NCBI RefSeq assembly: GCF_031624495.1
Contig: NZ_JAMQOP010000001.1
Location: forward strand, 372,001-436,000
Reading direction: 5' to 3'
Source of the DNA: Halogeometricum sp. S1BR25-6
GTDB lineage: Archaea; Halobacteriota; Halobacteria; Halobacteriales; Haloferacaceae
Length of the DNA stretch: 64,000 bases
The translations under genes and the position numbers were made by a program. Below, in pieces: positions 1 through 64,000 of this stretch; the first letter of the stretch is position 1, and each line of letters opens with the position of its first letter. The notes under the pieces are model-generated. The model made no database searches. It was not told the DNA's origin and saw only the letters and a list, made by a program, of their open reading frames with translations.

Positions 1-308
1 ACGAGGGCGTCGTCGACCGGGTGACCACCGTCGGCGTCTCCGTCTCCTCGCCGTACGAGCACAAGACGCTCCTCGACGAACGCGACATCGAGGACTCGGT
101 CCGCCTCTACTCGGACCCCGCCGCGGGCGTCGCCGAGGGGTACGGCATCGAGAACCCCCTCGACGGCATGACCGGCATCACCGAGCACCGCCCGGCCGTC
201 TTCCTCCTCGACGAAGAGCGCACCGTGCAGTACGCCTGGGTCGCGAGCGAGTGGCCCGACTTCCCCGACTACGAGGACGTCGCGGCCGCCGTCGAAGAGC
301 ACGCGTAA
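1..308 (+). CDS. Peroxiredoxin (AhpC/TSA-type), C-terminal part
   Basis: The open frame enters from the left edge, so the N-terminus with the peroxidatic cysteine lies outside the window. The visible ~100 residues match the second half of a Bcp/AhpC-type redoxin: a segment reading SPYEHKTLLDERDI, then AEGYGIENPLDGMTGITEH, then RPAVFLLDEERTVQYAWVAS, the usual strand before the C-terminal helix. Such cytoplasmic enzymes reduce peroxides. It ends 48 bases before the next gene on the same strand. The call is fairly safe at family level, but the subfamily cannot be set without the N-terminus. Confidence 0.75.
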   Translation, partial: EGVVDRVTTVGVSVSSPYEHKTLLDERDIEDSVRLYSDPAAGVAEGYGIENPLDGMTGITEHRPAVFLLDEERTVQYAWVASEWPDFPDYEDVAAAVEEHA

Positions 309-355
309 CGCTCCGGCACCCTCTTACTCCCGCGCCGTCTCCCACCCGACGAGCG

Positions 356-985
356 ATGTCGAACCTCGATGACTCGATAGACGCGGCCGCGGCGGCCGTC
401 CGCGCGGGCGAGGCCGTCGTCTATCCGACGGAGACGGTGTACGGCCTCGGCGCGGACGCGACGGACGCCAGCGCCGTCGAACGCGTGTTCGAACTGAAGG
501 GGCGCGACCGTTCGAAGCCGCTCTCGGTCGGCGTCCCCGACGCGGCCGCCGCCCGCGAGTACGCCCGCCCGACGCCGTTCGAGACCCGGTTCATGGAGCG
601 GTTCCTCCCCGGCCCCGTCACCGTCGTCGTCGAACGCGGCCCGGACCTCTCGGACGTACTCACCGCCGGCGGCGACCGCGTCGGCGTCCGCGTCCCCGAC
701 TACGACGTGACGCTCGACTTCTACCGGCGCGCCGACCGGCCCGTGACGGCGACCAGCGCGAACCGGAGCGGCGCTCCGAGCGTCCGGACGCCCGCCGAAC
801 TGGACCCGGAACTCCGCGACCGCGTCGGCGCCGTCGTCGACGCCGGCGAGACGCCCGGCGGCACCGAGAGCACCGTCGTCGACCCCGGACGGAACGTGAT
901 TCACCGCCGCGGCGCGATGGCCGACGAGGTGGCGTCGTGGCTCGCCGAGGAGACGGGCGACCCGCCGAGCGTCGACTCCGAGTGA
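356..985 (+). CDS. L-threonylcarbamoyladenylate synthase (TsaC/YrdC/Sua5 family)
   Basis: A 209-residue protein with the YrdC fold hallmarks: an N-terminal AVVYPTETVYGLGADA segment (about residues 20-35), a KGRDRSKPLSVGV motif, PGPVTVVV, and TATSANRSG. The family makes threonylcarbamoyl-AMP from threonine, bicarbonate and ATP, the first step toward t6A37 in ANN-decoding tRNAs. It has only the YrdC domain and lacks the extra C-terminal Sua5 domain. The ATG at 356 is chosen because the N-terminal extension in the longer frame is low-complexity and the YrdC homology begins right after it. The gene lies convergent to the Cas4-like gene. Confidence 0.9.
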   Translation: MSNLDDSIDAAAAAVRAGEAVVYPTETVYGLGADATDASAVERVFELKGRDRSKPLSVGVPDAAAAREYARPTPFETRFMERFLPGPVTVVVERGPDLSDVLTAGGDRVGVRVPDYDVTLDFYRRADRPVTATSANRSGAPSVRTPAELDPELRDRVGAVVDAGETPGGTESTVVDPGRNVIHRRGAMADEVASWLAEETGDPPSVDSE

Positions 986-994
986 GGTGCGAGA

Positions 995-1663
995 TTACAA
1001 CCCGAGTAGCGTCTTCAGCGACCGCGTCTTCGTTCCGCAGGTCGTCCGATACTCGCAGGCGGCGCACTTCGTCGAGTCGCGCACGCGGGGCGGGACGCCC
1101 TCCGTTCGGCGAACCGTCCACAGCGTCCGCCGGTAGGCCCCCGCGTTCCGCGTCGTGACCCGGACCGTTCGAACGACGCCGTGCGCCGGATACTCCACCA
1201 GCGCGCGCGGAATCTCCCGCTCGCGCTCCCACGCCAACGCCTTGGCGACGGCGACGGCGCGGACGCGCTGGGGTTTCCAGACGCCGCGTTCGGGCGGGTC
1301 GCCGGGGGAGACGAGCGTCGGCGTCGGCGGGTCGCCGTCGAGCACCTTGTGCGCGATTCCGTGGCAGTCGCGCCCCCGAAGAAACACCTCGCGACCCGTG
1401 GGGTCGGCCAACGCCGCCCAGTCGTCGCGTTCGGTCAGGCGTTCGAGGTTCGCGCGGTACGTCTCGGGGTCGACCGCGAGGGGAAGTCCGGCGAGTTCGG
1501 CGTCGTCGGCCGCCAGCGACTCGTCGTACCTGAACGCGAGTTCCCGAACCGCTTCGACCTCGGGCGGCGGCGCGTGGTCGTCGTACTTCTCGGCGTAGTA
1601 CAGTTGCCGGGGGCAGTAGGCCGCCCGCGCGAGGTGCGAGAACGGCGTCGAGGGTCGTGACAC
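995..1663 (-). CDS. Cas4/Dna2-like PD-(D/E)XK exonuclease with four-cysteine cluster
   Basis: A 222-residue protein with a CPRQLYY segment near the N-terminus (Cys17) and a C-terminal C-x2-C-x5-C set (about Cys200, 203, 209). This is the four-cysteine iron-sulfur arrangement of Cas4/AddB-type nucleases. A nuclease core lies between, including KPQRVRAVAVAKALAWE and ALVEYPAHGVVRTV. No cas genes or CRISPR repeats are nearby, so this is a stand-alone Cas4-like protein and may act in general DNA repair. The family call is good; the role is inferred. Confidence 0.7.
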   Translation of the reverse strand: MSRPSTPFSHLARAAYCPRQLYYAEKYDDHAPPPEVEAVRELAFRYDESLAADDAELAGLPLAVDPETYRANLERLTERDDWAALADPTGREVFLRGRDCHGIAHKVLDGDPPTPTLVSPGDPPERGVWKPQRVRAVAVAKALAWEREREIPRALVEYPAHGVVRTVRVTTRNAGAYRRTLWTVRRTEGVPPRVRDSTKCAACEYRTTCGTKTRSLKTLLGL

Positions 1664-1749
1664 GGGGATGTTGGCGTCGCTCCCGTACTTGAACGTTCGT
1701 CGAACGGGGAAGCGCGGGGAGCGGCGGAGAAGCGGGGACGGGGGGACCC

Positions 1750-2652
1750 TCAGAGGTCGAATCCGGGTTCGTACGCGAGCAGTCCCGTCAGCGCCTCCTT
1801 CGTCGACCCCTCGCGCACGCCCAGTTCCGCGTCGGAGACGGCGGCCAGTCGCTCGACGGCGCGGCGTCGCTCGGGCACCTGCGAGGGGTGTTCGCGGGCG
1901 AAGTGGACGAGCGAGACGTACGCGTACGTCCGCACGTCCCCGTCGTCGTCAGACAGCGTCTCGGGAAGCGCCGTCACCGTCCGCGGGAACCGCCGGGGGT
2001 CGGCGCCCAGCAATTTCCCGGCCGCCATCACGCCCGCGAGTCGCACCGTCGCGTCGCCGTCGCGCATCGCCGCCGTCACCTGCCTGTCGGTCCGGGCGAC
2101 CGATTCGGGAAACGCCTCGCCGACTTCGCCCACGACGGCCAGGGCGGCCCGACGGGTCGGGACGTGCGGCGTCTCCAGTCGCCGAACGGCGGCGTCGAGA
2201 CCCTTTTTCGCTGCTACGGGGCGGACGGCGGCGAGTTGCGCGAGGGCGCGCATGCCGACGAACGAGAGCGATTCAGCGTCGGCGGCGGCAAACGCGGCGA
2301 CGTCGTCGGCCCACACCTCGAACTCGACGGGACGGAGGAGGCCGATGAGGTCCAACGCCTCTTCGGCGGCCCGTCGGGCGTCGTCCCCGCAGTCGCGGAC
2401 GATGGCCAGCAGGTCCCCGACGGCGTCGCCCGCGGTTACCGGGTCGGATAGCGCCGTGTCGACGACTCGGTCGACGTACGCCGTCGGGTCGACGGTCCCG
2501 CCCGGACCGCCGTCCGCTCCGTTCGCTCGCTCTTCGCCCGCCGTTCGGTCCGGGGGCCGGTTCTCCGCGCTGTCGTCGACGGCTTCGAGTCCGGCGTCGT
2601 CGCCGTCTGGAGGGTTTCGTGACACGGTGTATCCTCGGTTGTTGCTCGCCAC
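1750..2652 (-). CDS. HEAT-repeat-like protein
   Basis: About 300 residues, highly acidic at the N-terminus (a disordered DDxDD-type leader), followed by repeated amphipathic helical pairs such as TRRAALAVVGEVGEAF, ATVRLAGVMAAGKLLG and DVRTYAYVSLVHFARE. This spacing is typical of HEAT/armadillo solenoids, which act as protein-binding scaffolds. The start is a GTG at 2652; an internal GTG about 11 codons later is an alternative. No catalytic motif is visible, and the partner is unknown. Confidence 0.6.
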   Translation of the reverse strand: MASNNRGYTVSRNPPDGDDAGLEAVDDSAENRPPDRTAGEERANGADGGPGGTVDPTAYVDRVVDTALSDPVTAGDAVGDLLAIVRDCGDDARRAAEEALDLIGLLRPVEFEVWADDVAAFAAADAESLSFVGMRALAQLAAVRPVAAKKGLDAAVRRLETPHVPTRRAALAVVGEVGEAFPESVARTDRQVTAAMRDGDATVRLAGVMAAGKLLGADPRRFPRTVTALPETLSDDDGDVRTYAYVSLVHFAREHPSQVPERRRAVERLAAVSDAELGVREGSTKEALTGLLAYEPGFDL

Positions 2653-2819
2653 TGCACGGCGGGGGTGGTTATAGCTATTCCAGTAATTCCCCGTTTTGAG
2701 AATTTGAGACGCCTCGTCGCCGACCCGCCGGCCGTTCGATGCCCGCCGGCCGCCCGCCGCGCGGGCGACGAGTTTCCGGGAGGGGAGACGATTTACGTTC
2801 CCGTTCCTTAGCGCCGAGC

Positions 2820-3515
2820 GTGGATTCTCCGTTCGACGTTCTCGGAGTCGGGCCGGACGCGGACGACGCGGAGGTCGACCGGGCCTACCGGCGTCGGGTC
2901 ATCGAAGTTCATCCGGACCAGGGAGGGTCGGCCAGCGAGTTCCATCGGGTCCGGACCGCCTACGAGCAGATCATGTCCGGCGACGTCCCGGACCCTCTCC
3001 CGGACGAAACCGCGACCGACTCCTCCGGTTCCGGCCCCGCCGCCGCGGGCGACGTCGGCGACGGAGACGAAGACGAGGAGGCCGAACAGGAGGGGGCGCG
3101 AGTCGAGTATCTCAACTACGAGGTGCTCGACGACCATGGCTGGGACCTCGGCGACGACGACCTCTTCGAGAAGGCGGCCGACGCGGGTCTCGCCCACGAG
3201 GACTACGGCCAGTTCTTGGCTCACCCGCACGAGACGCTGCTCGAAGCGGCCGAGAACCGCGGGTTCGCGTGGCCGTACGCCTGCCGCGGCGGCGCGTGCG
3301 CGAACTGCGCCGTCGCCGTCTTCGAAGGCGAGATGGACACGCCCGGCGACCACATCCTCCCCTCGACCATGCTCGACAGCGACATCCGCCTCTCCTGCAT
3401 GGGCGGCCCCGTCTCCGACGAGATGAAGGTCGTCTACAACGTCAAACACCTCCCCGGTCTCGACGAACTCCGACTCCCGCCCTACCCGTTCGACAAGGCG
3501 CGCATGAACGACTGA
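2820..3515 (+). CDS. 2Fe-2S ferredoxin with N-terminal J domain
   Basis: A 231-residue protein starting at a GTG. Residues 1-55 form a J domain: SPFDVLGVGPDADDAEVDRA, with HPD at 31-33. An acidic linker (about 60-95) follows. The C-terminal half is a plant-type 2Fe-2S ferredoxin with the cluster motif C155-x4-C160-x2-C163-x29-C193. Haloarchaeal ferredoxins carry extra acidic surface and serve as electron acceptors for 2-oxoacid oxidoreductases. The GTG at 2820 is preferred over the upstream in-frame start because the extra residues are arginine-rich, unlike haloarchaeal proteins. The J-domain fusion is unusual in general, although I believe related haloarchaeal proteins exist. Confidence 0.85.
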   Translation: MDSPFDVLGVGPDADDAEVDRAYRRRVIEVHPDQGGSASEFHRVRTAYEQIMSGDVPDPLPDETATDSSGSGPAAAGDVGDGDEDEEAEQEGARVEYLNYEVLDDHGWDLGDDDLFEKAADAGLAHEDYGQFLAHPHETLLEAAENRGFAWPYACRGGACANCAVAVFEGEMDTPGDHILPSTMLDSDIRLSCMGGPVSDEMKVVYNVKHLPGLDELRLPPYPFDKARMND

Positions 3516-3530
3516 CACCGGAAGTAGAGA

Positions 3531-4526
3531 CTACTTCTCCTGTTCCGGCGCGGTGAACGGTATCGTCGCCGCGGTGCGGCGATTGACCGTCGCCGTCCGA
3601 ACGATGAACGACGCGAGGACGGCCAGCGGCGTCAGCGCGAGCGTTATCGACACCGGAACCAACAGCCTGAGGTGGTTCACCGCGGCCGGATTTCCCGACT
3701 CGACGGTCATGAACAGCAGCGACGTGATGGCGACTCCCTCCGCGGGGAGGCCGGTGACGAGGAGGACGCGCGAGAACGACGAGAGCTCCTGTTTGAAGTA
3801 CACCGTCTTGAAGTACTGGCGGGCGACGTCGATGCTCTGGAGGCCGTCGATGAGGCGGTCGACGGACGCCTCGACGGAGTCGGGGAGGTCCCCCTCGTGG
3901 TCGTGTTTCGTCCGCCGGAGGTCGTTTATCTGCCGCGCGTAGTTCGTCGTCAGCATCGCCGAAAGCACGTCGATAGTGCCCGAAGAACCGCCGACGAGCA
4001 GTTCGTCGGTGCGATCCAACTCCTCCGTGAGCGTCGCTACCACGTCCAGTATCTCGTCGGCGACGGCCGTCTCCGACTCGCGGACCAACCCGCCCAGCGC
4101 CTGCGACTCCTGTCTCGTCGCTTCGAGCAGCAGGCGGAGGAACTCCAGCGGTTCCACCGGGGCGATTCGCCCCGCGGCGTCCTCGACGTCGCGCCGGTAG
4201 TCTATCACGTCCGATATCTGTCGTCGGAGTTCGCCGGGCGTGCTGAACTCGCGGGACAGGAGTAACTGGTTGACGGACACGACGACGGTGATGAGCGTGA
4301 GGTTTCCGCTTATCACGCCGCCGTACACGTAGTACACCGCCTGCAGGTCCGAGAGCGGGAACTCTCCCGAGAGCGACAGTCCGATCAAGGCGACGAGGAC
4401 GGCGCCGACGATGCCGGCGCTAACGACGGTCCTGTCGCCTCGGAGGAGGACCCACTCTCGCATCGCGCGGAGGCTGTTCGCGGGCCGGGCGGACGTCGTC
4501 TCGGTGTGTTGGGTGTCGTCGGTCAC
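3531..4526 (-). CDS. Haloarchaeal membrane protein with cytoplasmic helical domain
   Basis: 331 residues. Two membrane segments lie near the N-terminus (around TVVSAGIVGAVLVALIGLSL and YYVYGGVISGNLTLITVVV), then a ~150-residue acidic helical region, then two membrane segments near the C-terminus (VLLVTGLPAEGVAITSLLF and LLVPVSITLALTPLAVLASF). No enzyme motif is seen. The layout suggests a four-pass integral membrane protein with a large soluble domain. The family is not recognised, and the function is unknown. Confidence 0.7.
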   Translation of the reverse strand: MTDDTQHTETTSARPANSLRAMREWVLLRGDRTVVSAGIVGAVLVALIGLSLSGEFPLSDLQAVYYVYGGVISGNLTLITVVVSVNQLLLSREFSTPGELRRQISDVIDYRRDVEDAAGRIAPVEPLEFLRLLLEATRQESQALGGLVRESETAVADEILDVVATLTEELDRTDELLVGGSSGTIDVLSAMLTTNYARQINDLRRTKHDHEGDLPDSVEASVDRLIDGLQSIDVARQYFKTVYFKQELSSFSRVLLVTGLPAEGVAITSLLFMTVESGNPAAVNHLRLLVPVSITLALTPLAVLASFIVRTATVNRRTAATIPFTAPEQEK

Positions 4527-4738
4527 GCGTCGTCACCCTCGACGGGGACGCCCGGTAGTCACGCGAGCCGTAAAAATCCGGCTCGACACCGCCGAACCGA
4601 CCGACGGTCCTGTCGGAGAACTGGCGATTCAGTGGCTCTACCCTCATCTATTTGCTACTGCGTGTCATTACACAAATCACAACTGCAGTGCGGTGACGCC
4701 GACGCGGACGCCGCAGACGCTGTCGGAGAGGGGAAACA

Positions 4739-5023
4739 ATGACTAACGATACCACGACTGCCGATTCTGACACGCTTTCGACTGACAAACCGCCTCGCGA
4801 ACCGCTGCTGCACGACATCGTCTCGCGGGTCGCGGCGGCGAACGACTGCGACCCACTCGACCTCCGCCCGGTGTCGGAGGTGGTCGACCCGGAGGCCCTC
4901 GAAACGCTCCTCGTCGAGTCGGACGCGGCCGTCACGGTCAGGTTCCCTTACGAGGGCGGACTCGTCCGAGTGAGCGAGGCGAGCGTGACGTTCGAGTTCG
5001 GAGACGAGACAGCGGTCGACTGA
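4739..5023 (+). CDS. HalOD1-domain protein
   Basis: A 94-residue acidic protein. From about residue 20 it reads HDIVSRVAAANDCDPLDL, then a PVSEVVDPEALETLL helix, then VTVRFPYEGGLVRVSEA. This matches the haloarchaeal HalOD1 output domain, which is often fused to or found beside bacterio-opsin-activator-like and signalling proteins. Here it is a free-standing single domain, so a regulatory role is inferred by family only. It starts at an ATG and is transcribed away from the membrane-protein gene at 3531-4526. Confidence 0.75.
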   Translation: MTNDTTTADSDTLSTDKPPREPLLHDIVSRVAAANDCDPLDLRPVSEVVDPEALETLLVESDAAVTVRFPYEGGLVRVSEASVTFEFGDETAVD

Positions 5024-5120
5024 CCGCACGACTCACGTCGCGTCCGCTCTCGGAACGCGAGGCGTTTCCTCGCCGACCGAGTTCCAACAAATATTTGACA
5101 ACTCCTCCCCGATTCACGGC

Positions 5121-5492
5121 GTGTTCGACCGCACGTCCCTCCTCGCCGGTGCCGTCGTCGGCGTCGTCCCCGTCGGAGTGCTCTCCGTCGACGGCTTCTG
5201 GGACCCGTGGCTCGCGTTCTTCGTCTGGGTATCCTGGACGGTCGTCGGACTCCTGTTCTTCCGAAGCGACCTGCGCGCCTCCCGCTCTCGGTGGAGACTC
5301 CTCCACATCCTCCTCGTCGTCGGCGGCGCGCAGTTCGGCGTCCACATGAACCTCCCCATCCCGTCGAGTCTCACCATCGCCATCTGGTTCCTCGTGCTCG
5401 GCGTCGGAACGGCGTCGCTGCTCGTCGGCGTTCAGATGGGCCGCGAAAACGCGTCGTCCGCGTCCGGTCCGACGGCTCCGACAACGGACTGA
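5121..5492 (+). CDS. Small haloarchaeal membrane protein
   Basis: About 123 residues with a GTG start and no better ATG upstream. Four hydrophobic stretches are visible (LLAGAVVGVVPVGVLSV, WLAFFVWVSWTVVGLLFF, LLHILLVVGGAQFGVHM, LTIAIWFLVLGVGTASLLVGV), consistent with a small four-pass membrane protein. The C-terminal tail is short, polar and Thr/Ser-rich. The family is not recognised. TATA-like sequence (aaatatttga) lies about 25-30 bases upstream, supporting a short-leader or leaderless transcript. Confidence 0.6.
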   Translation: MFDRTSLLAGAVVGVVPVGVLSVDGFWDPWLAFFVWVSWTVVGLLFFRSDLRASRSRWRLLHILLVVGGAQFGVHMNLPIPSSLTIAIWFLVLGVGTASLLVGVQMGRENASSASGPTAPTTD

Positions 5493-5622
5493 ATCGCCCC
5501 CCGGCGACGTCTGCTTGCGGCCCTCCCGATACCGCCCGCCGACTCCCCCGCACGTTCCATCCTCCGCGTTTCCTCGCATTTCCCCACGTCCCCCCACATT
5601 CCCTGCAGAGAGACGAAGCGAC

Positions 5623-5796
5623 TCAGTAGTGCGAGCAGTGCCCGTCGAGGTGGTGCCGGACGGTGGCCTCGTCGAACTCGAAGTGCGTCGCGAGCGCTTC
5701 CACCGTGTACCCCACTTCGGCGGCCAGTCGCATCTCGGTGCATTCGTCGGCGTCTACGGGTTCGAATTCGTCGTTGAGTTCTGCTTCTGTGTGCAT
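5623..5796 (-). CDS. Small helix-turn-helix-like protein (57 aa)
   Basis: Short minus-strand frame starting with an ATG at 5796. The first ~20 residues are acidic. The rest (MRLAAEVGYTVEALATHFEF, then DEATVRHHLDGHCSH) has the pattern of a helix-turn-helix, with VEALATHF and ATVRHHL as the two helices. An AT-rich promoter region lies upstream (5800-5890). Small single-HTH proteins of this sort are common in haloarchaea. The target is unknown. Confidence 0.6.
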   Translation of the reverse strand: MHTEAELNDEFEPVDADECTEMRLAAEVGYTVEALATHFEFDEATVRHHLDGHCSHY

Positions 5797-5985
5797 ACTT
5801 CCCCATTAGGCGGTGTGAGGATTGGGGTTGTGCGTATATACATAGCCACTCGAAAAACGGGTTACTATAGTAGCGGCATACGGCTATATAGCTGAAATTC
5901 AGCTCTGTAGGACATAAACGTGCCGATGGGTGTACGGCCCCGCGTCGCGAAGCCGCCGCGACGACCCCGTCGGTTTCGACGGCGG

Positions 5986-7911
5986 CTACCTCGTCGGAAG
6001 CCAGACCGCCATCCGCCCCTCCTCGCGGTTGTCCCACCCGTAGTACGGAACCGCGGTGACTCGTTTCTCCTCTCGGTGCTCCTCCCACTCCCGGTACAGA
6101 CGACCGTCCCAGCCCTCGGTGCCGGCGACGCGGGTTTCACCTTCGAGCGCGACCACCCCGTCCAGCAGGTCCTCGTCCCAGCGGGCGTCGAGGGAGTTCT
6201 CGGAGTCCATCCGCAGACGCGACGGCGGGACATCGACGTCCGTCTCCTCGACGCAGTACACGAGCGGGCCGCGTTGGAGGGCGAGGCGCCCGGCGTCGTC
6301 GGGGAGGTCCGGATGGGCCATCATCCGTCGGACGGGGAGGTCGAGGGCGAGTTCGACGCTGTCGCCGTCGCGCCACGTCCGGTCGAGGGTGCGGTAGCCG
6401 TCGTCGGCCTCGCCCTCGACTCGCTCGCCGTTCACGCTGAGTCGGGCGTCGGCGCACCATTCGGGGACGCGGAGGTGTAGCGCCGCCTCGACGGGCGAAT
6501 CCACTCCGACTTCGAGGTCGACGGAGCCCTCCCACGGGTAGTCGGTCCGCTGAGTCACCGACACGGTTTCACCCGCCACCGTGACCTCGGTTTCGCTGCC
6601 GACGTAGAGGTTCACGTAGACCCCGCCGTCGGTCGTCGCGTAGACGTACTCGCCGAGCGACGCCAGCAGGCGGGTCAGGTTCGGTGGACAGCACGCGCAG
6701 GCGAACCAGCCCTTCCGGTGGTGGTGGCCCAGGCTCTCGAGCGGGTTCTCGTAGAAGAACGCGGTGCCGTCGAGCGAGGTTCCGGCGAGCGCGCCGTTGT
6801 ACAGCGCCCGTTCGAGGACGTCGTAGAAGCGCCCCTCGCCGGTCAGACGGAACAGCCGGCGGTTCCAGAAGACGCTGCCGACGGCCGCGCAGGTCTCGGC
6901 GTACGCCGTCCGGTTCGGGAGGTCGTAGTCCTCGGTGAAGCGCTCGCCGTCCGCCGTCGACCCGATGCCGCCGGTGACGTACATCCGCCGCTCGGTCATG
7001 TTGCGCCAGAGTCCCACCAGGGCGTCGAGCAGACCCTCGTCGTCCGTCTCGCCGGCCACGTCGGCGGCGCCGCAGAAGAGGTACATCGCGCGGACCGCGT
7101 GACCGTCGACGGTCTCCTGGTCGCGCACCGGCGCGTGCGTCTGGTAGTAGGTCGGGTCGTACTCCGACCCGGTGTGCCACTCCTCGCCGCCCGGGAGTTC
7201 CCCGGCGTGGTCGGTCTCCCACTCGAAGCGCCCGGTCGTGCCCCGCGCGTCGACGAAGTACCTCGCCAACTCGAGATAGCGCTCCTCGTCGGTCGCGCGG
7301 TGGAGTTTCACCAGCGCGAGTTCGATCTCTTCGTGCCCCGGCGCCGCGTCGAGTTCGCCCTCGCCGGTCCCGAAGACCCGGTCGACGTGGTCGGCGAACT
7401 CCGTGGCGACCGTCAGCAGCGAGCGCTCGCCGGTCGCGCGGTAGTGCGCGACGGCCGCCTCGATGAGATGCCCCGCACAGTAGAGTTCGTGGAGGTTCCG
7501 AACGTTGGTCCAGCGCTCGTCGTCGAACTCGAGTTGGTGGTACGTGTTCAGATAGCCGTTCTCGTCCTGAGCGGCCGCTATCAGGTCGACGAGTTCGTCT
7601 ACCCGTTCTCTCAGGTCCGGGTCGTCGCGGTTCGCGAGGACGTAGCTCGCGGCTTCGAGCCACTTGTAGGCGTCCGAGTCCTCGAAGCACATCCCCCGGA
7701 AGCCGCCGGTCTCTCCGTCGCGGACGCGCCGGAAGTTCGGGAGGCAGCGCTCTCCGAGTCGGTCGTACTGATGTTCGATGGTCGTCTCGCGATTCGTCGC
7801 CAACCGCCCGTTCCAGAACTCGTCGTCGATGGACACGTCCGCGAGGGGGACCGGGGTCGGTCGGTCTTCCGAGGGAAGGAGTGACACGGAGCAGATTCCG
7901 GACCGGCGCAC
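5986..7911 (-). CDS. Glycoside hydrolase family 127 (beta-L-arabinofuranosidase-type)
   Basis: A 641-residue protein with the DUF1680/GH127 architecture: an N-terminal (alpha/alpha)6 barrel with GGFRGMCFEDSDAYKWLEAASY and ENGYLNTYH, then C-terminal beta domains. The zinc-thiolate catalytic site of GH127 is visible: Glu339 and Cys341 in AYAETCAAVGS, and Cys407-Cys408 in CACCPPNLTRLLASLGEYVY. These match closely the spacing known for the bifidobacterial enzyme. No signal peptide is seen, so it is probably cytoplasmic and acts on imported L-arabinose-containing oligosaccharides. The ATG at 7911 is used; a GTG 24 bases downstream, near residue 9, is a plausible leaderless start. No sugar transporter is adjacent. 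Confidence 0.85.
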   Translation of the reverse strand: MRRSGICSVSLLPSEDRPTPVPLADVSIDDEFWNGRLATNRETTIEHQYDRLGERCLPNFRRVRDGETGGFRGMCFEDSDAYKWLEAASYVLANRDDPDLRERVDELVDLIAAAQDENGYLNTYHQLEFDDERWTNVRNLHELYCAGHLIEAAVAHYRATGERSLLTVATEFADHVDRVFGTGEGELDAAPGHEEIELALVKLHRATDEERYLELARYFVDARGTTGRFEWETDHAGELPGGEEWHTGSEYDPTYYQTHAPVRDQETVDGHAVRAMYLFCGAADVAGETDDEGLLDALVGLWRNMTERRMYVTGGIGSTADGERFTEDYDLPNRTAYAETCAAVGSVFWNRRLFRLTGEGRFYDVLERALYNGALAGTSLDGTAFFYENPLESLGHHHRKGWFACACCPPNLTRLLASLGEYVYATTDGGVYVNLYVGSETEVTVAGETVSVTQRTDYPWEGSVDLEVGVDSPVEAALHLRVPEWCADARLSVNGERVEGEADDGYRTLDRTWRDGDSVELALDLPVRRMMAHPDLPDDAGRLALQRGPLVYCVEETDVDVPPSRLRMDSENSLDARWDEDLLDGVVALEGETRVAGTEGWDGRLYREWEEHREEKRVTAVPYYGWDNREEGRMAVWLPTR

Positions 7912-8006
7912 ATAAAGCCCAACGCCCCGACAGTTCGGGGTCGTGGAAACGCTCGGACGGGCGAACCTCCCGCTCGGCCCCTTTTTGCTCCCGCTTTTGG
8001 CGAGGT

Positions 8007-8031
8007 TCGCGAGACGCGAGGCGTCTCGCGA
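8007..8031. repeat. Perfect hairpin, 11-bp arms with 3-base loop
   Basis: The arms tcgcgagacgc and gcgtctcgcga flank a gag loop. The hairpin lies upstream of the GH127 gene and downstream of tRNA-Pro, in a GC-rich spacer. A T-rich run (cccctttttgctcccgcttttgg) is present on the + strand just before it. It may be a structured spacer or part of a palindromic repeat cluster that continues to 8210. No terminator function can be shown. Confidence 0.5.
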
Positions 8032-8073
8032 GAGCGGTCGCGCGGGGTGCGACCCGACGAAGTAAAACGGTGG

Positions 8074-8210
8074 AATGGGACCGCCCGGATTCGAACGTCA
8101 CTCGCTCACTGCGTTCGCTCGCTAGTTCGAATCCGCGTTCGTCCACACACCGCGGATTTCGGGCGTCGCTCGCACACGCTCCGCGGTGCTCGCTGTGAAA
8201 TCCGCGTAGA
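8074..8210. repeat. Partial duplicate of tRNA-Pro 3' end plus palindromic core
   Basis: Positions 8074-8096 repeat exactly the 23 bases at 8211-8233, the 3' end of the adjacent tRNA-Pro gene. The copy is followed by cgctcactgcgttcgctcgc and then by gttcgaatccg, the reverse complement of the cggattcgaac in the copy, so the core sits inside an 11-bp inverted repeat made of tRNA sequence. A second inverted repeat (cgcggattt...aaatccgcg) fills the rest. The same core occurs near 18.6 kb and, in variant form, at 63.4 kb, each time beside a duplicated gene 3' end. Confidence 0.75.
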
Positions 8211-8212
8211 AA

Positions 8213-8285
8213 TGGGACCGCCCGGATTCGAACCGGGGTCACGGGCACCCAAGGCCCGAAGTATACCAGGCTAACCCACGGTCCC
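8213..8285 (-). tRNA. tRNA-Pro(TGG)
   Basis: The minus-strand sequence folds as a 73-base cloverleaf: acceptor gggaccg paired with cggtccc, T-arm with ggttcgaatcc, and anticodon stem cgggc/gcccg around loop cttgggt. This gives anticodon TGG (proline). The discriminator is A, and CCA is not encoded. No intron is visible. Confidence 0.95.
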
Positions 8286-8332
8286 GCATCTACCGGTGGG
8301 GTCGTGCGGGGGTAAAGCGTTTCGTTCGGGGG

Positions 8333-10195
8333 TCACGCGGGCGGCGTGAGACCCCACCACGCGGCGATTCCGACCGTCGTCACCACCGCGAACAGCAGTT
8401 GCAGGGGGGCACCGACTCGCAGGTAGTCCGTGAAGCGGTAGCCGCCGGGGCCGTAGACGAAGAGGTTCGTCTGGTAGCCGACGGGCGTCATGAACGCCGT
8501 CGACGCCGCGAACGTCACCGCGAGGATGAACGCGAACGCGTTCGCGCCGAGCGTCTCCGCCGCCTCGACGGCGACGGGAACCATGAGGACGACGCTCGCG
8601 TTGTTCGAGACGACGTTCGTCAGCAGGGCGGTGACGAGGTAGAACACTCCGAGGACGCCGACGAGGGGGAGAAAATCACCCGTCAGCACGACGAACTCAG
8701 CGAGCAGCGCCGCCGCCCCGGAGTTCTCCATGGCGATGCCGAGGGGGATGACGCCCGCGAGGAGGAAGATGACGTCCCACTGGACGGCGTCGTACAGTTC
8801 CGGCGGGCGGAGACAGCGCGTCGCGACCATCGCCAGCGCGCCGGCGAGGGCGGAGACGACGATGGGGACGACGTTCAGCGCCGCGAGGGCGACGACCGCG
8901 GCGACGATGCCGATGGCGACGGGTATCTTCTCCTCGCGATAGTCGTGCCGGTGGACCTCCTGGGCGACGATGAAATCGCGGTTGGTGTCGAGGCGTTCGA
9001 CGCTCTCGGTCGTCGCCTGCACGAGGAGCGTGTCGCCGACCCGGAGCGAGATGTTGTCCATCCGCCGACGGACGAGTTCCCCGCCGCGGCGCAGGGCGAG
9101 GACGGTGGCGTCGTATCGCTGGCGGAAACTCGCCGAGGCCAGCGACTCGCCGACGAGCGACGAACCCGGCGCGACGACGACTTCCACGAGGTTCTGTCCG
9201 GACTCGCCCGCCTCCAGTTCGGCCTCGCCGACGGTGACCGGAACGGGGTCTAACCCCTCCACGTCGAGCAGTTCGACGAGCGTGTCGCGGTCGGTTCGAA
9301 GTGCGAACACGTCGCCGGACTGGATCTCCTTCGGGCCGAGCGGTTCGAGGAACACCTCGCCGCCGCGGATGAGTTGGATGAGGTCCACGTCGAACTCCGT
9401 CTCCACGAGCGCTCGCTGGACCTGCTGGCCCACCAGCGGCGAGTCCTCGCGAACGACGACTTCGGTGAGGTAGTCGCTCATCTCGAACTCCTCGGTCAGG
9501 TCGCGTTCGGGCTTGATGCGCTCGGGCGTGAGCCACTTCCCCACGGTGAGCAGATAGACGGTACCGACGACGCTCACGGTCAACCCCAACTGCGTGAACT
9601 CGAACATCGTGAACGTTCGGCCGATGAGACGGCCCGAGAGGTCCGAGGCGAGGATGTTCGTCGAGGTGCCGATGAGCGTGAGCATCCCGCCGAACATCGA
9701 GGCGTACGAGAGCGGCAGGAGGAGTTTCGACGGCGAGGTACCGCCGCGTTCGGCGAGGTCGGTCACCATCGGCAGGAGGATGGCGACGGCGGCGGTGTTG
9801 TTGATGAACCCCGAGATGGGGCCGACGACACCGATGGTCGCGCCCAACTGTCGGGACTCGCTGTCGCCGGTGAACGACGCTATCTTCGCGCCGAGCATCT
9901 GGACGATGCCGGTTCGCTGGACTCCCTCGCTCAGGATGAACATCGCCAGCACCGTCAGCGTCGCCGTGCTGGCGAACCCGGAGAGCGCCTGCTGGGGATA
10001 GGGGTCGAAGAGGAGAACCGGTTCGGAGAGGAGGCCCCACGTCACCAGCCACTCGGAGGCCGGTTGCGCGAGCATCAGCGTCACCATCACCCCCAGCGCG
10101 GTGACGTCCACCGGGACCGGTTCGGTGGCGAAGAACACCAGCGCGAGAAGGATGACCGCGGAGACGACGACGATGCTCGGCGTTATCGTTACCAC
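8333..10195 (-). CDS. SLC13-type anion transporter with two TrkA-C domains
   Basis: A 620-residue integral membrane protein. The N-terminal half has about six membrane segments with the DASS/SLC13 pattern, including FINNTAAVAILLPMV and SYASMFGGMLTLIGTSTNILAS. Two soluble TrkA-C/RCK-C domains follow (about residues 210-390: EVVVREDSPLVGQQVQ and EVVVAPGSSLVGESLA). A second membrane half contains the matching NNASVVLMVPVAVEAA and TAFMTPVGYQTNLFVYGPGGY motifs. The family imports sulfate, phosphate or dicarboxylates with Na+; the substrate cannot be read. The GTG at 10195 is chosen because transmembrane homology begins there and the upstream frame is arginine-rich, non-haloarchaeal sequence. Confidence 0.85.
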   Translation of the reverse strand: MVTITPSIVVVSAVILLALVFFATEPVPVDVTALGVMVTLMLAQPASEWLVTWGLLSEPVLLFDPYPQQALSGFASTATLTVLAMFILSEGVQRTGIVQMLGAKIASFTGDSESRQLGATIGVVGPISGFINNTAAVAILLPMVTDLAERGGTSPSKLLLPLSYASMFGGMLTLIGTSTNILASDLSGRLIGRTFTMFEFTQLGLTVSVVGTVYLLTVGKWLTPERIKPERDLTEEFEMSDYLTEVVVREDSPLVGQQVQRALVETEFDVDLIQLIRGGEVFLEPLGPKEIQSGDVFALRTDRDTLVELLDVEGLDPVPVTVGEAELEAGESGQNLVEVVVAPGSSLVGESLASASFRQRYDATVLALRRGGELVRRRMDNISLRVGDTLLVQATTESVERLDTNRDFIVAQEVHRHDYREEKIPVAIGIVAAVVALAALNVVPIVVSALAGALAMVATRCLRPPELYDAVQWDVIFLLAGVIPLGIAMENSGAAALLAEFVVLTGDFLPLVGVLGVFYLVTALLTNVVSNNASVVLMVPVAVEAAETLGANAFAFILAVTFAASTAFMTPVGYQTNLFVYGPGGYRFTDYLRVGAPLQLLFAVVTTVGIAAWWGLTPPA

Positions 10196-10281
10196 ACGGT
10201 CATCGAAGCGTCCCCGTCGGAAAAGGATACAGGTTCGCGCGGCTGCCGTTTGCCGGTTTCCTGGGGGTAGACCCGCTACAA

Positions 10282-12342
10282 CTACAACTCCTCGTCGGCC
10301 AGTTCCATCTCGGCGACGACGTCGTACGGACTCAGACCGCCGCGGATGCCGTCGAGGATGCGGAAGGCGTCCCGCGGCGCGAGGAAGTGCCGGCAGACGG
10401 CGCGGCCGAGGGGGGTCGGTTCGAAGCCGTCGATGAACTTCCACTCTAAGAGTTTCCCGACGGCGTGCTTCGTCGGCACATCGCCGAGCATCCGGTCGTT
10501 CAGGCGCTTGGCCTTCTTGCCCGCCACGGTGATGTTCGCCAGCGTCTCCTCGGCGGCGGCGGACTCGTCGTAGACGGTGATGACGTCCTCCATCTCCCCT
10601 TTCAGGAGTTTGAACGCCACCTCGTCTTCGGTCATCTCCATCGAGTTGTGGTAGGAGGCGTCGGGTTCGACGAGGAGGTACACCGTCCCCTTGTCGTGGT
10701 AGTCGGGTCGCCCCGCCCGGCCGAGCATCTGCTCGAACTCCTGAACCGAGAGCCACTCGATACCCATCGCCAGCGTGTCGAACACCACCTGCGAGGCGGG
10801 GAAGTCGACGCCGGCGGCCAGCGCTGCGGTGGTGACAACTGCAGCCAAATCCTGATTGCCGAACTGCCGTTCGACCTGCTTGCGGCGGCGGTAGTCGAGG
10901 CCGGCGTGGTACGGCGCGGCGTCGTACTCCAGCTTTCTCGAAATTTCGTGGCATCGCCGGCGGGAGTTCGTGAACACGATGGTCTGCCCCCGATACCCCT
11001 TCGAGGACTTCGTGTCGAACTCCCGTCTGACGAGTTTGTTGATGATGTCGGGCTTCTCCCGGCCGTCGGCAAACGTGACGTGGCGTTCGATGGGGACGGG
11101 TCGCTCCTCGAACTCGATGAGCGTCGACCGAAGCTTCCGCGCCAGCGTCTCGGGGTTTCCGACCGTCGCGGAGAGATAGACGTACTGCGCACCCCCGTAG
11201 TTGCTCCGTCGCTCCCGTCGCTCCTCGCAGTAGTGCTTCAGTCGGGAGATCATCCCGTCGAGACGGTGGCCGCGTTCGTCCTCTTTGAGCGTGTGCACCT
11301 CGTCGATGACGACGGTGGCGATGTCGCCGAGGTCCTTGCCCGTCCGCAGGGCGTGGTCGATGCCCTCGTAGGTACCGACGATGATGTCGGCGTTCGGGTC
11401 GAATCGGTTGCCGTCGTCGTTGATGCGGGAGGCGCCGACGCGGATGGTGACGTTCAGGTCGTCGCCGTAGCGCTCCTCGAAGTCCTCGTGCTTCTGGTTG
11501 GCGAGAGCGACGAGGGGAACCAAGAAGAGCATCTTCCCCTGTCCCTCCAGCGCGCGGTTCACGCCCGCGAGTTCGCCGACGAGCGTCTTCCCCGTCGCCG
11601 TCGCCGACACGACGAGTTGGTCGCGGCCGTCGAACAGGCCGTTGTCGACGGCGAGCGACTGCACGGGGAGCAGGGTGTCGAAGCGGCCCTCCACCATCGA
11701 CTGCAGTTTCGGGTTCAGGTCGAGCGTCGAGGTGGAGACCAAGTCCACGTCGTCCGTCGTCGCGGAGACGGTGTCGAACTTCGTGAGGTCGGGGTCCAAG
11801 CCCCCTTTCAGGAGGTTCGAGATGCGGCCGAGGTCCTGCGTCTCCAGGAGCAGGGATTCGAGTCGCTCCTGCGCCGCCTGCGTCATCGTGCCCGTCCCGG
11901 AGAAGTCGAGTTCCCGTTCCAGTTCACGCTTCGCGCAGTCCGGACAGATCTGTTCGTTGTCCGCCTGGATGGCCGTCTCCTCGGTGATGGGCGAGTAGCG
12001 CCCGTTCGAGGCGCAGAACCGACAGGTGCGCACGACGAGGGCCTCCAACTGGTAGCCCTCCAGCATCTCGCGAAACTCGTCGCGACGGCGCTTGGTCGTT
12101 TGCTGTGAGATGCGGATTCGCTCGGCTCTCCGGGCCAGTTCGACGAACTGGCTCGGGTCTCGGGGTTCGTCCGACGACCCGCGCTTGACGCGGAACTTCG
12201 CGGGGCGGGGGCCGGCGCTCGTCTCCTTCAGTTCGAGCACGGCGCGGAAGACGCGCTCTCCGTCCCGTTGGACGACGACGAGGAAGTCGTCGTTCGTCTC
12301 GTGGACGAATAGCGTGTCGACGCGGCCGACCTGTTTAGACAC
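10282..12342 (-). CDS. Archaeal Ski2/Hel308-like DEAD/DEAH helicase (COG1202-type)
   Basis: 686 residues. An N-terminal region carries a four-cysteine zinc site (CRFCASNGRYS... then CPDCAKRELE, around residues 107-140). A two-domain SF2 helicase follows: Walker A SATATGKT (about 245), motif Ia VPLVALANQKHEDF, DEVH Walker B, SAT motif III (YLSATVGNPE), and motif VI EQMLGRAGRP. A winged-helix-like C-terminal part ends in an acidic tail. This matches the archaea-specific helicase group COG1202, probably a DNA or RNA helicase; the substrate is unknown. It starts at an ATG. Confidence 0.85.
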   Translation of the reverse strand: MSKQVGRVDTLFVHETNDDFLVVVQRDGERVFRAVLELKETSAGPRPAKFRVKRGSSDEPRDPSQFVELARRAERIRISQQTTKRRRDEFREMLEGYQLEALVVRTCRFCASNGRYSPITEETAIQADNEQICPDCAKRELERELDFSGTGTMTQAAQERLESLLLETQDLGRISNLLKGGLDPDLTKFDTVSATTDDVDLVSTSTLDLNPKLQSMVEGRFDTLLPVQSLAVDNGLFDGRDQLVVSATATGKTLVGELAGVNRALEGQGKMLFLVPLVALANQKHEDFEERYGDDLNVTIRVGASRINDDGNRFDPNADIIVGTYEGIDHALRTGKDLGDIATVVIDEVHTLKEDERGHRLDGMISRLKHYCEERRERRSNYGGAQYVYLSATVGNPETLARKLRSTLIEFEERPVPIERHVTFADGREKPDIINKLVRREFDTKSSKGYRGQTIVFTNSRRRCHEISRKLEYDAAPYHAGLDYRRRKQVERQFGNQDLAAVVTTAALAAGVDFPASQVVFDTLAMGIEWLSVQEFEQMLGRAGRPDYHDKGTVYLLVEPDASYHNSMEMTEDEVAFKLLKGEMEDVITVYDESAAAEETLANITVAGKKAKRLNDRMLGDVPTKHAVGKLLEWKFIDGFEPTPLGRAVCRHFLAPRDAFRILDGIRGGLSPYDVVAEMELADEEL

Positions 12343-12631
12343 GTTCTCGGATAGGAGGACGGGGTATTTCAGCGGTTCGTCTATCGGTCGGCTTCGCCTC
12401 CCGCGTCGAAACAGAAACCACGGGTGTCGTCACGAACGCCTCGAAAGCCCCCGGTCGCTCGGCTCAGGCGACTCGCTGTGCTCCTCGCTCCCTACGGTCG
12501 CTGCGGTGCTTGCTTCGTCGTCCTTCGCCGAGCGACCGGCCTCTTTCAGTCCCGCCCGCGGCGGTTCTCGGTTCGTCCTCGCGCGTCCGAACTCGGCCGC
12601 CGTCGCTCGCCGCGTCCCGTTTTCCGTCGCC
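12343..12631. other. Intergenic region with a 13-bp inverted repeat
   Basis: No gene is visible in this 289-base GC-rich gap. Positions 12451-12463 (ccggtcgctcggc) and 12527-12539 (gccgagcgaccgg) form a perfect 13-bp inverted repeat. Its 63-base loop contains further gactcgctgtgctcctcgct-like sequence. This resembles the palindromic clusters at 8.1 and 63.4 kb, but here no duplicated gene end was found. Confidence 0.55.
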
Positions 12632-13015
12632 CTACTCCTCGTCCAGCACCTGAATCGCGTCGTCGCCGTTCGGGACGGCGCAGAGGAAGCTTCCCTCCTC
12701 GTCGCCCTCGTTTCGGTACCAGTGGACGACGCCCGCCGGGATGAGAAGGGAGTCGCCTTCCGACACCTCGTACTCCTCATCGTCGATGCCGACGGTGTAC
12801 GTCCCCGAGAGGACGTACTGCTCGTGTTCGACCTCGTTCGTGTGCTTCGGGACGGACGCGCCCGCGTCGAGGGCGAACCGTCGAATCGCGAAGTTCGGCG
12901 CGCCGTCGGAGGCGTCGAGGAGGACGCCCTTGGACATCCCGTCGGCGGCCCCGACGGCCTCGTACTCCACGTCTTCGGCGCGCTTGACGACCGGTTTCGG
13001 TTGGGATTCGCTCAT
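12632..13015 (-). CDS. Cupin-domain protein
   Basis: A 127-residue protein with a single cupin barrel. Motif 1 is seen in ASVPKHTNEVEHEQYVLSG (HT...E-x-E-H-x-Q-Y, then a late G) and motif 2 in EGDSLLIPAGVVHWYRNEG (PAGVVHWY). These would bind one metal through two or three His and a Glu. Haloarchaeal small cupins are mostly of unknown substrate, and some are sugar isomerases or dioxygenases. The ATG at 13015 is chosen because upstream sequence in the longer frame is not haloarchaeal in composition. Confidence 0.8.
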   Translation of the reverse strand: MSESQPKPVVKRAEDVEYEAVGAADGMSKGVLLDASDGAPNFAIRRFALDAGASVPKHTNEVEHEQYVLSGTYTVGIDDEEYEVSEGDSLLIPAGVVHWYRNEGDEEGSFLCAVPNGDDAIQVLDEE

Positions 13016-13170
13016 GGGGAAGGGAAAGACGACCGATGGCCTAAACGTTCGCCCCGGAGACGCGCTTCGGTGCCCCCACCGTCCGGTCGGGTCGTCCCAC
13101 CTCACCCATCATCGGCGTCCGATTCCCGCTATCGGATTGGACTTAATACCCGTCGCCGGTTAGGGCCCCC

Positions 13171-14349
13171 ATGCGCGGAATCCGCATCGGACGCGTCTTC
13201 GGCATCCCGATTCAGCTGAATCTCACGTTCTTGCTCGTTCTCCCGCTGTTCGCGTGGCTCATCGGCTCCGACGTGGGCCAACTCGTCGAGGTTCTGAACC
13301 AGTTCGCGCGCGCGCCAATCGACGCCGCACCGCTCACCGAGGGGTCGATGCAGTGGATTCTCGGCACCGCCGCGGCGCTCGGACTGTTCGTCTGCGTTCT
13401 CCTCCACGAGTTCGGCCACTCGCTGGTGGCGATGCGCTACGGCTACGAGATAGAGTCCATCACGCTGTGGCTTCTCGGCGGCGTCGCCAGCTTCGTGGAG
13501 ATGCCGGAGGACTGGAAACAGGAGTTCGTCATCGCCCTCGCGGGACCCCTCGTGAGCGTCGCCGTCGGCGCGCTCTCACTCGTCGGGTTTCTCGCGCTTC
13601 CCGCCTCGCAGGGGCCCGTGAAGTTCGTCCTCGGCTACCTCGCGCTGACGAACGTCATGCTAGCGGCGTTCAACATGCTCCCCGGCTTCCCGATGGACGG
13701 CGGGCGCGTCCTCCGGGCGCTCCTCGCCCGCACCCGCTCGCACGCGCGAGCGACGCAACTCGCCGCCGAGGTGGGCAAGGCGTTCGCGTTCCTCCTCGGC
13801 ATCGTCGGTCTGTTCACCTTCCAACTCCTGCTCGTCGCCCTCGCCTTCTTCATCTACATGGGCGCCTCCTCGGAGGCCCAGCAGACGGTGATGAAGGCCG
13901 CCTTCGAGGACGTGACTGTCCGGGACATCATGACCGACCGGGACCGACTCGACGTCGTCGACGTGCGGACGAGCGTCGCGGAACTGCTCGACCGGATGTT
14001 CCGCGAGCGACACACCGGCTATCCGGTGCTGAAGAACGGTCATCTCGCGGGAATGGTGACGCTCAACGACGCTCGGTCGGTGAACGAGGTCGAACGCGAC
14101 GCCTACCTCGTCGGGGACGTGATGTCGGACGAACTCACCACCATCGGCCCCGACGCGGGCGCGATGGACGCCATCACGGTCATGCAGGCGAACGGCGTCG
14201 GCCGACTCCCCGTCGTCGACGAGAGCGGCGAACTCGTCGGACTCATCTCGCGCTCCGACCTCGTCACCGCGCTCAACATCATCCAGTCGCGCGGGTCGCT
14301 CCCGGCGGTCCGACGCGGCGACCAGACCGAGGTGGTCGACCCCCGGTAA
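13171..14349 (+). CDS. Site-2 protease family (M50) metalloprotease with CBS domains
   Basis: A 392-residue membrane protease. The zinc motif HEFGH (79-83) is in the second membrane segment, preceded by GLFVCVLL. The NxxPGFPMDGGRVLRAL motif (about 163-181) supplies the third zinc ligand, an Asp. A pair of CBS domains follows (from about 250: VRDIMTDRDRLDVVDVRTSV... and VGDVMSDELTTIGPDAGAMDA). The enzyme cuts transmembrane substrates within the membrane; CBS domains usually sense adenine nucleotides. It starts at an ATG, with TATA-like sequence cttaatac about 30 bases upstream. Confidence 0.9.
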   Translation: MRGIRIGRVFGIPIQLNLTFLLVLPLFAWLIGSDVGQLVEVLNQFARAPIDAAPLTEGSMQWILGTAAALGLFVCVLLHEFGHSLVAMRYGYEIESITLWLLGGVASFVEMPEDWKQEFVIALAGPLVSVAVGALSLVGFLALPASQGPVKFVLGYLALTNVMLAAFNMLPGFPMDGGRVLRALLARTRSHARATQLAAEVGKAFAFLLGIVGLFTFQLLLVALAFFIYMGASSEAQQTVMKAAFEDVTVRDIMTDRDRLDVVDVRTSVAELLDRMFRERHTGYPVLKNGHLAGMVTLNDARSVNEVERDAYLVGDVMSDELTTIGPDAGAMDAITVMQANGVGRLPVVDESGELVGLISRSDLVTALNIIQSRGSLPAVRRGDQTEVVDPR

Positions 14350-14367
14350 CCGTCGACTCCCGGCGTT

Positions 14368-15135
14368 CTACTTCGCGCCCTCGACGCCTTCTTCGTCGAT
14401 TTCGGTCCCGGCCTCGACCAACTCCCGACCCGCGTTCTCGACCAGCCACGACGACGCCTCGGCCAGCACCGACGGGTCCGTCGCGGTGAGTTTGATGCGC
14501 GTTCGGGTCCCCTCGCGGTTGGGGTAACTGCCGACCCGGATGTTGAAGCGCGTCGCCGCCTCCGCGAGGGGGTCGGCCATCGCGCCCTCCGGTTCGGGCG
14601 TGTAGAACGTCTTCGTCGCCACGGTGCCGCCGAAGTCGTCGGCGACGTTGCCGAAGACGGCCCGCATCTCCTCGGGGATGCCGGGGAGGACGTAGACGTT
14701 CTCGGCGACGCACCCCGGTGCGAGACCCTCGGGGTTCGGAACCGACGTCGCTCCCGCGGGCATGGAGGCGTACCACGGCACTTCGAGGTCGAAGTCGATG
14801 TCGGGTCGGCGTTCGAGGATTCGCTCGATGGTCGCCTCCACGTCGGCGGCGGCGACGGGGTTCACCTCCAACTCGCGGTCGAGTCCGGCGGCGACGCCGT
14901 CCATCGTCAGGTCGTCCGGCGTCCCGCCGAGGCCGCCGGTGACGAGGACGGCGTCGAACGCCGCCGCCCACTCGCGGACCGTCTCGGCGATGACGGACTC
15001 CACGTCGGGGACCGTGAGCACGCGACCCACCTCCGCGCCGCGTTCGGTCAGTTCGCGCGCCAACCACGTCGCGTTGGTGTTCTCGATGTCGCCGGCGAGC
15101 AGTTCGTTGCCGACGGTCACGATGGCGACGTTCAT
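14368..15135 (-). CDS. CinA/MoaB-type molybdopterin-binding-fold protein
   Basis: A 255-residue protein with the MPT-binding fold: MNVAIVTVGNELLAGDIENT at the N-terminus, VLVTGGLGGTPDDLTMDGVA (about 64-83, the GGxGxTxDD motif), and NVYVLPGIPEEMRAVF. This is the first domain of CinA, without the C-terminal deamidase. In haloarchaea this stand-alone form is common. Molybdopterin binding or a nucleotide pyrophosphatase role like CinA COG1058 is possible. It is convergent to the protease gene, 18 bases away. Confidence 0.85.
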   Translation of the reverse strand: MNVAIVTVGNELLAGDIENTNATWLARELTERGAEVGRVLTVPDVESVIAETVREWAAAFDAVLVTGGLGGTPDDLTMDGVAAGLDRELEVNPVAAADVEATIERILERRPDIDFDLEVPWYASMPAGATSVPNPEGLAPGCVAENVYVLPGIPEEMRAVFGNVADDFGGTVATKTFYTPEPEGAMADPLAEAATRFNIRVGSYPNREGTRTRIKLTATDPSVLAEASSWLVENAGRELVEAGTEIDEEGVEGAK

Positions 15136-15245
15136 ATCCCGGCTACGAAGGCCGGACGGATAGCCCTACTGCGAGACGGCGTGGCGAACGCCTCCCGGCC
15201 TCTCCGCTTTCGACGACGGCGTTTCCGTCGCTCCGAGTGAAAATC

Positions 15246-15254
15246 TCATATAAC
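15246..15254 (+). promoter_or_regulatory. TATA-like box for the carotenoid oxygenase gene
   Basis: The sequence ctcatataa lies about 20-28 bases before the ATG at 15274. That is the distance expected for a leaderless haloarchaeal transcript, in which the start codon is at or near the transcription start. Confidence 0.5.
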
Positions 15255-15273
15255 AGTGCCGTCAACGTCGCCC

Positions 15274-16731
15274 ATGAACCGGTGGTCACTCGGTCTGCGC
15301 ACTCAACCGGAGACGGTAGCCGACGCCGAGTTACGAGTCGAGGGGACACTTCCCGGGTGGTTGGATGGGTCGTTCGTTCTGAACGGTCCGGGGCGGTTTG
15401 ACGTCGACGGTCGGCCGTTCGCGTACTGGTTCGACCCGTTCGCGATGCTCCGACTGCTCGACGTGAGCGGTCCCGACGGAACCGTGCGCTACACCAACCG
15501 GTACGTCGACTCGCAGGACTATCGGTGGGCGCTCGACCGCGGCGGCGTCCGCACCGCGTTCCCGGGCACGCCCCCCGACCGGTCCCCGCTCGTTCGCTTC
15601 GGCCAACTGCTGACCGGGCGGTTCACCGACAACACCTCCATCGGCACCGTCCGCGTCGGGGGCGAGTGGGTGGCCGTCACCGAATCCCCGTGGGGGCACG
15701 TCATCGACCCCGAGACGCTGGAGACGGGCGAGCGTATCGACCTCACGCGCGGCCTCCCCGTCGACGCGACGCTCGGGCACGTCCACGCCGACCCCGAGAC
15801 CGACGATTTCTGGGGACTCGGACTCTCCTACGGGCCGAAGACGGGGTACGTGGTGTTCAAGCGTCCCGCGAACACGCGCGTCCCGACGATGGTCGCGCAC
15901 CTGCCGTTCCGGGACATCCCCTACGTCCACTCGTTCTCGCTGACGGAGCGGTACGTCGTGGTTCCGGCCGTTCCGTACGGTCCGAACCCCGTCTCCCTCC
16001 TCGCCGGGTCGCTGTTCGACTCGACGACGTTCATCGAATCCTTCGAACGGCGCGACGACCCGACCCGCTTTCACGTCGTCGACAGACGGACGGGGGACGT
16101 CGTCGCGACGCCCGAGACGGACCCGCTCTTCGTCTACCACCACGCCAACGCCTTCGAGGACGGCGACGAGGTGGTCGTCGACGCCGTCGTCTACCCCGAC
16201 GACCGGGCGATAACCGGTCTCTACCTCGACAACCTCCGCTCGGGCGACCCGGACGTTCCTCCGGGCCGTCTGGTCCGCTTTCGACTCCCGTTGGACGGGC
16301 GAGACGCCGTCTCCAGCGAGTTGCTCCACGACGGCCCCGTTGAGTTCCCCACTATCAACTACCCCGGCTACAACGGCCGCCCCTACCGCTACGTCTACCT
16401 CGCGGAGATGAACGACGGGCCGTTCCCCACAGGACTCCTGAAGTTCGACCTCGAGACGCGGACGGAGACGGCGTGGACGCCCGCGGCCGCCGACGGCGGC
16501 GACGCCTATCCCAGCGAGGCGACGTTCGTCCCTCGCCCCGACGGGACCGGTGAGGACGACGGCGTCCTGTTGACGCTGATGCTCGACCCGGCGGCCGAGC
16601 GGTCGGTGCTCGTCGTGGTGGACGCCGAGACGATGACCGAACTGACGCGGGCGACGCTCCCGCACTGGACGCCGTACCCCTTCCACGGGCAGTTCTACGA
16701 CCGCGAGAACCCGACGCGGACGATGCACTGA
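15274..16731 (+). CDS. Carotenoid cleavage oxygenase (RPE65/CCD family)
   Basis: A 485-residue beta-propeller enzyme. The four iron-binding histidines of the family are visible: His171 (GHVHADPETDDFWGLG), His219 (IPYVHSFSLTERYVV), His289 or 290 (VYHHANAFEDGDEVVVD) and His471 (TPYPFHGQFY). The N-terminal GSFVLNGPGRF is also typical. Such enzymes cut carotenoids to apocarotenals; a retinal-producing role in the biology of bacteriorhodopsin-like pigments is possible but not shown, as no opsin or brp gene is adjacent. The ATG at 15274 fits the TATA box. Confidence 0.85.
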   Translation: MNRWSLGLRTQPETVADAELRVEGTLPGWLDGSFVLNGPGRFDVDGRPFAYWFDPFAMLRLLDVSGPDGTVRYTNRYVDSQDYRWALDRGGVRTAFPGTPPDRSPLVRFGQLLTGRFTDNTSIGTVRVGGEWVAVTESPWGHVIDPETLETGERIDLTRGLPVDATLGHVHADPETDDFWGLGLSYGPKTGYVVFKRPANTRVPTMVAHLPFRDIPYVHSFSLTERYVVVPAVPYGPNPVSLLAGSLFDSTTFIESFERRDDPTRFHVVDRRTGDVVATPETDPLFVYHHANAFEDGDEVVVDAVVYPDDRAITGLYLDNLRSGDPDVPPGRLVRFRLPLDGRDAVSSELLHDGPVEFPTINYPGYNGRPYRYVYLAEMNDGPFPTGLLKFDLETRTETAWTPAAADGGDAYPSEATFVPRPDGTGEDDGVLLTLMLDPAAERSVLVVVDAETMTELTRATLPHWTPYPFHGQFYDRENPTRTMH

Positions 16732-17091
16732 GGTCGAACGCCGGACGCGGCGCTCCGACGAGAAGTAGACGTACTGGAACGGAAACTGTGCAAAGAGAAC
16801 CCGAACTCCGTCGGGCGTTCGACGATTTCCACCGGCCGAGCGGCGTCTGCCATGGACACGATTTTGGTATACGTGCCGCTCGGTCGCGGGTCGTCGTTCT
16901 CGCCGTAGCGAGAATGCGTGTTGGTGGTCGTCGCGCGAGGGCTTTCCCCCGAACCCCCCGACGACGACCTGTGAAGGGCCGCAGCAGGGACCGATACCGA
17001 TCGACTCGCTATTCTGCCTGTCGTGACGAACTTGTGCTATCCGATCGCCCACCCGTCCCGGTCCCCCCCGGGACCGTCGTGGCTTCCCCCC
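16732..17091. other. Non-coding spacer
   Basis: No convincing gene is seen in this 360-base gap. It is GC-rich and contains several short hairpins, such as cggtcccccc...gggacc just before the next small gene. The frames that run through it have unusual, arginine-rich composition and are not taken as coding. Confidence 0.5.
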
Positions 17092-17250
17092 TTAGGGTTC
17101 GATCGGAATCGAGACGGTCGACTGGATCCACGCGCTTTCGTTGTCGTGGTCCTGGATGACGACGACCGTTTCGTCGTCAGACTCGTACTCGATGTACTGA
17201 TACTCCCCGTTCGTTTCCCCCTCGTCTGCCGAGTTTGTTGGTGTCTTCAT
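17092..17250 (-). CDS. Small acidic haloarchaeal protein (DUF7331-like)
   Basis: A 52-residue frame starting with an ATG at 17250. It has a polar N-terminus with many Glu and Thr, then YQYIEYESDDETVVVIQDHD, then NESAWIQSTVSIPIEP. The VVVIQDHDNESAWIQS pattern is the one I associate with a widespread small haloarchaeal family (DUF7331). Function is unknown. AT-rich promoter sequence lies upstream. The family identification is from memory. Confidence 0.65.
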   Translation of the reverse strand: MKTPTNSADEGETNGEYQYIEYESDDETVVVIQDHDNESAWIQSTVSIPIEP

Positions 17251-17632
17251 CGTTTGTGTCGACCTCCCCACCGTCTCTGTGGCACGTCGTTCGACACTCT
17301 CACCAATGGGGTATGGTCATATACCGGTACTGCCTATCTGTATAGCTATCCGGAACGACCGGTACTATAATGCGTAGAACGTCCGCTCCTAATAGTATAA
17401 TTGAGCTACAGTCACTAAAGTATTACTATACACTAAAATTACACTTCTTGGGCAGGTATCAACCGGGGTAGCCACCTGTCGGATAGAGGGAGGGAACCTC
17501 ACATATCCTTCTGCTGGCCGAACACTCGGCGTCTTATTTTTGTACAGTCATACAGTTATCTCTTCAGAATCGCACGAAATAATCGGCAAGATTCAACTCG
17601 AATAACTGTCATTTGTTAACTGGTGTCATACT
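17251..17632. promoter_or_regulatory. AT-rich intergenic region between two divergent genes
   Basis: This 380-base stretch is much richer in A and T than its surroundings. It separates the small minus-strand gene from the plus-strand Tat-secreted gene, so it should hold both promoters. Several TATA-like blocks are visible (ggtcatatac, taatagtataatt, tcttatttttgt). No open frame is supported. Confidence 0.5.
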
Positions 17633-18505
17633 ATGAACTCCGACCGACGGACGTTCCTGCACGGTCTCGGTGTCGCCACCGCGGGAAGTATCGCCCTTAG
17701 TTCCACCACGGCGGCGAAGAGAGGTGGATTTCCGCCTTCCGGCACGACCGCGTGGGGAGAGTCCTACGAAATCGGCGAGGGAGAGATCAGCACCTTCTCG
17801 ACGGTGACCCCGTCGGGAAATCCGAAGTATGTGGGCATCCACCTCTCCGACGGCGCTCTCGCTGACCTCCCGTACGCGGATGCCTTCGAGGACGGTGAGG
17901 TCGAAGACGGTGTACAGAATCACGGCTTCTGGTCGCTGCCGTTCGATCTCGACTTTCCGGACGACGTGCCGGCACCGTTCGAGTACGCCGGTCTCGGGTG
18001 GAACCCCCAGGGTCACACGCCCAAGGACGTCTACACGAAACCTCACTTCGACGTCCACTTCTACTTCGAGAACCGGAACACCATCGGCGATATCGGAATC
18101 AATCCCGAGACCGGCGAGCCGTACGTTATCGACGCCGAGGACATCGCGGACGGTCAGATTCCCGACGGATACTCCCTGCTCGAGGGCGGACTCGTCGTCC
18201 CCACCATGGGCGCCCACCTCGCCCCGACAGACGCTCCCGAACTCGACGACGAGGAGTGGTTGGAGACGCTCATCTGGGGTGTGGCCGACGTCGACGGCGA
18301 CGACGCGTACGAACTCAACTTCATCGAACCGATGGTCACTGTCGACTACCTCGAGAACCACCTCCGCGGCGTCGTGCGTGATGCGGTCGCTCAACCGGAC
18401 GCTTATCCGCAGGACGGTCACTATCCGACCAGATACGAGATTCGTGATCTCGGGGGCGGCGGCGACGTCATCGCGCTGACCGACTTTGCGGAACGGCGGG
18501 CGTAG
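17633..18505 (+). CDS. Tat-secreted protein of unknown function
   Basis: 290 residues. A twin-arginine signal is clear: NSDRRTFLHGLGVATAGSIA, with RRTFL near residue 5 and an Ala-rich h-region ending around ALSSTTAA. The mature acidic part has NHGFWSLPFDLDFPDDVPA and KPHFDVHFYFENRNTIGDIG, with several His and Asp residues that could bind metal. It has no membrane anchor, so it would be exported folded to the cell surface or medium. It lies just outside the integrated element. The family is not recognised. Confidence 0.75.
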   Translation: MNSDRRTFLHGLGVATAGSIALSSTTAAKRGGFPPSGTTAWGESYEIGEGEISTFSTVTPSGNPKYVGIHLSDGALADLPYADAFEDGEVEDGVQNHGFWSLPFDLDFPDDVPAPFEYAGLGWNPQGHTPKDVYTKPHFDVHFYFENRNTIGDIGINPETGEPYVIDAEDIADGQIPDGYSLLEGGLVVPTMGAHLAPTDAPELDDEEWLETLIWGVADVDGDDAYELNFIEPMVTVDYLENHLRGVVRDAVAQPDAYPQDGHYPTRYEIRDLGGGGDVIALTDFAERRA

Positions 18506-18569
18506 CGGCGCCTCAATCGTTTTTCCGCCTTTAACCGTTATTCGGCCGGGCGGTCAACGACCAATGGGG

Positions 18570-18667
18570 GCCGAAGAGAGAATCGAACCTCACTCGCTCA
18601 CTGCGTTCGCTCGCTGGTCCATCTCGCCGTACGGACTTTCCGCTCCTCACTTCGTTCGCAGACAGAA
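18570..18667. repeat. tRNA-like fragment plus palindromic core next to the left attachment site
   Basis: The sequence gagaatcgaacc near 18,585 resembles the T-arm of tRNA-His read on the minus strand. It is followed directly by cgctcactgcgttcgctcgc, the same core as at 8.1 kb, then ggtcc. About 70 bases later the true tRNA-His 3' fragment (the left att site) begins. The arrangement parallels the tRNA-Pro locus. Confidence 0.6.
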
Positions 18668-18713
18668 AGGTCCGGGTGCGAGAATCGAACCCGCGTCTCA
18701 GCCTCCACAAGGC
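18668..18713. repeat. Left attachment site (tRNA-His 3' fragment)
   Basis: 46 bases identical to 57,063-57,108, covering the tRNA-His sequence from the anticodon loop to the 3' end. It is only a fragment here: the 5' half of the tRNA is absent and the sequence changes abruptly after cacaaggc. This is the expected left junction for integration into the 3' part of a tRNA gene. Confidence 0.9.
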
Positions 18714-18841
18714 GGGTTCAAAATCTGACCATATATGCTTAGGTCTGTCTCTCCCACAGATGAGATTCTGTAGGCTGCTGAACGAGACTTATCCGCGTAT
18801 ACGTTATAATCCCGCGGTCGACTGAGCATATATGTATCGGC

Positions 18842-19087
18842 CTACGATTGCGCCGCTTCTATGACCTCATCGTCGACATCAAGGAAAGCTTCCCCTTTTG
18901 GCCCAAGTCGATATATCGCAGACTGAGGTGAATCTTTGACCACCCAACCTTTGTCCTGCATCTCACGTAAGACTCGACGTACTGTGTGCCTCTCGGGGGG
19001 CTGGAAGTGCAGCTCTCGCAGCTTAAATTTACCACGATTAACGAGCATAGTTAGAACCTCGTCCCAAGCGTCGTCACGAAGGGTCAT
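18842..19087 (-). CDS. Small winged-helix protein (paralog 1 of 3)
   Basis: 81 residues beginning MTLRDDAWDEVLTMLVNRGK. A helix-turn-helix is followed by a wing: KLRELHFQPPERHTVRRVL, then EMQDKGWVVKDSPQSAIYRL, then GPKGEAFLD. It is closely related to the protein at 31,295-31,540 and more distantly to that at 49,563-49,856. It follows the integrase gene on the same strand after 26 bases, so the two are probably co-transcribed. A role in controlling integration or excision is inferred only from position. Confidence 0.75.
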   Translation of the reverse strand: MTLRDDAWDEVLTMLVNRGKFKLRELHFQPPERHTVRRVLREMQDKGWVVKDSPQSAIYRLGPKGEAFLDVDDEVIEAAQS

Positions 19088-19113
19088 TAGCTGCGTTTAG
19101 GTTACGTCCGGTA

Positions 19114-20346
19114 TTATCGTTTATTGAACCATCGTCGCACTCCCGGAGTGTCTGTTTGGACATACCGCAGCGCTGTCTCAACACGGTTAATCCGTAACTG
19201 TGTCATCAGTGCACTAATTCCTGATTCATTTGCGATGTGAGTACCAACCCCCCGTCTTATCATGTACCAGCCATTCTCGCGATTCTCTACATCAATACCT
19301 GCTTCTCGCTGTAGAGGTATCATGACGCTACGTCTGAGCGTACTCTTGTTGTAAGGATTGCCCCTGTTGTTCAGCCAGATTTCTTCTCGCTCTTGCTTTT
19401 CGCCGTTTTCGTCTTCACAGTAGTACTCTGAACGCTCTGCTCGCTCTTCGAGCCAATGATTGAGCACCCGTACAGTATCTCGGGACAGCTCACATCGCCA
19501 GTTGTTTTTCCCGTCTTTGGTGTCCTCTGTATGAGGTATGCTGAGGAAGGCGTCATCGGGGTCCTCAATATTGAGCCACGACATTTTCGACTCCCTGATT
19601 TCGTTCGGTCGGAATCCAACGTCGCAACTGACGTAGACGAGACTTGGTATTAACCACGAATCTGCCCCATCCCAATCTTCATCTCTCAGTTCGTACTTCG
19701 GTTTTCCAAGCCTCTGAGAGAGATGCACTGCCCATTCCTCGGCCTCCTCTGGGGACAGGCTCTCTTCAGATGGAACAGTGTGTATCTTCAACGAGGCTGA
19801 CTTGAGCCTCTTCAGCTCTGTTGGCGTGTTCCAATCTGTGAACTTCGAATTCTTCTTCTGCTCGTTGATTCTCTTGTAAATCTTCTCACTCTTCGGGATA
19901 CTCCACTCTATACTCTGGTATTTGAGAATGAGAGCAACGTTGTTAACTGTCCTTCTATTTGTACTAAGCTGGTTATCATTCTGTAAGAGCTCGAACCAAT
20001 ACTCATTGAGGTGGCTCTTGCTGAACTTGGTGGTAAAGCTGTACTTCCCGTAGAACCACTCACAGAACCGGTCAACACGATTGATTATATCTCGCATTGA
20101 ATTCGGCGAGTAACCTTCTCGGAAGTAAGGTTCTTTACCCCGGTCGTAGGCCCAACACGCAAAGTCAAGCCGCCACTGTTTGAACAGCTCTAACTCTTTG
20201 CGATTGAGATTTTTCCTTATCTCTTCACGGACTGGGGGAAGCCCCAGTTCTTCTTCGGTGTATTCCGGCACCGGAACATCCTCGAACGGATTGTCTTCGT
20301 CAAACGGGTTCTCTTCGTCGAATGGATTGTCTTTGTCGACTGCCAT
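19114..20346 (-). CDS. Tyrosine recombinase (integrase) of the element
   Basis: 410 residues. The C-terminal catalytic domain has the conserved Arg in DVGFRPNEIRESKMSW, the R-x4-H motif in MIRRGVGTHIA (about Arg365 and His370), and the nucleophile in ALRYVQTD (about Tyr395). The N-terminal core-binding helical domain is also present. The first ~25 residues hold three D/E-NPF-D/E repeats, which is odd. Its position next to the left tRNA-His fragment makes it the integrase of this element. It starts at an ATG, with a TATA-rich region upstream (20,380-20,420). Confidence 0.9.
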   Translation of the reverse strand: MAVDKDNPFDEENPFDEDNPFEDVPVPEYTEEELGLPPVREEIRKNLNRKELELFKQWRLDFACWAYDRGKEPYFREGYSPNSMRDIINRVDRFCEWFYGKYSFTTKFSKSHLNEYWFELLQNDNQLSTNRRTVNNVALILKYQSIEWSIPKSEKIYKRINEQKKNSKFTDWNTPTELKRLKSASLKIHTVPSEESLSPEEAEEWAVHLSQRLGKPKYELRDEDWDGADSWLIPSLVYVSCDVGFRPNEIRESKMSWLNIEDPDDAFLSIPHTEDTKDGKNNWRCELSRDTVRVLNHWLEERAERSEYYCEDENGEKQEREEIWLNNRGNPYNKSTLRRSVMIPLQREAGIDVENRENGWYMIRRGVGTHIANESGISALMTQLRINRVETALRYVQTDTPGVRRWFNKR

Positions 20347-20584
20347 CTGTTTCTTACCTCACCACTGCGATGAGGCCTGACCAAATATGCTTTACTATCT
20401 ACCCCGCGACTATATAGATGGCGTTTTCATGACTCTGGAGGCTTGTGAACGCGCTATACAAAATCTACTGTATTTTAAAACCACTCATATTTGCATGGGT
20501 GGGGGTACTGAACCTCGGGTCAACTGTGTGATGGCTGGGTAACACAGCGACGACATTTTGCCAGATGCCACTGTCAGTGACAGT

Positions 20585-21016
20585 ATGACTGGAAAGAGTG
20601 GGAAGAGCCCTGAAGAGATAGCTGAGATTACTGGCGGAGATATCGAGGAGATTCGCGCAGCGTTTGAGTCTGTCCGGATAATTCGAGCTCCGGAAAATAC
20701 GGATACTGAGGACATTGCAACCCATGTCCGCTCAATAGCCGCTCGGAACGACCTGACTCTCGACAAGGTCATTGTCTACGGCTCGGTCGCTCGGCAGGAG
20801 GCAACTTCTGAGAGCGATGTTGACCTCGTCGTTGTCTCTGCTGACTTTGTTGATGTGGGTTTTCACGAGCGCGCAGGCGGCATCTACTGGGAATGGGATA
20901 CTGACCGCTATCCGGTTCCGGACCTTATCGCACTGACGCCGGAAGAATTCGAGCAACGGAGGATGCGGGAAGGAGATGTGGTTCAAATTGCCGCTCAACA
21001 GGGACTACACTTCTGA
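20585..21016 (+). CDS. MNT-type nucleotidyltransferase domain protein
   Basis: 143 residues from the ATG at 20585. The first ~60 residues are helical and polar (SPEEIAEITGGDIEEIRAAF), possibly a helix-turn-helix. The rest is a minimal nucleotidyltransferase: VIVYGSVARQEATSESDVDL holds the GS-x10-DxD-type motif. No HEPN partner is adjacent. The C-terminal part (DLIALTPEEFEQRRMREGD) resembles the protein at 50,115-50,450. It is probably an antitoxin-like or AMP-transferring enzyme. Confidence 0.7.
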   Translation: MTGKSGKSPEEIAEITGGDIEEIRAAFESVRIIRAPENTDTEDIATHVRSIAARNDLTLDKVIVYGSVARQEATSESDVDLVVVSADFVDVGFHERAGGIYWEWDTDRYPVPDLIALTPEEFEQRRMREGDVVQIAAQQGLHF

Positions 21017-21336
21017 ATCGCCCATCTGAAATTTCGTGTTCTTTCAGTAGACGCTTCAAGTGGTCGTGGGCACTGAGGCTCTCAACCCTTTCATCCATCA
21101 CCTGTTCCGAATATCTCTTCAAGTTCTCTGGTCGAATACCCGTACTTCTGGTTGCTTTCGCGGGCGAGTCGAATTGATTCGATTTGCTTCTGGGTCTCGG
21201 TTTTGCCGTCAGTCATGTGCGTCAAGCTCTGTTAGGATTTCGTCGATACTGTGGGATATATGTCTTCTTTCGTTCACTCAGTTCGGGATGTGTACGCGAG
21301 CAGATGCTGTTGAAGACGAATGCTATCATAGTCCAA

Positions 21337-21882
21337 TGGCTCTGTCGATGATAGTTTGTTGAGGCCGTGCTGAATAGAGAGCGCGAATCGGTCAGCGGTT
21401 CCGCGCTCGACGTGACCGAACTGAATCGCTCAGTAGAGAGGGTGTATTGAGCAACAGGGCTTGAAAGAGAAACTATATTTATCCAAGAATTCTTATACTT
21501 TATACTATGGAAATTGACTATCGGGATGGGGTTACTATCGCGGCTTCCTCGATGGGTATGTTGCTCGGGGCGCTTGTTGCGTTCGCTTTCGAGTCCGAGC
21601 TTGTTCTTGTCTGGATGGTTGCAGGGCTTGTTGCTGGTGCAGGTATTAGCGCGTATCTCTTTTACATCGACGAAAAGTCTCTCTAACCAACTTGCATCCT
21701 CTAGTCAGCACAAATACAGACATCACTGAGACCAGATAAAACGTTCAGCGATAGATTCGCACGTCCCTATTGAACGGCTATTTCGCAAACAACGGCGTGA
21801 AACCAATCCAGTCGTGTGCTGAATACACCCTCTGTAGTCAGCACGCAACTTCTATCAGTATTTGAGGGTTTCAACAGAGCCG
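21337..21882. mobile_element. Cargo element E1 (546 bp) with left and right ends
   Basis: The left end reads tggctctgt then gatagtttgttgaggccg and gctgaatagagagcgcgaat. The right end reads gctgaatacaccctctgtag ... gagggtttcaacagagccg. The termini are inverted copies of ggctctgttgaa. The same ends occur at 26.6-27.5, 28.7-30.5 and 52.2-52.6 kb around different genes. In E1 the left end has lost about 16 bases just inside the terminus. No transposase is encoded; the only gene is a 59-residue membrane protein. Confidence 0.65.
21507..21686 (+). CDS. Two-pass small membrane protein, cargo of E1
   Basis: 59 residues starting MEIDYRDGVTIAASS, with hydrophobic segments MGMLLGALVAFAF and LVLVWMVAGLVAGAGISAYLF, and the short polar tail YIDEKSL. 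An aactatattt TATA-like block lies about 27 bases upstream, supporting leaderless expression. The cargo of element E4 is also a 59-residue two-pass protein, but their sequences are not clearly alike. Function is unknown. Confidence 0.6.
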   Translation: MEIDYRDGVTIAASSMGMLLGALVAFAFESELVLVWMVAGLVAGAGISAYLFYIDEKSL

Positions 21883-21994
21883 CTTTGTAGTACCCAGAGA
21901 AAACGCTAAGGTGCAGTGAGGTTGGGGCCGTTACAGCGGAAATGCGCGCTCATCATCGGGTAGATTCGAGTCAGTTGGAACCCAACTGGAGACC
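21687..21994. other. Spacer holding the right end of E1
   Basis: This 308-base gap contains the right end of element E1 (about 21,765-21,882) and then the upstream region of the next gene. No additional gene is supported. Confidence 0.5.
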
Positions 21995-22594
21995 ATGCAA
22001 AACGCCTCGAATACTCCACAGTTCATGGATACTGCTCAGAGCTTCTTTGCCGTTGGAGAGTTGCTAAGCAAGTCCGACCTCCCTCGCTTGTATACTGACT
22101 TGCTGATTAACTCGCCAACGACACTCGCTGCTTCACAAGAGAGATTAGAGCTCTCAGAGAACACTACTCGCAGTTGCGCGACGACACTGTTCGAGATTGG
22201 TCTTGCTGAGCAGACAGAGGGCGAGTGGACTGTATCTACTGTAAGCGGCAGTTGGACTATAGAGGCTACTATCGAGATTGGGCCAGTCGTTATCGCGGCC
22301 TACGGCGCAACGAACGTCGATGATGACCTCGGTCGCTATACCGACCGTCACGGACGAGCAGCTCTCATTCCGGCTGTCCAAGCGACTGTCGATTATCTCA
22401 AAGGTGACCTGACGCGCCGGGGAGCGGCAGAGAAACTCGGTGTTTCGACGGTAGAAGGGATTGCAGTCACACAGGCAATTGAGCCAATTGTGGCTGTGGT
22501 ACGGGACGTTGACCCGCTATTCAGAGACGTTTTGTTCGAGGTCGACGTGCATGAGCGAGCGCTTGATAAAGCACCGTACCACGTTGTGAACTGA
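21995..22594 (+). CDS. Haloarchaeal helix-turn-helix regulator
   Basis: 199 residues. The N-terminal half looks like a winged helix (SKSDLPRLYTDLLINSPTTL, then AASQERLELSENTTRSCATT). The C-terminal half has a second helix-turn-helix-like stretch (LTRRGAAEKLGVSTVEGIAV). It begins MQNASNTPQFMDTAQSFFAV, a pattern I have seen in haloarchaeal HTH proteins of plasmids. It is likely a transcription regulator; targets are unknown. It lies downstream of E1 and upstream of the convergent GIY-YIG gene. Confidence 0.6.
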   Translation: MQNASNTPQFMDTAQSFFAVGELLSKSDLPRLYTDLLINSPTTLAASQERLELSENTTRSCATTLFEIGLAEQTEGEWTVSTVSGSWTIEATIEIGPVVIAAYGATNVDDDLGRYTDRHGRAALIPAVQATVDYLKGDLTRRGAAEKLGVSTVEGIAVTQAIEPIVAVVRDVDPLFRDVLFEVDVHERALDKAPYHVVN

Positions 22595-22654
22595 GATAGT
22601 TCGCGAAACGCGTACGTCGGTAGTCTTCCGACGAACTCAAAGCTTGAACAGGCT

Positions 22655-22930
22655 TCAACGCGTATTTCTTGGAACAACTTCCCTCAGGAATGGCATTAAG
22701 ATGTTTTCAGGGTCAATGTACCCTTCGACGAGCGTCCCAGTGCGAGGCTGGTTGCATGCTGATGTTAGTGTGTAGGAGTTGTTCTCCAGAGTGGCACCGA
22801 TAATGCGTGCATAGAGTTCTCCCACCGTGACCCTTGCCGAGTTGTCTGGTTCGAATAGAATTTCTGCTGTCTCAAGCCTACAGCTGGTAAACGTAGTCGT
22901 TTGGGAATCTATCTCGTAGTTGGTTTGCAA
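22655..22930 (-). CDS. Possible small hypothetical protein
   Basis: 91 residues, overlapping the 3' end of the GIY-YIG gene by 53 bases in another frame. No motif is recognised. Composition is ordinary (VTVGELYARIIGATLENNSY), and the frame ends before a non-coding gap. It could be a real overlapping gene with a later start, or chance. Confidence 0.3.
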   Translation of the reverse strand: MQTNYEIDSQTTTFTSCRLETAEILFEPDNSARVTVGELYARIIGATLENNSYTLTSACNQPRTGTLVEGYIDPENILMPFLREVVPRNTR

Positions 22931-23411
22931 CTTCTTTCTCAGCTCTCATCGCTTCTTGGAATGATGGCCACCACGATACGTCAAGCAACCGTACAGGGCG
23001 GAAGACCGTCGTGAAATGTGCTCCCGCGTTACCGGGTGAGTTCAGATGCTGATTGAGACGATTCAGTAGGTTGACCGTCATTCCGACGTAGATGAGCCTG
23101 TTCGCCTCATCCACGTGGCCCTCCCAAGGCTTGCCAACTCGTCCGAGATAGTTCAACGCAGTCTGCCTGTACGATGAATTCTTGAGACACTCCAGCACGT
23201 ATACCGCATCTGTTCTAGGCTCTCCTGTACAGAAAGGGAGGCATTCGGCAACGATAGTAGAGGGACTGGTCTCGTGAATGAATGGTGCGGGGACTCCTGA
23301 CTCTTCATAGCTGTCTGAAGGAATGCGGTTGACCACATCTTGGACGAGGTCAGTGAGAGCCTCACGCCGGTGAGACGGAACAATTGGGGACCCATCGGCG
23401 CAGTAGTGCAT
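22878..23411 (-). CDS. GIY-YIG nuclease domain protein
   Basis: 177 residues. The C-terminal ~100 residues show the GIY-YIG fold: AVYVLE with a following long insertion, then RLIYVGMTVNLLNRLNQHLN (the YVG strand and the Arg of the active site), and then SFQEAMRAEKEVANQLRD with the conserved Glu. The first ~65 residues are an extra domain of unknown role. Such single-domain nucleases are common on mobile DNA. It starts at an ATG, with an AT-rich region upstream. Confidence 0.75.
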   Translation of the reverse strand: MHYCADGSPIVPSHRREALTDLVQDVVNRIPSDSYEESGVPAPFIHETSPSTIVAECLPFCTGEPRTDAVYVLECLKNSSYRQTALNYLGRVGKPWEGHVDEANRLIYVGMTVNLLNRLNQHLNSPGNAGAHFTTVFRPVRLLDVSWWPSFQEAMRAEKEVANQLRDRFPNDYVYQL

Positions 23412-23675
23412 ATGTATCTTTGTTCCTAACTGTATCTCTGTATGATAAGTATTCTGCTCACTCCGACCTCTGTCTGGTGTCTACAGACTCCAACTGGAGT
23501 AAACGTCTGAGCTTAGCTCTTTGTGTTATCTGACAGGAAGCCAGTCAACAGTGGCTACGGCAGGCCACTCGTGCTTGTTCGAGGTACGAAGTCAAATTCT
23601 CGCGGTTGTACTACGCAGCTACTCAGCAAGTAGACCGTTTGACCGTAGGCTGCCGAAAAATTGAGCCCGGTTAGT

Positions 23676-24725
23676 TCAGTTCGCGTCTGCCCCGAGGACG
23701 CCCGTACCGGTTGCCGTCGCGCCTTGGTTCGCCGCGCTGACCGTGACCTGCGTTTTTTCCATCAGCACCGCCGGATGGTCGTTGGCGATACGCTGGAGTC
23801 CGGCGTATCCGACATTCTCTTCGGGCCACGTGGTCGGGTCGCCATTCGCATCGTAGAACGGGTAGCCGTCCTCGCCGTTCATCGCGAGCGGGTCGGCGTT
23901 CACGCTGTCGTCGTTGTGGCGGAGCGACACCGTAAATCGCAGACCGATGTGCGACTCCACTGTACTCCCGTCGTCGCTGCTGTCAAGGAGCGACGTGCCT
24001 CCAGCAGGACCGTAGGTGCCGTTCAGGAAGTTCCCACCACCGCTGACGCTGATGCCGCTGAGGTACTGTCCGGGGTTCTCTTGCCCTTGACTGTCCACGT
24101 CATCATTGCTCTCGGGGAGCCCCGCATATTCGGGTCGCCCGTGTTCGTCAGAGAACAGCATGATGGGCGGAATTTCCGAATCGGGGATGGACGTGCCTTT
24201 GAAGTAGTCGCCACTCCGATTCGTCAGTTCCGACGACCGACTGTACACGGGAGCCCTCCCGCTGTTGGGGTACGCACCGTGCGTTCCAGAGTCCGTGAGC
24301 GTCTCGGGGTAGTACTCGTTGTTGAACAGCCACGGCGTCTCTCGGAATACGGGGACGTAGCTGTCGTCGAGAAGCGGGTAGCCACCGTAGTCGTTCCCGA
24401 GTGCGTCGTAGATATCCTGCCGCAGGCCATCTATCTCAGCTTCCCAGTCGGGGTGGACTACACCGCCCGGTCCCTGTTCGAGACGTGCTTCGACGAGGAC
24501 ACGCAGTTTATCGACAGACTGGTCGAAGCCGTCCCACGTAACGCGCAGCTTCGGCTTGATGAAGACGTTCGAGATGTTACCCGTGTCGTTGGGGACGACA
24601 CCCGCGTCGTCGCTGTCGATAGTGAGCTCAGACGTAGCCGCGCTCGCGGAGAGCGACCCAACACCGATACCTGCAGTTGCGATTCCAGCCGCACCGATTC
24701 CTTTGATGAAAGTTCGTCGTTCCAT
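23676..24725 (-). CDS. Tat-secreted protein of unknown function on the element
   Basis: 349 residues. The signal MERRTFIKGIGAAGIATAGI contains the twin arginine followed by TFIKG, and the h-region ends near SLSASAA. The mature part is acidic and rich in Gly, Asp and Pro, with segments like SGISVSGGGNFLNG and VESHIGLRFTVSLRHNDDS. This suggests a beta-rich exported protein. No membrane anchor or catalytic motif is seen. It could be a surface protein or a structural protein of a virus-like particle; neither can be shown. Confidence 0.65.
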   Translation of the reverse strand: MERRTFIKGIGAAGIATAGIGVGSLSASAATSELTIDSDDAGVVPNDTGNISNVFIKPKLRVTWDGFDQSVDKLRVLVEARLEQGPGGVVHPDWEAEIDGLRQDIYDALGNDYGGYPLLDDSYVPVFRETPWLFNNEYYPETLTDSGTHGAYPNSGRAPVYSRSSELTNRSGDYFKGTSIPDSEIPPIMLFSDEHGRPEYAGLPESNDDVDSQGQENPGQYLSGISVSGGGNFLNGTYGPAGGTSLLDSSDDGSTVESHIGLRFTVSLRHNDDSVNADPLAMNGEDGYPFYDANGDPTTWPEENVGYAGLQRIANDHPAVLMEKTQVTVSAANQGATATGTGVLGADAN

Positions 24726-25203
24726 GTGTTTTCAGATTCGGACCCTCACCACCCCGTCACCCCAAACCGAGTGAGTGTGGCGGATGTCCGATATATCCCG
24801 ATAAGAGGTTGTCAGTATAGTTACAAGCAGAATCACGAAGCTCATCGCACGAATTAAGCACTCTTAACGAGTAATTGAGCGGTTCTGGGTAATCTTGGCA
24901 ATGCGGTTAACTACGAGCTTCACTCTATCAGGGACAACCATACCACAACCATCTAGACTTCCAAACTTCACCCGCACTCCATAATCAGCACTCCCACAAC
25001 AAAACATCAAAAAGGGTTTCAATAGGGTCAAGCATGGACTCGGGATGCTCAACGACTAATAGATGATTCACTCAGAAATCCTATTATCGGGAGTCAATTG
25101 ATGGGGTAGGCGAATTCTGTTCGATGTGTCGCGAACGTCGTAATGTGTAGTAGTAACTGAATCAAACCAGCAGATACAGATTCGAGAGAGCACCAGATAC
25201 TTC
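24726..25203. other. Intergenic region, no gene supported
   Basis: A 478-base AT-rich stretch. A short minus-strand frame (24,864-25,052) is Cys- and Val-rich and unlike haloarchaeal proteins, so it is not called. The right part holds several TATA-like blocks. No repeat of note was found. Confidence 0.5.
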
Positions 25204-25818
25204 TCAGGTATCCTCGTAGAACTCTTGCGTGAGGTCTACGCCAGCGCGTGACCTTTCTCGAAACTCGGCTCGCTTTGTTTCCATTACCTCCTTCGGTACG
25301 TCGCATTCGTGCAGAAGATAGCGAAGCGTTGCGACCTCGTAATAGATGTCCTCTAGCACGAAATCGGACATCCTCTGATACTTATTAGCAATGTCTTCAA
25401 CCTCACCTCTGAGCTCTTCTAGTTGCCCTCTGAGAGCAGACAGTGATTCCGCGAAATCATCGAACTGCTCTTCATCAAGGACAATCTGCGCGGTTTCGTC
25501 TTTGTCGTCGTCGAAGAAACCGTGATAGATTGTATCATGGGCGTATTGAGTTAGCTCCATGATTTTCGGCGGGTTGGCGTAAGCAGTCGTCTCATCATAT
25601 CCTGCGAGTTCCACAAGCCCGGCTCGTACGAGAATGCCATCTGAGCGAATTCTCTGTTCGACCTTGTGTTTCGGTAGACCCGTTTCACGTCGAATGACAG
25701 CAGAGTTCGCTTGGCGACGACGGTTGAGTACCTGAAGAATTGCTACCGAGGCACTATCGTAATCAGAGGCCGTCAATTTGGATGGGTCAGATGGGACGTT
25801 TGTCTTATTCGCCTTCAT
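25204..25818 (-). CDS. Winged-helix protein with coiled coil
   Basis: 204 residues from the ATG at 25818. A winged-helix domain (VAILQVLNRRRQANSAVIRR, then ETGLPKHKVEQRI) lies at about 20-90. An acidic coiled coil (DDFAESLSALRGQLEELRG, then EVEDIANKYQRMSDF) lies at about 115-165. Such proteins in haloarchaeal plasmids often act as dimeric DNA-binding regulators or in partition. The longer frame upstream is not used because its composition is unlike the rest. Confidence 0.65.
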   Translation of the reverse strand: MKANKTNVPSDPSKLTASDYDSASVAILQVLNRRRQANSAVIRRETGLPKHKVEQRIRSDGILVRAGLVELAGYDETTAYANPPKIMELTQYAHDTIYHGFFDDDKDETAQIVLDEEQFDDFAESLSALRGQLEELRGEVEDIANKYQRMSDFVLEDIYYEVATLRYLLHECDVPKEVMETKRAEFRERSRAGVDLTQEFYEDT

Positions 25819-26068
25819 AATTTTCAATCGGTGAACAACTGCAAAGATATTGTCCGCACCATTGTGCGTGGTATGTCTGGTACCTTGCACCGCCAACATA
25901 GAGACGCAGTATAGAACAGCATATAATGAGCTCCTCGACTTCCCTCTGTGGGGGCACCCCCGTCTAGAAGAGAAGTCACACGTTATGGACTGGTCTCTCT
26001 ACCGGTTCAACATCTCTGGATGCTACGATGACAAATACGATTATTGGTGTGCGACTCAAGAAACTAAT

Positions 26069-26191
26069 ATGGACTCGGACGACCGTGTGGAGGCGACAAC
26101 CGAAGACGCCAACGTTCGGTCAAATACAGTCCGACCGTGGCGGTATTCTCTCTTCCAGATACTCCGACGCTGGTTCGGAGGAGAAAACTAG
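26069..26191 (+). CDS. Possible 40-residue peptide
   Basis: Starts with an ATG (MDSDDRVEATTEDANV) and ends with a basic amphipathic segment (PWRYSLFQILRRWFGGEN). The acidic-then-basic pattern and the clear stop make it possible, but no family is recognised. A longer frame extends upstream with less convincing composition. Confidence 0.3.
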   Translation: MDSDDRVEATTEDANVRSNTVRPWRYSLFQILRRWFGGEN

Positions 26192-26251
26192 TTCTCATTA
26201 GTGGCGCTCCCGCTGGTACCACAGTTTGACACCCAGCACGGTGACCGTGGT

Positions 26252-26446
26252 CTAAGCAAGTGGATTCTGCTCCCGGGAACCGAATGACTGGAACAACAGC
26301 AGCCCGAGAGACACAGACATAGCAAACAGAGTAATGGCTGTCACGAGTTTGCCAGTCAAGGCACCAGACATAGCAGAGAGACTCAGACTAACCGTGAGAG
26401 CGGCAGTAGCAACGATGAGCATAGAGATTGGTCCCCTATTATCCAT
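26252..26446 (-). CDS. Two-pass small membrane protein
   Basis: 64 residues with two hydrophobic segments (MLIVATAALTVSLSL and VTAITLFAMSVSLGLLLF) separated by SAMSGALTGK. It starts at an ATG, and an AT-rich promoter region is just upstream. The family is unknown. It resembles in size and layout the cargo proteins of the E elements, but it lies outside their ends. Confidence 0.5.
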   Translation of the reverse strand: MDNRGPISMLIVATAALTVSLSLSAMSGALTGKLVTAITLFAMSVSLGLLLFQSFGSREQNPLA

Positions 26447-26756
26447 ACTGGAGAGGACGAACTCCCCACCAAAAATATCGACGACAGAGGGAATCCGTTA
26501 TTGATGTAGAGCTCACGCCACACAACTAGTCTGGCGCTTCCAAAGACAGGCCGCGGCACGAATCTATAGAGTTGGATTGAGCGCGAGAATTTTGAGGATG
26601 GCTCTGTTGAATCCCTCAGATACGGACAAGAGTTGTGTGCTGAATATAGAGGCTGTATGCAGCACGACGAGTTCGTTTATTTCAGGGGCTTCGTTCTGGA
26701 CTATCCGTTAGGAAGTTCGTGCGAATCTCTCATGCACTTCTGTCAGTTTGCATTTC
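26447..26756. other. Spacer with the right-type end of E2
   Basis: This 310-base gap is mostly the right-type end of the inverted element E2 (from 26,599), preceded by the promoter side of the small membrane-protein gene. No gene is supported. Confidence 0.5.
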
Positions 26757-27459
26757 TCACCCAAATCTACTGAAGTTCACTTGCTCCGGGCCTGTCGTGA
26801 CTGGCTCTCCGTCAGTAAGACAGGGTGAATCAACGCCTCGGTCGAACTGACCGTTTGAATTCCCATCGTGATACAGCACGACCTCTACGGTGTGTTCGCC
26901 CGAATAATTCGCGTTCAGGTGGATTCCCGCTCCGTCGGTTTCAACACCATCACCGTCCGTATTGTTTTCGTACTTAGCTCCCTCTGGAGAGCCATCGATG
27001 TGCGCGACCACGAGGAAACTGGTGTTTGGAGGGACGTAGTAGCCGACACGGACGAGATTCTGGTCCCAAGCCCCCGGTGGTTGAGATTGACCCCAAAACC
27101 CGACCCAAAGGTCATCTCCGCAGGGTACTCCGCCCGACGTTAGATTGAGCGAGGGTACCGGGGTACTGGCCGGTGATTCGGTGGTTTTGGTGGGTGGTTC
27201 TGTCGTAGGTGGTTCGGTAGGGGACGTGGCTGGACTATTCGTGGAGACACAGCCAGCGGTTACCACGATTACGACCAACACCACAAGGAGAGCAAGACGC
27301 ATATCGGTAAACTTGACTTGCAGACGAAATGATAAATGCTTTGTCTGTACCTATCGCTCTGTTCCCTCCCCAACCCACAACTGGGGAGTGACCGATACGC
27401 GCTCTCTATTCAGCACGGTCTCAACAAACTATCATCAGTAGAGGGTTTCAACAGAGCTG
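26599..27459. mobile_element. Cargo element E2 (861 bp), inverted, with 6-bp target duplication
   Basis: The right-type end (tggctctgttgaatccctca, then gctgaatatagaggctgtat) is on the left. The left-type end, read on the minus strand (ctctgttgaaaccctctact, then gatagtttgttgagaccg), is on the right, so E2 is inverted relative to E1. The hexamer tgagga flanks it on both sides (26,593-26,598 and 27,460-27,465), consistent with a target-site duplication. Its only gene is a lipoprotein, oriented away from the left-type end as in the other copies. Confidence 0.7.
26757..27302 (-). CDS. Secreted lipoprotein, cargo of E2
   Basis: 181 residues. The N-terminus is a lipoprotein signal: MRLALLVVLVVIVV, then the lipobox VTAGC with Cys at residue 18. 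A Thr/Pro-rich linker follows (about 20-50), typical for haloarchaeal surface lipoproteins. The beta-rich domain after it includes VRVGYYVPPNTSFLVVAHID, HTVEVVLYHDGNSNGQFD and SPCLTDGEP; this pattern resembles the DUF7282-type surface domain. It would be anchored to the outer face of the membrane. Confidence 0.7.
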   Translation of the reverse strand: MRLALLVVLVVIVVTAGCVSTNSPATSPTEPPTTEPPTKTTESPASTPVPSLNLTSGGVPCGDDLWVGFWGQSQPPGAWDQNLVRVGYYVPPNTSFLVVAHIDGSPEGAKYENNTDGDGVETDGAGIHLNANYSGEHTVEVVLYHDGNSNGQFDRGVDSPCLTDGEPVTTGPEQVNFSRFG

Positions 27460-27477
27460 TGAGGACGAGAGTCAAGG

Positions 27478-27870
27478 TCACTTATTCCCCTCCTGTTGAA
27501 GATTGAGTGCTGCGCGGGCAAACACAAGATTTCTCCGCGTTGTTTCGTCTGGTTCGTCCATCGCCTCCATCTCGTGAACTCGCTCCAGCAGGACCTCGCG
27601 GTCGTCAACGCGGTCTAAGATGTCACGAGCCTGCTCGTCGACCACTGACTCCCAGTTTCGCGTCCACTCGTCTTCGTCAACGTGGTCAATAAACCCCTCC
27701 TCCTCCATCTTAGTGAGATGCTCCTCGGTCTTTGACTCAGAGACGTGGGCTGTCGCTGCGATGTCTGAGAGAGGTCGCGGTTCGTACGAGCGACGCATCA
27801 CCTCGCGGACGCGGTCGTACGGTGTAGTCTCGTCAACCCATTCCGAAATGACCTGCTCGTTCACGTCCAT
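27478..27870 (-). CDS. Haloarchaeal winged-helix regulator (DUF7342-like)
   Basis: 130 residues from the ATG at 27870. The middle has a clear helix-turn-helix (PLSDIAATAHVSESKTEEHL, then KMEEEGFIDHV), followed by a long acidic helical tail (DEQARDILDRVDDREVLLER). This matches a widespread haloarchaeal family of small transcription factors, named from memory. It is adjacent to E2, but its regulatory target cannot be read. Confidence 0.65.
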   Translation of the reverse strand: MDVNEQVISEWVDETTPYDRVREVMRRSYEPRPLSDIAATAHVSESKTEEHLTKMEEEGFIDHVDEDEWTRNWESVVDEQARDILDRVDDREVLLERVHEMEAMDEPDETTRRNLVFARAALNLQQEGNK

Positions 27871-27995
27871 TTGAGTAGAAATCAACCGCGTGGATAATTA
27901 GCATGGGGGTGGCTTGTGAAGGTGAAGTGTTGTTCTTCGTTGAAGTCGTCAAATCCCAGCCGAGGTTTAGCTGGGGACGAATCCGACACTACCAT

Positions 27996-28688
27996 TCACT
28001 CATTGACGCTACCGTGCAAAATCATACTGTAGATGGTGTCGAACCCGCCTGTTCGGTGGGTAACGATACTGTTCTGGAGGATTTCCCGTAGGTCTTCTAC
28101 GTAGTTCGGCACGGCTTGCAAACCCTCAACATCAATGTCGAAGGCATATCGATTGCCGTCAAAAGTGTTCTCTTCAAGGGACTTCCTGACTTGATTCGCC
28201 CGCCGCTGATTGCTCATCCTGTTTTCACGCACTAATACCCAGATGTCAATATCACTACGGCGGTCAGCTTCTCCATGGGATACACTCCCGTAGAGGACAA
28301 CGGCAAGGACACCATTGAGTTCCTCTATCAGTGCTTCTGTCGCAGCCTCTACCGGAGCATGAAACTCTGACTGAGGGATTTGGAGATAGGGACTATCTGG
28401 AATGGTCAATCGGTTCCGATTGATTTGTACGAGACGACGCGAACCATCGCGCTCCTCAACAACAAGGTCGTTATTTGAGAGGCAATCGACTGCTTTGGTA
28501 ATTGTCGGTCGTGTGTAGTTGACTGCTTCAGCGATGCCTGTCATTGAGAACGATTCGTTGTGATGTCGGGCTAAATAGAGAAGAATGTCATCAGCGGCTT
28601 TTCCTCTGAATAATCGACTATCTTGAAGAGGAATATCAACCGCTATTTGAGCCCCATTACTGGAGTTGTCGTTCGTATCTGTTTCCAT
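27996..28688 (-). CDS. Winged helix fused to MNT-type nucleotidyltransferase
   Basis: 230 residues from the ATG at 28688; a tttaaaat TATA-like block lies about 25 bases upstream. The N-terminal winged helix (about 30-90: FSMTGIAEAVNYTRPTITKA, then VDCLSNNDLVVEERDGSRR) is followed by a nucleotidyltransferase domain (VVLYGSVSHGEADRRSDIDI, with the GS...DxD motif). The C-terminal region resembles a helical HEPN-like or sensor segment but lacks RxxxxH. This one-protein design suggests self-regulating antitoxin-like or ligand-dependent control. Confidence 0.7.
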   Translation of the reverse strand: METDTNDNSSNGAQIAVDIPLQDSRLFRGKAADDILLYLARHHNESFSMTGIAEAVNYTRPTITKAVDCLSNNDLVVEERDGSRRLVQINRNRLTIPDSPYLQIPQSEFHAPVEAATEALIEELNGVLAVVLYGSVSHGEADRRSDIDIWVLVRENRMSNQRRANQVRKSLEENTFDGNRYAFDIDVEGLQAVPNYVEDLREILQNSIVTHRTGGFDTIYSMILHGSVNE

Positions 28689-29001
28689 TGTAAAGCGAGT
28701 CCACACAGAAGATTTTAAAGTTTATATGTATCAGAGCGGCTCTGTTGAAATCCGCTGCCGGTGATAGTTTGTTGAGGCCGTGCTGAATAGAGGGCGCGAA
28801 TCAGTCACGGGCTCAATACCCAGTCTGAGAAAATTGCATCACTCAGAACAGGGCGCGTATCTTGCATGGAAATCTCCAAAATTAATCAACTCAGATTGGA
28901 AACATAGCAGATATAAAGAATACAACTGTAATAGTTCGAGGTTGTACGAATTGATATTTTCACAGACATTCTTAAGTGTCTACCCTAATGTTCTCTCGGT
29001 A

Positions 29002-30012
29002 ATGGGTCCGAAAGTGGAGGGAGAGGACTTTGAAAAACTCATTACACATACTGTCGATATATTAACTGTATTAGATGGTGAGGGCGTCATCCAGTATGAA
29101 AGTCCGTCTGTCGAGCGTGTTATCGGCTATAAACCGGATGAGCTTGAGGGCGAAAATGTATTTGAGTACATACATCCCGACGACCGACAGAAAACCATCG
29201 AGACGTTCTATGAGGTAACTGAAGCAGATGTAGGTTACACTACTGGGGGCGTCGAATTACGATTTCGACACAAGGACGGGTCGTGGATTTGGTTTGAGGC
29301 CCGAGGGAGTAATCAGACGGCGAGTGTGCTTGAGGGGTACGTGATTTCTTCTCGTGATATTTCTACCCGGAAGGAGTATGAACAACAACTAAAGCGAGAA
29401 CGAGACCGTCTTGACCGATTTGCCGGTGTTGTCTCTCACGACCTCCGTAATCCTTTGAATGTGGTCCAAGGACGATTAGAACTTGCTCAAGAAGACTGTG
29501 AGAGTGAGCACCTTGATAAGATGAAAGGGTCTGTCGATAGAATGGATGAGTTGATTGATGACCTTTTAGCATTATCACGAGAGAGTGAGTCCGAACCAAT
29601 CTTAGACGCTGTGAGCATCCACGAAATAAGTGAGAAGTGCTGGCAGAATCTTTGTACCAAAGGGGCGACCCTCAATATCGAGACAGGAGAGAACATCATA
29701 GCTGATGAAAGCCAATTAAAGCAGGTGATTGAAAATCTCTTCCGCAATGCGATTGAACACGGGGGAGAAGACATAACAATCACAATAGGTGTGTTAGATA
29801 ATGGGTTCTACGTCGAGGATAACGGTCGGGGTATCCCTGAAGACGCCCGTGACTACCTTCTCGAATTCGGATTCTCAACGGAGACTGACGGGACCGGATT
29901 CGGTCTCAGTATCGTGAACGAAATCATTGAGAACCACAACTGGGCCCTGAATGTTGCGGAAGGGAGGGAGGGTGGTGCGAGGTTTGAACTTAGAAACGTT
30001 ACGTTCGCCTAA
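29002..30012 (+). CDS. PAS-domain histidine kinase, cargo of E3
   Basis: 336 residues from the ATG at 29002. A PAS domain (about 10-125: ILTVLDGEGVIQYESPSVER, then GYKPDELEGENVFEYIHPDD) is followed by a HisKA segment (FAGVVSHDLRNPLNVVQGRL, His146) and a HATPase domain (N-box NLFRNAIEHGG, G1 EDNGRGIP, G2 GTGFGLSIV). It has no membrane segment, so it is a soluble sensor kinase. No response regulator is adjacent. The upstream part of the longer frame belongs to the element end and is not used. Confidence 0.85.
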   Translation: MGPKVEGEDFEKLITHTVDILTVLDGEGVIQYESPSVERVIGYKPDELEGENVFEYIHPDDRQKTIETFYEVTEADVGYTTGGVELRFRHKDGSWIWFEARGSNQTASVLEGYVISSRDISTRKEYEQQLKRERDRLDRFAGVVSHDLRNPLNVVQGRLELAQEDCESEHLDKMKGSVDRMDELIDDLLALSRESESEPILDAVSIHEISEKCWQNLCTKGATLNIETGENIIADESQLKQVIENLFRNAIEHGGEDITITIGVLDNGFYVEDNGRGIPEDARDYLLEFGFSTETDGTGFGLSIVNEIIENHNWALNVAEGREGGARFELRNVTFA

Positions 30013-30026
30013 TGATAGGCCGACAA

Positions 30027-30217
30027 ATGAGTAACAGCAATTGGGACGACCATCGTCGGATTTGTCGGCCTCACGGCTGGTTGAGTCCTTCGTCATCGCT
30101 TCCGTCGTCATGCTCGGCGCACTTGTCGTTGGATTCTTAATGTTTACTGGCTCCTCAATGAAGATGTCGCGTGCGACTGAACGACCCACCCTACAAGCTA
30201 TCCAAATAGGATGCTGA
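30027..30217 (+). pseudogene. Frameshifted small membrane-protein remnant in E3
   Basis: Two hydrophobic stretches lie in different frames: TTIVGFVGLTAG in one, and SFVIASVVMLGALVVGFLMF in another, joined near 30,084. Together they would form a two-pass protein like the cargo of E1 and E4. A single-base change would restore one frame. Probably decayed. Confidence 0.45.
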
Positions 30218-30608
30218 TTGACATGAACCACGTGACTATTAGATGAGACATCCGTAATTCGGGAGTTGTCGTTTTAGAGATTCTTGCGATTGGCCACTGA
30301 TTGGTTATCAGTATTTTGGGGAGGAAGCGTAACGTTCGCACCTCCCTGCTGAACGGCTGTTTACAACCAAAGGGACGAAACGAACAGCAATGACGTGCTG
30401 CATACACCCTCTGTATCTTGCACACCACCACTGACAGTGGTTGAGGAGTTAGCTGACCGCCTGCAGAATACAATCCAGCAAGTAGCAGTGGGGGGTCTGC
30501 ACATGAAGCGGAAGTCCGCAACAATCTCTCGTCACAATAGAACGGATTTCTATCCAACCGGAACGGGCAACAAAATAGACCCGGCTATTTACTACCGAGT
30601 GACCGAGT
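30218..30608. other. Spacer with right end of E3
   Basis: A 390-base gap holding the degenerate right end of E3 (about 30,345-30,460), including the short palindrome ccactgacagtgg, and then the promoter side of the next gene. No gene is supported. Confidence 0.45.
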
Positions 30609-30983
30609 ATGAGCATGGCGACAGATATCGCTATAGCGACCGACAAGGACCACGCCGATATTCTCGCAGATGTCGTCGGCCACCCGGCAGGAGCACCGAC
30701 TGTCGAAGAACTCGACTATATGTGCCCAAACTTCGACGCAGAAGAGATTCGTCGCCATCTGAGTACGCTTCAACGCGCGGGTATCGTTCAAATTAGCGAA
30801 CTTGAGTCGGTCTCTTCGCCTTCAGGTTCCCCGACTCAATTCGTCAAGCTGACCAATGACGCGCGTGAGCGACTCAACGCCGAGGGTTTGTTCCCTCAGG
30901 AAGCGTGGCAGCGACAATACACCGCCGTTGAGAAGCCACCTCGAATCAAAGAGCTTGAAGCGTTACCACGGCCCCAGTCGTGA
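30609..30983 (+). CDS. Haloarchaeal winged-helix regulator
   Basis: 124 residues. The winged helix covers about residues 10-85: DKDHADILADVVGHPAGAPT, EEIRRHLSTLQRAGIVQI, and the wing SGSPTQFVKLTNDARERLNA. It is an ArsR-like type common in haloarchaea. Two start codons (30,609 and 30,615) are two codons apart. The tail EAWQRQYTAVEKPP is typical for the group. The target is unknown. Confidence 0.65.
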   Translation: MSMATDIAIATDKDHADILADVVGHPAGAPTVEELDYMCPNFDAEEIRRHLSTLQRAGIVQISELESVSSPSGSPTQFVKLTNDARERLNAEGLFPQEAWQRQYTAVEKPPRIKELEALPRPQS

Positions 30984-31029
30984 CTTTCCTCCGTACAAAT
31001 TCTGGCCTCGTCCTCCCACTAAGACCTCG

Positions 31030-31188
31030 TTACGGGTCGCTCTCGTGACTGCACCGTTGGAGATGAAGCTTCTCGCGTATCTCCCGTGCTGAGACCTTAG
31101 TCCCACACTTTTCACACCGATAGAACTCATCTGATTCGTGTTGATATACGAGGGAACCATCAGTCAGTTCCCGTGGCCATGTTGTCAT
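31030..31188 (-). CDS. Small zinc-finger protein
   Basis: About 52 residues from the ATG at 31188: MTTWPRELTDGSLVYQHESD, then FYRCEKCGTKVSAREIREK, then HLQRC. A CEKC pair and a late H-x3-C form a plausible C2HC zinc site. Such small zinc fingers are typical of halophilic archaea and their plasmids. It is convergent with the upstream regulator gene. Confidence 0.6.
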   Translation of the reverse strand: MTTWPRELTDGSLVYQHESDEFYRCEKCGTKVSAREIREKLHLQRCSHESDP

Positions 31189-31294
31189 AAGAGACCAGAG
31201 ACAGGCAAACTGCAATGGTTTTATTCAGGACAAAATCTCTGGACCAAAATGTCTACTTCAAATATGCACCCGTAGAAAAGAGGACTGAAAATCA

Positions 31295-31540
31295 ATGACT
31301 CTGCGTGATGAGGCTTGGAACACCGTTCTAGAGCAGATTGTCCGAACTGGAAAATTCAAAATCACAGACCTCCCATTCAGAGAAAATGAGCGAAGCACTG
31401 TCAGACGAGTTCTCAAAGAAGCCGAAGCATTTGACTGGCTAACAAGAGACTCCTGTGGGAGCTCTATCTGGCGGGCAGGTCCCAAAGCCGAGATGCTGAT
31501 GAATCTCAGCGAGCACAAACTGGAACAAGCACGGCAGTAA
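31295..31540 (+). CDS. Small winged-helix protein (paralog 2 of 3)
   Basis: 81 residues beginning MTLRDEAWNTVLEQIVRTGK, the same length as and clearly homologous to the protein at 18,842-19,087 (shared MTLRD-AW--VL, STVRRVL, and GPK). The helix-turn-helix is KITDLPFRENERSTVRRVL, and the wing is DSCGSSIWRAGPKAEMLMNL. The next gene starts directly after its stop codon (taaatg), so the two form a pair. Confidence 0.75.
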   Translation: MTLRDEAWNTVLEQIVRTGKFKITDLPFRENERSTVRRVLKEAEAFDWLTRDSCGSSIWRAGPKAEMLMNLSEHKLEQARQ

Positions 31541-32155
31541 ATGAACATCAAGAGACGGAGCGCCGAAGCTGCGCTGAACATCCCACCTCCCGGCAAACAC
31601 GAAAATAGCCGACTGAAAAGTTTGATAGAGAGAGAGTATCTCTCATTGGAAACCGCAACCTTCCAGTTTAATGAGATTCCGACATCCGAATTTGCGCGTG
31701 CTCGTCGAGCAGTGGCCGGGTCTGTCGTACTGACTCCCCTCCACGCCGACCTGAAGGCAGTGGCGACATGGTATCTACAGCGACAAGGCGTCTCCAACAT
31801 CGCTTATGAACCCTGCTACCCCGGTAGTTCTCGACGTGCAGACGTTGCAGAAATCTCACAAGGATTTTACGCCGAAGTAGGACAGGTTGAGGACTTATCG
31901 CGGGTCTATGAGCAGTTGGGCATAGATGTCGTGATGCGCGGGAGCTCTGTTTCCTCGGTTCTCAGGAGATATCCCACCGACGAAGACCCAACCGATGACG
32001 TGAACGCCATCCTGTCCATTCCGTTTCCAGTGGCTGATTCCTACGCCCGAGCATGGACACTCGACGAGCTCTCAGTTCATACCTTTACTCGGGGAGCGAA
32101 GGTTCCGACAACCCCAAATCGGCGAAATCCGTGGTGGGGAAAAGAATCTATCTGA
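31541..32155 (+). CDS. Unknown protein with nuclease-like motif
   Basis: 204 residues. The middle contains NIAYEPCYPGSSRRADVAEI, then SQGFYAEVGQVEDLSRVYEQ. The spacing E ... D-V-A-E-I ... Y-A-E-V-G-Q resembles the PD-(D/E)XK nuclease fold (Asp, then Glu-x-Gly/Gln). No family is recognised. It is coupled to the winged-helix gene before it, which suggests a regulator-effector pair such as a toxin-antitoxin or restriction-like module. This is an inference from a short motif. Confidence 0.5.
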   Translation: MNIKRRSAEAALNIPPPGKHENSRLKSLIEREYLSLETATFQFNEIPTSEFARARRAVAGSVVLTPLHADLKAVATWYLQRQGVSNIAYEPCYPGSSRRADVAEISQGFYAEVGQVEDLSRVYEQLGIDVVMRGSSVSSVLRRYPTDEDPTDDVNAILSIPFPVADSYARAWTLDELSVHTFTRGAKVPTTPNRRNPWWGKESI

Positions 32156-32215
32156 GACCTCTGCCCGAAAGGAAGACCATACGGTCAGATACGGAACTGG
32201 CAACTGAGCGACCGA

Positions 32216-32524
32216 GATATGTTCTTCTCGCCCGCCGCGACCGACGGCGTGGACCTACCGGGCGACGAGTGCCGCTGGCAGGCGCTCGTGAAGGTACCCT
32301 ACCCGCAACCGAGCGACCCGCGGGTACGATTCCTCTTAGACGAACATAGCGCGTGGAACTGGTACTACGAGATAACGTCGCAGGACGTACAGCAGGCCGT
32401 TGGACGCGGCGTACGAAGCATGGAAGACGAGTGCTCTTTCTACGTCCTTGACGCGTCGTTCTTCGACGTACTCGGTCGTGCGTCCGTTCCGAGTTGGTTT
32501 GAGGAGGCAATTGTCGAAACATAG
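32216..32524 (+). pseudogene. C-terminal fragment of an XPD/DinG-like helicase
   Basis: About 102 residues: FFSPAATDGVDLPGDECRWQ, ALVKVPYPQPSDPRVRFLL, then motif VI QQAVGRGVRSMEDECSFYVL. This is the end of a superfamily 2 helicase of the DinG/Rad3 type, with a full tail and stop. The N-terminal Walker A and DEAH parts are absent upstream, where another gene ends. It is a truncated remnant and is not expected to be active. Confidence 0.65.
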
Positions 32525-32648
32525 CATACTGCTACTTCCCCGAGCGCCACCTTACGTCAATAAGTCTATTAGCATACTGTGTGAACGGTTTCTTAAATTG
32601 GGAATATTCGACATTACGGTAGAGAATATCGGAGGCAGCGTCGAAGGA

Positions 32649-33074
32649 ATGCGTAGTATAGTCAAGCATCCGCATGTGGTTCTCTCGTTCGTTCCGCCGA
32701 TTCTATCTGCATACGTCTATTATGAAAGCCAGTATTCACCAGTCCTAACATGGGGTCTATCATCTGTTACCTATCCTGCGTATATTATTGTCATGGAGTA
32801 TCGAGTAGACCAACAAGCTACTCGCATGAGCGTCGGAGAACTGAGCGTTACATTCTCGACGCTTGCTAGAGTCTTCAATATTATATCTATTATATTCAGA
32901 GGAATTTGGATGATTTCCATATTACTAACTACGATTGTATTATTTCAACATGTTGGCTCAGAATCTCCATTTCTAGTCGGTGTCTTGTTCTTTTCAGCGT
33001 TCTTCACAGCATACGTTATAATTGACCAGATTGCATATTTATCGTTACTTGCAGCACCCCAGAATGACGAGTAG
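32649..33074 (+). CDS. Four-pass membrane protein of unknown function
   Basis: About 141 residues from the ATG at 32649. Hydrophobic segments include VVLSFVPPILSAYVYY, VLTWGLSSVTYPAYIIVM, ISIIFRGIWMISILLTTIVL and FLVGVLFFSAFFTAYVII. The region is AT-rich with many isoleucines, unlike chromosomal haloarchaeal genes. The N-terminus is uncertain because the frame continues upstream across the helicase remnant. Confidence 0.5.
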   Translation: MRSIVKHPHVVLSFVPPILSAYVYYESQYSPVLTWGLSSVTYPAYIIVMEYRVDQQATRMSVGELSVTFSTLARVFNIISIIFRGIWMISILLTTIVLFQHVGSESPFLVGVLFFSAFFTAYVIIDQIAYLSLLAAPQNDE

Positions 33075-33086
33075 AGTCTTCAGAAC

Positions 33087-33542
33087 CTATATATTCAGTC
33101 GAAAGACACTCTCCCGGTACTTCCTCTCTATCCGGTCGTAGTGCGGATGTAGATACTCGTCCATCGCCGCTCGGTCCTTCATCTTCTCGACCCTGTCGCC
33201 CCGCATATACTGAATCTCCTCGTACTCGAACGCGTCCACGTCGAACCGCCAGAACGACGTGAAGAAGTGACGCCCGAAGCGCGACGTAACCGGCCGGTAC
33301 TCCGCCGTCTCCTCGTACTCCGACTGGAAGTGGCGCTTCCAGACCTGATTGATAGCGTCCTTATCCTCATGCTCGTGCATGGTTTCCGAGAGAACCCACA
33401 GCTTCCCATCAGAGGCCCGGACGAACAGGTAGTCACAGGCATCCGTCGCACTTCGTCATTGACTAGGTGTACCACCGGAACCTCCCTTGAACTCAATCTG
33501 GATGAGGAAGCGCCCCCGTCTAACTGTAATACTCAGGCGAGT
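33087..33542 (-). pseudogene. Decayed gene of unknown family
   Basis: The minus-strand frame reads RRGRFLIQIEFKGGSGGTPS, then a TGA stop near 33,460, and continues in the same frame with TDACDYLFVRASDGKLWVLS and MHEHEDKDAINQVWKRHFQ to the end at 33,087. The single stop splits what looks like one protein. The IEFKGGSG pattern recalls nuclease folds. A shorter product from the internal ATG at 33,380 (97 residues) could still be made. Confidence 0.45.
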
Positions 33543-33548
33543 AGATAG

Positions 33549-33977
33549 TCACGAGTCGAGCTGCTGGAACCACTGAGCGAGTTCCTGCTGAAACTGCTCG
33601 AACCAGTGGAGGTCGTTATGGAGAACATCATACACAACATCGTGGTCAATATCTCCATATCGGTGTGCGAGGATATTCCGAAACCCGATGGCCTCTTCCA
33701 TTCTCCCTTGTGTTTCGGGCGAGAGGATGTCCGCATTCCCAAGGGCTTGCATCTCCTGTTTCGCCGTTCCACTCGGAGAAAGGTCCTCTTCCGAGCGGAT
33801 GTGCTGAGCAAGGTCGATGCATGCTTGGACGAGGTTCATCAACGTTCGTTCGACGGCTCGTTGCATGACCACGTCCTTGACGTACTCTTCCTTCGACATC
33901 CCACGCATCTGCTTCAGGTCGTCAGTGTACTGGTTGATATACCGTAGCTTGTCTACAATGACATCGTCATCAACCAT
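33549..33977 (-). CDS. HEPN-domain toxin (HepT-like)
   Basis: 142 residues, all helical. The catalytic RX4HXY motif is intact: Arg100, His105 and Tyr107 in GFRNILAHRYGDID. It starts at an ATG. The upstream MNT gene ends at the base next to it (33,977/33,978), so the two form an operon. In the HepT/MntA family the HEPN protein is an RNase, and its partner inactivates it by adding AMP to the Tyr of this motif. All needed residues are present here. Confidence 0.85.
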   Translation of the reverse strand: MVDDDVIVDKLRYINQYTDDLKQMRGMSKEEYVKDVVMQRAVERTLMNLVQACIDLAQHIRSEEDLSPSGTAKQEMQALGNADILSPETQGRMEEAIGFRNILAHRYGDIDHDVVYDVLHNDLHWFEQFQQELAQWFQQLDS

Positions 33978-34412
33978 CTACGTATCTCCACGAGCTAGTC
34001 GGTCGATGAATTCTCGGCGTTCCCGTTCTCGGTCAGCTGCAGTAGCCTTGTACTCCTGCTTTACTTGTTCTTGGTACGACTTGACTGCCTGTTCATCGCC
34101 AACGAGAACGATACCGTCTTGGAGCGCAGCGTGAGCAACTGGCGTTGGGAGTGAGCTGATATCGCTCACGTCGACGAAACCTTCGGCGTACTCCTGCAGA
34201 TGAGCATCGATACGGTTGCGAAGACGGAACCGTTCGTGGGCGTCCATATCATCGGGAAATTGGAGGGCAATATCCACATCGGATGAATCATGGGCTGTCC
34301 CTCGGGCGTGTGAGCCGAACAGTAAAGCAAAGACAATCCCCGTCTGGACGAGATACTCACTCATCTCCTTGGTATTCACGCCTTCAACGGTTGGCTCGCC
34401 CCCACTCGACAT
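33978..34412 (-). CDS. MNT-type nucleotidyltransferase antitoxin (MntA-like)
   Basis: 144 residues from the ATG at 34412; a tattaat TATA-like box about 27 bases upstream fits this start rather than the longer frame. The motif LLFGSHARGTAHDSSDVDIA gives Gly-Ser followed by ten residues and then Asp-x-Asp, the minimal nucleotidyltransferase signature. It is directly upstream of the HEPN gene, forming an MntA/HepT toxin-antitoxin pair. It probably AMPylates the toxin. Confidence 0.85.
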   Translation of the reverse strand: MSSGGEPTVEGVNTKEMSEYLVQTGIVFALLFGSHARGTAHDSSDVDIALQFPDDMDAHERFRLRNRIDAHLQEYAEGFVDVSDISSLPTPVAHAALQDGIVLVGDEQAVKSYQEQVKQEYKATAADRERERREFIDRLARGDT

Positions 34413-34617
34413 ACAAGGATGTTCGAGAGCCGCCATTAATACATTTGCGTCCACTTCCAGCTAGAATACGTTATTGCGTCTCGGTGGCCCAGTATCGGCT
34501 ATTCCAGTATGGGGCAACCTATCCATCTCGCGCTAACAGTTGTATCTCAATTCTTCTTGAAACATTGAATCAGGACTCGGACCAATTGTTAAAGACGAAT
34601 CAATTTTTCGCTGAAAG

Positions 34618-35157
34618 TTACTCCTGTCTTCCGGACAAGGCGTCGCGTGTCGCAGGTGTTGTTGTGATTTCTTCCTGTATCCGCTCTTCTCCTTTCCACT
34701 TGATATACTGATACCAGATTTCACTAGCGTCTGGTGTCGTCTGATTAAGCTCTCGACGGTCATCACTGAGCCGACTGAACTCCGCTTTCACTTCTTCATC
34801 GCTTAGCTCAGATGAGGTAACCGTAATCATCAGAAAATCTCGGTACTCGTCGAATAGTGAATGGTAGCGGCGAGCAGACCGTCGAAATTCTTCTGCTCTG
34901 TCTTCCAAATGAGTGCCTCTGCGATAACCAGTGACCGCTGCAATGAGTAGTGCCGGGAAGGCAATGTACTGGTTGGGCATGACTTCCCAAAAGCTATTAG
35001 CGAGAATAAGAGCAGCAGCCGCGAACATCACTCCATCTAATACCCGAGATAGGGTTCGGTAGAAATTGGCCGCTGCGAAGTGCTGTTTGTACGTGTAGCA
35101 AATTGAATCGGCCTTGTTTTCTGCTCGGTGGCGTAGCTTACCTCTGAGGTCCTCCAT
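34618..35157 (-). CDS. SLATT-type 2TM effector of a CBASS-like operon
   Basis: 179 residues. Two adjacent membrane segments (about 40-60, GVMFAAAALILANSFWEV, and 65-82, YIAFPALLIAAVTGYR) are followed by a long soluble helical part with AEEFRRSARRYHSLFDEYRD. This is the layout of SLATT proteins, which form membrane pores or depolarise the cell when triggered by cyclic oligonucleotides. It starts at the A of TGA-TG overlap with the CD-NTase stop, so it is translationally coupled. Confidence 0.75.
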   Translation of the reverse strand: MEDLRGKLRHRAENKADSICYTYKQHFAAANFYRTLSRVLDGVMFAAAALILANSFWEVMPNQYIAFPALLIAAVTGYRRGTHLEDRAEEFRRSARRYHSLFDEYRDFLMITVTSSELSDEEVKAEFSRLSDDRRELNQTTPDASEIWYQYIKWKGEERIQEEITTTPATRDALSGRQE

Positions 35158-36095
35158 CAGTCTACGTCCTCCCCGAGTGCCTCCCCATATTTCTCATTCG
35201 CTCCTTCTGTGTCTCCACTCTGTCGGCACTTTTTCGCCTCGCGCATCTTCCTTCGAGCTGTCTTGGCCTTTCTGATAGCTTCCCTTCGGTTCGACTGGTC
35301 CATGCTCGAATCCAATCGGTCGCCGTTAACTGGGTCTCGCGTACCACGGGATACTCGACGAGGGAGTTCTTCGACGAACCCTTCAACTAATTCTTCCGTT
35401 GAGGCATTCTTGTCTGGATGGTTGTGGACGTAGTCATACGCCATCACCTCCATATGATATGAGCTGACAGGGATACTGCGGTTCTCACGGAGTTTTTTCG
35501 CAACTCGCGAAACCTTCTGGAGCCGCCCACCACGCGCATTGTCGACTGCTTCAAACCTCTGTTTGTACCCTCTCGGGTTCGTCCGAACCCATGAACGACC
35601 CTTACTGTAGGTATCCGGAATTTTGTAGCCACCGGCTCCGTCGCTGAACGCGGGTGCGACCTCTACAGTAAAATCACTGAATTGAACGCTTACAACGTTA
35701 CGGTCAATACTGACTTTTGAATTTGGATACTTTTTCTCCAGCACTCGCTTCACCGCGCGTAAGCAGTTCCTCGACCCGTTCTCCCCTTGTTCCCACTCGC
35801 CATGTTTCTCACGGCTCAAAACAACCATTACGTCTGTATCTGAGTCTTCAGAGAGAGGACCAACCATAGTCCCGCGCGTAAAGGACCCGAACTGGTGGCT
35901 CTCTACGATTTCTATTTCCTCATCTAATATTTGTTCAAGACGTTGTCGTCGTTCGTCGATTGTCTTGCCCTGCCGGTTTGTTGGTCCTACTGCATCAGCG
36001 TAGTCATCCAAAGAAGTCTGCTCAGAGGAATCACCGGTAGACTGGTCTCTTGACTGATTTCCCGGATGGTTCGGAGGAGCGATTCCGGACCCCAT
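35157..36095 (-). CDS. CD-NTase (cGAS/DncV-like) of a CBASS-like operon
   Basis: 312 residues. The nucleotidyltransferase core has HQFGSFTRGTMVGPL (GSFTRGT at about 70-76), DSDTDVMVVL (Asp86 and Asp88) and a third acidic position in FTVEVAPAF (Glu145). A helical C-terminal part follows (RLQKVSRVAKKLRENRS...). This is the OAS/CD-NTase type, which makes cyclic oligonucleotides on phage infection. Its start overlaps the stop of the upstream gene (TGATG), and its stop overlaps the SLATT start. The Pro-rich acidic N-terminus is extra. Confidence 0.8.
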   Translation of the reverse strand: MGSGIAPPNHPGNQSRDQSTGDSSEQTSLDDYADAVGPTNRQGKTIDERRQRLEQILDEEIEIVESHQFGSFTRGTMVGPLSEDSDTDVMVVLSREKHGEWEQGENGSRNCLRAVKRVLEKKYPNSKVSIDRNVVSVQFSDFTVEVAPAFSDGAGGYKIPDTYSKGRSWVRTNPRGYKQRFEAVDNARGGRLQKVSRVAKKLRENRSIPVSSYHMEVMAYDYVHNHPDKNASTEELVEGFVEELPRRVSRGTRDPVNGDRLDSSMDQSNRREAIRKAKTARRKMREAKKCRQSGDTEGANEKYGEALGEDVD

Positions 36096-36877
36096 CACAC
36101 CCACCCCCGTACATGCTCAAACGCATGGAGGGGCTGCTGTCCAATACACAAAGTTGAATCGACCTGTTGACTCCAAAGGTCGTAGTTCCTTGCTGCCTCC
36201 TGAACTGAAACAACACGTGGGTTTGAGTTGCGCAGCCAGCGCTGACCGGCGAGGCCGGTCACACACGGAGGGAAATTCGATACTAGGTTCTCTGACTGGA
36301 AACCAATCAACATCATATCTTCGGGTTCGTATTCAATCGAAATCCGCTGGATACGCTCTAGGAGCTCCTTGTAACGGTATCCGTAGGTGAAATACTGTAC
36401 GCAGTAGTATGCGACTCTCGTACAGCTGAGGTCGTCAAACGCGTCATAGCATAGCCCTCGTTCATACTCCGTCTCACCTTTGACTAACGGGACTACCTCA
36501 ACACCAGCATCTCGAAACTTGGGGATAATATCCAAGAGGTCAGCGACGTACGCTCGTACCGTCTCAATGCGTTGTACACGCGCATCAAGGTCGTAAACTG
36601 GGCGGTCACAAGGAACAATTGCGTCAGCGCCAAGACGCTTCGCTAACGCTAATTCTCGTTCAGGGAACCACTCCTCCAACTGTTCATCGGGAATCGTCGA
36701 GGATAGAATGACCTTCGCTTTCAGTTCGCTTAGGTCGATACCATTCTGGTCTAAGCGACGAGCATTAGGATAGCTAATCATCACAGCATCAATTGTTTGT
36801 GAGGCATCACTGAGTTCGAGATGCTCAGATTTCGATTCTATCCGAGGAATTGCTCCTCTCAGATACTTACCTCCCAT
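36095..36877 (-). CDS. TIM-barrel protein, possibly TGT/DpdA-like
   Basis: 260 residues, first gene of the CBASS-like operon. It has alternating strand-helix pattern: TIDAVMISYPNARRL, KRLGADAIVPCDRPVYD, FRDAGVEVVPLVKGETEYER, and SCTRVAYYCVQYFTYGYRYK. The order of a DxP-containing strand, then a V-P-L-V-K-G strand, then a Cys-rich strand recalls the tRNA-guanine transglycosylase/DpdA barrel. TGT-like proteins are ancillary genes of type IV CBASS. This identification is by pattern only and needs a structure comparison. Confidence 0.5.
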   Translation of the reverse strand: MGGKYLRGAIPRIESKSEHLELSDASQTIDAVMISYPNARRLDQNGIDLSELKAKVILSSTIPDEQLEEWFPERELALAKRLGADAIVPCDRPVYDLDARVQRIETVRAYVADLLDIIPKFRDAGVEVVPLVKGETEYERGLCYDAFDDLSCTRVAYYCVQYFTYGYRYKELLERIQRISIEYEPEDMMLIGFQSENLVSNFPPCVTGLAGQRWLRNSNPRVVSVQEAARNYDLWSQQVDSTLCIGQQPLHAFEHVRGWV

Positions 36878-37037
36878 CTATGTGCTCCCTCTGTCGCTTC
36901 TCTTTCGTCATTTGGCGTTGGTCATCCTATCAATTGAGGCGATAGTAAATATATTGTACTAGAAACAACGCGGCTCGTTGTGATATTAGCACCACTAAAC
37001 CGAGTTTTGATATACAACCTTCATAGTGGTTGTATAG

Positions 37038-37781
37038 ATGGTGAACGGCTATGGACTCGACGAGTCACTTCAGACGATAATGGGATGGGGAAAGTACGAA
37101 GCATCTGCATACCGAGTCCTCGTTCGGTACGGCCCCTTAGAAGCCTCTGACGTGGTGGTCCGTGCAGAGATTCCCAATGGTCGTGTCTATGACGTTTTGA
37201 ACCAGCTCTACAGCCAAGATGCGGTCATCAAGCAAGGTGTTCAACCTACTAAATGGGACGCTCAGAATCCCCGAAAGCTCATCGAGCCAAATCAGCGAAA
37301 GTTCGAGGATATGGCTGTGGAGGCTATCGAAGCTCTGGAACCAGCATATGACTTGAATCTGGAGTCACAATCCCATCCAGCGTGGATAACGACGGGAATC
37401 GGTGACACATCGACGAAGGCTCGTGAACTCTTCGAGAGAACAGAGAGCAGACTTTGGATTCTCGAACGAACGTTTTGGCTCTCACCACAAGATAGAGAAA
37501 TCATTCAGTCTAAAGCAGAGAATGGAGCTGATGTTAGAATCCTTGGATGGAGCGGCCGTCCAGAGGTTCAAGAACTCGCTGAACAAATGCCTGCAGCTAA
37601 AATCCGTGAAGCTGAGGAGGTCGATACGTCATTCTATCTCAGTGATGATGGAGCGGTTCTAATCAATCTGAACCAAGGTGATACTGCGATGATTTTCCAT
37701 GATAGTAGTACGGCAAAGATTTTCACTGAGCACTTCAAATCCTTATATAATTCAGCGAGTGAGGTGCACCCAGATGCATAG
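37038..37781 (+). CDS. TrmB-like transcription regulator
   Basis: 247 residues. The N-terminal winged helix (ASAYRVLVRYGPLEASDVVV, then AEIPNGRVYDVLNQLYSQDA) has the typical TrmB pattern, including IPNGRVYDVL. The C-terminal half has ESRLWILERTFWLSPQDREI and VRILGWSGRPEV, a PLD-like fold used by TrmB proteins to bind a ligand. It overlaps the start of the next gene by 8 bases. A TATA-like block and a short hairpin-like aaccttcatagtggtt lie just upstream, a possible operator. Confidence 0.75.
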   Translation: MVNGYGLDESLQTIMGWGKYEASAYRVLVRYGPLEASDVVVRAEIPNGRVYDVLNQLYSQDAVIKQGVQPTKWDAQNPRKLIEPNQRKFEDMAVEAIEALEPAYDLNLESQSHPAWITTGIGDTSTKARELFERTESRLWILERTFWLSPQDREIIQSKAENGADVRILGWSGRPEVQELAEQMPAAKIREAEEVDTSFYLSDDGAVLINLNQGDTAMIFHDSSTAKIFTEHFKSLYNSASEVHPDA

Positions 37782-38226
37782 GAAACTGCTCCCAATGGTA
37801 CTATTGGATGCGTGCGGAGGAGACGAAATTGAGGGACGTACACGTCTGCAAAAGTTGGTTTTTCTCATGGAGCAGGAACTTGGCGAACAATTAGATGTGC
37901 TGCTTGACGGCTCTGATTACAATTTCATTGCCTACGATTACGGACCGTTCTCGAAGCAGTTGTATGACGACTTAGAGTATCTTGACGATGCTGGACTCAT
38001 CGAGATGGAAGAGGAAGATATGGCGAACGGGAAAATAAAATTCACCTACCGACCTACTGACAAGGGGCAGAAGTGGGTCCAGCATCAACTGTCTGACCAG
38101 AATGCGCAAGAAGCACAGTCCTTGGCAGAGGACCTGAAGTCGGAATACAACGGTATGTTACTCTCTGACCTCATTGACGAGGTATACGCAGAATATCCGA
38201 AATTCGCTGAGAATAGCGTCTGGTAA
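37774..38226 (+). CDS. YwgA/Panacea-like protein
   Basis: 150 residues starting at the ATG at 37774 inside the end of the TrmB-like gene. Reads MHRKLLPMVLLDACGGDEIE, GRTRLQKLVFLMEQELGEQL, then FIAYDYGPFSKQLYDDLEYL. The R-L-Q-K-L-V-F-L-x-E and Y-D-Y-G-P-x-S motifs match the YwgA-type family, which is related to the Panacea/SocA antitoxin-like domains. It is coupled to the regulator gene. A role in toxin neutralisation or defence is possible. Confidence 0.65.
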   Translation: MHRKLLPMVLLDACGGDEIEGRTRLQKLVFLMEQELGEQLDVLLDGSDYNFIAYDYGPFSKQLYDDLEYLDDAGLIEMEEEDMANGKIKFTYRPTDKGQKWVQHQLSDQNAQEAQSLAEDLKSEYNGMLLSDLIDEVYAEYPKFAENSVW

Positions 38227-38436
38227 GGCAGATACTTTTCCCGAGTTGGTGGGTGAACTAGCTTTTGATTCTAGTCTTGAGCAAGTGTCAATTAGAACCA
38301 AGTCATTCTTCAGACTTGATTTGTGAAGTAGCAGAGCCTGCTACTCAAAGTCGTCTGCAGCGTGTTCTGCTACCGATGACCATCGATTGAGTTGTAGATA
38401 GCCGACTTTTGGGGCTCGCAGAGACCCTGATACCCT

Positions 38437-39462
38437 TTAGAGAAGAATCGAATTTCGAGATAAAACTTCGCCAAACTCAAACAGATTTGCCTGAGGTTCA
38501 GAGTTCTTGTAGTGATAGCTGATACGTGCAGTTGGTCCAGCATAGTAGGCGGGAACTGCAGCGGATGAGTCGCTGATGGGGCTGTGCAAGTGTCCCAAGA
38601 GAAGGAGGTCCGGGCTAAGACGAGAGGCTACAGTGTGAAGAACCGTATCTAACGTACAATCGGGCCCGGGATTTGAGTACGGAGGAGAGACAGTTTGGTG
38701 TAAACAAAGAACCGAATACTGAGAGCCGTCTGGAATGAACTGGATATCGGGGTTACTCCACCACTCTGATGTTCGGTAATCTAATCCGTACAAATTCACA
38801 CTGCCTACACTACGTCCTTTGATAGTACCCTCCAAGGAATATGCCAAGCCAGCATCGCTGAGCTTCCGAAGTCGAGCTTTCCCCTTTGTTGGTTCGTGAT
38901 TGCCCAAGACGTAGAAAAACGTAATTGCTCCAGAATTGAGCAATCTCAATCCCTCCTCAAGCACGTTCAAATCTTCGTTGCTGACAGCATGGTCAAAAAT
39001 GTCCCCCGTGTGAATGACCGCGTCAACGTCGTGTTTGACTGCGGCTTCAATTACATTGTAAAATCGCGACCGACAGTTCACCTCATCAGACCACTGTACC
39101 ATCTTCCCACCTGACTCCGGACGACGTTGATACCCCAGATGAGAATCCGAGACGTGGAGTAGGCGCGTAACCGTTGGCTGGACAGATTCAACTGTAGAAA
39201 TTGAAATAGTCTGAAGCTGGGTTGTCTTCCCCGGCCATGATTTGACCTTGAATCGGTTTAAACGAACCTGCGCCCCCGGTGAGATGCCGTCGGCTAACTT
39301 ACGATGTTTCTCCCATACCAGTACGGGAATTTCGTTTCCTTTTGAGTCCTCAACATCAAACCAGAAGGCTCGCTTTGGTTTTGAAGCAGGTCTCTGAGAG
39401 ACAACCTGAACAGAGATATCCACGTGTTCATCGTGGCGTAAGTCTTCTTTGGTAGTCGGCAT
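38437..39462 (-). CDS. Mre11/SbcD-like phosphoesterase with N-terminal OB-like domain
   Basis: 341 residues from the ATG at 39462. The first ~110 residues form a small beta barrel (VDISVQVVSQRPASKPKRAF, GAQVRLNRFKVKSWPGKTTQ), like a nucleic-acid-binding OB domain. The metallophosphoesterase motifs follow: LLHVSDSHLGY, VIHTGDIFDHA, FYVLGNHEP, VLCLHQTV and LLLGHLHSP. The order D-x-H, GD, GNHE, H, GHxH is complete. No Rad50/SbcC gene is adjacent. It is probably a DNA nuclease or phosphatase. Confidence 0.8.
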   Translation of the reverse strand: MPTTKEDLRHDEHVDISVQVVSQRPASKPKRAFWFDVEDSKGNEIPVLVWEKHRKLADGISPGAQVRLNRFKVKSWPGKTTQLQTISISTVESVQPTVTRLLHVSDSHLGYQRRPESGGKMVQWSDEVNCRSRFYNVIEAAVKHDVDAVIHTGDIFDHAVSNEDLNVLEEGLRLLNSGAITFFYVLGNHEPTKGKARLRKLSDAGLAYSLEGTIKGRSVGSVNLYGLDYRTSEWWSNPDIQFIPDGSQYSVLCLHQTVSPPYSNPGPDCTLDTVLHTVASRLSPDLLLLGHLHSPISDSSAAVPAYYAGPTARISYHYKNSEPQANLFEFGEVLSRNSILL

Positions 39463-39611
39463 ATGAGATTCAAACACTATATGTGTATTTCAACATTCCG
39501 TACAGTAAGAACTATGGACAAAAAGGTCCGCTACCAATTCAAGGCCGTAGTTCTCCTCACTAAATCAACGAAGAGGGATAGTATCCCTCTAGTCGGTAAC
39601 TCCTTCTTACG

Positions 39612-39860
39612 CTACTTCCGTTGAACTTTGTCGCATTTCGGGCACATGGTGAATTGGGACCCAAGCGCAATCCCAGCTGCTGCGCCCGCAATAGCGAGCG
39701 GACCCGTGGCTGCAATGGCTGTTCCAAACATAGCGAGACCACCACTAGTACCCGCGACCCCGCCCAAACCAGCGCCTCCTGCACCTAACGCCGTTTCTGA
39801 TAGCTTCCCGGGTTTGAAGCTGTGTCCGCATTCTGAGCACTTCGTTTTCGTTTCACCCAT
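39612..39860 (-). CDS. Small protein with split zinc ribbon around a membrane segment
   Basis: 82 residues. CSECGHSF at the N-terminus and CPKCDKVQ at the C-terminus would form a four-cysteine zinc site, but they are separated by a ~50-residue Gly/Ala-rich hydrophobic stretch (GAGGAGLGGVAGTSGGLAMF, then GPLAIAGAAAGIALGS). Such a hairpin could enter the membrane with both cysteine pairs on the same side. The family is not recognised. Confidence 0.55.
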   Translation of the reverse strand: MGETKTKCSECGHSFKPGKLSETALGAGGAGLGGVAGTSGGLAMFGTAIAATGPLAIAGAAAGIALGSQFTMCPKCDKVQRK

Positions 39861-40079
39861 GCGAGTTCATAACACCTATCTATAATAAAGATATTCATTT
39901 TGAAAATACAGTATTTATTATGTTTTTGAGAGGATAGCCAGATGACTATTATTGGATTATAAGGCTCACTTCTACTGCTAGTATTCTCTACTCTCAATTC
40001 GTCATTACCAAAATCAACAGTTCTGAGTAAGCTACCCAAAAGCAGGTGAGGTTATATACAGATACATTTTACTCAAACT

Positions 40080-40862
40080 ATGACTGCGACTGCCGTCTAT
40101 CTCCGCGTCTCTACACGGAAACAATCTACTGAACGACAACGACGCGAAATTGAAGACTACCTCAACGGTGACGTGTTCTCTGAAGCTGAAGTCTACGTCG
40201 ACGTAGCAAGTGGAGCTAATGACTCTCGTCCGGACTTCCAGCGTTTGAGAGAGGATGTCGAGATGGGCGACATCAATCACGTTGTGACCTACGGGATGAG
40301 CCGTCTGTCTCGACGACTCACTACGACAGCAGATTTCATCGACCTGTGCGTCAAGCACGAAGTTGCGCTTACGACTACGAACGACGGGTTCCCCAATCTG
40401 AGTGGTGAGGGGAATATGGGGGACGCCCTCATCGGCAAACTCTTCGGCTGGTTGATGGAGTTTGAGCTCCAGATGATTCGTGAGCGTGTTCAATCCGGAG
40501 TCAATCGAGCAATTGAGGCCGGGAAGTGGGTCGGTCGTCCTCCGTATGGCTTCGTGACTGATAACGATGGATACCTCGTCATAGACATGGAGAATTACCT
40601 TGCGATGCAGATGGCAGTGGAGACGGTGCTACTCAACCCAGAGCAATCAGTGAATAGTATTGCTCGTGCATACGGGGTTCCCCAGTCAAGCCTTGACCGC
40701 ATCTACAAGGACGAAGAACGCCGCAAACTCTACCTATACGGTGATTCCGACGACGAGCGGCTTTCTACGGCTGTTGGAGAAACGACTAATCGTAAGAGCG
40801 AACTGAGCGACCTAAAGGAGCGTCTCGCAGAACTCGAAGCCAAGGTTACTGCCGACGAGTAG
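40080..40862 (+). CDS. Serine recombinase (resolvase/invertase family)
   Basis: 260 residues. The catalytic domain starts TATAVYLRVSTRKQSTERQR with the nucleophile Ser11 in YLRVST, then NHVVTYGMSRLSRRLTTTAD (the conserved R-L-S-R-x) and GEGNMGDALIGKLFGWLMEF. After the long E-helix comes a helix-turn-helix (VNSIARAYGVPQSSLDRIYK) and an acidic tail with a coiled coil (SELSDLKERLAELEAKV). Haloarchaeal plasmids often encode such enzymes, which invert or resolve DNA. A TATA-like tatatacagat lies upstream. Paired dyads lie in the spacer downstream. Confidence 0.85.
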   Translation: MTATAVYLRVSTRKQSTERQRREIEDYLNGDVFSEAEVYVDVASGANDSRPDFQRLREDVEMGDINHVVTYGMSRLSRRLTTTADFIDLCVKHEVALTTTNDGFPNLSGEGNMGDALIGKLFGWLMEFELQMIRERVQSGVNRAIEAGKWVGRPPYGFVTDNDGYLVIDMENYLAMQMAVETVLLNPEQSVNSIARAYGVPQSSLDRIYKDEERRKLYLYGDSDDERLSTAVGETTNRKSELSDLKERLAELEAKVTADE

Positions 40863-41471
40863 AAACCATCCCGCTTTGCAACTTGCTCGACTGAGCTCAT
40901 TTCAGTTGCCGCCGGGCACTGATATCCGTCGACGAGCAACGTTAGGAGTTATTGTGCTTATGCCCTCAACGACTGCACCCGAGAAGGCTAGCCAGCGAGC
41001 CCAGAATGTACTTGATGCTCGTGGGTTCCAGTTGTCAAAATAGCATACGTCGTATTCCCGTTCAATCAGGAACTGCTATATACACCCGAAACCTACGTTT
41101 TGCACAGTAGAGACGCTGAAGCGGGAACCGAGGCCCGTTCAGGAACGGTGCACTACCAACCTACCTGTGTTGGCAGGTCGGATTTGTGGAAAATTGGTAG
41201 TAAACCACCGATTTAGCTCCTCCACTGAAGAAGGACAATCAAAACCTAGCCGAACCCTCTCTGTACTTCGTTATTAGACTTCCTCGGTTAGTGTACCGTC
41301 TACTACCTACAGGGTGTCCCATAGGGTCACGCTGTCAGTTAGCCCGGATACCCACCTGCCAACATTGGTAGGTGAGATTTCTGTTGGCTTCGTGCTCCTC
41401 TTGTTACCTCTTCAGCTCAATCAATGATACTGATATCCGCTAAAACTCAAGCTAAAAAATACAGCCAGCCG
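40863..41471. other. Long intergenic region with paired dyads
   Basis: About 600 bases with no supported gene, between the convergent recombinase and defence operon. Two 20-base sites, 41,159-41,178 and 41,354-41,373, are inverted copies of each other with 18 of 20 matches. Each is also nearly palindromic (acctgcc ... ggtaggt). They could be recombinase or regulator sites, an origin component, or ends of a small element. Confidence 0.5.
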
Positions 41472-41858
41472 TTACTTCCGAGCAACCGCGTGTGTTGCGC
41501 TCATCGGCTGGGGTTCTTCAACGAACATTTGTCCGATGTCTAGATAGATACCATCACCGCTCCGCTCGATTCGAACGCGGAACTCCAAGTCGTCAACGAA
41601 TCGACCATCAAGGATGAACTGCACAGCATCCATCGACCCGAGCGACCGACTCTTACGGAGTGTCTGCCGAAGGTCACCAAGAATCGCCTCTCGCTCGTCC
41701 TCTGCGGAGTCGTAAAGCAGGTCGGTGAGTCCAGTAACCGAGACCGGTGTCTCCACGTCTTCGTTGGCGGCGACCCGCCTAAAGAATTCCAGCGCGGCTA
41801 GTTCGCTCTCGGTTTCAGCAACCGACTCCGTCACGAGGTTGTATCCCGGTTGAAGCAT
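41472..41858 (-). CDS. Small protein of the BREX-like operon
   Basis: 128 residues, last gene of the four-gene operon, starting 2 bases after the methyltransferase stop. It has a helical first half (ESELAALEFFRRVAANED, LLYDSAEDEREAILGDLRQT) and a beta second half (FVDDLEFRVRIERSGDGIYL). No family is recognised. By position it should be a subunit or regulator of the system, comparable in place to the small accessory proteins of BREX and DUF1156/DUF499 loci. Confidence 0.6.
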   Translation of the reverse strand: MLQPGYNLVTESVAETESELAALEFFRRVAANEDVETPVSVTGLTDLLYDSAEDEREAILGDLRQTLRKSRSLGSMDAVQFILDGRFVDDLEFRVRIERSGDGIYLDIGQMFVEEPQPMSATHAVARK

Positions 41859-41860
41859 GG

Positions 41861-44392
41861 TCAGAACTGGCTGAGATTCATTTCCATCACGTGTTCGTAG
41901 CGCTCGTCGCCGGTAACCTCGGACATGAACTCGGCGAGTTCTTGTCGGTCATCGCTCTTCCAGTCCTTGAGGTACTCGGTTGTGTTCTGGTCGGTCTTAT
42001 ACAGATGATAGAGATACTGAACCTTATCGATGTCCAGTAGAGCCTCTCCATCGCTACCATTCTTGTTGAGCTTCCGTTCGATGAAGCGAACCCGTTCGTC
42101 CGCGGGGACGGGTTCCTTCTTGTCGCGCGGCCCCTTCACGAGTTTCTCGTCTTCGAGGTCGCTGACGTTCAGGTTCTTACCGAGCAGAGTCTTGTTCAGG
42201 TCGTCGAAAGACTCGCTCCCTCGTTGGCAGAACGCGGCGTACGCCTGCGTGAGTGAGTCGATACTCACTGGAAGATTCACCGACCCTTCGAGAACCTGCT
42301 CGATGACCGAGTCGACAGTATCGAGTGCTTCGTCGATGCCGACCTCCTCGCCGTCGGAGTACACGTTCGGGTAGTGCTTCGAGTAGTAGTACAGACACTT
42401 GCCACGAAGGATGACACCAAGGTCCGCCTGTGCGAGGTCATCGTGTCGCTTCCGTTCTTCAGTAATGATATTCTGAAGCTCAAAAAAGAGGTTCTGTCTA
42501 AGTTCTTTGAGAGTAGTCTCTTCAGATGAGCGCTCCTTGTTTGTGAATATTAAGATATCATATTCAGAATTATCAAGATTAGTTATGTGCATATTATTGT
42601 CTCGCTCTGATTGTACGGGATATGCACCAGTGATAGTGAATCCACTTTCTATGATAGATTCCAAAATCACCGACCAAGCCTCATTTTCGTTGTGATGATA
42701 TGTGAAGACCATTTCACCATCCTGCTTGAGGACGCGGTAACACTCGCTAAACACATTCGTCATCGACTTAATGAAGAAGTCCTCGCCCTTCCCTGCACTC
42801 CTATTAGAGACGATTTCACGCGCTTTCGGGACAAGTTCTGGTTGAAACTCTTCAAAGTCTTGTTTGAGCCCCTCGCGGAGCCATACATAAAAGAAATCTG
42901 AAAGCTCCGAGTATTGAACGTTATCGTAATATGGAGGGTCAGTGATTACATAATCAACACTCTCGTCTTCCTCTTTTAGACGTTCTGAAGTTTTGTTATA
43001 TAGATTAATAAGTCTATCTTCAGAAACGGACTCACCTAGAATCTCGTATTTATTCACAGAGCTATTTTCCTTGACTTTTTCGAAGGGATTCTCTGCATAC
43101 TCCTTAGCATCAGCAACGATTCGCACGAATTTTTTAAAAGAGCCATATGCCTCAAACGTAGTTAGCGGATTACATTCAACAGGTTGAACTTTGGTGACGT
43201 AGGCATGGCGCTCAAACGTACTAGTTGCCCTTCCTCCGATATACTCCCACCTACACAATTTCGAATTATACTCGACTAATCGGGAAACAGCCGTTACAAG
43301 GAATTCACGCGTCGGTTGGTGGTCGATACTTTTTATTTCTTCGAGCAGTTTTCCGTGTACCAATAAATGCCGAGGTGTGAAAAGGTCGGAGAACTGGTCA
43401 TAGTTATAATTCAGGAGAGTGTTTGTTTTGTCTCCCTCTGGAACCGGTTGTTCTGGTATGGGAAGTTGGGTTTTCTGTTGGTTGAGGGCTTCCGTGGCTT
43501 CTTCAATTCGTTTCCGGTCATCTGAGTCAGGTTCTTTGAAGGCTGTCTTCCCATTACGTTTCTTATATTGGATAGCAAATGCCTCAAACTTCGGCATTTC
43601 GTCAATCCGATTCAGGGTCTCTGTGACATCGTGTTTGTGACCATTAGAGCAGGTGTACTTGCCTCGTCCGTATGGCCCATCGGTTGGGTCAAAGGTATGA
43701 CTACAGTTCGGACAAGTCTCTTCATCTCTTATATCATGGTTGAGTGCAAAGATACGGTCGTCGCAGTCTTGGTTTGGGCAGTAGACTATCGCTGGCATAG
43801 TCTTTTTGTTTTTTGCGAGCTTGTATCTACCGAATAGTTGAACTTCTTCGTCACATGTCAGGCAAGGAATTTTCTGTGTTTGGAGTATGTATTTGCTCTC
43901 ACATATGGCTCCTGTATCTGGGTCTTCGGTCTCATACAGATGACCGATGTCGTCTCGTACTGCTTGGAGAACTTCTTCGGCCTTGTTTTTCACACGAGAC
44001 GTATCAACCTCATCAATGGATTTCTTTGAGGTCCACCAAGCAACTGGATTTAGCTCGTAACCAATGGTTTGAGCACCTAGCCGATTTAGTTCAACAAGTG
44101 TGGTACCTCCTCCCGCAAATGGGTCTAGTATTACCTTATCTTCAAATTCTGAGCCTTGATTTTGAAGATACCTTCCACTATAGTTCCCGCCCGGAGACTG
44201 GGTGAGGATGTCATCTTTGTCGGTATTCTCATCAGTAAGGCAGGCAAGGCCCAGAATTCGAAAAGTGCAGCCCGGGCGTCGGGCCCACCATTTATGAATT
44301 GAATATATCGGACGGTAGACATCACGGCGATATGTTTCTTTCTCGGCCAAATTGTCCATCAGGTTCAAAGGAAGTTTTTCCCAAGTTTCCAT
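41861..44392 (-). CDS. DUF1156/COG1743-type DNA methyltransferase with zinc ribbons
   Basis: 843 residues. It begins with the family's START-like segment RPIYSIHKWWARRPGCTFRI. The SAM motif ILDPFAGGGTTLVELNRLG is at 88-106 and the catalytic motif DPPYYDNVQYSEL at 485-497, giving a circularly ordered amino-methyltransferase. Between them lie three cysteine pairs (CLTC at 177-180, CPNQDC at 205-210, CPNC at 227-230) that form zinc ribbons. Methylation is probably N6-adenine or N4-cytosine. The gene sits between the PglZ-like gene and the small last gene with 2-base gaps. Confidence 0.85.
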   Translation of the reverse strand: METWEKLPLNLMDNLAEKETYRRDVYRPIYSIHKWWARRPGCTFRILGLACLTDENTDKDDILTQSPGGNYSGRYLQNQGSEFEDKVILDPFAGGGTTLVELNRLGAQTIGYELNPVAWWTSKKSIDEVDTSRVKNKAEEVLQAVRDDIGHLYETEDPDTGAICESKYILQTQKIPCLTCDEEVQLFGRYKLAKNKKTMPAIVYCPNQDCDDRIFALNHDIRDEETCPNCSHTFDPTDGPYGRGKYTCSNGHKHDVTETLNRIDEMPKFEAFAIQYKKRNGKTAFKEPDSDDRKRIEEATEALNQQKTQLPIPEQPVPEGDKTNTLLNYNYDQFSDLFTPRHLLVHGKLLEEIKSIDHQPTREFLVTAVSRLVEYNSKLCRWEYIGGRATSTFERHAYVTKVQPVECNPLTTFEAYGSFKKFVRIVADAKEYAENPFEKVKENSSVNKYEILGESVSEDRLINLYNKTSERLKEEDESVDYVITDPPYYDNVQYSELSDFFYVWLREGLKQDFEEFQPELVPKAREIVSNRSAGKGEDFFIKSMTNVFSECYRVLKQDGEMVFTYHHNENEAWSVILESIIESGFTITGAYPVQSERDNNMHITNLDNSEYDILIFTNKERSSEETTLKELRQNLFFELQNIITEERKRHDDLAQADLGVILRGKCLYYYSKHYPNVYSDGEEVGIDEALDTVDSVIEQVLEGSVNLPVSIDSLTQAYAAFCQRGSESFDDLNKTLLGKNLNVSDLEDEKLVKGPRDKKEPVPADERVRFIERKLNKNGSDGEALLDIDKVQYLYHLYKTDQNTTEYLKDWKSDDRQELAEFMSEVTGDERYEHVMEMNLSQF

Positions 44393-44394
44393 CT

Positions 44395-45333
44395 TTAGTT
44401 ACCTCCGGTTGCGTTCGTCTCAACGTATAATAGGGGGGTCATACATTCAGGAAGACTAAACCCGCCGTGCATGATTTTCTTAGTATCACCGGGTTTCGTC
44501 CACTTATAATGTCCACGTACAACGTAGTGGTCACTCACTCGTTCAATGATGTTCGCCTGCTCAAGAATCTGGAATGCTTGGCTGTTCGAGACCTCGGCTA
44601 AGCGGCCACTGAACTTGCCCTTTAGCGACTTTTTCAGCTCGTCTGAGAGGGTGTATGGAGAGGCTCCGAGATGATTGACGTATCCGTGGTCACTCGTCAC
44701 GAGGAACTTGGTGTGGACACTCTCATGGACGATGTCCTCCAGAAGACCCTTCGCATCTTCATAGATGTTCTCAACCTCCTCGGTTGAGTAGTTACCTTTG
44801 AGTGCCGCTTCAAGTCGATTGTCGGGGTGCCGCGTCCAGACGTACTCCGGCGACGTACCGGGTAGTTGTGGTACGTCAAGGTCACCGATATAGCGGTAGT
44901 CGTCACGATTGACCGTGGACGGACTCTGCGCGTTGAACCACTCTCGGCAGATGAACTGCGTCTCACTTGGGAGTCGTTCGATTGGTGCCCATCCTAATGA
45001 CACGTTCCAGTCGTGTTCGTCTGCGAGTTCCCGTTCGAGGCGGAATCCCTCGCGGAGACTGAGTGCATCCATGATGACACCACAGCCATCTTCGAGCGAC
45101 GTAATGGGGTGATTCCCCATTTGGTCGGCAAGTTCGTCGTAGAGCGGTGGATACAGCTTGGCGAGTTCACGTTCGAGCAGCCGAGTTCGGTACTCCGCCC
45201 CGCCAAGTTCCCGCTCGCCGAGTGCATTCTCAGTACCCCAAATTCGACGGAGGCATTCGAAGACCCCGTCAAAGATGTTCTCCTCGGTCAGGAGGGCATC
45301 GAACTCTGACTGTCCGTAGAGTCCGTCAGTCAC
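44395..45333 (-). CDS. Compact PglZ-like alkaline-phosphatase-superfamily protein
   Basis: 312 residues, much shorter than usual PglZ proteins (about 700-900). The metal-binding skeleton is present in order: GVIMDALSLREGFRLERELA (Asp89 and Ser92), KFLVTSDHGYVNHLG (Asp215, His216) and IMHGGFSLPECMTPLLYVET (His289, Gly-Gly). These correspond to the D-A-L, S-D-H-G and H-G-G-x-S motifs of PglZ. It starts inside the ATPase gene (8-base overlap) and ends 2 bases before the methyltransferase. It is probably the regulatory or hydrolase part of the complex. Confidence 0.75.
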   Translation of the reverse strand: MTDGLYGQSEFDALLTEENIFDGVFECLRRIWGTENALGERELGGAEYRTRLLERELAKLYPPLYDELADQMGNHPITSLEDGCGVIMDALSLREGFRLERELADEHDWNVSLGWAPIERLPSETQFICREWFNAQSPSTVNRDDYRYIGDLDVPQLPGTSPEYVWTRHPDNRLEAALKGNYSTEEVENIYEDAKGLLEDIVHESVHTKFLVTSDHGYVNHLGASPYTLSDELKKSLKGKFSGRLAEVSNSQAFQILEQANIIERVSDHYVVRGHYKWTKPGDTKKIMHGGFSLPECMTPLLYVETNATGGN

Positions 45334-48133
45334 CTTTGTTCACCTTCAACTTAACTGAGAGCGAAGCGTGCTCGGGGACGTTCAAGTCCATCATGAGCCC
45401 TAAGAAGGATTGTCCGTTCATTGACTCGTCAAGTACGAATGTGAACGTCTGTTTAAGCGAAACCTGCTGGTCGAGGACACTCATGCTGATACCGTAGTCC
45501 GCGAGTTCATCTGCAGTCAACGACCCATCGACCGTGATTTCTGCCTCGTGGATTTCCCACTCTAACCCAAGTTCGCGCTCCAACGTGTCGATGATATCCG
45601 GCTTGTTGTCAGCGTCCAGCGTCCCCATAATTGGGTGGGGACGAATTGTCGGCCCACTCTCTTCCTCGATACCGAACGCATCAAGCATATCCTCCGTGTT
45701 CAGGCCGTCAACCGAGACTTTCCCTTCACGAACGTCGCCCGCACTGAACTCGAAGCCACACTCGCTACACTCGGAGCCTTCTAATTCAGCGCCACACTGC
45801 GGGCATTCGAACGCGGCCGAAGCTTCGTCCTTCTCTTTGGTTTCTGCATCGGACTTGGTTGTCGCACCCGTCGACGTAGTGCCTCCGTTGCTGGCCTTTG
45901 AGGATTTAGAGGGTGCCCCGGTAGTGTCGATAGTGATAGTCGACTCGTCATCGTTGTCTTCCTCCTCTTCGATGTACTGCTCGTGCAGGAGAGTCGTATC
46001 GCTCCCGAGGCTCCCGACGCGCTTCTCGAAGTAGTTGCCTACTTGGATGACCCCATCACGACAGAGCGAGTCGATGGCGTCTTCTAGTTCGTCTTCACTG
46101 GTCAGCGTGGTAAACTTCGAATTGCGGTAGAAGTCGTTCTTGAGGTGTTCATATTGAATTCCTGTGGCTCCTGCCTCCTTGACGACGTTCTTGACCTCCG
46201 ACCGAAGCTGACTGCTGTCTGGCTTGACGACCTTGACCGTCGCCGCGTAGAAATCGATGTTGCCGCTGGTTGGGAGGTCTTGTGGGAACAAGCCGCGCTC
46301 TGTCGATGTATAGACTGTCCCGAACTTGTCCCGGACTCGGTCACGGAGGCTTTGGTAGTTCTGCTCGTCAATCTCGTCGAAGCCCTCTGGGAGAACATCT
46401 TCCTCACGGGTGAGCTGTTCGCCCGCGATAACTTTCCGCGCGAGTTCGATGATGCCGGTGTTTGTGTCGACGCTCGACCGCTTCTCGGGGGTAACGAGGG
46501 CGAGTGTGTTGTTGAACTCCCGGTTCTGCCCCGTAGTGATTTCCTCGAAGTCTTCGTCGTAGTTTTGCTTCGCGCCGAGCGAGACGACAATCTTCAGTGT
46601 CTTGTTGTCCGGGATGTCCTGTTCGGTGTTGACTGGGTCGAGAATGTAGACATTATTGTGGTCGTCGAAGAGGTCTTCTCGAACGAGAGACTCCACACGG
46701 TGAATCGCGTCGTGTTTGTGGATGTCTTGGGCCTTCTTCTCGATTCGTGCGGCAGGATTCTCGTCTACGTCAAACGCGTACTCGCCGTTGATACGATGAA
46801 CGTGCCATGCGTGGCCGTAGACCTCCTCAGTGAATATCTGGATGATTCGGTGAGCGTTGACCCCCTTTCGCATCGTGCCCATCAGCATCTGACGCTTGTT
46901 CGCGCCTTCCTCGCCCGCGCGTGCGAGACTGTGGAGCAGAACTATATTGAGTAGTTCCTCGTGGAATTCGTCGAACGTTCCGTCGGGCTTCTGGAGTCGG
47001 TGGTAGTCGTTGACGTACTTCCCGACTAACTCACTGTCGATGTATTGGAAGCGGTCGGTGTAAGCGAATACGTCCACATCCCCGGAGAGGATGAAATCCA
47101 CCTCGGAGAAGTTGTCTCGAAGAATTTCGGTCAGGAAGCGGAGGAGCCCACGTGCGTCCGAACTGATTCGCTGTTCAGAGTACTTCTCCATGAGGAGATT
47201 CAGCAAGAGCGGATGGAATGGATAGTAGCGCTCAATACGCTCCTGCATATCGTGGTAGTCGTCAAGTTGTATCTGGTCGTTCTGACGGTACACGTCAGTG
47301 TACTCCTTCGCCAGAGCAGAGACCCCGTCCGCGTCGTCAACAGAACCAATGAGACGGTGGAGGATGAAGTCGATTTTCTCGTCGCGCCGGGACGAGAGGT
47401 CGTGTGTGAACGGATTCGTTCGCTGAGTAATCGCCTGTATCTCTTCGTCCTTGTAGAGGAGTGAGACGAAGACGCTCAGAGGAGTATCGTCACGCCCAGC
47501 CGCTTCGAGCAGGTTCTGGAGGAACGCGAGGTTATCCTCTTCGTATTCGGTACGGCTGGCCATCCCGAACCAACGCTCAAGCTCGTCAATGAGGACGAGC
47601 GTTGGTTTATCTTCGAGCGTGTTCCTTATCTCGTGAACTTGCGGGAGGTCGGCACCATCGGCCCATTCGTCGATACCAAGATAATCGCCCACTGCTTCTG
47701 ACAGTCGGTCGTAGTTCTTGTCCAGATTGAACATCTGGAGCGCCGCTGTTCGCGTCTCACTCGGAAGCTCCACGTCAATTCCGCGTTGGTCAAGCCACTG
47801 CTGACCAATGTCTGGTGAGTTAAAGAGGTGATAGACGACGAGTTCGATGTGACTCTTCCCACTCCCGTACTCACCACCGACGATTTGACTTCCTTCAGCA
47901 AAATCTACATTCCCGCTGAGCTTACGAGCGGTATTCTTGATAATCGCAGTAAGAGTTTTTGTTGGGTAAGTGATGTCAAGGATTCGTTCTGCGTCTTGCT
48001 CTGGTGAGTCGCGTTCGTCGTAGAGGTTGTAGAGCGAAACCTCGTCAAGTAGACCAGCCGGGTCTATTCTCCCATCAGGCGCTTGAATCTCTTCACTAGG
48101 AGTGACATAGTCGGCGATGACGCCCTCAGTCAT
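45326..48133 (-). CDS. DUF499/COG1483-type AAA+ ATPase, BREX PglY/BrxC-like
   Basis: 935 residues from the ATG at 48133, which has ggggg just upstream; the longer frame adds 16 unlikely residues. Walker A GGEYGSGKSH (86-95) and Walker B TLVLIDELERWFG (178-190) are clear. Later parts include YYPFHPLLLNLLMEKYSEQR and a DUF499-type segment. A C-terminal zinc ribbon FECPQCGAELEGSECSECGF lies near 805-825. It is the first gene of the operon. Such ATPases act with methyltransferase and PglZ in phage-exclusion systems. Confidence 0.8.
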   Translation of the reverse strand: MTEGVIADYVTPSEEIQAPDGRIDPAGLLDEVSLYNLYDERDSPEQDAERILDITYPTKTLTAIIKNTARKLSGNVDFAEGSQIVGGEYGSGKSHIELVVYHLFNSPDIGQQWLDQRGIDVELPSETRTAALQMFNLDKNYDRLSEAVGDYLGIDEWADGADLPQVHEIRNTLEDKPTLVLIDELERWFGMASRTEYEEDNLAFLQNLLEAAGRDDTPLSVFVSLLYKDEEIQAITQRTNPFTHDLSSRRDEKIDFILHRLIGSVDDADGVSALAKEYTDVYRQNDQIQLDDYHDMQERIERYYPFHPLLLNLLMEKYSEQRISSDARGLLRFLTEILRDNFSEVDFILSGDVDVFAYTDRFQYIDSELVGKYVNDYHRLQKPDGTFDEFHEELLNIVLLHSLARAGEEGANKRQMLMGTMRKGVNAHRIIQIFTEEVYGHAWHVHRINGEYAFDVDENPAARIEKKAQDIHKHDAIHRVESLVREDLFDDHNNVYILDPVNTEQDIPDNKTLKIVVSLGAKQNYDEDFEEITTGQNREFNNTLALVTPEKRSSVDTNTGIIELARKVIAGEQLTREEDVLPEGFDEIDEQNYQSLRDRVRDKFGTVYTSTERGLFPQDLPTSGNIDFYAATVKVVKPDSSQLRSEVKNVVKEAGATGIQYEHLKNDFYRNSKFTTLTSEDELEDAIDSLCRDGVIQVGNYFEKRVGSLGSDTTLLHEQYIEEEEDNDDESTITIDTTGAPSKSSKASNGGTTSTGATTKSDAETKEKDEASAAFECPQCGAELEGSECSECGFEFSAGDVREGKVSVDGLNTEDMLDAFGIEEESGPTIRPHPIMGTLDADNKPDIIDTLERELGLEWEIHEAEITVDGSLTADELADYGISMSVLDQQVSLKQTFTFVLDESMNGQSFLGLMMDLNVPEHASLSVKLKVNKGD

Positions 48134-48312
48134 CGAATTCCCCCATGGAGTAGATTCCGCAAGTTGAACGCATTTCCTCACCCTTTCAGAGGTAGTGACA
48201 TATATGTTATGAAGAAACCACTTCGAAGAAAATCGAAGCTCTGTCTCTCCGTCTTTCCAGAGGCTAAGAATTCACGAATCCGGTTTTCACGAGTCGCAGC
48301 CTATGCACTAAC

Positions 48313-48495
48313 TCAGTCTTCATCACCGTCATCTCCTCGTAACTCATTGTCCTCGTCCTCAAACTCTCTCTTGGCGACCCGCCAGCAATAATCGCAGACA
48401 ATCCCAGCGCAGTCGCGGACCAACTGCTGACCGCACTTGGGGCAATTACCCGCTTCCGGGGCAGGGATAGTTCCCTCCCAAGTCTCGTTGTTCAT
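48313..48495 (-). CDS. Small zinc-ribbon protein
   Basis: 60 residues: GNCPKCGQQLVRDCAGIVCD, then YCWRVAKREFEDEDNEL and an acidic tail. Two CxxC pairs (CPKC and CDYC) make a four-cysteine zinc ribbon. Its start overlaps the end of the gene upstream (ATGA-type), so the two are coupled. Such proteins are common in haloarchaeal plasmids and viruses. Confidence 0.65.
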   Translation of the reverse strand: MNNETWEGTIPAPEAGNCPKCGQQLVRDCAGIVCDYCWRVAKREFEDEDNELRGDDGDED

Positions 48496-48749
48496 TGTGC
48501 GTCACCTGTGTTTAGGACGTTGTCGAGCCAGTCGCGCATCGGAATTGAATATCCCCGGGTTTCACCAACCGCGAAGGGAACAACGTCAACGTCGGTGCCA
48601 TAGGCTCCGCGACGCTCGTCAGCGAGATGCTCTGCTTCGGTCTTCTCAATGTAGATTCCAAGGAAGTCGTATTCGCTAAGGACGAGCCAGACGCCGTCTG
48701 TCTGTTCTTCCTGTGCTTGTTCTGTGTTTTGTTTCATGTGTTTTAGCAT
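48492..48749 (-). CDS. Small hypothetical protein coupled to the zinc ribbon
   Basis: 85 residues: EEQTDGVWLVLSEYDFLGIY, EKTEAEHLADERRGAYGTDV, DVVPFAVGETRGYSIPMRDW. The sequence is beta-rich and acidic, in the style of small haloviral or plasmid proteins. An alternative start at 48,737 is 4 codons in. No family is recognised. It overlaps the zinc-ribbon gene by 4 bases. Confidence 0.55.
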   Translation of the reverse strand: MLKHMKQNTEQAQEEQTDGVWLVLSEYDFLGIYIEKTEAEHLADERRGAYGTDVDVVPFAVGETRGYSIPMRDWLDNVLNTGDAQ

Positions 48750-48790
48750 CTCCCGTTTGGATTTTGAGACTGGGCGGAGGTCAGTCGGAA

Positions 48791-48818
48791 TCCTGAATCG
48801 GGACTCGAACCCGAATCA
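48791..48818 (-). other. Possible tRNA 3'-end remnant
   Basis: On the minus strand the sequence reads tgattcgggttcgagtcccg, then attcagga. The T-stem tcggg/cccga and loop ttcgagt are those of a tRNA, followed by a possible acceptor 3' strand. No matching 5' half is present. It lies just after the stop of the gene at 48,832. It could be an old attachment-site fragment or a chance match. Confidence 0.35.
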
Positions 48819-48831
48819 TCGTGCAACCGGC

Positions 48832-49407
48832 TCAGAGAAACGCTCGTTCGTACTCGTCTTCACTCACTACCAGCACCCTAACGAGATGTGGAGTCGTCCG
48901 CATAATGTCAATCGTCTCGTCAGAGAGCTTCTGACTCGTCTCGTCAGAGAGCTTCTGACGGATAACCTCAGTGAGCTCCTCATCTGACATTCGGACCATA
49001 TCTTGCCTTTCAAGGTCATACTCAGACGCCGAGGGAAGTTCCCCCGACATCCTATCATATTGATTTGAGTACCGTAGGTGAGTTAGATATTCCTCAAGAC
49101 CGCTTTTCACTGAAATTTTAATATCGCTCTGAATCTCCTCTCGGATTTGGGTGATAGCATTATCTATAGCGTCTACAGCATATTGTCCGTACCCGACTGT
49201 ATAGCGCAAATCCGACATTTTGTCGTAATCGCCATCTACTAATATCTTATCGTTGTTGGGAAGATAACCAGTTTCATGCAGGATATGTGATACAACTGCT
49301 TTTGCATCTGCTTCAACGCGTTCTGAAGTAGTGGCGAACCGACGACTAGTGTCAACAAGAATTCTTGGTGCTTCTGTACGGTCGTTATCGTCCGTGTTTG
49401 GTGCCAT
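48832..49407 (-). CDS. Hypothetical protein with short internal duplication
   Basis: 191 residues from the ATG at 49407. Mostly helical: TTSERVEADAKAVVSHILHE, QYAVDAIDNAITQIREEIQS, IKISVKSGLEEYLTHLRYSN. Near the C-terminus a 24-base unit is repeated in tandem (about 48,909-48,958), giving KLSDETSQKLSDETI. No family is recognised. It is divergent from the winged-helix gene at 49,563 and shares a promoter region with two direct repeats. Confidence 0.5.
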   Translation of the reverse strand: MAPNTDDNDRTEAPRILVDTSRRFATTSERVEADAKAVVSHILHETGYLPNNDKILVDGDYDKMSDLRYTVGYGQYAVDAIDNAITQIREEIQSDIKISVKSGLEEYLTHLRYSNQYDRMSGELPSASEYDLERQDMVRMSDEELTEVIRQKLSDETSQKLSDETIDIMRTTPHLVRVLVVSEDEYERAFL

Positions 49408-49452
49408 AACCGCCAAGACGGGAAGAAAGTATATATTCTTTTCGGCTATACT

Positions 49453-49508
49453 ATGGTAATAGTCCCAGAATACAGTAGGGTGGATGGTAGTGGTCCCAGA
49501 ATACAGTA
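49453..49508. promoter_or_regulatory. Two 25-base direct repeats, operator-like
   Basis: Positions 49,453-49,477 and 49,484-49,508 match at 23 of 25 bases (atggta-t-gtcccagaatacagta) with a 31-base period, about three helical turns. They lie between divergent genes, one of which encodes a winged-helix protein. They are a likely binding site for that protein; this is inferred from position. Confidence 0.6.
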
Positions 49509-49562
49509 ATAGATATGTTCATAGGCACAATAGAGATAGGCAGATACCACGAACCATAGAAC

Positions 49563-49856
49563 ATGACAGCATCACAGAAAGCAACTAAAGATGCCGTAGA
49601 ACAGCTCATCAAACACAAGAAACTCCAAATCAAGGACTTACCCGGACGCGGAACCGACTACAAAGACGACACTATCCGCGCAGTCCTACGCGACCTCGAA
49701 GCAGATAGCTGGGTCGTCCGACGAACAAAAAACAGTCAAATCTGGTACATCGGCAAAGACCTCGTTGACCTCATGTGGGCCAACTCACAGCCCGTGGCAA
49801 TCCCCGAAGAAGCACTTGAGCTCTACGAAAACGAGGAAGAAGGCGACTCTCAATAG
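49563..49856 (+). CDS. Small winged-helix protein (paralog 3 of 3)
   Basis: 97 residues starting MTASQKATKDAVEQLIKHKK. The helix-turn-helix is LQIKDLPGRGTDYKDDTIRA, followed by VLRDLEADSWVVRRTKNSQI and WYIGKDLVDLM. It shares the -DLP----R----VLR--E---W-V----S-IW pattern with the proteins at 18,842 and 31,295, plus a longer acidic tail. Direct repeats upstream suggest autoregulation. Its codon use is rich in A-ending codons (aaa, gaa), unlike the chromosome. Confidence 0.7.
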   Translation: MTASQKATKDAVEQLIKHKKLQIKDLPGRGTDYKDDTIRAVLRDLEADSWVVRRTKNSQIWYIGKDLVDLMWANSQPVAIPEEALELYENEEEGDSQ

Positions 49857-49861
49857 AACGG

Positions 49862-50006
49862 TCAGCCTTGTTTAGACGCTCCAGATAGCGTCCGTTGGTG
49901 GCTCTGTGGGTTGAACAGAATCTGTTCGTGAGAGCTGCTCTCCTCGATTTCGTCGGTTGGCAAATAGCTGTAGAGGACGAACTGAACCGCGTCTAAACAA
50001 GGCTGA
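49862..50006. mobile_element. MITE-like element (145 bp) with perfect 18-bp inverted ends
   Basis: The left end tcagccttgtttagacgc (49,862-49,879) and right end gcgtctaaacaaggctga (49,989-50,006) are exact reverse complements. No gene fits inside. No clear target duplication is seen. It directly abuts a fragment of an E-element right end (50,007 onward), so it may have inserted into or beside it. Confidence 0.75.
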
Positions 50007-50050
50007 GAGGGTATATTCAGCACGGGGGTCCGTTTATTCAATCTCACCTA
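50007..50050. repeat. Fragment of an E-element right end
   Basis: The sequence gagggtatattcagcacg, then gtccgtttattcaatc, aligns with the right-type ends of E1 and E2 read in the reverse direction (gagggtgtattcagcacacg). The terminus itself is missing where the MITE lies. It is a remnant of a fifth copy. Confidence 0.5.
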
Positions 50051-50114
50051 CGCTGAACTAACTGCTGGGTAGAGAGGCTGTTCTGAGCGGTTGATTCAGA
50101 GAAGATTCAGCGAA

Positions 50115-50450
50115 TCAAATGAGTCGAATACCCTCTGACTCAGCTGCCTTGATGAGACTGTTTGGCCGTTCTCTATACTCGTCATACTCCTCAGGAGTGT
50201 AGCAGATGTCGTGAAAAGCCCCGTATTCCTCGTAGTCCCAGAGCTCTCTGAATGGGGTCCCTCGATGAGCCCCGGGGACGCCCTCAAAATCAGCGGAGAC
50301 GACGATGACATCAATGTCGCTGGTCGCATCATGTTCCTCCCGAGCGACTGAACCAAAGACGATTGCGCGGTCAATATCTATGTCAACTTCGTCAAGGACA
50401 TAGCGCAGCTGGTCGAGGAGGTCATCTCGGTCAACCCGGTCCATGCTCAT
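50115..50450 (-). CDS. MNT-type nucleotidyltransferase
   Basis: 111 residues. IVFGSVAREEHDATSDIDVI carries the GS-x10-DxD signature. The C-terminal part (HDICYTPEEYDEYRERPNSL) resembles that of the protein at 20,585. It is 34 bases downstream of the HicB-like gene on the same strand, and no HEPN gene is adjacent, so the pairing may be HicB-like plus MNT. Two start codons are 2 codons apart. Confidence 0.75.
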   Translation of the reverse strand: MSMDRVDRDDLLDQLRYVLDEVDIDIDRAIVFGSVAREEHDATSDIDVIVVSADFEGVPGAHRGTPFRELWDYEEYGAFHDICYTPEEYDEYRERPNSLIKAAESEGIRLI

Positions 50451-50484
50451 TTAGGAGACACCCCTGTTTCCGGAGCTCTTTGTT

Positions 50485-50697
50485 CTACTGAGAGACGCCA
50501 AATCGCTCGAACCATTCATCACTCGCTTCCACAGCTTCGCTATCTGACCGTTGATGAAGTTTCAGTGCTTCCACAAGGGCTCGCAGAGCGTCTTCCCGGG
50601 TATCTCCTTGTGAGGCAACGTTGGAGGGCACATGACGGGCGCAGTACCCAAATCCTTCTGCGTAGGTGAGTTCTACTATCTCTACATCTTCTCTCAT
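50485..50697 (-). CDS. HicB-like antitoxin-family protein
   Basis: 70 residues. The HicB-type partial RNase-H fold is seen in VELTYAEGFGYCARHVPSNV, then ASQGDTREDALRALVEALKL, with the typical G-D-T-x-E-D-A-L-x-x-L-x-E-A motif. It has no C-terminal DNA-binding domain of usual size, and no HicA gene is adjacent; the next gene is an MNT protein. The role is inferred from the family. Confidence 0.7.
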   Translation of the reverse strand: MREDVEIVELTYAEGFGYCARHVPSNVASQGDTREDALRALVEALKLHQRSDSEAVEASDEWFERFGVSQ

Positions 50698-51144
50698 TGC
50701 TTCTATTGTGCCAGTCTGGGAGTATAGATGTGTGCGCGACCACTATTTTGAGAATATGCACAGAAACTCTCGTGGGAACCTTTGCAGGAACACTCCGAGC
50801 AATCTTCTGGGGAATATTTGCAGAAATCTTCTAAACAATGGGGTAGACAAGCGTCGTCTACCCCCCATGTCCATGTTACGACAAAAGACCGAGTAGCTCA
50901 GCTTCGCTTCTACTACTCTCCTCAAAATAGACTTCCATCTCAGTAATAGTAGGTAGGGGGTGGGGGTATATATGTCTATCTCTTGAGGGAGAATGTCGGG
51001 TTAACGAGAAATAAAACCCGAAGGCTAAGATATCCTCTGAGGTACTTGTATATACCAACGCTTCTGCTCGAATAGGCCGTAGGTAGACAAAAATCTTCGA
51101 GAGAGGTAGACGACGTTTGTCTACCCAAAACCTGATAAAAGTAG
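50698..51144. other. Intergenic region with inverted palindromic sites (possible origin)
   Basis: Nearly 450 bases without a gene. Site A at 50,842-50,862 (ggtagacaagcgtcgtctacc) and site B at 51,105-51,125 are reverse complements of each other with one mismatch. Site A extends to 9-bp arms (50,840-50,864). A half site ggtagacaa lies at 51,082-51,090. They sit beside the replication-type genes. This fits iteron-like or partition sites, but function is not shown. Confidence 0.55.
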
Positions 51145-51852
51145 TCAGTTCTTGTCCGAGATATTCGCTCTCAGCTCTTCTTGCGACCACACAGCGTTGT
51201 TGTAGTCATCAGTATCGATGTGGACGATATTCACTCCCCGGTCATTCTTGGTATGCTTTGCTTTGCCATCCCAAAGGTCCGCGAATTTTTTCATCGCACG
51301 GGCAATCTGTCGAGGGGTGAGTTGGTCCCCCTTCGAGAGGTCAGAGCCCGGTTGTTCTATCTCTCGTTGTGATACAAGGGACTTGAGCGAGTGATTGTCC
51401 ATAGCCAGCGTATGGCCAGTTGGTGTGCGCGTCCCGCTAAGGTCGTGCATCAGTTCTGCGAGGATGACTGCACGAGATTTACTCGTTCCCGGAGAGGGCC
51501 GTTCCTCCAGACCACAGAGGATACGTTCCATTTGGGAGAGTTCAACTTCGACTTCAATTCCTACTCCAGTTGTGAGCAATGCTTCAAGAGAGGCGATGCG
51601 GGATTCGATATCCTGCTCTTCGTCACCCCACCATTCATCGTACTTCTTTGTACGCCTACCATCGTAGCCATGGATACCGAGTCCTTCTTCAAGTCCGGTT
51701 ACTCGCTGTGCAAGTTGAGACATACGGCGTTCTTGGTCCGAACGATTGTGGTCGACTTTCTTCTCCAGTTCGTCAAGCCGTTCCATCAACTCATTGAGAG
51801 AGGCCCCACTGTCAATCGCTGTTGAGGGCTGTCCTATCTGTTCTTTGCTCAT
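51145..51852 (-). CDS. Coiled-coil protein of the replication module
   Basis: 235 residues. An N-terminal coiled coil (SLNELMERLDELEKKVDHNR, then MSQLAQRVTGLEEGLG) is followed by a helical C-terminal half with KGDQLTPRQIARAMKKFADL and VNIVHIDTDDYNNAVW. It could be a DNA-binding replication or partition factor. Its start overlaps the stop of the upstream gene (ATGA), so they are coupled. The palindromic sites lie just downstream. Confidence 0.55.
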   Translation of the reverse strand: MSKEQIGQPSTAIDSGASLNELMERLDELEKKVDHNRSDQERRMSQLAQRVTGLEEGLGIHGYDGRRTKKYDEWWGDEEQDIESRIASLEALLTTGVGIEVEVELSQMERILCGLEERPSPGTSKSRAVILAELMHDLSGTRTPTGHTLAMDNHSLKSLVSQREIEQPGSDLSKGDQLTPRQIARAMKKFADLWDGKAKHTKNDRGVNIVHIDTDDYNNAVWSQEELRANISDKN

Positions 51853-52106
51853 TGCTCATCACCATCTGATTCCTCAAATCCGTCAAATCGAACTTCGGTA
51901 GTCTTGAACGTGGTCAGTTTCTCTGACGCATAGCACGCGTGCGTTTCATCGCTTTCCTTAACGAGCCATCCGTCTTCTCGGAGACCTCGGAGGACTCGGG
52001 CTGCTATCTCTTCGCTGTACTTCCCGTTGAGGTCTGTTGTGTCTACGTGTTCCTGCCTGTAAAGCAGCGAAAAACAGCCAGATATCATACCAGTCATTAG
52101 CGACAT
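51849..52106 (-). CDS. Small winged-helix protein of the replication module
   Basis: 85 residues with a C-terminal winged helix: NGKYSEEIAARVLRGLREDG, then WLVKESDETHACYASEKL. The pattern R-V-L-R-G-L-R-x-D-G-W-L-V-K is close to the other small winged-helix proteins on this element. The start could be any of three Met codons. It overlaps the coiled-coil gene by 4 bases. Confidence 0.55.
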   Translation of the reverse strand: MSLMTGMISGCFSLLYRQEHVDTTDLNGKYSEEIAARVLRGLREDGWLVKESDETHACYASEKLTTFKTTEVRFDGFEESDGDEQ

Positions 52107-52149
52107 ATCAATAATATTGGCACAACCGAATAAATGGATTATGCAAGGA

Positions 52150-52620
52150 TGGCTCTGTTGAAATCCTCAGCCGCTGATAGTTTGCTGAGGCCGTGCTGAA
52201 TAGAGGGCGCAAATCGGTCACGGACTCGGAACCTACTGTAAGAGAATCGCGTCGCTCAGAATAGGCGTTCAACGGACCATTCGGCACAGGAAAATAATAG
52301 CGACTCTGGAGAATCTCTATATAGTTGCAATATCTAAGATATTATTCAATGACAGGTGAAGCCACTCAACGACTTGCTATTCTACTAGGCGTGATTGCTT
52401 GCTTCGGACAAATCCGCATCTACGGGCAGGGATTTGGTAGGGTCTGGCCGTACACTGTCCTAATCTGGCTCTCAGTGATTATTGGAATCTATGGATTCTA
52501 TTTGTCGCTTCAAGAGCCGGTTGCTTGAGGAACCTTCTAACCCCGAACTCAATAAGCAAGCGCTACTGAGTAGCTGTTTCAGCAGGAAAAGTATCGAACT
52601 CAGAAGATTCAATAGAGCCA
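52150..52620. mobile_element. Cargo element E4 (471 bp)
   Basis: The left end is intact (tggctctgttgaaatcc, then gatagtttgctgaggccg and gctgaatagagggcgcaaat). The right end (gaagattcaatagagcca) is a degenerate inverted copy of the terminus and aligns with other right ends. The only gene is a 59-residue two-pass membrane protein, oriented away from the left end as in E1-E3. No target duplication is evident. Confidence 0.65.
52349..52528 (+). CDS. Two-pass small membrane protein, cargo of E4
   Basis: 59 residues starting MTGEATQRLAILLGVIACFG, then VWPYTVLIWLSVIIGIYGFY, ending LSLQEPVA. A TATA-rich stretch (ctatatagttgcaatatc) lies about 25-35 bases upstream. It is equal in length to the E1 cargo. 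Function is unknown. Confidence 0.6.
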   Translation: MTGEATQRLAILLGVIACFGQIRIYGQGFGRVWPYTVLIWLSVIIGIYGFYLSLQEPVA

Positions 52621-52625
52621 GTCGC

Positions 52626-54770
52626 TCAACCGCTAAAGCGCGAGCGAAGGCGTGAGAGGAATCCGGGACGAGCCACTGTTGCTGTATCCTCACCAAGCCA
52701 CTCGTAGAACTCGTCAGGTGTCTTTATCACCAAGTCCAGCCCTCGTTTTTCGACACGGACCGTCATCGGAGGGTCGCGTTTGTAGGTGTGTATCTCATAG
52801 CTCATCGACTCGTCAAAGGAAATCACGAGCGTATCCTTTTCTTCGGAGAGCTCAACGTCGTCACGTTCCAGCAAATCGTGCCAGCGTGAGCGGCCTGTGT
52901 CGTGAATACGCTCAGCAGGCTCATGAGGGAAGTACTCGGGAGGGTTGCGTTCGGCACGGTCGTAGAGTGCGAGCATCGTTTCGCGCACCTCTGCGAGTGT
53001 GTCGTCGTCTTCAGCAAGTCGCAAGTCGTGGGCAAGATACGCGTGGCCGAACCATGAGAACAGCGGGTTGTGCTTAGAAATGAGTTCGTTGACCTGTGCC
53101 TCCCCGCGCCGCGAGGTTTGGAAGTTCACGTCGAAGTGCAGAATCTTCGCGCGGTTTCGGAACCATTGGTTGGGACGCTTGTCGTTTGAGATGAACGCGA
53201 ACATTGGGTACGGTGATTCATCCGTCCAGCCCTTCCAGAAATTGCGTAGCGTATCGAGACTGTGGACCTTCTGCTTAGTGATATCGTCCACTACGACGGG
53301 GAAAGTAGTGTGCGCAGAGCGCATATTCCGCACGTTGCGTTTGCCGATTTCGTCAGCGTCCACCGCTGATTCGACGCGTCCCGCGCTAATCATTCCGAGT
53401 GCGAACTCGGTGAACGTTCCCTTGCCGCCATTAGATTCACCATAGACGTAGAGATAGGGTAATGCCTTGTCAAGGTCCACGTCGTGCGAACGGTAAAATC
53501 GCGCCTGCCGGTTCGCGAATGGAGCCCAAAAGAACCACAGCAGTGCTTCCATCATGTGTGCCTTGACCGCTGTCGGGTTATTCGAGTTACCGTGGTTGTC
53601 TACTGTTTCAAAATACGCCTCCATATCAGCGAGCGCATCGTTGATGAGGGTGGTATCGGCAGGAGGTGGGCTCGTCATGCTGTAGACCTGCCCATCGTGA
53701 TGGAATTTCAGACGGTCTTCGGCGTCATTGAGCTTCATCGTCGGCACCGAGAAGACCTCCTTCGTATAGCGATGGAATGCCGAAGGTGTGAGGTTCAGCG
53801 TGTCATTCGAGACGGTCGCATCAAAGTCCTTCATCTTCGACACCGTGTCGACTGTGGTGGCGTCATAGCCACGTAGCGAGAGATTGATTTGGGCTTTGGG
53901 AGCGTCCGAAATAGGAGAATCAGATTCTTCCTCACTATCAGAGTCCGCGTCTGTATCTACGGCGCTACCATCCTCGGGGAGTTCAGCCTCTGAGCCGTCA
54001 TCGAGCACGAGATTAACCGTCTCAACCTCCGAGTCGATATGGTCGGCGAGTTTACCGTGAATCTCCCCGAGTTCATCAGTCGTTCCGACCTTTCCCTCGG
54101 TGTAGAGGTTAATGACTTTCTCGCGGTCATCACCTGACAACTCGATTCGCTCGGTGAGGTCTTCAAGGAAGGGTCCCTTGTTGTTGTATGCGCGATGCTC
54201 TTCGTATAGGCCCATGAACTCCGTGTGAAGAGTACTCCCTTTCGCGGTGTCGTAGACGACACCCATATTCGTCTGGTTCGACCACGCGTTCTTTGAGAGA
54301 TTAGGTGAACCTACGATGATGCGAACCCGTACTTCAGAATCGGCAGGCTTGTCATTTGAACTGCTGTCGCCGTAATCTGCGAGTGACACAGACTCGTCGG
54401 CGGCAGAAACAGTGGTATCTGGTTTGGCCTCGTACTCGATAAGATAGAGTTTCGAGTGGACCTCCTTGGTCTCGCAGAGATAGATGACCAACCGTCCCTC
54501 ACAGCGCAGACGTTCGAGGCGGTCAGCGGTTTCTGGTTTGTCGATAAGGCGCTCGCGATAGTCGTCTACGTCACCAACCACGACTTCCAGTACCTCAAGG
54601 TCACCAAGCTCGTCAAATAATTTGAGAACAAATTCTGGAGAGTCACAGTACGTGACTACGTGCATTCGAGTTGCGTCGGTGAAGTTTTCAGAAAATGACC
54701 GCCAGCTTTTGAATATCTCTGCGTGGCACGAGTCATCTGCTTCAGTAGCGAGTGGCATCTCAAAGCCCAT
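52626..54770 (-). CDS. PLD-like domain fused to SF3-like ATPase (candidate replication protein)
   Basis: 714 residues. An N-terminal phospholipase-D-like domain has EVHSKLYLIEY (His105, Lys107) and GSPNLSKNAWSNQTNMGVVY (about 154-173), giving one HxK...GSxN set. After a long acidic linker (about 250-300) a helicase-type ATPase follows: LPYLYVYGESNGGKGTFTEF (Walker A at 444-452), FPVVVDDITKQK (Walker B at 490-501) and FAFISNDKRPN (sensor, Asn529). This fold order fits superfamily 3 helicases of plasmids and viruses. It starts at an ATG with a TATA-like tttattagcttt upstream. Confidence 0.7.
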   Translation of the reverse strand: MGFEMPLATEADDSCHAEIFKSWRSFSENFTDATRMHVVTYCDSPEFVLKLFDELGDLEVLEVVVGDVDDYRERLIDKPETADRLERLRCEGRLVIYLCETKEVHSKLYLIEYEAKPDTTVSAADESVSLADYGDSSSNDKPADSEVRVRIIVGSPNLSKNAWSNQTNMGVVYDTAKGSTLHTEFMGLYEEHRAYNNKGPFLEDLTERIELSGDDREKVINLYTEGKVGTTDELGEIHGKLADHIDSEVETVNLVLDDGSEAELPEDGSAVDTDADSDSEEESDSPISDAPKAQINLSLRGYDATTVDTVSKMKDFDATVSNDTLNLTPSAFHRYTKEVFSVPTMKLNDAEDRLKFHHDGQVYSMTSPPPADTTLINDALADMEAYFETVDNHGNSNNPTAVKAHMMEALLWFFWAPFANRQARFYRSHDVDLDKALPYLYVYGESNGGKGTFTEFALGMISAGRVESAVDADEIGKRNVRNMRSAHTTFPVVVDDITKQKVHSLDTLRNFWKGWTDESPYPMFAFISNDKRPNQWFRNRAKILHFDVNFQTSRRGEAQVNELISKHNPLFSWFGHAYLAHDLRLAEDDDTLAEVRETMLALYDRAERNPPEYFPHEPAERIHDTGRSRWHDLLERDDVELSEEKDTLVISFDESMSYEIHTYKRDPPMTVRVEKRGLDLVIKTPDEFYEWLGEDTATVARPGFLSRLRSRFSG

Positions 54771-54871
54771 TACCCAGTACAGACGAAATTAAAGCTAATA
54801 AACATATCACATGCACCCGTGCGATATGAGATTGATGAAAAATCCGTACGATTGGTCAGCCATTCAACATC

Positions 54872-55783
54872 TCAGCTGTCAGAGAGCATCTCTTCGGGAG
54901 CGCAGTCACCGCAATAGACGACTTGGCCGAACGATTGGTCGCTCTTCTTGTCGGTTCGGTCGGTCCGCTTATAGGATGCAACGATGACAGTGCCATAGGT
55001 GCGATGCACAGCACCGCAAACATCGCAGGTCAACGGACCCAACTCGAACCCGTCGTCACTTAATTCGTCCCAATCGGCGTCTGTCCACTGAACAGCGTCT
55101 GGAACTGCCCATTCTTTGTTCGTCTGCTTCGCGTGGTCTGCATTCTCCTGATACGCTTCGGCTAGTTCTTGGTCATCTGGGCCCGACTGCATCCGCTCAG
55201 TCGCTTCGTCGAATGAGAGTCGGTCACTGTTCTCGTCCCCAGTTTCGTCGTCCTCTAAAACTGTTTGTTGAGCACTCTTGTTGACTGAGTCGGAGAGGTT
55301 GTCTACGTTGTTGCTGGTGGAGAGGCTATCTTCTCCGAGGCCAGTCCCATCCTTGCTGTCACCTTCGTTGAGACGCAGGGCTTGCTTGACCTCTGCTGGG
55401 AGCTCTGGACGTGGAGCCGCTTCGTAGCCAAGGATTATGGCGGGCTTCTCCATTTTCTGATAGATTGCTTGAACGAGAGGATAGCCCTTGAGATAGTTGT
55501 TCTCGCCGAGGAGTCGAATCCCTGAAGGAGTGAATCCGTAGAACTCGGATGGGCCCACAAGGTTCTCATCGTTGAGCGAGTAGACTGCTAGGATGTTTTT
55601 CTCGATGAGGGTTTGAAGTTCGTCTTCTACGTTATCCCGGCTGGTATCTGCAACGAAGTGGTTGATTTCTTCAACTGTTGCGAGGTGCTTTGGATGGCCC
55701 AGTACCATCTGGACGATACTGTGCGGAACAGACTCGCGGAGATAGTTTCGCAAGGCATCCTCGTCGTAGTCTAAGTCGGTCAT
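54872..55783 (-). CDS. Winged-helix protein with C-terminal zinc finger
   Basis: 303 residues. The N-terminal winged helix is VQMVLGHPKHLATVEEINHF, then NVEDELQTLIEKNILAVYSL. An acidic low-complexity middle (about 140-220) follows. The C-terminal zinc motif is LTCDVCGAVHRTYG and VYCGDCAPEEML (two CxxC pairs). It is a likely DNA-binding regulator or replication factor. Its start overlaps the stop of the next upstream gene by 4 bases. Confidence 0.65.
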   Translation of the reverse strand: MTDLDYDEDALRNYLRESVPHSIVQMVLGHPKHLATVEEINHFVADTSRDNVEDELQTLIEKNILAVYSLNDENLVGPSEFYGFTPSGIRLLGENNYLKGYPLVQAIYQKMEKPAIILGYEAAPRPELPAEVKQALRLNEGDSKDGTGLGEDSLSTSNNVDNLSDSVNKSAQQTVLEDDETGDENSDRLSFDEATERMQSGPDDQELAEAYQENADHAKQTNKEWAVPDAVQWTDADWDELSDDGFELGPLTCDVCGAVHRTYGTVIVASYKRTDRTDKKSDQSFGQVVYCGDCAPEEMLSDS

Positions 55784-56013
55784 GGGTAGCCCTCACCCGA
55801 TTCTGCGTTGCTACGGTACTTACGAGCCAGTTCGTCGTCAGTTACTGGCTGGACTCTCTCGTTCGATATCTCAAAGGCTGCGACCCGCGATATACGGTTC
55901 CACTGCTCCTCGTCGATGATATTCCTCGCCTCAGCGCGGGAAATCTCACCGTAGAAGAACTGTTTGTAGACGCCCACGAGATGCTCTATATTCTCGGAGT
56001 CTGTGTCGGTCAT
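55780..56013 (-). CDS. Small helical protein
   Basis: 77 residues: SENIEHLVGVYKQFFYGEIS, RAEARNIIDEEQWNRISRVA, AFEISNERVQPVTDDELARK. Helical and acidic. No family is recognised. It overlaps both neighbours by 4 bases, so it is part of one translationally coupled set. Confidence 0.5.
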   Translation of the reverse strand: MTDTDSENIEHLVGVYKQFFYGEISRAEARNIIDEEQWNRISRVAAFEISNERVQPVTDDELARKYRSNAESGEGYP

Positions 56014-56273
56014 GGGTTAGCCTCTGGTTCTTCTTCTACGCCGTCTCCGTCTTCGTCAATGATGTCGGCTTGAGCAATCAAATATCTTCCAACTCTTCGG
56101 GCTTCGTCCGGGTCGAGTCTAACTCCAAGAGCGATGGACCCATGGCTCATCATGGATTCTAAGCCGAGTCGAAGGTGCACACCATGAACGACCTCAAGTT
56201 TGGTGCGGACGTTACGACCAGTTTCGACTTCCGCAAATCCACCTTCGTTGTTGCTGGGAAATTCTATCTCCAT
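56010..56273 (-). CDS. Tandem paralog A
   Basis: 87 residues: MEIEFPSNNEGGFAEVETGR, LRLGLESMMSHGSIALGVRL, DPDEARRVGRYLIAQADIID. It shares the F-P-x-N-x-G-G-F-A-E-x-E-[ST]-G and G-x-x-L-G-[IV]-x-L-[DN]-P-[DE]-E-A-x-x-V-G-x-Y-L-x-A-Q-A pattern with the two genes upstream of it. Probably a small beta-plus-helix protein; function is unknown. Confidence 0.55.
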   Translation of the reverse strand: MEIEFPSNNEGGFAEVETGRNVRTKLEVVHGVHLRLGLESMMSHGSIALGVRLDPDEARRVGRYLIAQADIIDEDGDGVEEEPEANP

Positions 56274-56274
56274 T

Positions 56275-56508
56275 TCACTGGTCCTCCTGCGCTAAGGTCG
56301 CTTGGGCGGTCAGATATTCGCCGACTTGTTGGGCTTCTTCGGGGTTGAGGTTGATTCCGAGACGGAGTCGTCCATGGTGCATTTGGGCCAACAGGTCAAT
56401 GCGGATTCCGTTGTCGTTGATAATCCGGAACGTCGTATCAATATGACCGCCGCTCTCTAGTTCGGCGAACCCACCGTGGTCGTTATCGGGAAATTTGATT
56501 TCCATCAT
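56275..56508 (-). CDS. Tandem paralog B
   Basis: 77 residues: MMEIKFPDNDHGGFAELESG, IRIDLLAQMHHGRLRLGINL, NPEEAQQVGEYLTAQATLAQ. It is clearly homologous to paralog A. It overlaps the end of paralog C by 4 bases, and paralog A starts just after its stop. An ancestral gene seems to have been duplicated twice. Confidence 0.55.
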   Translation of the reverse strand: MMEIKFPDNDHGGFAELESGGHIDTTFRIINDNGIRIDLLAQMHHGRLRLGINLNPEEAQQVGEYLTAQATLAQEDQ

Positions 56509-56741
56509 TGGTCTTCGTTCTCTCGGATAGTACCTGATTGGAAGCTGAGATATTGACCAAATCGCTTGGCTTTGTTAGGGTTGAGTCCGACGCCAAAGGA
56601 GATGCGTCCTGTGCTGGATTGAGGCATCATAGAGATGCGGACTTTGGATTGCGCAGAGCGGAAGGCCTCTAGTTTGTTGCAGGCGGTGGGTCCTGAGTCT
56701 AGTTCTACCCACTTGCTCTCGTCTTCAACGATGAGTTCCAT
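56505..56741 (-). CDS. Tandem paralog C
   Basis: 78 residues: MELIVEDESKWVELDSGPTA, VRISMMPQSSTGRISFGVGL, NPNKAKRFGQYLSFQSGTIR. It is the most divergent of the three but keeps the W/F-x-E-L-x-S-G, G-R-I-x-x-G-V-x-L-N-P and Q-Y-L motifs. It is the first gene of the set, with an AT-rich promoter region upstream (56,745-56,800). Confidence 0.55.
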   Translation of the reverse strand: MELIVEDESKWVELDSGPTACNKLEAFRSAQSKVRISMMPQSSTGRISFGVGLNPNKAKRFGQYLSFQSGTIRENEDQ

Positions 56742-57062
56742 GATAGTGGTATCTCGACTCCCCTATTCAAGGGTAGAGTATAATTCAGAATATCAGTTAT
56801 TGACATTTTACACGTCGACATCCGCCATGGAATAGTTAGATTTCCAGACGAAATGTGGGGGGGGGGGGTCGGAACCACTGGAAATCTCTCACTTAATCCA
56901 CCCTGTTTGGGTATGGAATTTAGAAGACCAGAGCATTTCTGGTCGGGTCTGGTTGCTTATAAGCTACCGTCCGTCGATTCAGGCTTGAGTCGATTTGCAG
57001 GGTGTTCGAATGTCTCAGCCTTAGAAGGCTGAAGCGATGGCTCAGAGTGCTGAAATCGGAGG
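56742..57062. other. Right-end spacer with G-tract and hairpin
   Basis: A 321-base gap between the last gene of the element and the right att site. It contains a run of 12 G at 56,857-56,868 and a hairpin tcagccttagaaggctga (57,015-57,032) that resembles the tRNA-His anticodon arm. No gene is supported. Confidence 0.55.
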
Positions 57063-57108
57063 AGGTCCGGGTGCGAGAATCGAACCCGCGTCTCAGCCTC
57101 CACAAGGC
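57063..57108. repeat. Right attachment site
   Basis: 46 bases identical to 18,668-18,713. It forms the 3' half of the intact tRNA-His gene, so integration restored the tRNA with sequence brought by the element. Confidence 0.9.
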
Positions 57109-57138
57109 TGAAGGATAGTCCACTACCCTAACCCGGAC
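57065..57138 (-). tRNA. tRNA-His(GTG)
   Basis: The minus strand folds as a tRNA: the acceptor gtccgggt pairs with acccggac (including the extra G-1:C73 pair typical of tRNA-His), the anticodon stem is cagcc/ggctg with loop ttgtgga, giving anticodon GTG, and the T-arm contains ggttcgattct. CCA is not encoded. It is the integration site of the element. Confidence 0.95.
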
Positions 57139-57261
57139 ACGCAGTTACTGGTACCCTCGTGTGACTAAAATACGTTACGACTCCGCGGAGGCGTGCGAGA
57201 GAAGCGCACGCCGCCGCCCACCGGGACGCTTTTTGCGACGACCGGACTAGAACCGGCAACT

Positions 57262-57717
57262 GTGGCCATCACGGACAAGATCTACCTCAAAAACCACCGC
57301 GAAATCGTCTCGCAACTGGACGTGAACATCCCGAAGGGGGCGTTCAAGGGTGCGACGATGGACGTACTTTACTCGGGCGAAGGCCTCTCAAAGGTGGACG
57401 CCGCGACGCGCGACAGACTCCTCGACTTCGCGAAGGACTTCTTGGACCCCGAGAACCCCGACGACCTCTACACCGGCTACCCCGAACGGCAGTTCGTAAC
57501 GTACGTCCTCGAACTCCGCGCGCAGGGCCTCGGCCCGGACGCCATCGTCGACGTGATGGGCGACGAGTACATGCTGTACGCCTACCCCGGCGACGTGCTC
57601 TCCTTCCTCGACGACGCCGTGCGGACGCTCGAAGCCGTCGAGACGCTCTCGAACGTCGAGGGCAACGACGAGATGGAGCGGAAGGCGCGGGACGCGAAGC
57701 GGGCGCTCAGCGGCTGA
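57262..57717 (+). CDS. Conserved haloarchaeal protein of unknown function
   Basis: 151 residues from the GTG at 57262: ITDKIYLKNHREIVSQLDVN, IPKGAFKGATMDVLYSGEGL, DLYTGYPERQFVTYVLELRA. The sequence is soluble, mixed alpha/beta and acidic. The upstream frame is not used because its residues lie in the promoter region (ctaaaatac TATA-like, 57,165-57,175). The family is not named here. Confidence 0.65.
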   Translation: MAITDKIYLKNHREIVSQLDVNIPKGAFKGATMDVLYSGEGLSKVDAATRDRLLDFAKDFLDPENPDDLYTGYPERQFVTYVLELRAQGLGPDAIVDVMGDEYMLYAYPGDVLSFLDDAVRTLEAVETLSNVEGNDEMERKARDAKRALSG

Positions 57718-57759
57718 GAACGCAGGAACGAGCGCGAGGACGAAATCCCCGCGATTCGG

Positions 57760-58167
57760 CTACCCCAGACGGAACGACGGTTCGTCGGCCTCGCCGTCCA
57801 AGTCTTCCAGTTGGATGACGTCTTCCTCCTCGTCTTCGAGTTGTTCGCGGAGGTAGTTGACGTAGCGTTTGTGCTCTTCGAGTTGTTCGCGGAGGTGGTC
57901 CGCCTCCAGTTCGAGACGCTCGTGCTCGCGGACGAAGCTCTTCGGAACCCGAACCTTCGGCGGGAACGACTCCTCTTCCTCGGCGCCCATCGCTTCGAGT
58001 TCGTGGTCCGGTACGACCTGCACCTGACCGTCGTGGGCAACGAGGGTGTCTACGTAGTCGCGGAAGACGGCCGACAGCGAGATGTCCCGCTCCTCGGCTA
58101 TCTCCCGAAGCGTCTCGAACGCGTCCTCGTTGACGCGGAACGAGATGGTCTTGTTCTTGTTGCCCAT
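57760..58167 (-). CDS. Ribbon-helix-helix-type DNA-binding protein with coiled coil
   Basis: 135 residues. The N-terminus GNKNKTISFRVNEDAFETLR, then EIAEERDISLSAVFRDYVDT, matches a ribbon-helix-helix fold. An acidic coiled coil (RLELEADHLREQLEEHKRYV, then NYLREQLEDEEED) follows and ends in an acidic tail. It likely dimerises and binds DNA. It lies downstream of the RPA genes on the same strand with a 95-base gap. Confidence 0.7.
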   Translation of the reverse strand: MGNKNKTISFRVNEDAFETLREIAEERDISLSAVFRDYVDTLVAHDGQVQVVPDHELEAMGAEEEESFPPKVRVPKSFVREHERLELEADHLREQLEEHKRYVNYLREQLEDEEEDVIQLEDLDGEADEPSFRLG

Positions 58168-58262
58168 GCTGCTCGAAAGTTGTCGCTCGGAGATACTTAA
58201 TGCTTCGTCAGACGACTACCGCGGCGAAAAATCGGAGCTGACCGGCCCGCGCGGGCGTCGGT

Positions 58263-58934
58263 CTACGCGTTCGGTTCCGGCGAGGCGGTGTCCGTATCGG
58301 TGCCCGAACTCTCGGAGTCGGACCCCTCGGACTCTTCGGACCCGCCGAGTTCGTCGCCGCCGGCCTCTTCGAGGCTCTGCAGGGCGGAGACGGCGGCCGT
58401 CTTGTAGCGGTCGACGGGGAGGTCGTACTCCTCGCGGGCCATGCGCCCGTACTCGTTGCCCTCCTCCTCGAACCGTTCGATGCGCTCGACCGTTCGCTGC
58501 GCCGTCTCGACCACCCAGCGGTCCCGCGTCTCGGCGTCGACGACGCTGATGGACTCGGGGCGTACGGAGACGTTGACGTTGCCGTCGTCCGTCTCGTACG
58601 TCCGCGGCTTGCCGACGACGGAGACGTACGCCGGCGGTTCGAGGTCGCGGAGCGCGCTCGCTGCCTCGGGTTGGTACTGCCCGGCGTAGACGAAGAACGT
58701 CCCCGTCGGGTCGACGATGCGGCCCCGCCAGTACTCGTTGTCCTCGCCCACGTCCTCCTTCTCGGTGAGGGTGCCGACGAGGAAGACGCGGTTGGCCTTC
58801 TCCCCCGAGGGGAGGAGCAGGTACACCGGCGCCCGTTCGTCGTCGGACTCCTTGAACGTGTAGCTGGCGTCGTTGAACTCTTCGGCGAATACTCGTCGGG
58901 CGACCTCTCGGGAGGGGACTTCGTTGGAACTCAT
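58263..58934 (-). CDS. RPA-associated protein (COG3390, RPAP-type)
   Basis: 223 residues. An OB-like region includes SGEKANRVFLVGTLTEKEDV, YWRGRIVDPTGTFFVYAGQY and LEPPAYVSVVGKPRTYETDD; a helical and acidic C-terminus follows. This is the RPA-associated protein that accompanies haloarchaeal RPA1 and RPA3. It starts directly next to the RPA stop codon (58,934/58,935), so they form an operon. No phosphoesterase gene follows, which points to the rpa3-rpap3 pair. Confidence 0.8.
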   Translation of the reverse strand: MSSNEVPSREVARRVFAEEFNDASYTFKESDDERAPVYLLLPSGEKANRVFLVGTLTEKEDVGEDNEYWRGRIVDPTGTFFVYAGQYQPEAASALRDLEPPAYVSVVGKPRTYETDDGNVNVSVRPESISVVDAETRDRWVVETAQRTVERIERFEEEGNEYGRMAREEYDLPVDRYKTAAVSALQSLEEAGGDELGGSEESEGSDSESSGTDTDTASPEPNA

Positions 58935-59894
58935 TTAGATCGACCTCGCTTCGATGAGGACTGCTTCGGCATCGGCCGGTCCGTTCAGCCGTTCGGTGTC
59001 GTCGGCGAGCACGTACCGCCCCAGCTCGGGGCCGGAGACGCGGTAGTACCTCCCGATGAGGTCCGTGCGCATCTCGTCGACGACCACGGTGGTGTCCAAG
59101 GCGTCCATCGCCATCTCCTGGGCCTCTTCCAAGGAGATGCCGGTCAGTTCTTCGGTCATGTCGCGGCCGAAGATGACCTCGTGGACGGCATCGCCGTCGT
59201 CGAGGACGCCCTTGATGCGGAGGTCGAACTCGCCCTCGACGTTGCCGTGCTCGTTACAGCGGCCGTTCTGGAGGACGCGCGTACAGCCCTCCTCGGGGCA
59301 GCGCTTGATGAGGCCGCTCCCGGACTGGATGTCCACGAGCGCGCCCTCGACGGTGGTGGCGTCGTCGCCGACTTCGATGTCCTCGTCGAGTTCTTCGATG
59401 CTGGTCGTCCGGTTGAGCTTCACCGAGAAGTTGCCCTGGTACTCGTCGGTGACGACGTTGCCGAGGCGGTACACCTTCCCCTCCTCGATTTCGGGGAGGT
59501 CGGAGGTGGTGAAGGAGACGAACTTCATCCGCCCGGACTCGTCGCCGAGGAGGCCCACCTGCGAGATGGACTCGCTTCGGGGCTCCCACAGTTCGACGAC
59601 TTTCGCGGTCACGTCGACCCACTGCTCGTCCTGGTCGATGTCCGCGAGGTGGACCTCCTCGTTCCCGCCGCGGCCGAGTTCGTCGCGGTCGAGGCCCGCC
59701 TCGTCGAGGTAGCTGTTGACGACGGAGCGGCGCGCCTCGTCGACGGGCACCCGGTACTCGTCGACGAGGTTCTGCAGTCGCTCCTCGACGTCGTCGGCGT
59801 CGATATCCAAGTGGTCTGAAAACTGGTCGGCAATCTCCTCCGCGTGGTTTCGCAGGTCTGACATGGTTTCACTCGCCTCCGCCTTGGTTTCCAT
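58935..59894 (-). CDS. rpa3: Replication protein A (RPA3-like ssDNA-binding protein)
   Basis: 319 residues from the ATG at 59894, with ttattaac TATA-like sequence about 30 bases upstream; an internal ATG 10 codons on (59,864) is an alternative. One OB fold covers about 80-175 (WVDVTAKVVELWEPRSESIS, QVGLLGDESGRMKFVSFTTS). A zinc-finger-like segment CPEEGCTRVLQNGRCNEHG (about 197-215) precedes a second beta-rich part. It binds single-stranded DNA in replication and repair. The symbol rpa3 is a tentative assignment based on the two-gene operon. Confidence 0.8.
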   Translation of the reverse strand: METKAEASETMSDLRNHAEEIADQFSDHLDIDADDVEERLQNLVDEYRVPVDEARRSVVNSYLDEAGLDRDELGRGGNEEVHLADIDQDEQWVDVTAKVVELWEPRSESISQVGLLGDESGRMKFVSFTTSDLPEIEEGKVYRLGNVVTDEYQGNFSVKLNRTTSIEELDEDIEVGDDATTVEGALVDIQSGSGLIKRCPEEGCTRVLQNGRCNEHGNVEGEFDLRIKGVLDDGDAVHEVIFGRDMTEELTGISLEEAQEMAMDALDTTVVVDEMRTDLIGRYYRVSGPELGRYVLADDTERLNGPADAEAVLIEARSI

Positions 59895-60061
59895 TGGGAG
59901 GCGTACGTCGGTTGGTTCGCTATGGTTAATAAGGTTACGTGCGGGACGAAACTGAAAACGCACTCTGTGCGCTCCCTACCGCCACAATTCGGCACTCTCC
60001 ACGATCCTGATTCCGGCCACCAACGGACCTATAGCCTCGGCGCGCCACCGCTCGGTAAGCG

Positions 60062-60349
60062 ATGGACGACCGATTCGAACGCTTCGTCCGCGACCAGTTC
60101 CGCGCCGCCGGTCGGCAGTACGCCCGCGCGAAACGAGCGTACGACGACGGCAGAGACGCCTCGCAGTCCGCCCACCCCGACCTGCCGCGCGACGAGGAGG
60201 GGCGCGTCCGTCTGGTCTGTCGGCGCCACGCCGAACGCCGCGCCGTCGGTCTCGACGAGTCAGGACTCCCGGCCTGCTTCGAGGCCGACCACCCCGACTG
60301 CGAAGGCTGCGCCGAGGACGTCCGGAGCGGGGTCGTCGAGACGTGGTGA
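60062..60349 (+). CDS. Small cysteine-containing haloarchaeal protein (DUF7091-like)
   Basis: 95 residues: MDDRFERFVRDQFRAAGRQY, VRLVCRRHAERRAVGLDESG, and EADHPDCEGCAEDVRSGVVE. Four Cys (CRRH, C in LPACFEAD, C-x2-C) plus His residues could bind zinc. It overlaps the start of the next gene by 7 bases. The family name is from memory. Confidence 0.6.
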   Translation: MDDRFERFVRDQFRAAGRQYARAKRAYDDGRDASQSAHPDLPRDEEGRVRLVCRRHAERRAVGLDESGLPACFEADHPDCEGCAEDVRSGVVETW

Positions 60350-61392
60350 GCGACTCTCGGCGACCGGTCGTCGCCCTCGTCCTCGCCGGCGGCACCGGTT
60401 CCCGGCTCTACCCCGCGAGTCGCGCGGACCGACCCAAGCAGTTCCTCCCGCTTCTCGGCGAGGGGTCGCTGCTCTCGCGGACGGTCGAACGCGCCCGCGA
60501 GGCGGCCGACGAAGTGGTCGTCTCCACCCGCCCGGCGTTCGCCGACGAGATACCCGCCCACGCCCCCGACGCCGAGGTGGTCGTCGAACCCGCCGCGCGG
60601 GACACCGGTCCGGCCCTCGTCTACGCCACTCATCGCGTTCAGGAGCTATACGGCGACTGCGTCGTCGTCGCCCTCCCCAGCGACCACCGGGTCGAAGGCG
60701 ACTTCGCCGACGTGATGCGTCGCGGCGCGCGCGTCGCCGCCGACACGGGGTCGCTCGTCACGTTCGGCGTCGAACCGACCCGGCCGGACACCGGGTACGG
60801 CTACATCGAACCCGGCGAGTTCGAGGGCGGGAGTGAGAGAGAGGGCGAGACCGACTACGCGCCCGTCGCGGCGTTCCACGAGAAACCGGACGCCGAGACG
60901 GCCGAGGCGTACGTCGACGCCGGCCACTACTGGAACGCGGGCATCTTCGCGTGGACGCCCGCGGCGCTCCTCGATGCGGCCCGCGACACGCCGCTCTCCG
61001 GTCTCGTCGCCGCCCTCGACGCCGGCGACGATGCCGAGGCCGCCTTCGAGGACGTCCCGGAGGTGAGCATCGACTACGGCGTGATGGAACGCGCCGACGA
61101 CGCCGTCGTCGTCCCCGCGACGTTCGAGTGGGACGACCTGGGCTCGTGGGACGCCCTCGAACGCGTGTTGGACCCCGACGAGGACGGCTCCGTCGTCGCC
61201 GGCGACGCGACGCTCCGGTCGGTCGACGCCGCGGACAACGTCGTCGCCGGCGACGACAAGCACGTCTCGCTCGTCGGCGTCTCCGACCTCGCGGTGGTCG
61301 CGTGGGACGACCGGGTCCTCGTCGTGCCGAAGTCGCGCGCGCAGGACGTGCGCGCCCTCGCGAACGAGTTGAAGTCGCGCGGCGAGTTCTGA
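60343..61392 (+). CDS. Mannose-1-phosphate guanylyltransferase family
   Basis: About 349 residues. The nucleotidyltransferase signature ALVLAGGTGSRLYPASRADR, then PKQFLPL, lies at about 11-37. Further motifs are VVVALPSDHRVEGDF, PDTGYGYIEPG, AFHEKPDAETA, HYWNAGIFAWTPAA and TFEWDDLGSWDALERVL. It transfers GMP to mannose-1-phosphate, giving GDP-mannose for glycans. The start is one of two adjacent GTG codons (60,343 or 60,346), overlapping the stop of the small upstream gene. Confidence 0.85.
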   Translation: MVSDSRRPVVALVLAGGTGSRLYPASRADRPKQFLPLLGEGSLLSRTVERAREAADEVVVSTRPAFADEIPAHAPDAEVVVEPAARDTGPALVYATHRVQELYGDCVVVALPSDHRVEGDFADVMRRGARVAADTGSLVTFGVEPTRPDTGYGYIEPGEFEGGSEREGETDYAPVAAFHEKPDAETAEAYVDAGHYWNAGIFAWTPAALLDAARDTPLSGLVAALDAGDDAEAAFEDVPEVSIDYGVMERADDAVVVPATFEWDDLGSWDALERVLDPDEDGSVVAGDATLRSVDAADNVVAGDDKHVSLVGVSDLAVVAWDDRVLVVPKSRAQDVRALANELKSRGEF

Positions 61393-61413
61393 GCGCGCCC
61401 GTTTTCGCCTCGA

Positions 61414-61950
61414 CTACTCCGCGGACCGCCGGATGCGGAGGTTCCCTTCGGTGGTGACGCCCACGAGGAGCGACGAGCGTACCTCCCGGCCCCGGACGGC
61501 GTCGCCGGCGGCGTCGGCGACGGTCTTCATCAGGTCCGGCGCGGTGTGGCCCACCTTCACGCCCGCTTCGTCGCAGGCGTCGTAGACGAGTTTCGGCACG
61601 TCGTACAGGTCCGACCCCTCCTCGACGACCACTTGAACCGGGGCCGTCAGCGCCTCCGCGAACGCGACAGTCTCGCGCGCCTTCTCGACGTTCCGTCGCG
61701 CGCTTGACTCGACGCTGGAGACGTTCGCGCGCGAGGTGCCGAGGTGCTCGGCGATCGTCGACTGGCGGACGCCGCGTTCGCGGAGGGCCAACACCTCGGC
61801 CTGCCGGCGCGTGAGGACGCTCGTCTCGGGGTCGAACCCCGTCTCGCCGAGGACGCCCGCGGCGTCGACGTCCCCGTCGGCGTTCGTCTCGGCGTCGGCA
61901 TCGGTGTCGATGTTGCCGTCTCCCTCGCCATCGCGGTCCGCGTCGTGCAT
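61414..61950 (-). CDS. Tfx family DNA-binding protein
   Basis: 178 residues from the ATG at 61950. After an acidic N-terminus comes a helix-turn-helix (TSVLTRRQAEVLALRERGVR, QSTIAEHLGTSRANVSSVES, ARRNVEKARETVAFAEA). The C-terminal half is the Tfx domain (VVVEEGSDLYDVPKLVYDAC, VKVGHTAPDLMKTVADAA). Tfx proteins in methanogens bind promoter DNA downstream of molybdenum-related genes. The target here is unknown. Confidence 0.85.
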   Translation of the reverse strand: MHDADRDGEGDGNIDTDADAETNADGDVDAAGVLGETGFDPETSVLTRRQAEVLALRERGVRQSTIAEHLGTSRANVSSVESSARRNVEKARETVAFAEALTAPVQVVVEEGSDLYDVPKLVYDACDEAGVKVGHTAPDLMKTVADAAGDAVRGREVRSSLLVGVTTEGNLRIRRSAE

Positions 61951-62036
61951 ACGCTCCGCTACCGGTGCGGGTCGCAAAAAAACTACAGACGGATGTGACT
62001 GTCCGTTGGGTGGTGCGGCGCGGCGGTTCGGCGCGT

Positions 62037-62528
62037 CTAGCTCCCCCAGAAGTTGTCTCGGCTTCCGAGGGCCGTCGGCCGCTTGGGGCCGCTTCCTTTG
62101 TCGTTGTCGTCGTCCTCATCGTCGGTTCCGTCCCCGTCACCGTCGCCGCCTCTGCCCGCCGCGTCGGCGTCTCCATCCTCCTCGTCGGGGTCGGTCGGCA
62201 GGCGCTCGACCACCTTCTTCGATTTGGCGTGGTTCGACTTCACCCGGTCGATGCGGACGACGGCGCGCGTGGTCGGCAGGAGGCCGTCGACGAGGACGAT
62301 GAAGCCGTCCTCCGTCCGCCCGACGCCGGCGCCGCTCTCGTGGATGTCGTCGACGGTGACCACGACGTCCTCGCCCGGTTTGACGGGCTGCTGTTTCAGG
62401 TCGCGGATCGGCTGTTCGTAGCTGTTACACCACTCTGCCCCCGCCCGGTCCCCGTAGTACTGACATCCCATCCCGTTGATACGCTCTGAGTACCGCGGGC
62501 ACTCGTCCGCCAGTGGACAGTCTGACAT
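62037..62528 (-). CDS. TRAM-domain protein with N-terminal cysteine cluster
   Basis: 163 residues. Four cysteines in the N-terminal ~35 residues (CPLADECPRYSER, MGCQYYGDRAGAEWCNSY) may bind a metal. The TRAM domain follows (KPGEDVVVTVDDIHESGAGV, GRTEDGFIVLVDGLLPTTR), then a low-complexity Asp/Gly-rich tail. TRAM domains bind RNA and are often small haloarchaeal proteins of this kind. Exact role is unknown. Confidence 0.8.
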   Translation of the reverse strand: MSDCPLADECPRYSERINGMGCQYYGDRAGAEWCNSYEQPIRDLKQQPVKPGEDVVVTVDDIHESGAGVGRTEDGFIVLVDGLLPTTRAVVRIDRVKSNHAKSKKVVERLPTDPDEEDGDADAAGRGGDGDGDGTDDEDDDNDKGSGPKRPTALGSRDNFWGS

Positions 62529-62660
62529 ACGAGAGGCTACTCTATCGCTCGTCTAAACGCTTCCGGGTGCATCTCCGACGCAGTGCCGACCCCTGCGAGG
62601 CCCCCGATGTCTCCCGTCGCCGGACGCAACGCTTTCCCGCGCCTGTTCCCGACTTCGACT

Positions 62661-63359
62661 ATGAGCCGCCGCGTCCCGGAGTTCGCTCTGCTCATCGGCG
62701 TCGTTCTCGGCCTCTCGGCGGTCGTGTTCGGCCTCCTCTTCGGGCTGAGCCTCCTCGACGTCGTCGTTCTCGCCGCCGTCGGCACGTACCCGTTCGCCGC
62801 GTTCGGCCTCCTCCGCGACGACGACCCCGCCGCCGTGGTCCCCGCGCGGTGGATTCTCGCCGGCGGCGTCCTCTGGGCGTTCCTCGGCGTCATCGGCGTC
62901 CTCGCGGCCGACCCCTCGCCCTCCGCGCTGGTTCCCGCCGCCTTCGCGGGCCTCGTTCTCGTCCTCCCGCCGGCGGCCTACGCCGTCCGCCACGGGGCGA
63001 ACGTGAACCCGCTCCCCCCGCGAGCGACGCTCGCCGCGGGCATCGCCGTCGGCGTCGGACTCCTCGCTCTCGGCCTCGTCACTGTCCAACCGGTGTTGGG
63101 GACCGTCAGCGCCGTCCTCGCCGCCGTCGCCGCCGGTCTGTACGCGACGGCCCGCGGCGTCCGACTCGCCGAACGCACCCGGCGCGCGGGCGTCGCTGCG
63201 GGGGCGCTTCTCGGCGTCGCAGTCGTCGCCCTCGGCGTCGTCCGCGGCGACGAACTCACGAACTGGGTGCTGGCCGGCGTCGCCGTGGCGTTCGCGCCGA
63301 GTCTGTACGTCGTGCTGTCGCGGAATCGGAGTCGGCGAGGACGACGGCGGACGCGGTGA
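62661..63359 (+). CDS. Polytopic membrane protein
   Basis: 232 residues from the ATG at 62661, with about eight hydrophobic segments (FALLIGVVLGLSAVVFGLLF, DVVVLAAVGTYPFAAFGLL, WILAGGVLWAFLGVIGVLAA, LVPAAFAGLVLVLPPAAYAV, LAAGIAVGVGLLALGLVTV, and others). No transporter motif is recognised. The last residues (SRNRSRRGRRRTR) are basic. Confidence 0.65.
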   Translation: MSRRVPEFALLIGVVLGLSAVVFGLLFGLSLLDVVVLAAVGTYPFAAFGLLRDDDPAAVVPARWILAGGVLWAFLGVIGVLAADPSPSALVPAAFAGLVLVLPPAAYAVRHGANVNPLPPRATLAAGIAVGVGLLALGLVTVQPVLGTVSAVLAAVAAGLYATARGVRLAERTRRAGVAAGALLGVAVVALGVVRGDELTNWVLAGVAVAFAPSLYVVLSRNRSRRGRRRTR

Positions 63360-63372
63360 AAAACCAAAACGG

Positions 63373-63507
63373 AGAACGCTACGCCAGCGGTGTCCGCTCG
63401 ACCACGGTGCCATCCCAGCTTTTGCGTCGCTCGCGTTCGCTCGCTCGCAAAAGCTGGACCAAAAATGAAGAACGCTACGCCAGCGGTGTCCGCTCGACCA
63501 CGGTGCC
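63373..63507. repeat. Duplicated gene 3' end around a palindromic core
   Basis: A 39-base sequence at 63,373-63,411 is repeated exactly at 63,469-63,507. The second copy is the true 3' end of the adjacent gene, including its stop codon. Between the copies lies ccagcttttgcg, then cgctcgcgttcgctcgct, then cgcaaaagctgg: a 12-bp inverted repeat around a core similar to that at 8.1 and 18.6 kb. Confidence 0.8.
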
Positions 63508-64000
63508 GTCGACGGTGGGGTACTGCTCGACGATTTCGCCCTCCGGCGCGTCGCCGTCCTCGACCATCTCTTCGAGGAGCCACCACGCCACCTCGACGTG
63601 GTCGGACTTGACGGTGTAGAACTCCTCGGGCACGCCGAGGGCGTCTAACTCCTCCGCCGTCACCCACGTCTTCCCGTAGACGAGCGTCCCGTCGTCGGTC
63701 ACCTCGTCGAACGGGCGGCGGATGTTCTCGGCCATGCGCTTCAGCCGATTTCTGTGTTGTGCGGCGTCCTTGAACACGGAGGTGCAGAAGTAGACGCGCT
63801 CGTGGTCGGCCATCTCCTCTAAGATAGCGTCCTTCGAGCCGTCGACGGCCGACATGTGGCCCTCCTGCAGTTCGTACCCCTCTTCCTGCATTCTTCGATA
63901 GTTGCCGTCGGACATCTCGAACTCGTTGACGTTGCAGAAGTCGGCGGCGCCCTCGTCGAGGAACTCCAAGAACTCCTCCTCGGCGCGGATGCCGGGAATC
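63475..64000 (-). CDS. Probable radical SAM protein, C-terminal part
   Basis: The gene enters from the right edge; its N-terminus is outside. Visible are IPGIRAEEEFLEFLDEGAAD, FCNVNEFEMSDGNYRRMQEE, MADHERVYFCTSVFKDAAQH and WVTAEELDALGVPEEFYTVK. The first segment resembles the C-terminal end of a radical SAM barrel; the CxxxCxxC motif is not in view. Its last 10 or so codons are duplicated downstream. Confidence 0.5.
   Translation of the reverse strand, partial: IPGIRAEEEFLEFLDEGAADFCNVNEFEMSDGNYRRMQEEGYELQEGHMSAVDGSKDAILEEMADHERVYFCTSVFKDAAQHRNRLKRMAENIRRPFDEVTDDGTLVYGKTWVTAEELDALGVPEEFYTVKSDHVEVAWWLLEEMVEDGDAPEGEIVEQYPTVDGTVVERTPLA

Follow-up and report, generated by a model that had tools for sequence, protein, structure and literature searches.

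The closest described relatives of the locus analyzed here are the three DUF499-centred 'BR' systems defined by Rakesh & Krishnan (NAR, January 2026; PMC12839542). In the main text of that paper, Type-3 BR comprises a DUF499 ATPase, an N6-methyltransferase, a nuclease-free BrxHII-like helicase and a standalone, active PglZ; it is given for 569 taxa, 134 of them archaeal, with an inactive STAND protein (iSTAND) in 82% of taxa. Hma/Type-1 BR and Type-2 BR share the DUF499 ATPase and DUF1156 methyltransferase with the locus described below, but have helicase-nuclease fusions and no PglZ, form separate clades and, in Type 2, carry DUF3780. BREX type 3 likewise combines a PglZ with a methyltransferase of the PglXI/BrxXI type, but it has BrxC in place of DUF499, a long PglZ, and BrxA, BrxF and BrxHII. 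How BREX-type systems act against viruses is unsettled, partly on account of their size (six or more genes) and of their helicases and backup nucleases; a naturally occurring version with four genes would allow the roles of PglZ and helicase to be tested directly.

The window (the whole stretch of 64,000 nucleotides from Halogeometricum sp. S1BR25-6 that was analyzed) carries four tightly packed genes on its minus strand, at 41472-48133, in the order A-Z-M-S; A and Z overlap by 8 bases, and gaps of 2 bases each separate Z from M and M from S. Coordinates and spacing reproduce those of the initial annotation, and its family assignments (DUF499 ATPase, PglZ-like protein, DUF1156 methyltransferase) agree with profile searches, at strengths that differ between the proteins. 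Homologues support 48133 as the start of A, in preference to the longer ORF beginning at 48181. In all four genes, wherever it is computable, dN/dS lies well below 1. The genes and their main features are:

48134-48211, minus strand: upstream leader/promoter stretch moving with the cassette (homology to Haladaptatus salinisoli L061 starts 78 nt upstream of A)
45326-48133, minus strand: A, DUF499 AAA+/STAND-type ATPase, 935 aa (Pfam DUF499, HmaC, motifs, tree)
47852-47875, minus strand: Walker A of A, GEYGSGKS
47573-47602, minus strand: Walker B region of A, TLVLIDELER
45755-45805, minus strand: zinc ribbon of A
44395-45333, minus strand: Z, standalone PglZ of the NPP/alkaline-phosphatase fold, 312 aa (profiles, Foldseek, invariant residues)
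45046-45081, minus strand: Z motif GVIMDALSLREG
44959-44973, minus strand: Z motif LPSET
44821-44832, minus strand: Z motif RHPD
44680-44694, minus strand: Z motif SDHGY
44446-44469, minus strand: Z motif HGGFSLPE
41861-44392, minus strand: M, DUF1156/COG1743 N6-adenine DNA methyltransferase, 843 aa (Pfam, NCBIfam, HmaB and PglXI models)
42793-44370, minus strand: segment of M subject to exchange, its recognition domain (approximately residues 8-533), which lies between motifs I and IV and on either side of them (nucleotide comparison with L061)
44102-44125, minus strand: motif I of M, DPFAGGGT, residue 90
43637-43864, minus strand: Cys-rich zinc-finger stretch of M, between motifs I and IV
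42929-42940, minus strand: motif IV of M, DPPY, residue 485
41472-41858, minus strand: S, small conserved protein, 128 aa, probably a degenerate P-loop protein, iSTAND/BrxF-like (present at 31/31 loci; weak model folds)

A matches Pfam DUF499 above cut-off (E=5.5e-9) and the HmaC model (E=8e-14), but BrxC (DUF6079), the ATPase of canonical BREX, at only E=0.024. Its Walker A motif is kept across the cassettes, a truncated copy of A in L058 excepted, and nearly all of them also show the Walker B pattern; by analogy with BrxC and with DUF499 relatives, A may act as a scaffold or in surveillance. M matches the DNA methylase family N6_N4_Mtase of Pfam (E=1.4e-15), DUF1156_antiphage of NCBIfam (E=4.5e-41; Pfam DUF1156 falls just below cut-off), HmaB (E=7e-47) and PglXI (E=8.8e-35). 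This last match removes a contrast drawn in the initial annotation, which had set the locus apart from known BREX by the PglX-type methyltransferase of the latter: BREX type 3 pairs its PglZ with just such a PglXI/BrxXI protein. Although M and A match HmaB and HmaC, the cassette has no counterpart of the HmaA helicase(-nuclease) that characterizes Hma/Type-1 BR.

Z by itself remains under the cut-off of Pfam PglZ (E=0.05), which is matched by 25 of its 31 relatives; the profile of the Z family matches the solved BREX PglZ structures 9nv3 (E=1.8e-7) and 9zn5, as well as PorX, and so bears out the earlier view that the 312-residue protein is PglZ-related, placing it among homologues of proven PglZ nucleases. 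In a Foldseek search against all solved structures, the top matches of its AF2 model, itself of low confidence (pLDDT 59), are PorX (probability 1.00) and the BREX PglZ 9zn5 (0.94). The PglZ motifs had been described as present in miniature, and every metal/nucleophile residue is in fact kept: D89, T125, D171, D215, H216 and H289 are invariant in 38/38 Z sequences, those of bacterial Type-3 BR included. By alignment, T125 and H289 correspond to T272 and H500 of PorX and to T538 and H741 of Escherichia fergusonii PglZ (H289 was aligned to PorX directly, T125 placed via the alignment with 9nv3). T538 and H741 are tested nuclease residues that contribute to defence; the T538A exchange ablates plasmid cleavage and lowers defence by about 3 logs, leaving methylation unaffected (PMC12205998). 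Given the invariance of these residues and the T538A phenotype, Z is likely to be the effector nuclease in vivo. Its compactness is real but not peculiar to this locus, a standalone PglZ next to DUF499 and DUF1156 proteins being the arrangement that the main text of PMC12839542 gives for Type-3 BR. The phage and viral collections searched contain no PglZ relative.

S had been listed as a protein of unknown kind, and searches of Pfam, NCBIfam and PADLOC yield nothing above noise, excluding membership in a family known to these collections; in particular, it has no DUF3780 match. Its AF2 model (pLDDT 87) has weak fold matches throughout (best E=0.6), the top 50 being mostly AAA+/P-loop proteins, and its gene occupies the position of the iSTAND gene in Type-3 BR, right after the methyltransferase; S may be an inactive STAND protein of the BrxB/BrxF kind. 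An equation with the small 165-aa protein of bacterial loci is not supported, the profile comparison not being significant and the likeness extending to position and motif order only. Homologues of S (E about 1e-6 to 1e-15) also occur in three haloarchaeal loci that have no PglZ within 9 kb (L131, L133, L134); S therefore appears to follow the ATPase/methyltransferase core and not PglZ.

Searched with Z, 391 Halobacteria genomes yield 31 carriers, spread over 23 of 86 genera, and in 20-kb neighbourhoods, surveyed as the initial annotation had proposed, gene order A-Z-M-S and orientation are identical at all PglZ-positive loci (31/31, counting the S of L044, which the gene caller missed and which reads through by eye); two of them, L052 and L058, have insertions between cassette genes. 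Such recurrence places the layout far from chance. The loci fall into subfamily I, with 17 members including that of the window, and subfamily II, with 14, whose Z proteins are 24-30% identical to those of subfamily I and, in the alignment, 24-28% identical to the Z of the window. Elsewhere in Halobacteriota, two genomes (G413, G526) have the complete cassette, and a third (G495) has A-Z-M up to the end of its contig. No flanking gene is conserved across the 20-kb neighbourhoods, and the edges of the cassette are defined by nucleotide homology, independently of annotation: in 12 of 15 close pairs homology stops no more than 3 nt from the stop codon of S, and in 14 of 15 its onset lies between 353 nt upstream of A and 27 nt inside it. 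It is this abrupt end at S that identifies the four genes as a unit. With the nearest relative of the window's cassette, on a plasmid of Haladaptatus salinisoli (L061), the match opens 78 nt before A and closes on the final base of S. Cassettes are frequently found on plasmids or islands; one such plasmid is pHLAC01 of Halorubrum lacusprofundi ACAM34_DSMZ, which bears A-Z-M-S as well as CRISPR and has been lost from ACAM34_UNSW (PMC10544981). A PADLOC scan of 100 flanking and 100 control proteins did not discriminate defence genes in the flanks from controls, as hits were tallied by family rather than by protein and the controls also score.

Between these ends, the match to L061 is interrupted. 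Similarity is confined to 44370-48211 (82%) and 41472-42793 (74%), on both flanks of a segment of M across which there is no nucleotide similarity at all. In methyltransferases of this type, the target-recognition insert lies in this part of the protein, which takes in motifs I and IV, the sequence between them and their surroundings. The same mosaic is seen in loci from three different haloarchaeal families, L036 (Haloarcula japonica DSM 6131), L037 (Halorussus marinus LYG-36) and L038 (genome G174): compared to L036, the A, Z and S proteins of L037 and L038 are 97-98%, 94-99% and 92-98% identical, but their M proteins 88% or 68%. Identity is lost in this same part of M only, and the C-terminal third remains 95-100% identical. 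The pair L040/L041 repeats the pattern; in pairs from subfamily II it is weak or absent. This is the pattern expected if DNA specificity were exchanged on an otherwise constant machine, and the naturally swapped recognition domains offer ready pairs for finding the part of the methyltransferase that reads DNA.

What the cassette lacks, in comparison to Type-3 BR, is the helicase. The initial annotation saw none, and indeed no SNF2 helicase (PF00176) lies beside the cassette in any of 34 carriers; where the two share a contig, the shortest distance is about 18 kb (in G093). The genome G413 has no SNF2 match. The nuclease-free SNF2 (BrxHII-like) helicase that forms part of a Type-3 BR locus is thus missing from a unit whose edge is at the stop codon of S. 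In four bacterial plasmid loci the order is A-Z-M, a small gene, and SNF2 (Aminobacter pSR6, L095; Citrobacter pRHBSTW-00302_4, L096, with SIR2 and an ATP-binding gene inserted; Candidatus Tenderia, L129; Ensifer pT173c, L130). With these the cassette shares the DUF499 ATPase, the standalone PglZ with complete site, the DUF1156 methyltransferase, the small gene following it, and the gene order; it differs in the absence of the helicase, in a methyltransferase of 843 rather than about 1070 aa, and in a small protein of 128 rather than 165-173 aa, whose homology to the bacterial one has no statistical support. In the tree of A, the cassettes fall into a single clade (support 100/99) with bacterial Type-3 BR and a third group, of haloarchaeal loci, apart from Type-1 and Type-2 BR, and the tree of M, built by a quick method only, gives the same grouping with support 100; several long branches leave the order inside the clade unsure. 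The cassette thus has a DUF499 ATPase of the Type-3 clade, a DUF1156 methyltransferase with a TRD insert and zinc finger(s), and a complete standalone PglZ; descending from this lineage but having no helicase, it is a variant of Type-3 BR rather than a plain member. Type-2 BR was rejected as an assignment, the cassette having neither DUF3780, whose absence had been noted earlier, nor an HKD-nuclease SNF2 helicase; genuine Type-2 BR is seen at L135 and L139.

The third haloarchaeal group consists of loci whose A and M are related to those of the cassette. Three of them, on plasmids (Halosegnis, L131; Haloprofundus, L132; DL31, L134), have an SNF2 helicase, next to which a conserved gene (280-388 aa) is found; the fourth (Halosimplex, L133) has A-M-S, and none of the four has a PglZ within 9 kb. 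On the strength of these four loci, haloarchaea seem to employ PglZ and helicase as alternative partners, and the existence of two sister designs, one with PglZ but no helicase and the other with a helicase but no PglZ, suggests alternative effector routes. The initial annotation's proposal of a minimal or distinct phage-exclusion system accordingly holds in part: the system is BREX-related and not a canonical subtype, but its parent kind was catalogued in January 2026 as Type-3 BR, as the main text of PMC12839542 shows. A term search of that main text, supplements aside, finds no mention of a helicase-free form of Type-3 BR. The novelty that remains lies in the helicase-free architecture, the exact boundaries and the swapped recognition half of M, the latter two being additions to that text.

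With a probability of about 0.72, the cassette is a self-contained, horizontally mobile, modification-based virus-exclusion system, built as a helicase-free variant of Type-3 BR. In the mechanism we envisage, M would methylate adenine in a specific motif of host DNA and so mark self, as its family and motifs suggest; A, an ATPase with DNA-binding domains, would join M and S in a surveillance or scaffold complex that assembles on unmodified DNA, in which S would serve as accessory sensor or adaptor; and Z, a bare PglZ catalytic domain, would nick or cut the invader's DNA in a metal-dependent manner, or else hydrolyse nucleotides. PglZ is best read as the only recognisable effector of a minimal modification-based system. 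On balance it is probable that the four genes make up an exclusion system that is complete and works without a helicase, smaller than any BREX-related machine so far, with the bare PglZ as sole effector and its specificity switched by swapping the recognition half of M, and that, within a single clade of such systems, haloarchaea combine a shared ATPase-methyltransferase core with either PglZ or a helicase (plus its partner gene).

The absence of the helicase is open to other explanations. The cassette could be an ordinary Type-3 BR that relies on a helicase encoded elsewhere in its genome and acting in trans: bacterial Type-3 BR plasmids encode the SNF2 helicase immediately after the small gene, some carriers, the window's own genome among them (G000:C5:70471-72192), encode a 600-aa SNF2 helicase of the sister-locus type, and this helicase (584 aa in sister haloarchaeal loci; in 73/391 genomes) is mildly enriched in carriers (11/31, against 62/360 non-carriers; Fisher p=0.03). 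Yet 20 of the 31 haloarchaeal carriers have no such sister-system helicase, G413 has no SNF2 match whatever, the helicase of most helicase-bearing carriers lies near a second DUF499 gene of the genome's own, sister loci with that helicase beside DUF499 have no PglZ, and the cassette travels as four genes, helicase not included. Help in trans thus appears improbable; because of the mild enrichment it is disfavoured only. The loss of the helicase could also mean that activity was lost or altered in archaea, with bacterial relatives keeping theirs. That a canonical BREX has decayed here, losing BrxA, BrxB and BrxL, is barely credible: PglZ and a BrxC-like ATPase are common to both, but A is a DUF499 protein, purifying selection acts on all four genes, Z is only 312 aa, with none of the N-terminal domains of the long canonical PglZ, and haloarchaea have separate PglZ proteins of the BREX type, about 640-910 aa long, some of them in carrier genomes. 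ATPase type, PglZ length and selection were the grounds for rejecting canonical and decayed BREX alike. BrxA and BrxL are indeed missing from the four-gene unit, as had been claimed; the accompanying claim for BrxB may fail, since S is possibly a BrxB/BrxF-like inactive STAND component.

Doubt can also attach to the substrate of Z and to the purpose of the whole. Both PorX and BREX PglZ are able to cleave oligonucleotides, whether cyclic or linear, PglZ has NPP-fold ancestry, and a CBASS-type cyclase is encoded in the same island, all of which would suit a Z that acts mainly on nucleotides or cyclic oligonucleotides, in signalling or depletion, rather than on DNA; we consider this unlikely, as BREX PglZ also nicks and linearises dsDNA (PMC12205998) and the cyclase does not recur beside the cassette across loci. 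Rather less likely still is an epigenetic regulator or an addiction module that stabilises plasmids and islands. The common location of the cassette on such elements and the capacity of a methyltransferase plus nuclease for post-segregational killing speak for it, and swapping of the recognition half of M is compatible with any modification system, non-defensive ones included. Nevertheless, exchange of that half on a constant backbone, together with the patchy distribution, is more in keeping with conflict with invaders than with a regulatory mark that stays fixed, and phage restriction is described in the literature for the relatives BREX and Hma/Type-1 BR.

In the window, the cassette lies inside a low-GC island of ~40 kb (GC about 0.47-0.57, against 0.65-0.72 outside), bordered by an integrase-like gene and tRNA-His; no Rfam RNA was found in the region. 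The same island also contains a CBASS-like operon.

The cassette (DUF499 ATPase, standalone PglZ, DUF1156 methyltransferase and a 128-residue protein) lies in a low-GC island of about 40 kb (window positions 17000-57000), which is bordered on one side by an integrase-like gene and on the other by a tRNA gene; the island is probably an integrated element. The features in and around it are, in window coordinates:

19114-20346, integrase-like gene, at one border of the island
34618-36877, (-), CBASS-like operon, its cyclase matching PADLOC PDLC00805
40080-40862, (+), serine recombinase, adjoining the cassette
57064-57137, tRNA-His, at the other border

The serine recombinase may contribute to the mobility of the cassette; related recombinases are found close to three other haloarchaeal cassettes (L035, L042, L055), and the cassette on a Halobacterium salinarum plasmid (L097) has a recombinase gene ahead of it. 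The CBASS-like operon combines an oligonucleotide cyclase (PDLC00805, E=2e-152) with a 2TM effector and a TGT-type protein. Two neighboring genes at 33549-34454 (-) resemble, by eye only, a HEPN/MNT toxin-antitoxin pair.

Ten cassettes of subfamily II (L047-L051, L054-L056, L059, L060) have in common a short motif, roughly TGGRAAANYATCAAGTRG, about 35-50 nt upstream of the ATPase gene, which is perhaps a promoter or operator.

Another contig of the same genome carries a 597-residue SNF2 helicase and a second DUF499 gene (G000:C5:70471-72192 and C5:90265), a pair resembling the haloarchaeal DUF499 loci that have a helicase and lack PglZ. In two of these loci, a conserved gene adjoins the SNF2 helicase:

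L132, 5916-7079, and L134, 5236-6402, gene for a protein of 387-388 residues

The two copies, 60% identical, gave no convincing match to Pfam; a more distant copy occurs in a third such locus, L131.

In the Type-3 BREX-related locus of a Citrobacter plasmid (L096), a SIR2-family gene and a gene for an ATP-binding protein are inserted at 10886-13763, with PglZ on one side and the methyltransferase on the other; this insertion could possibly act as a backup effector.
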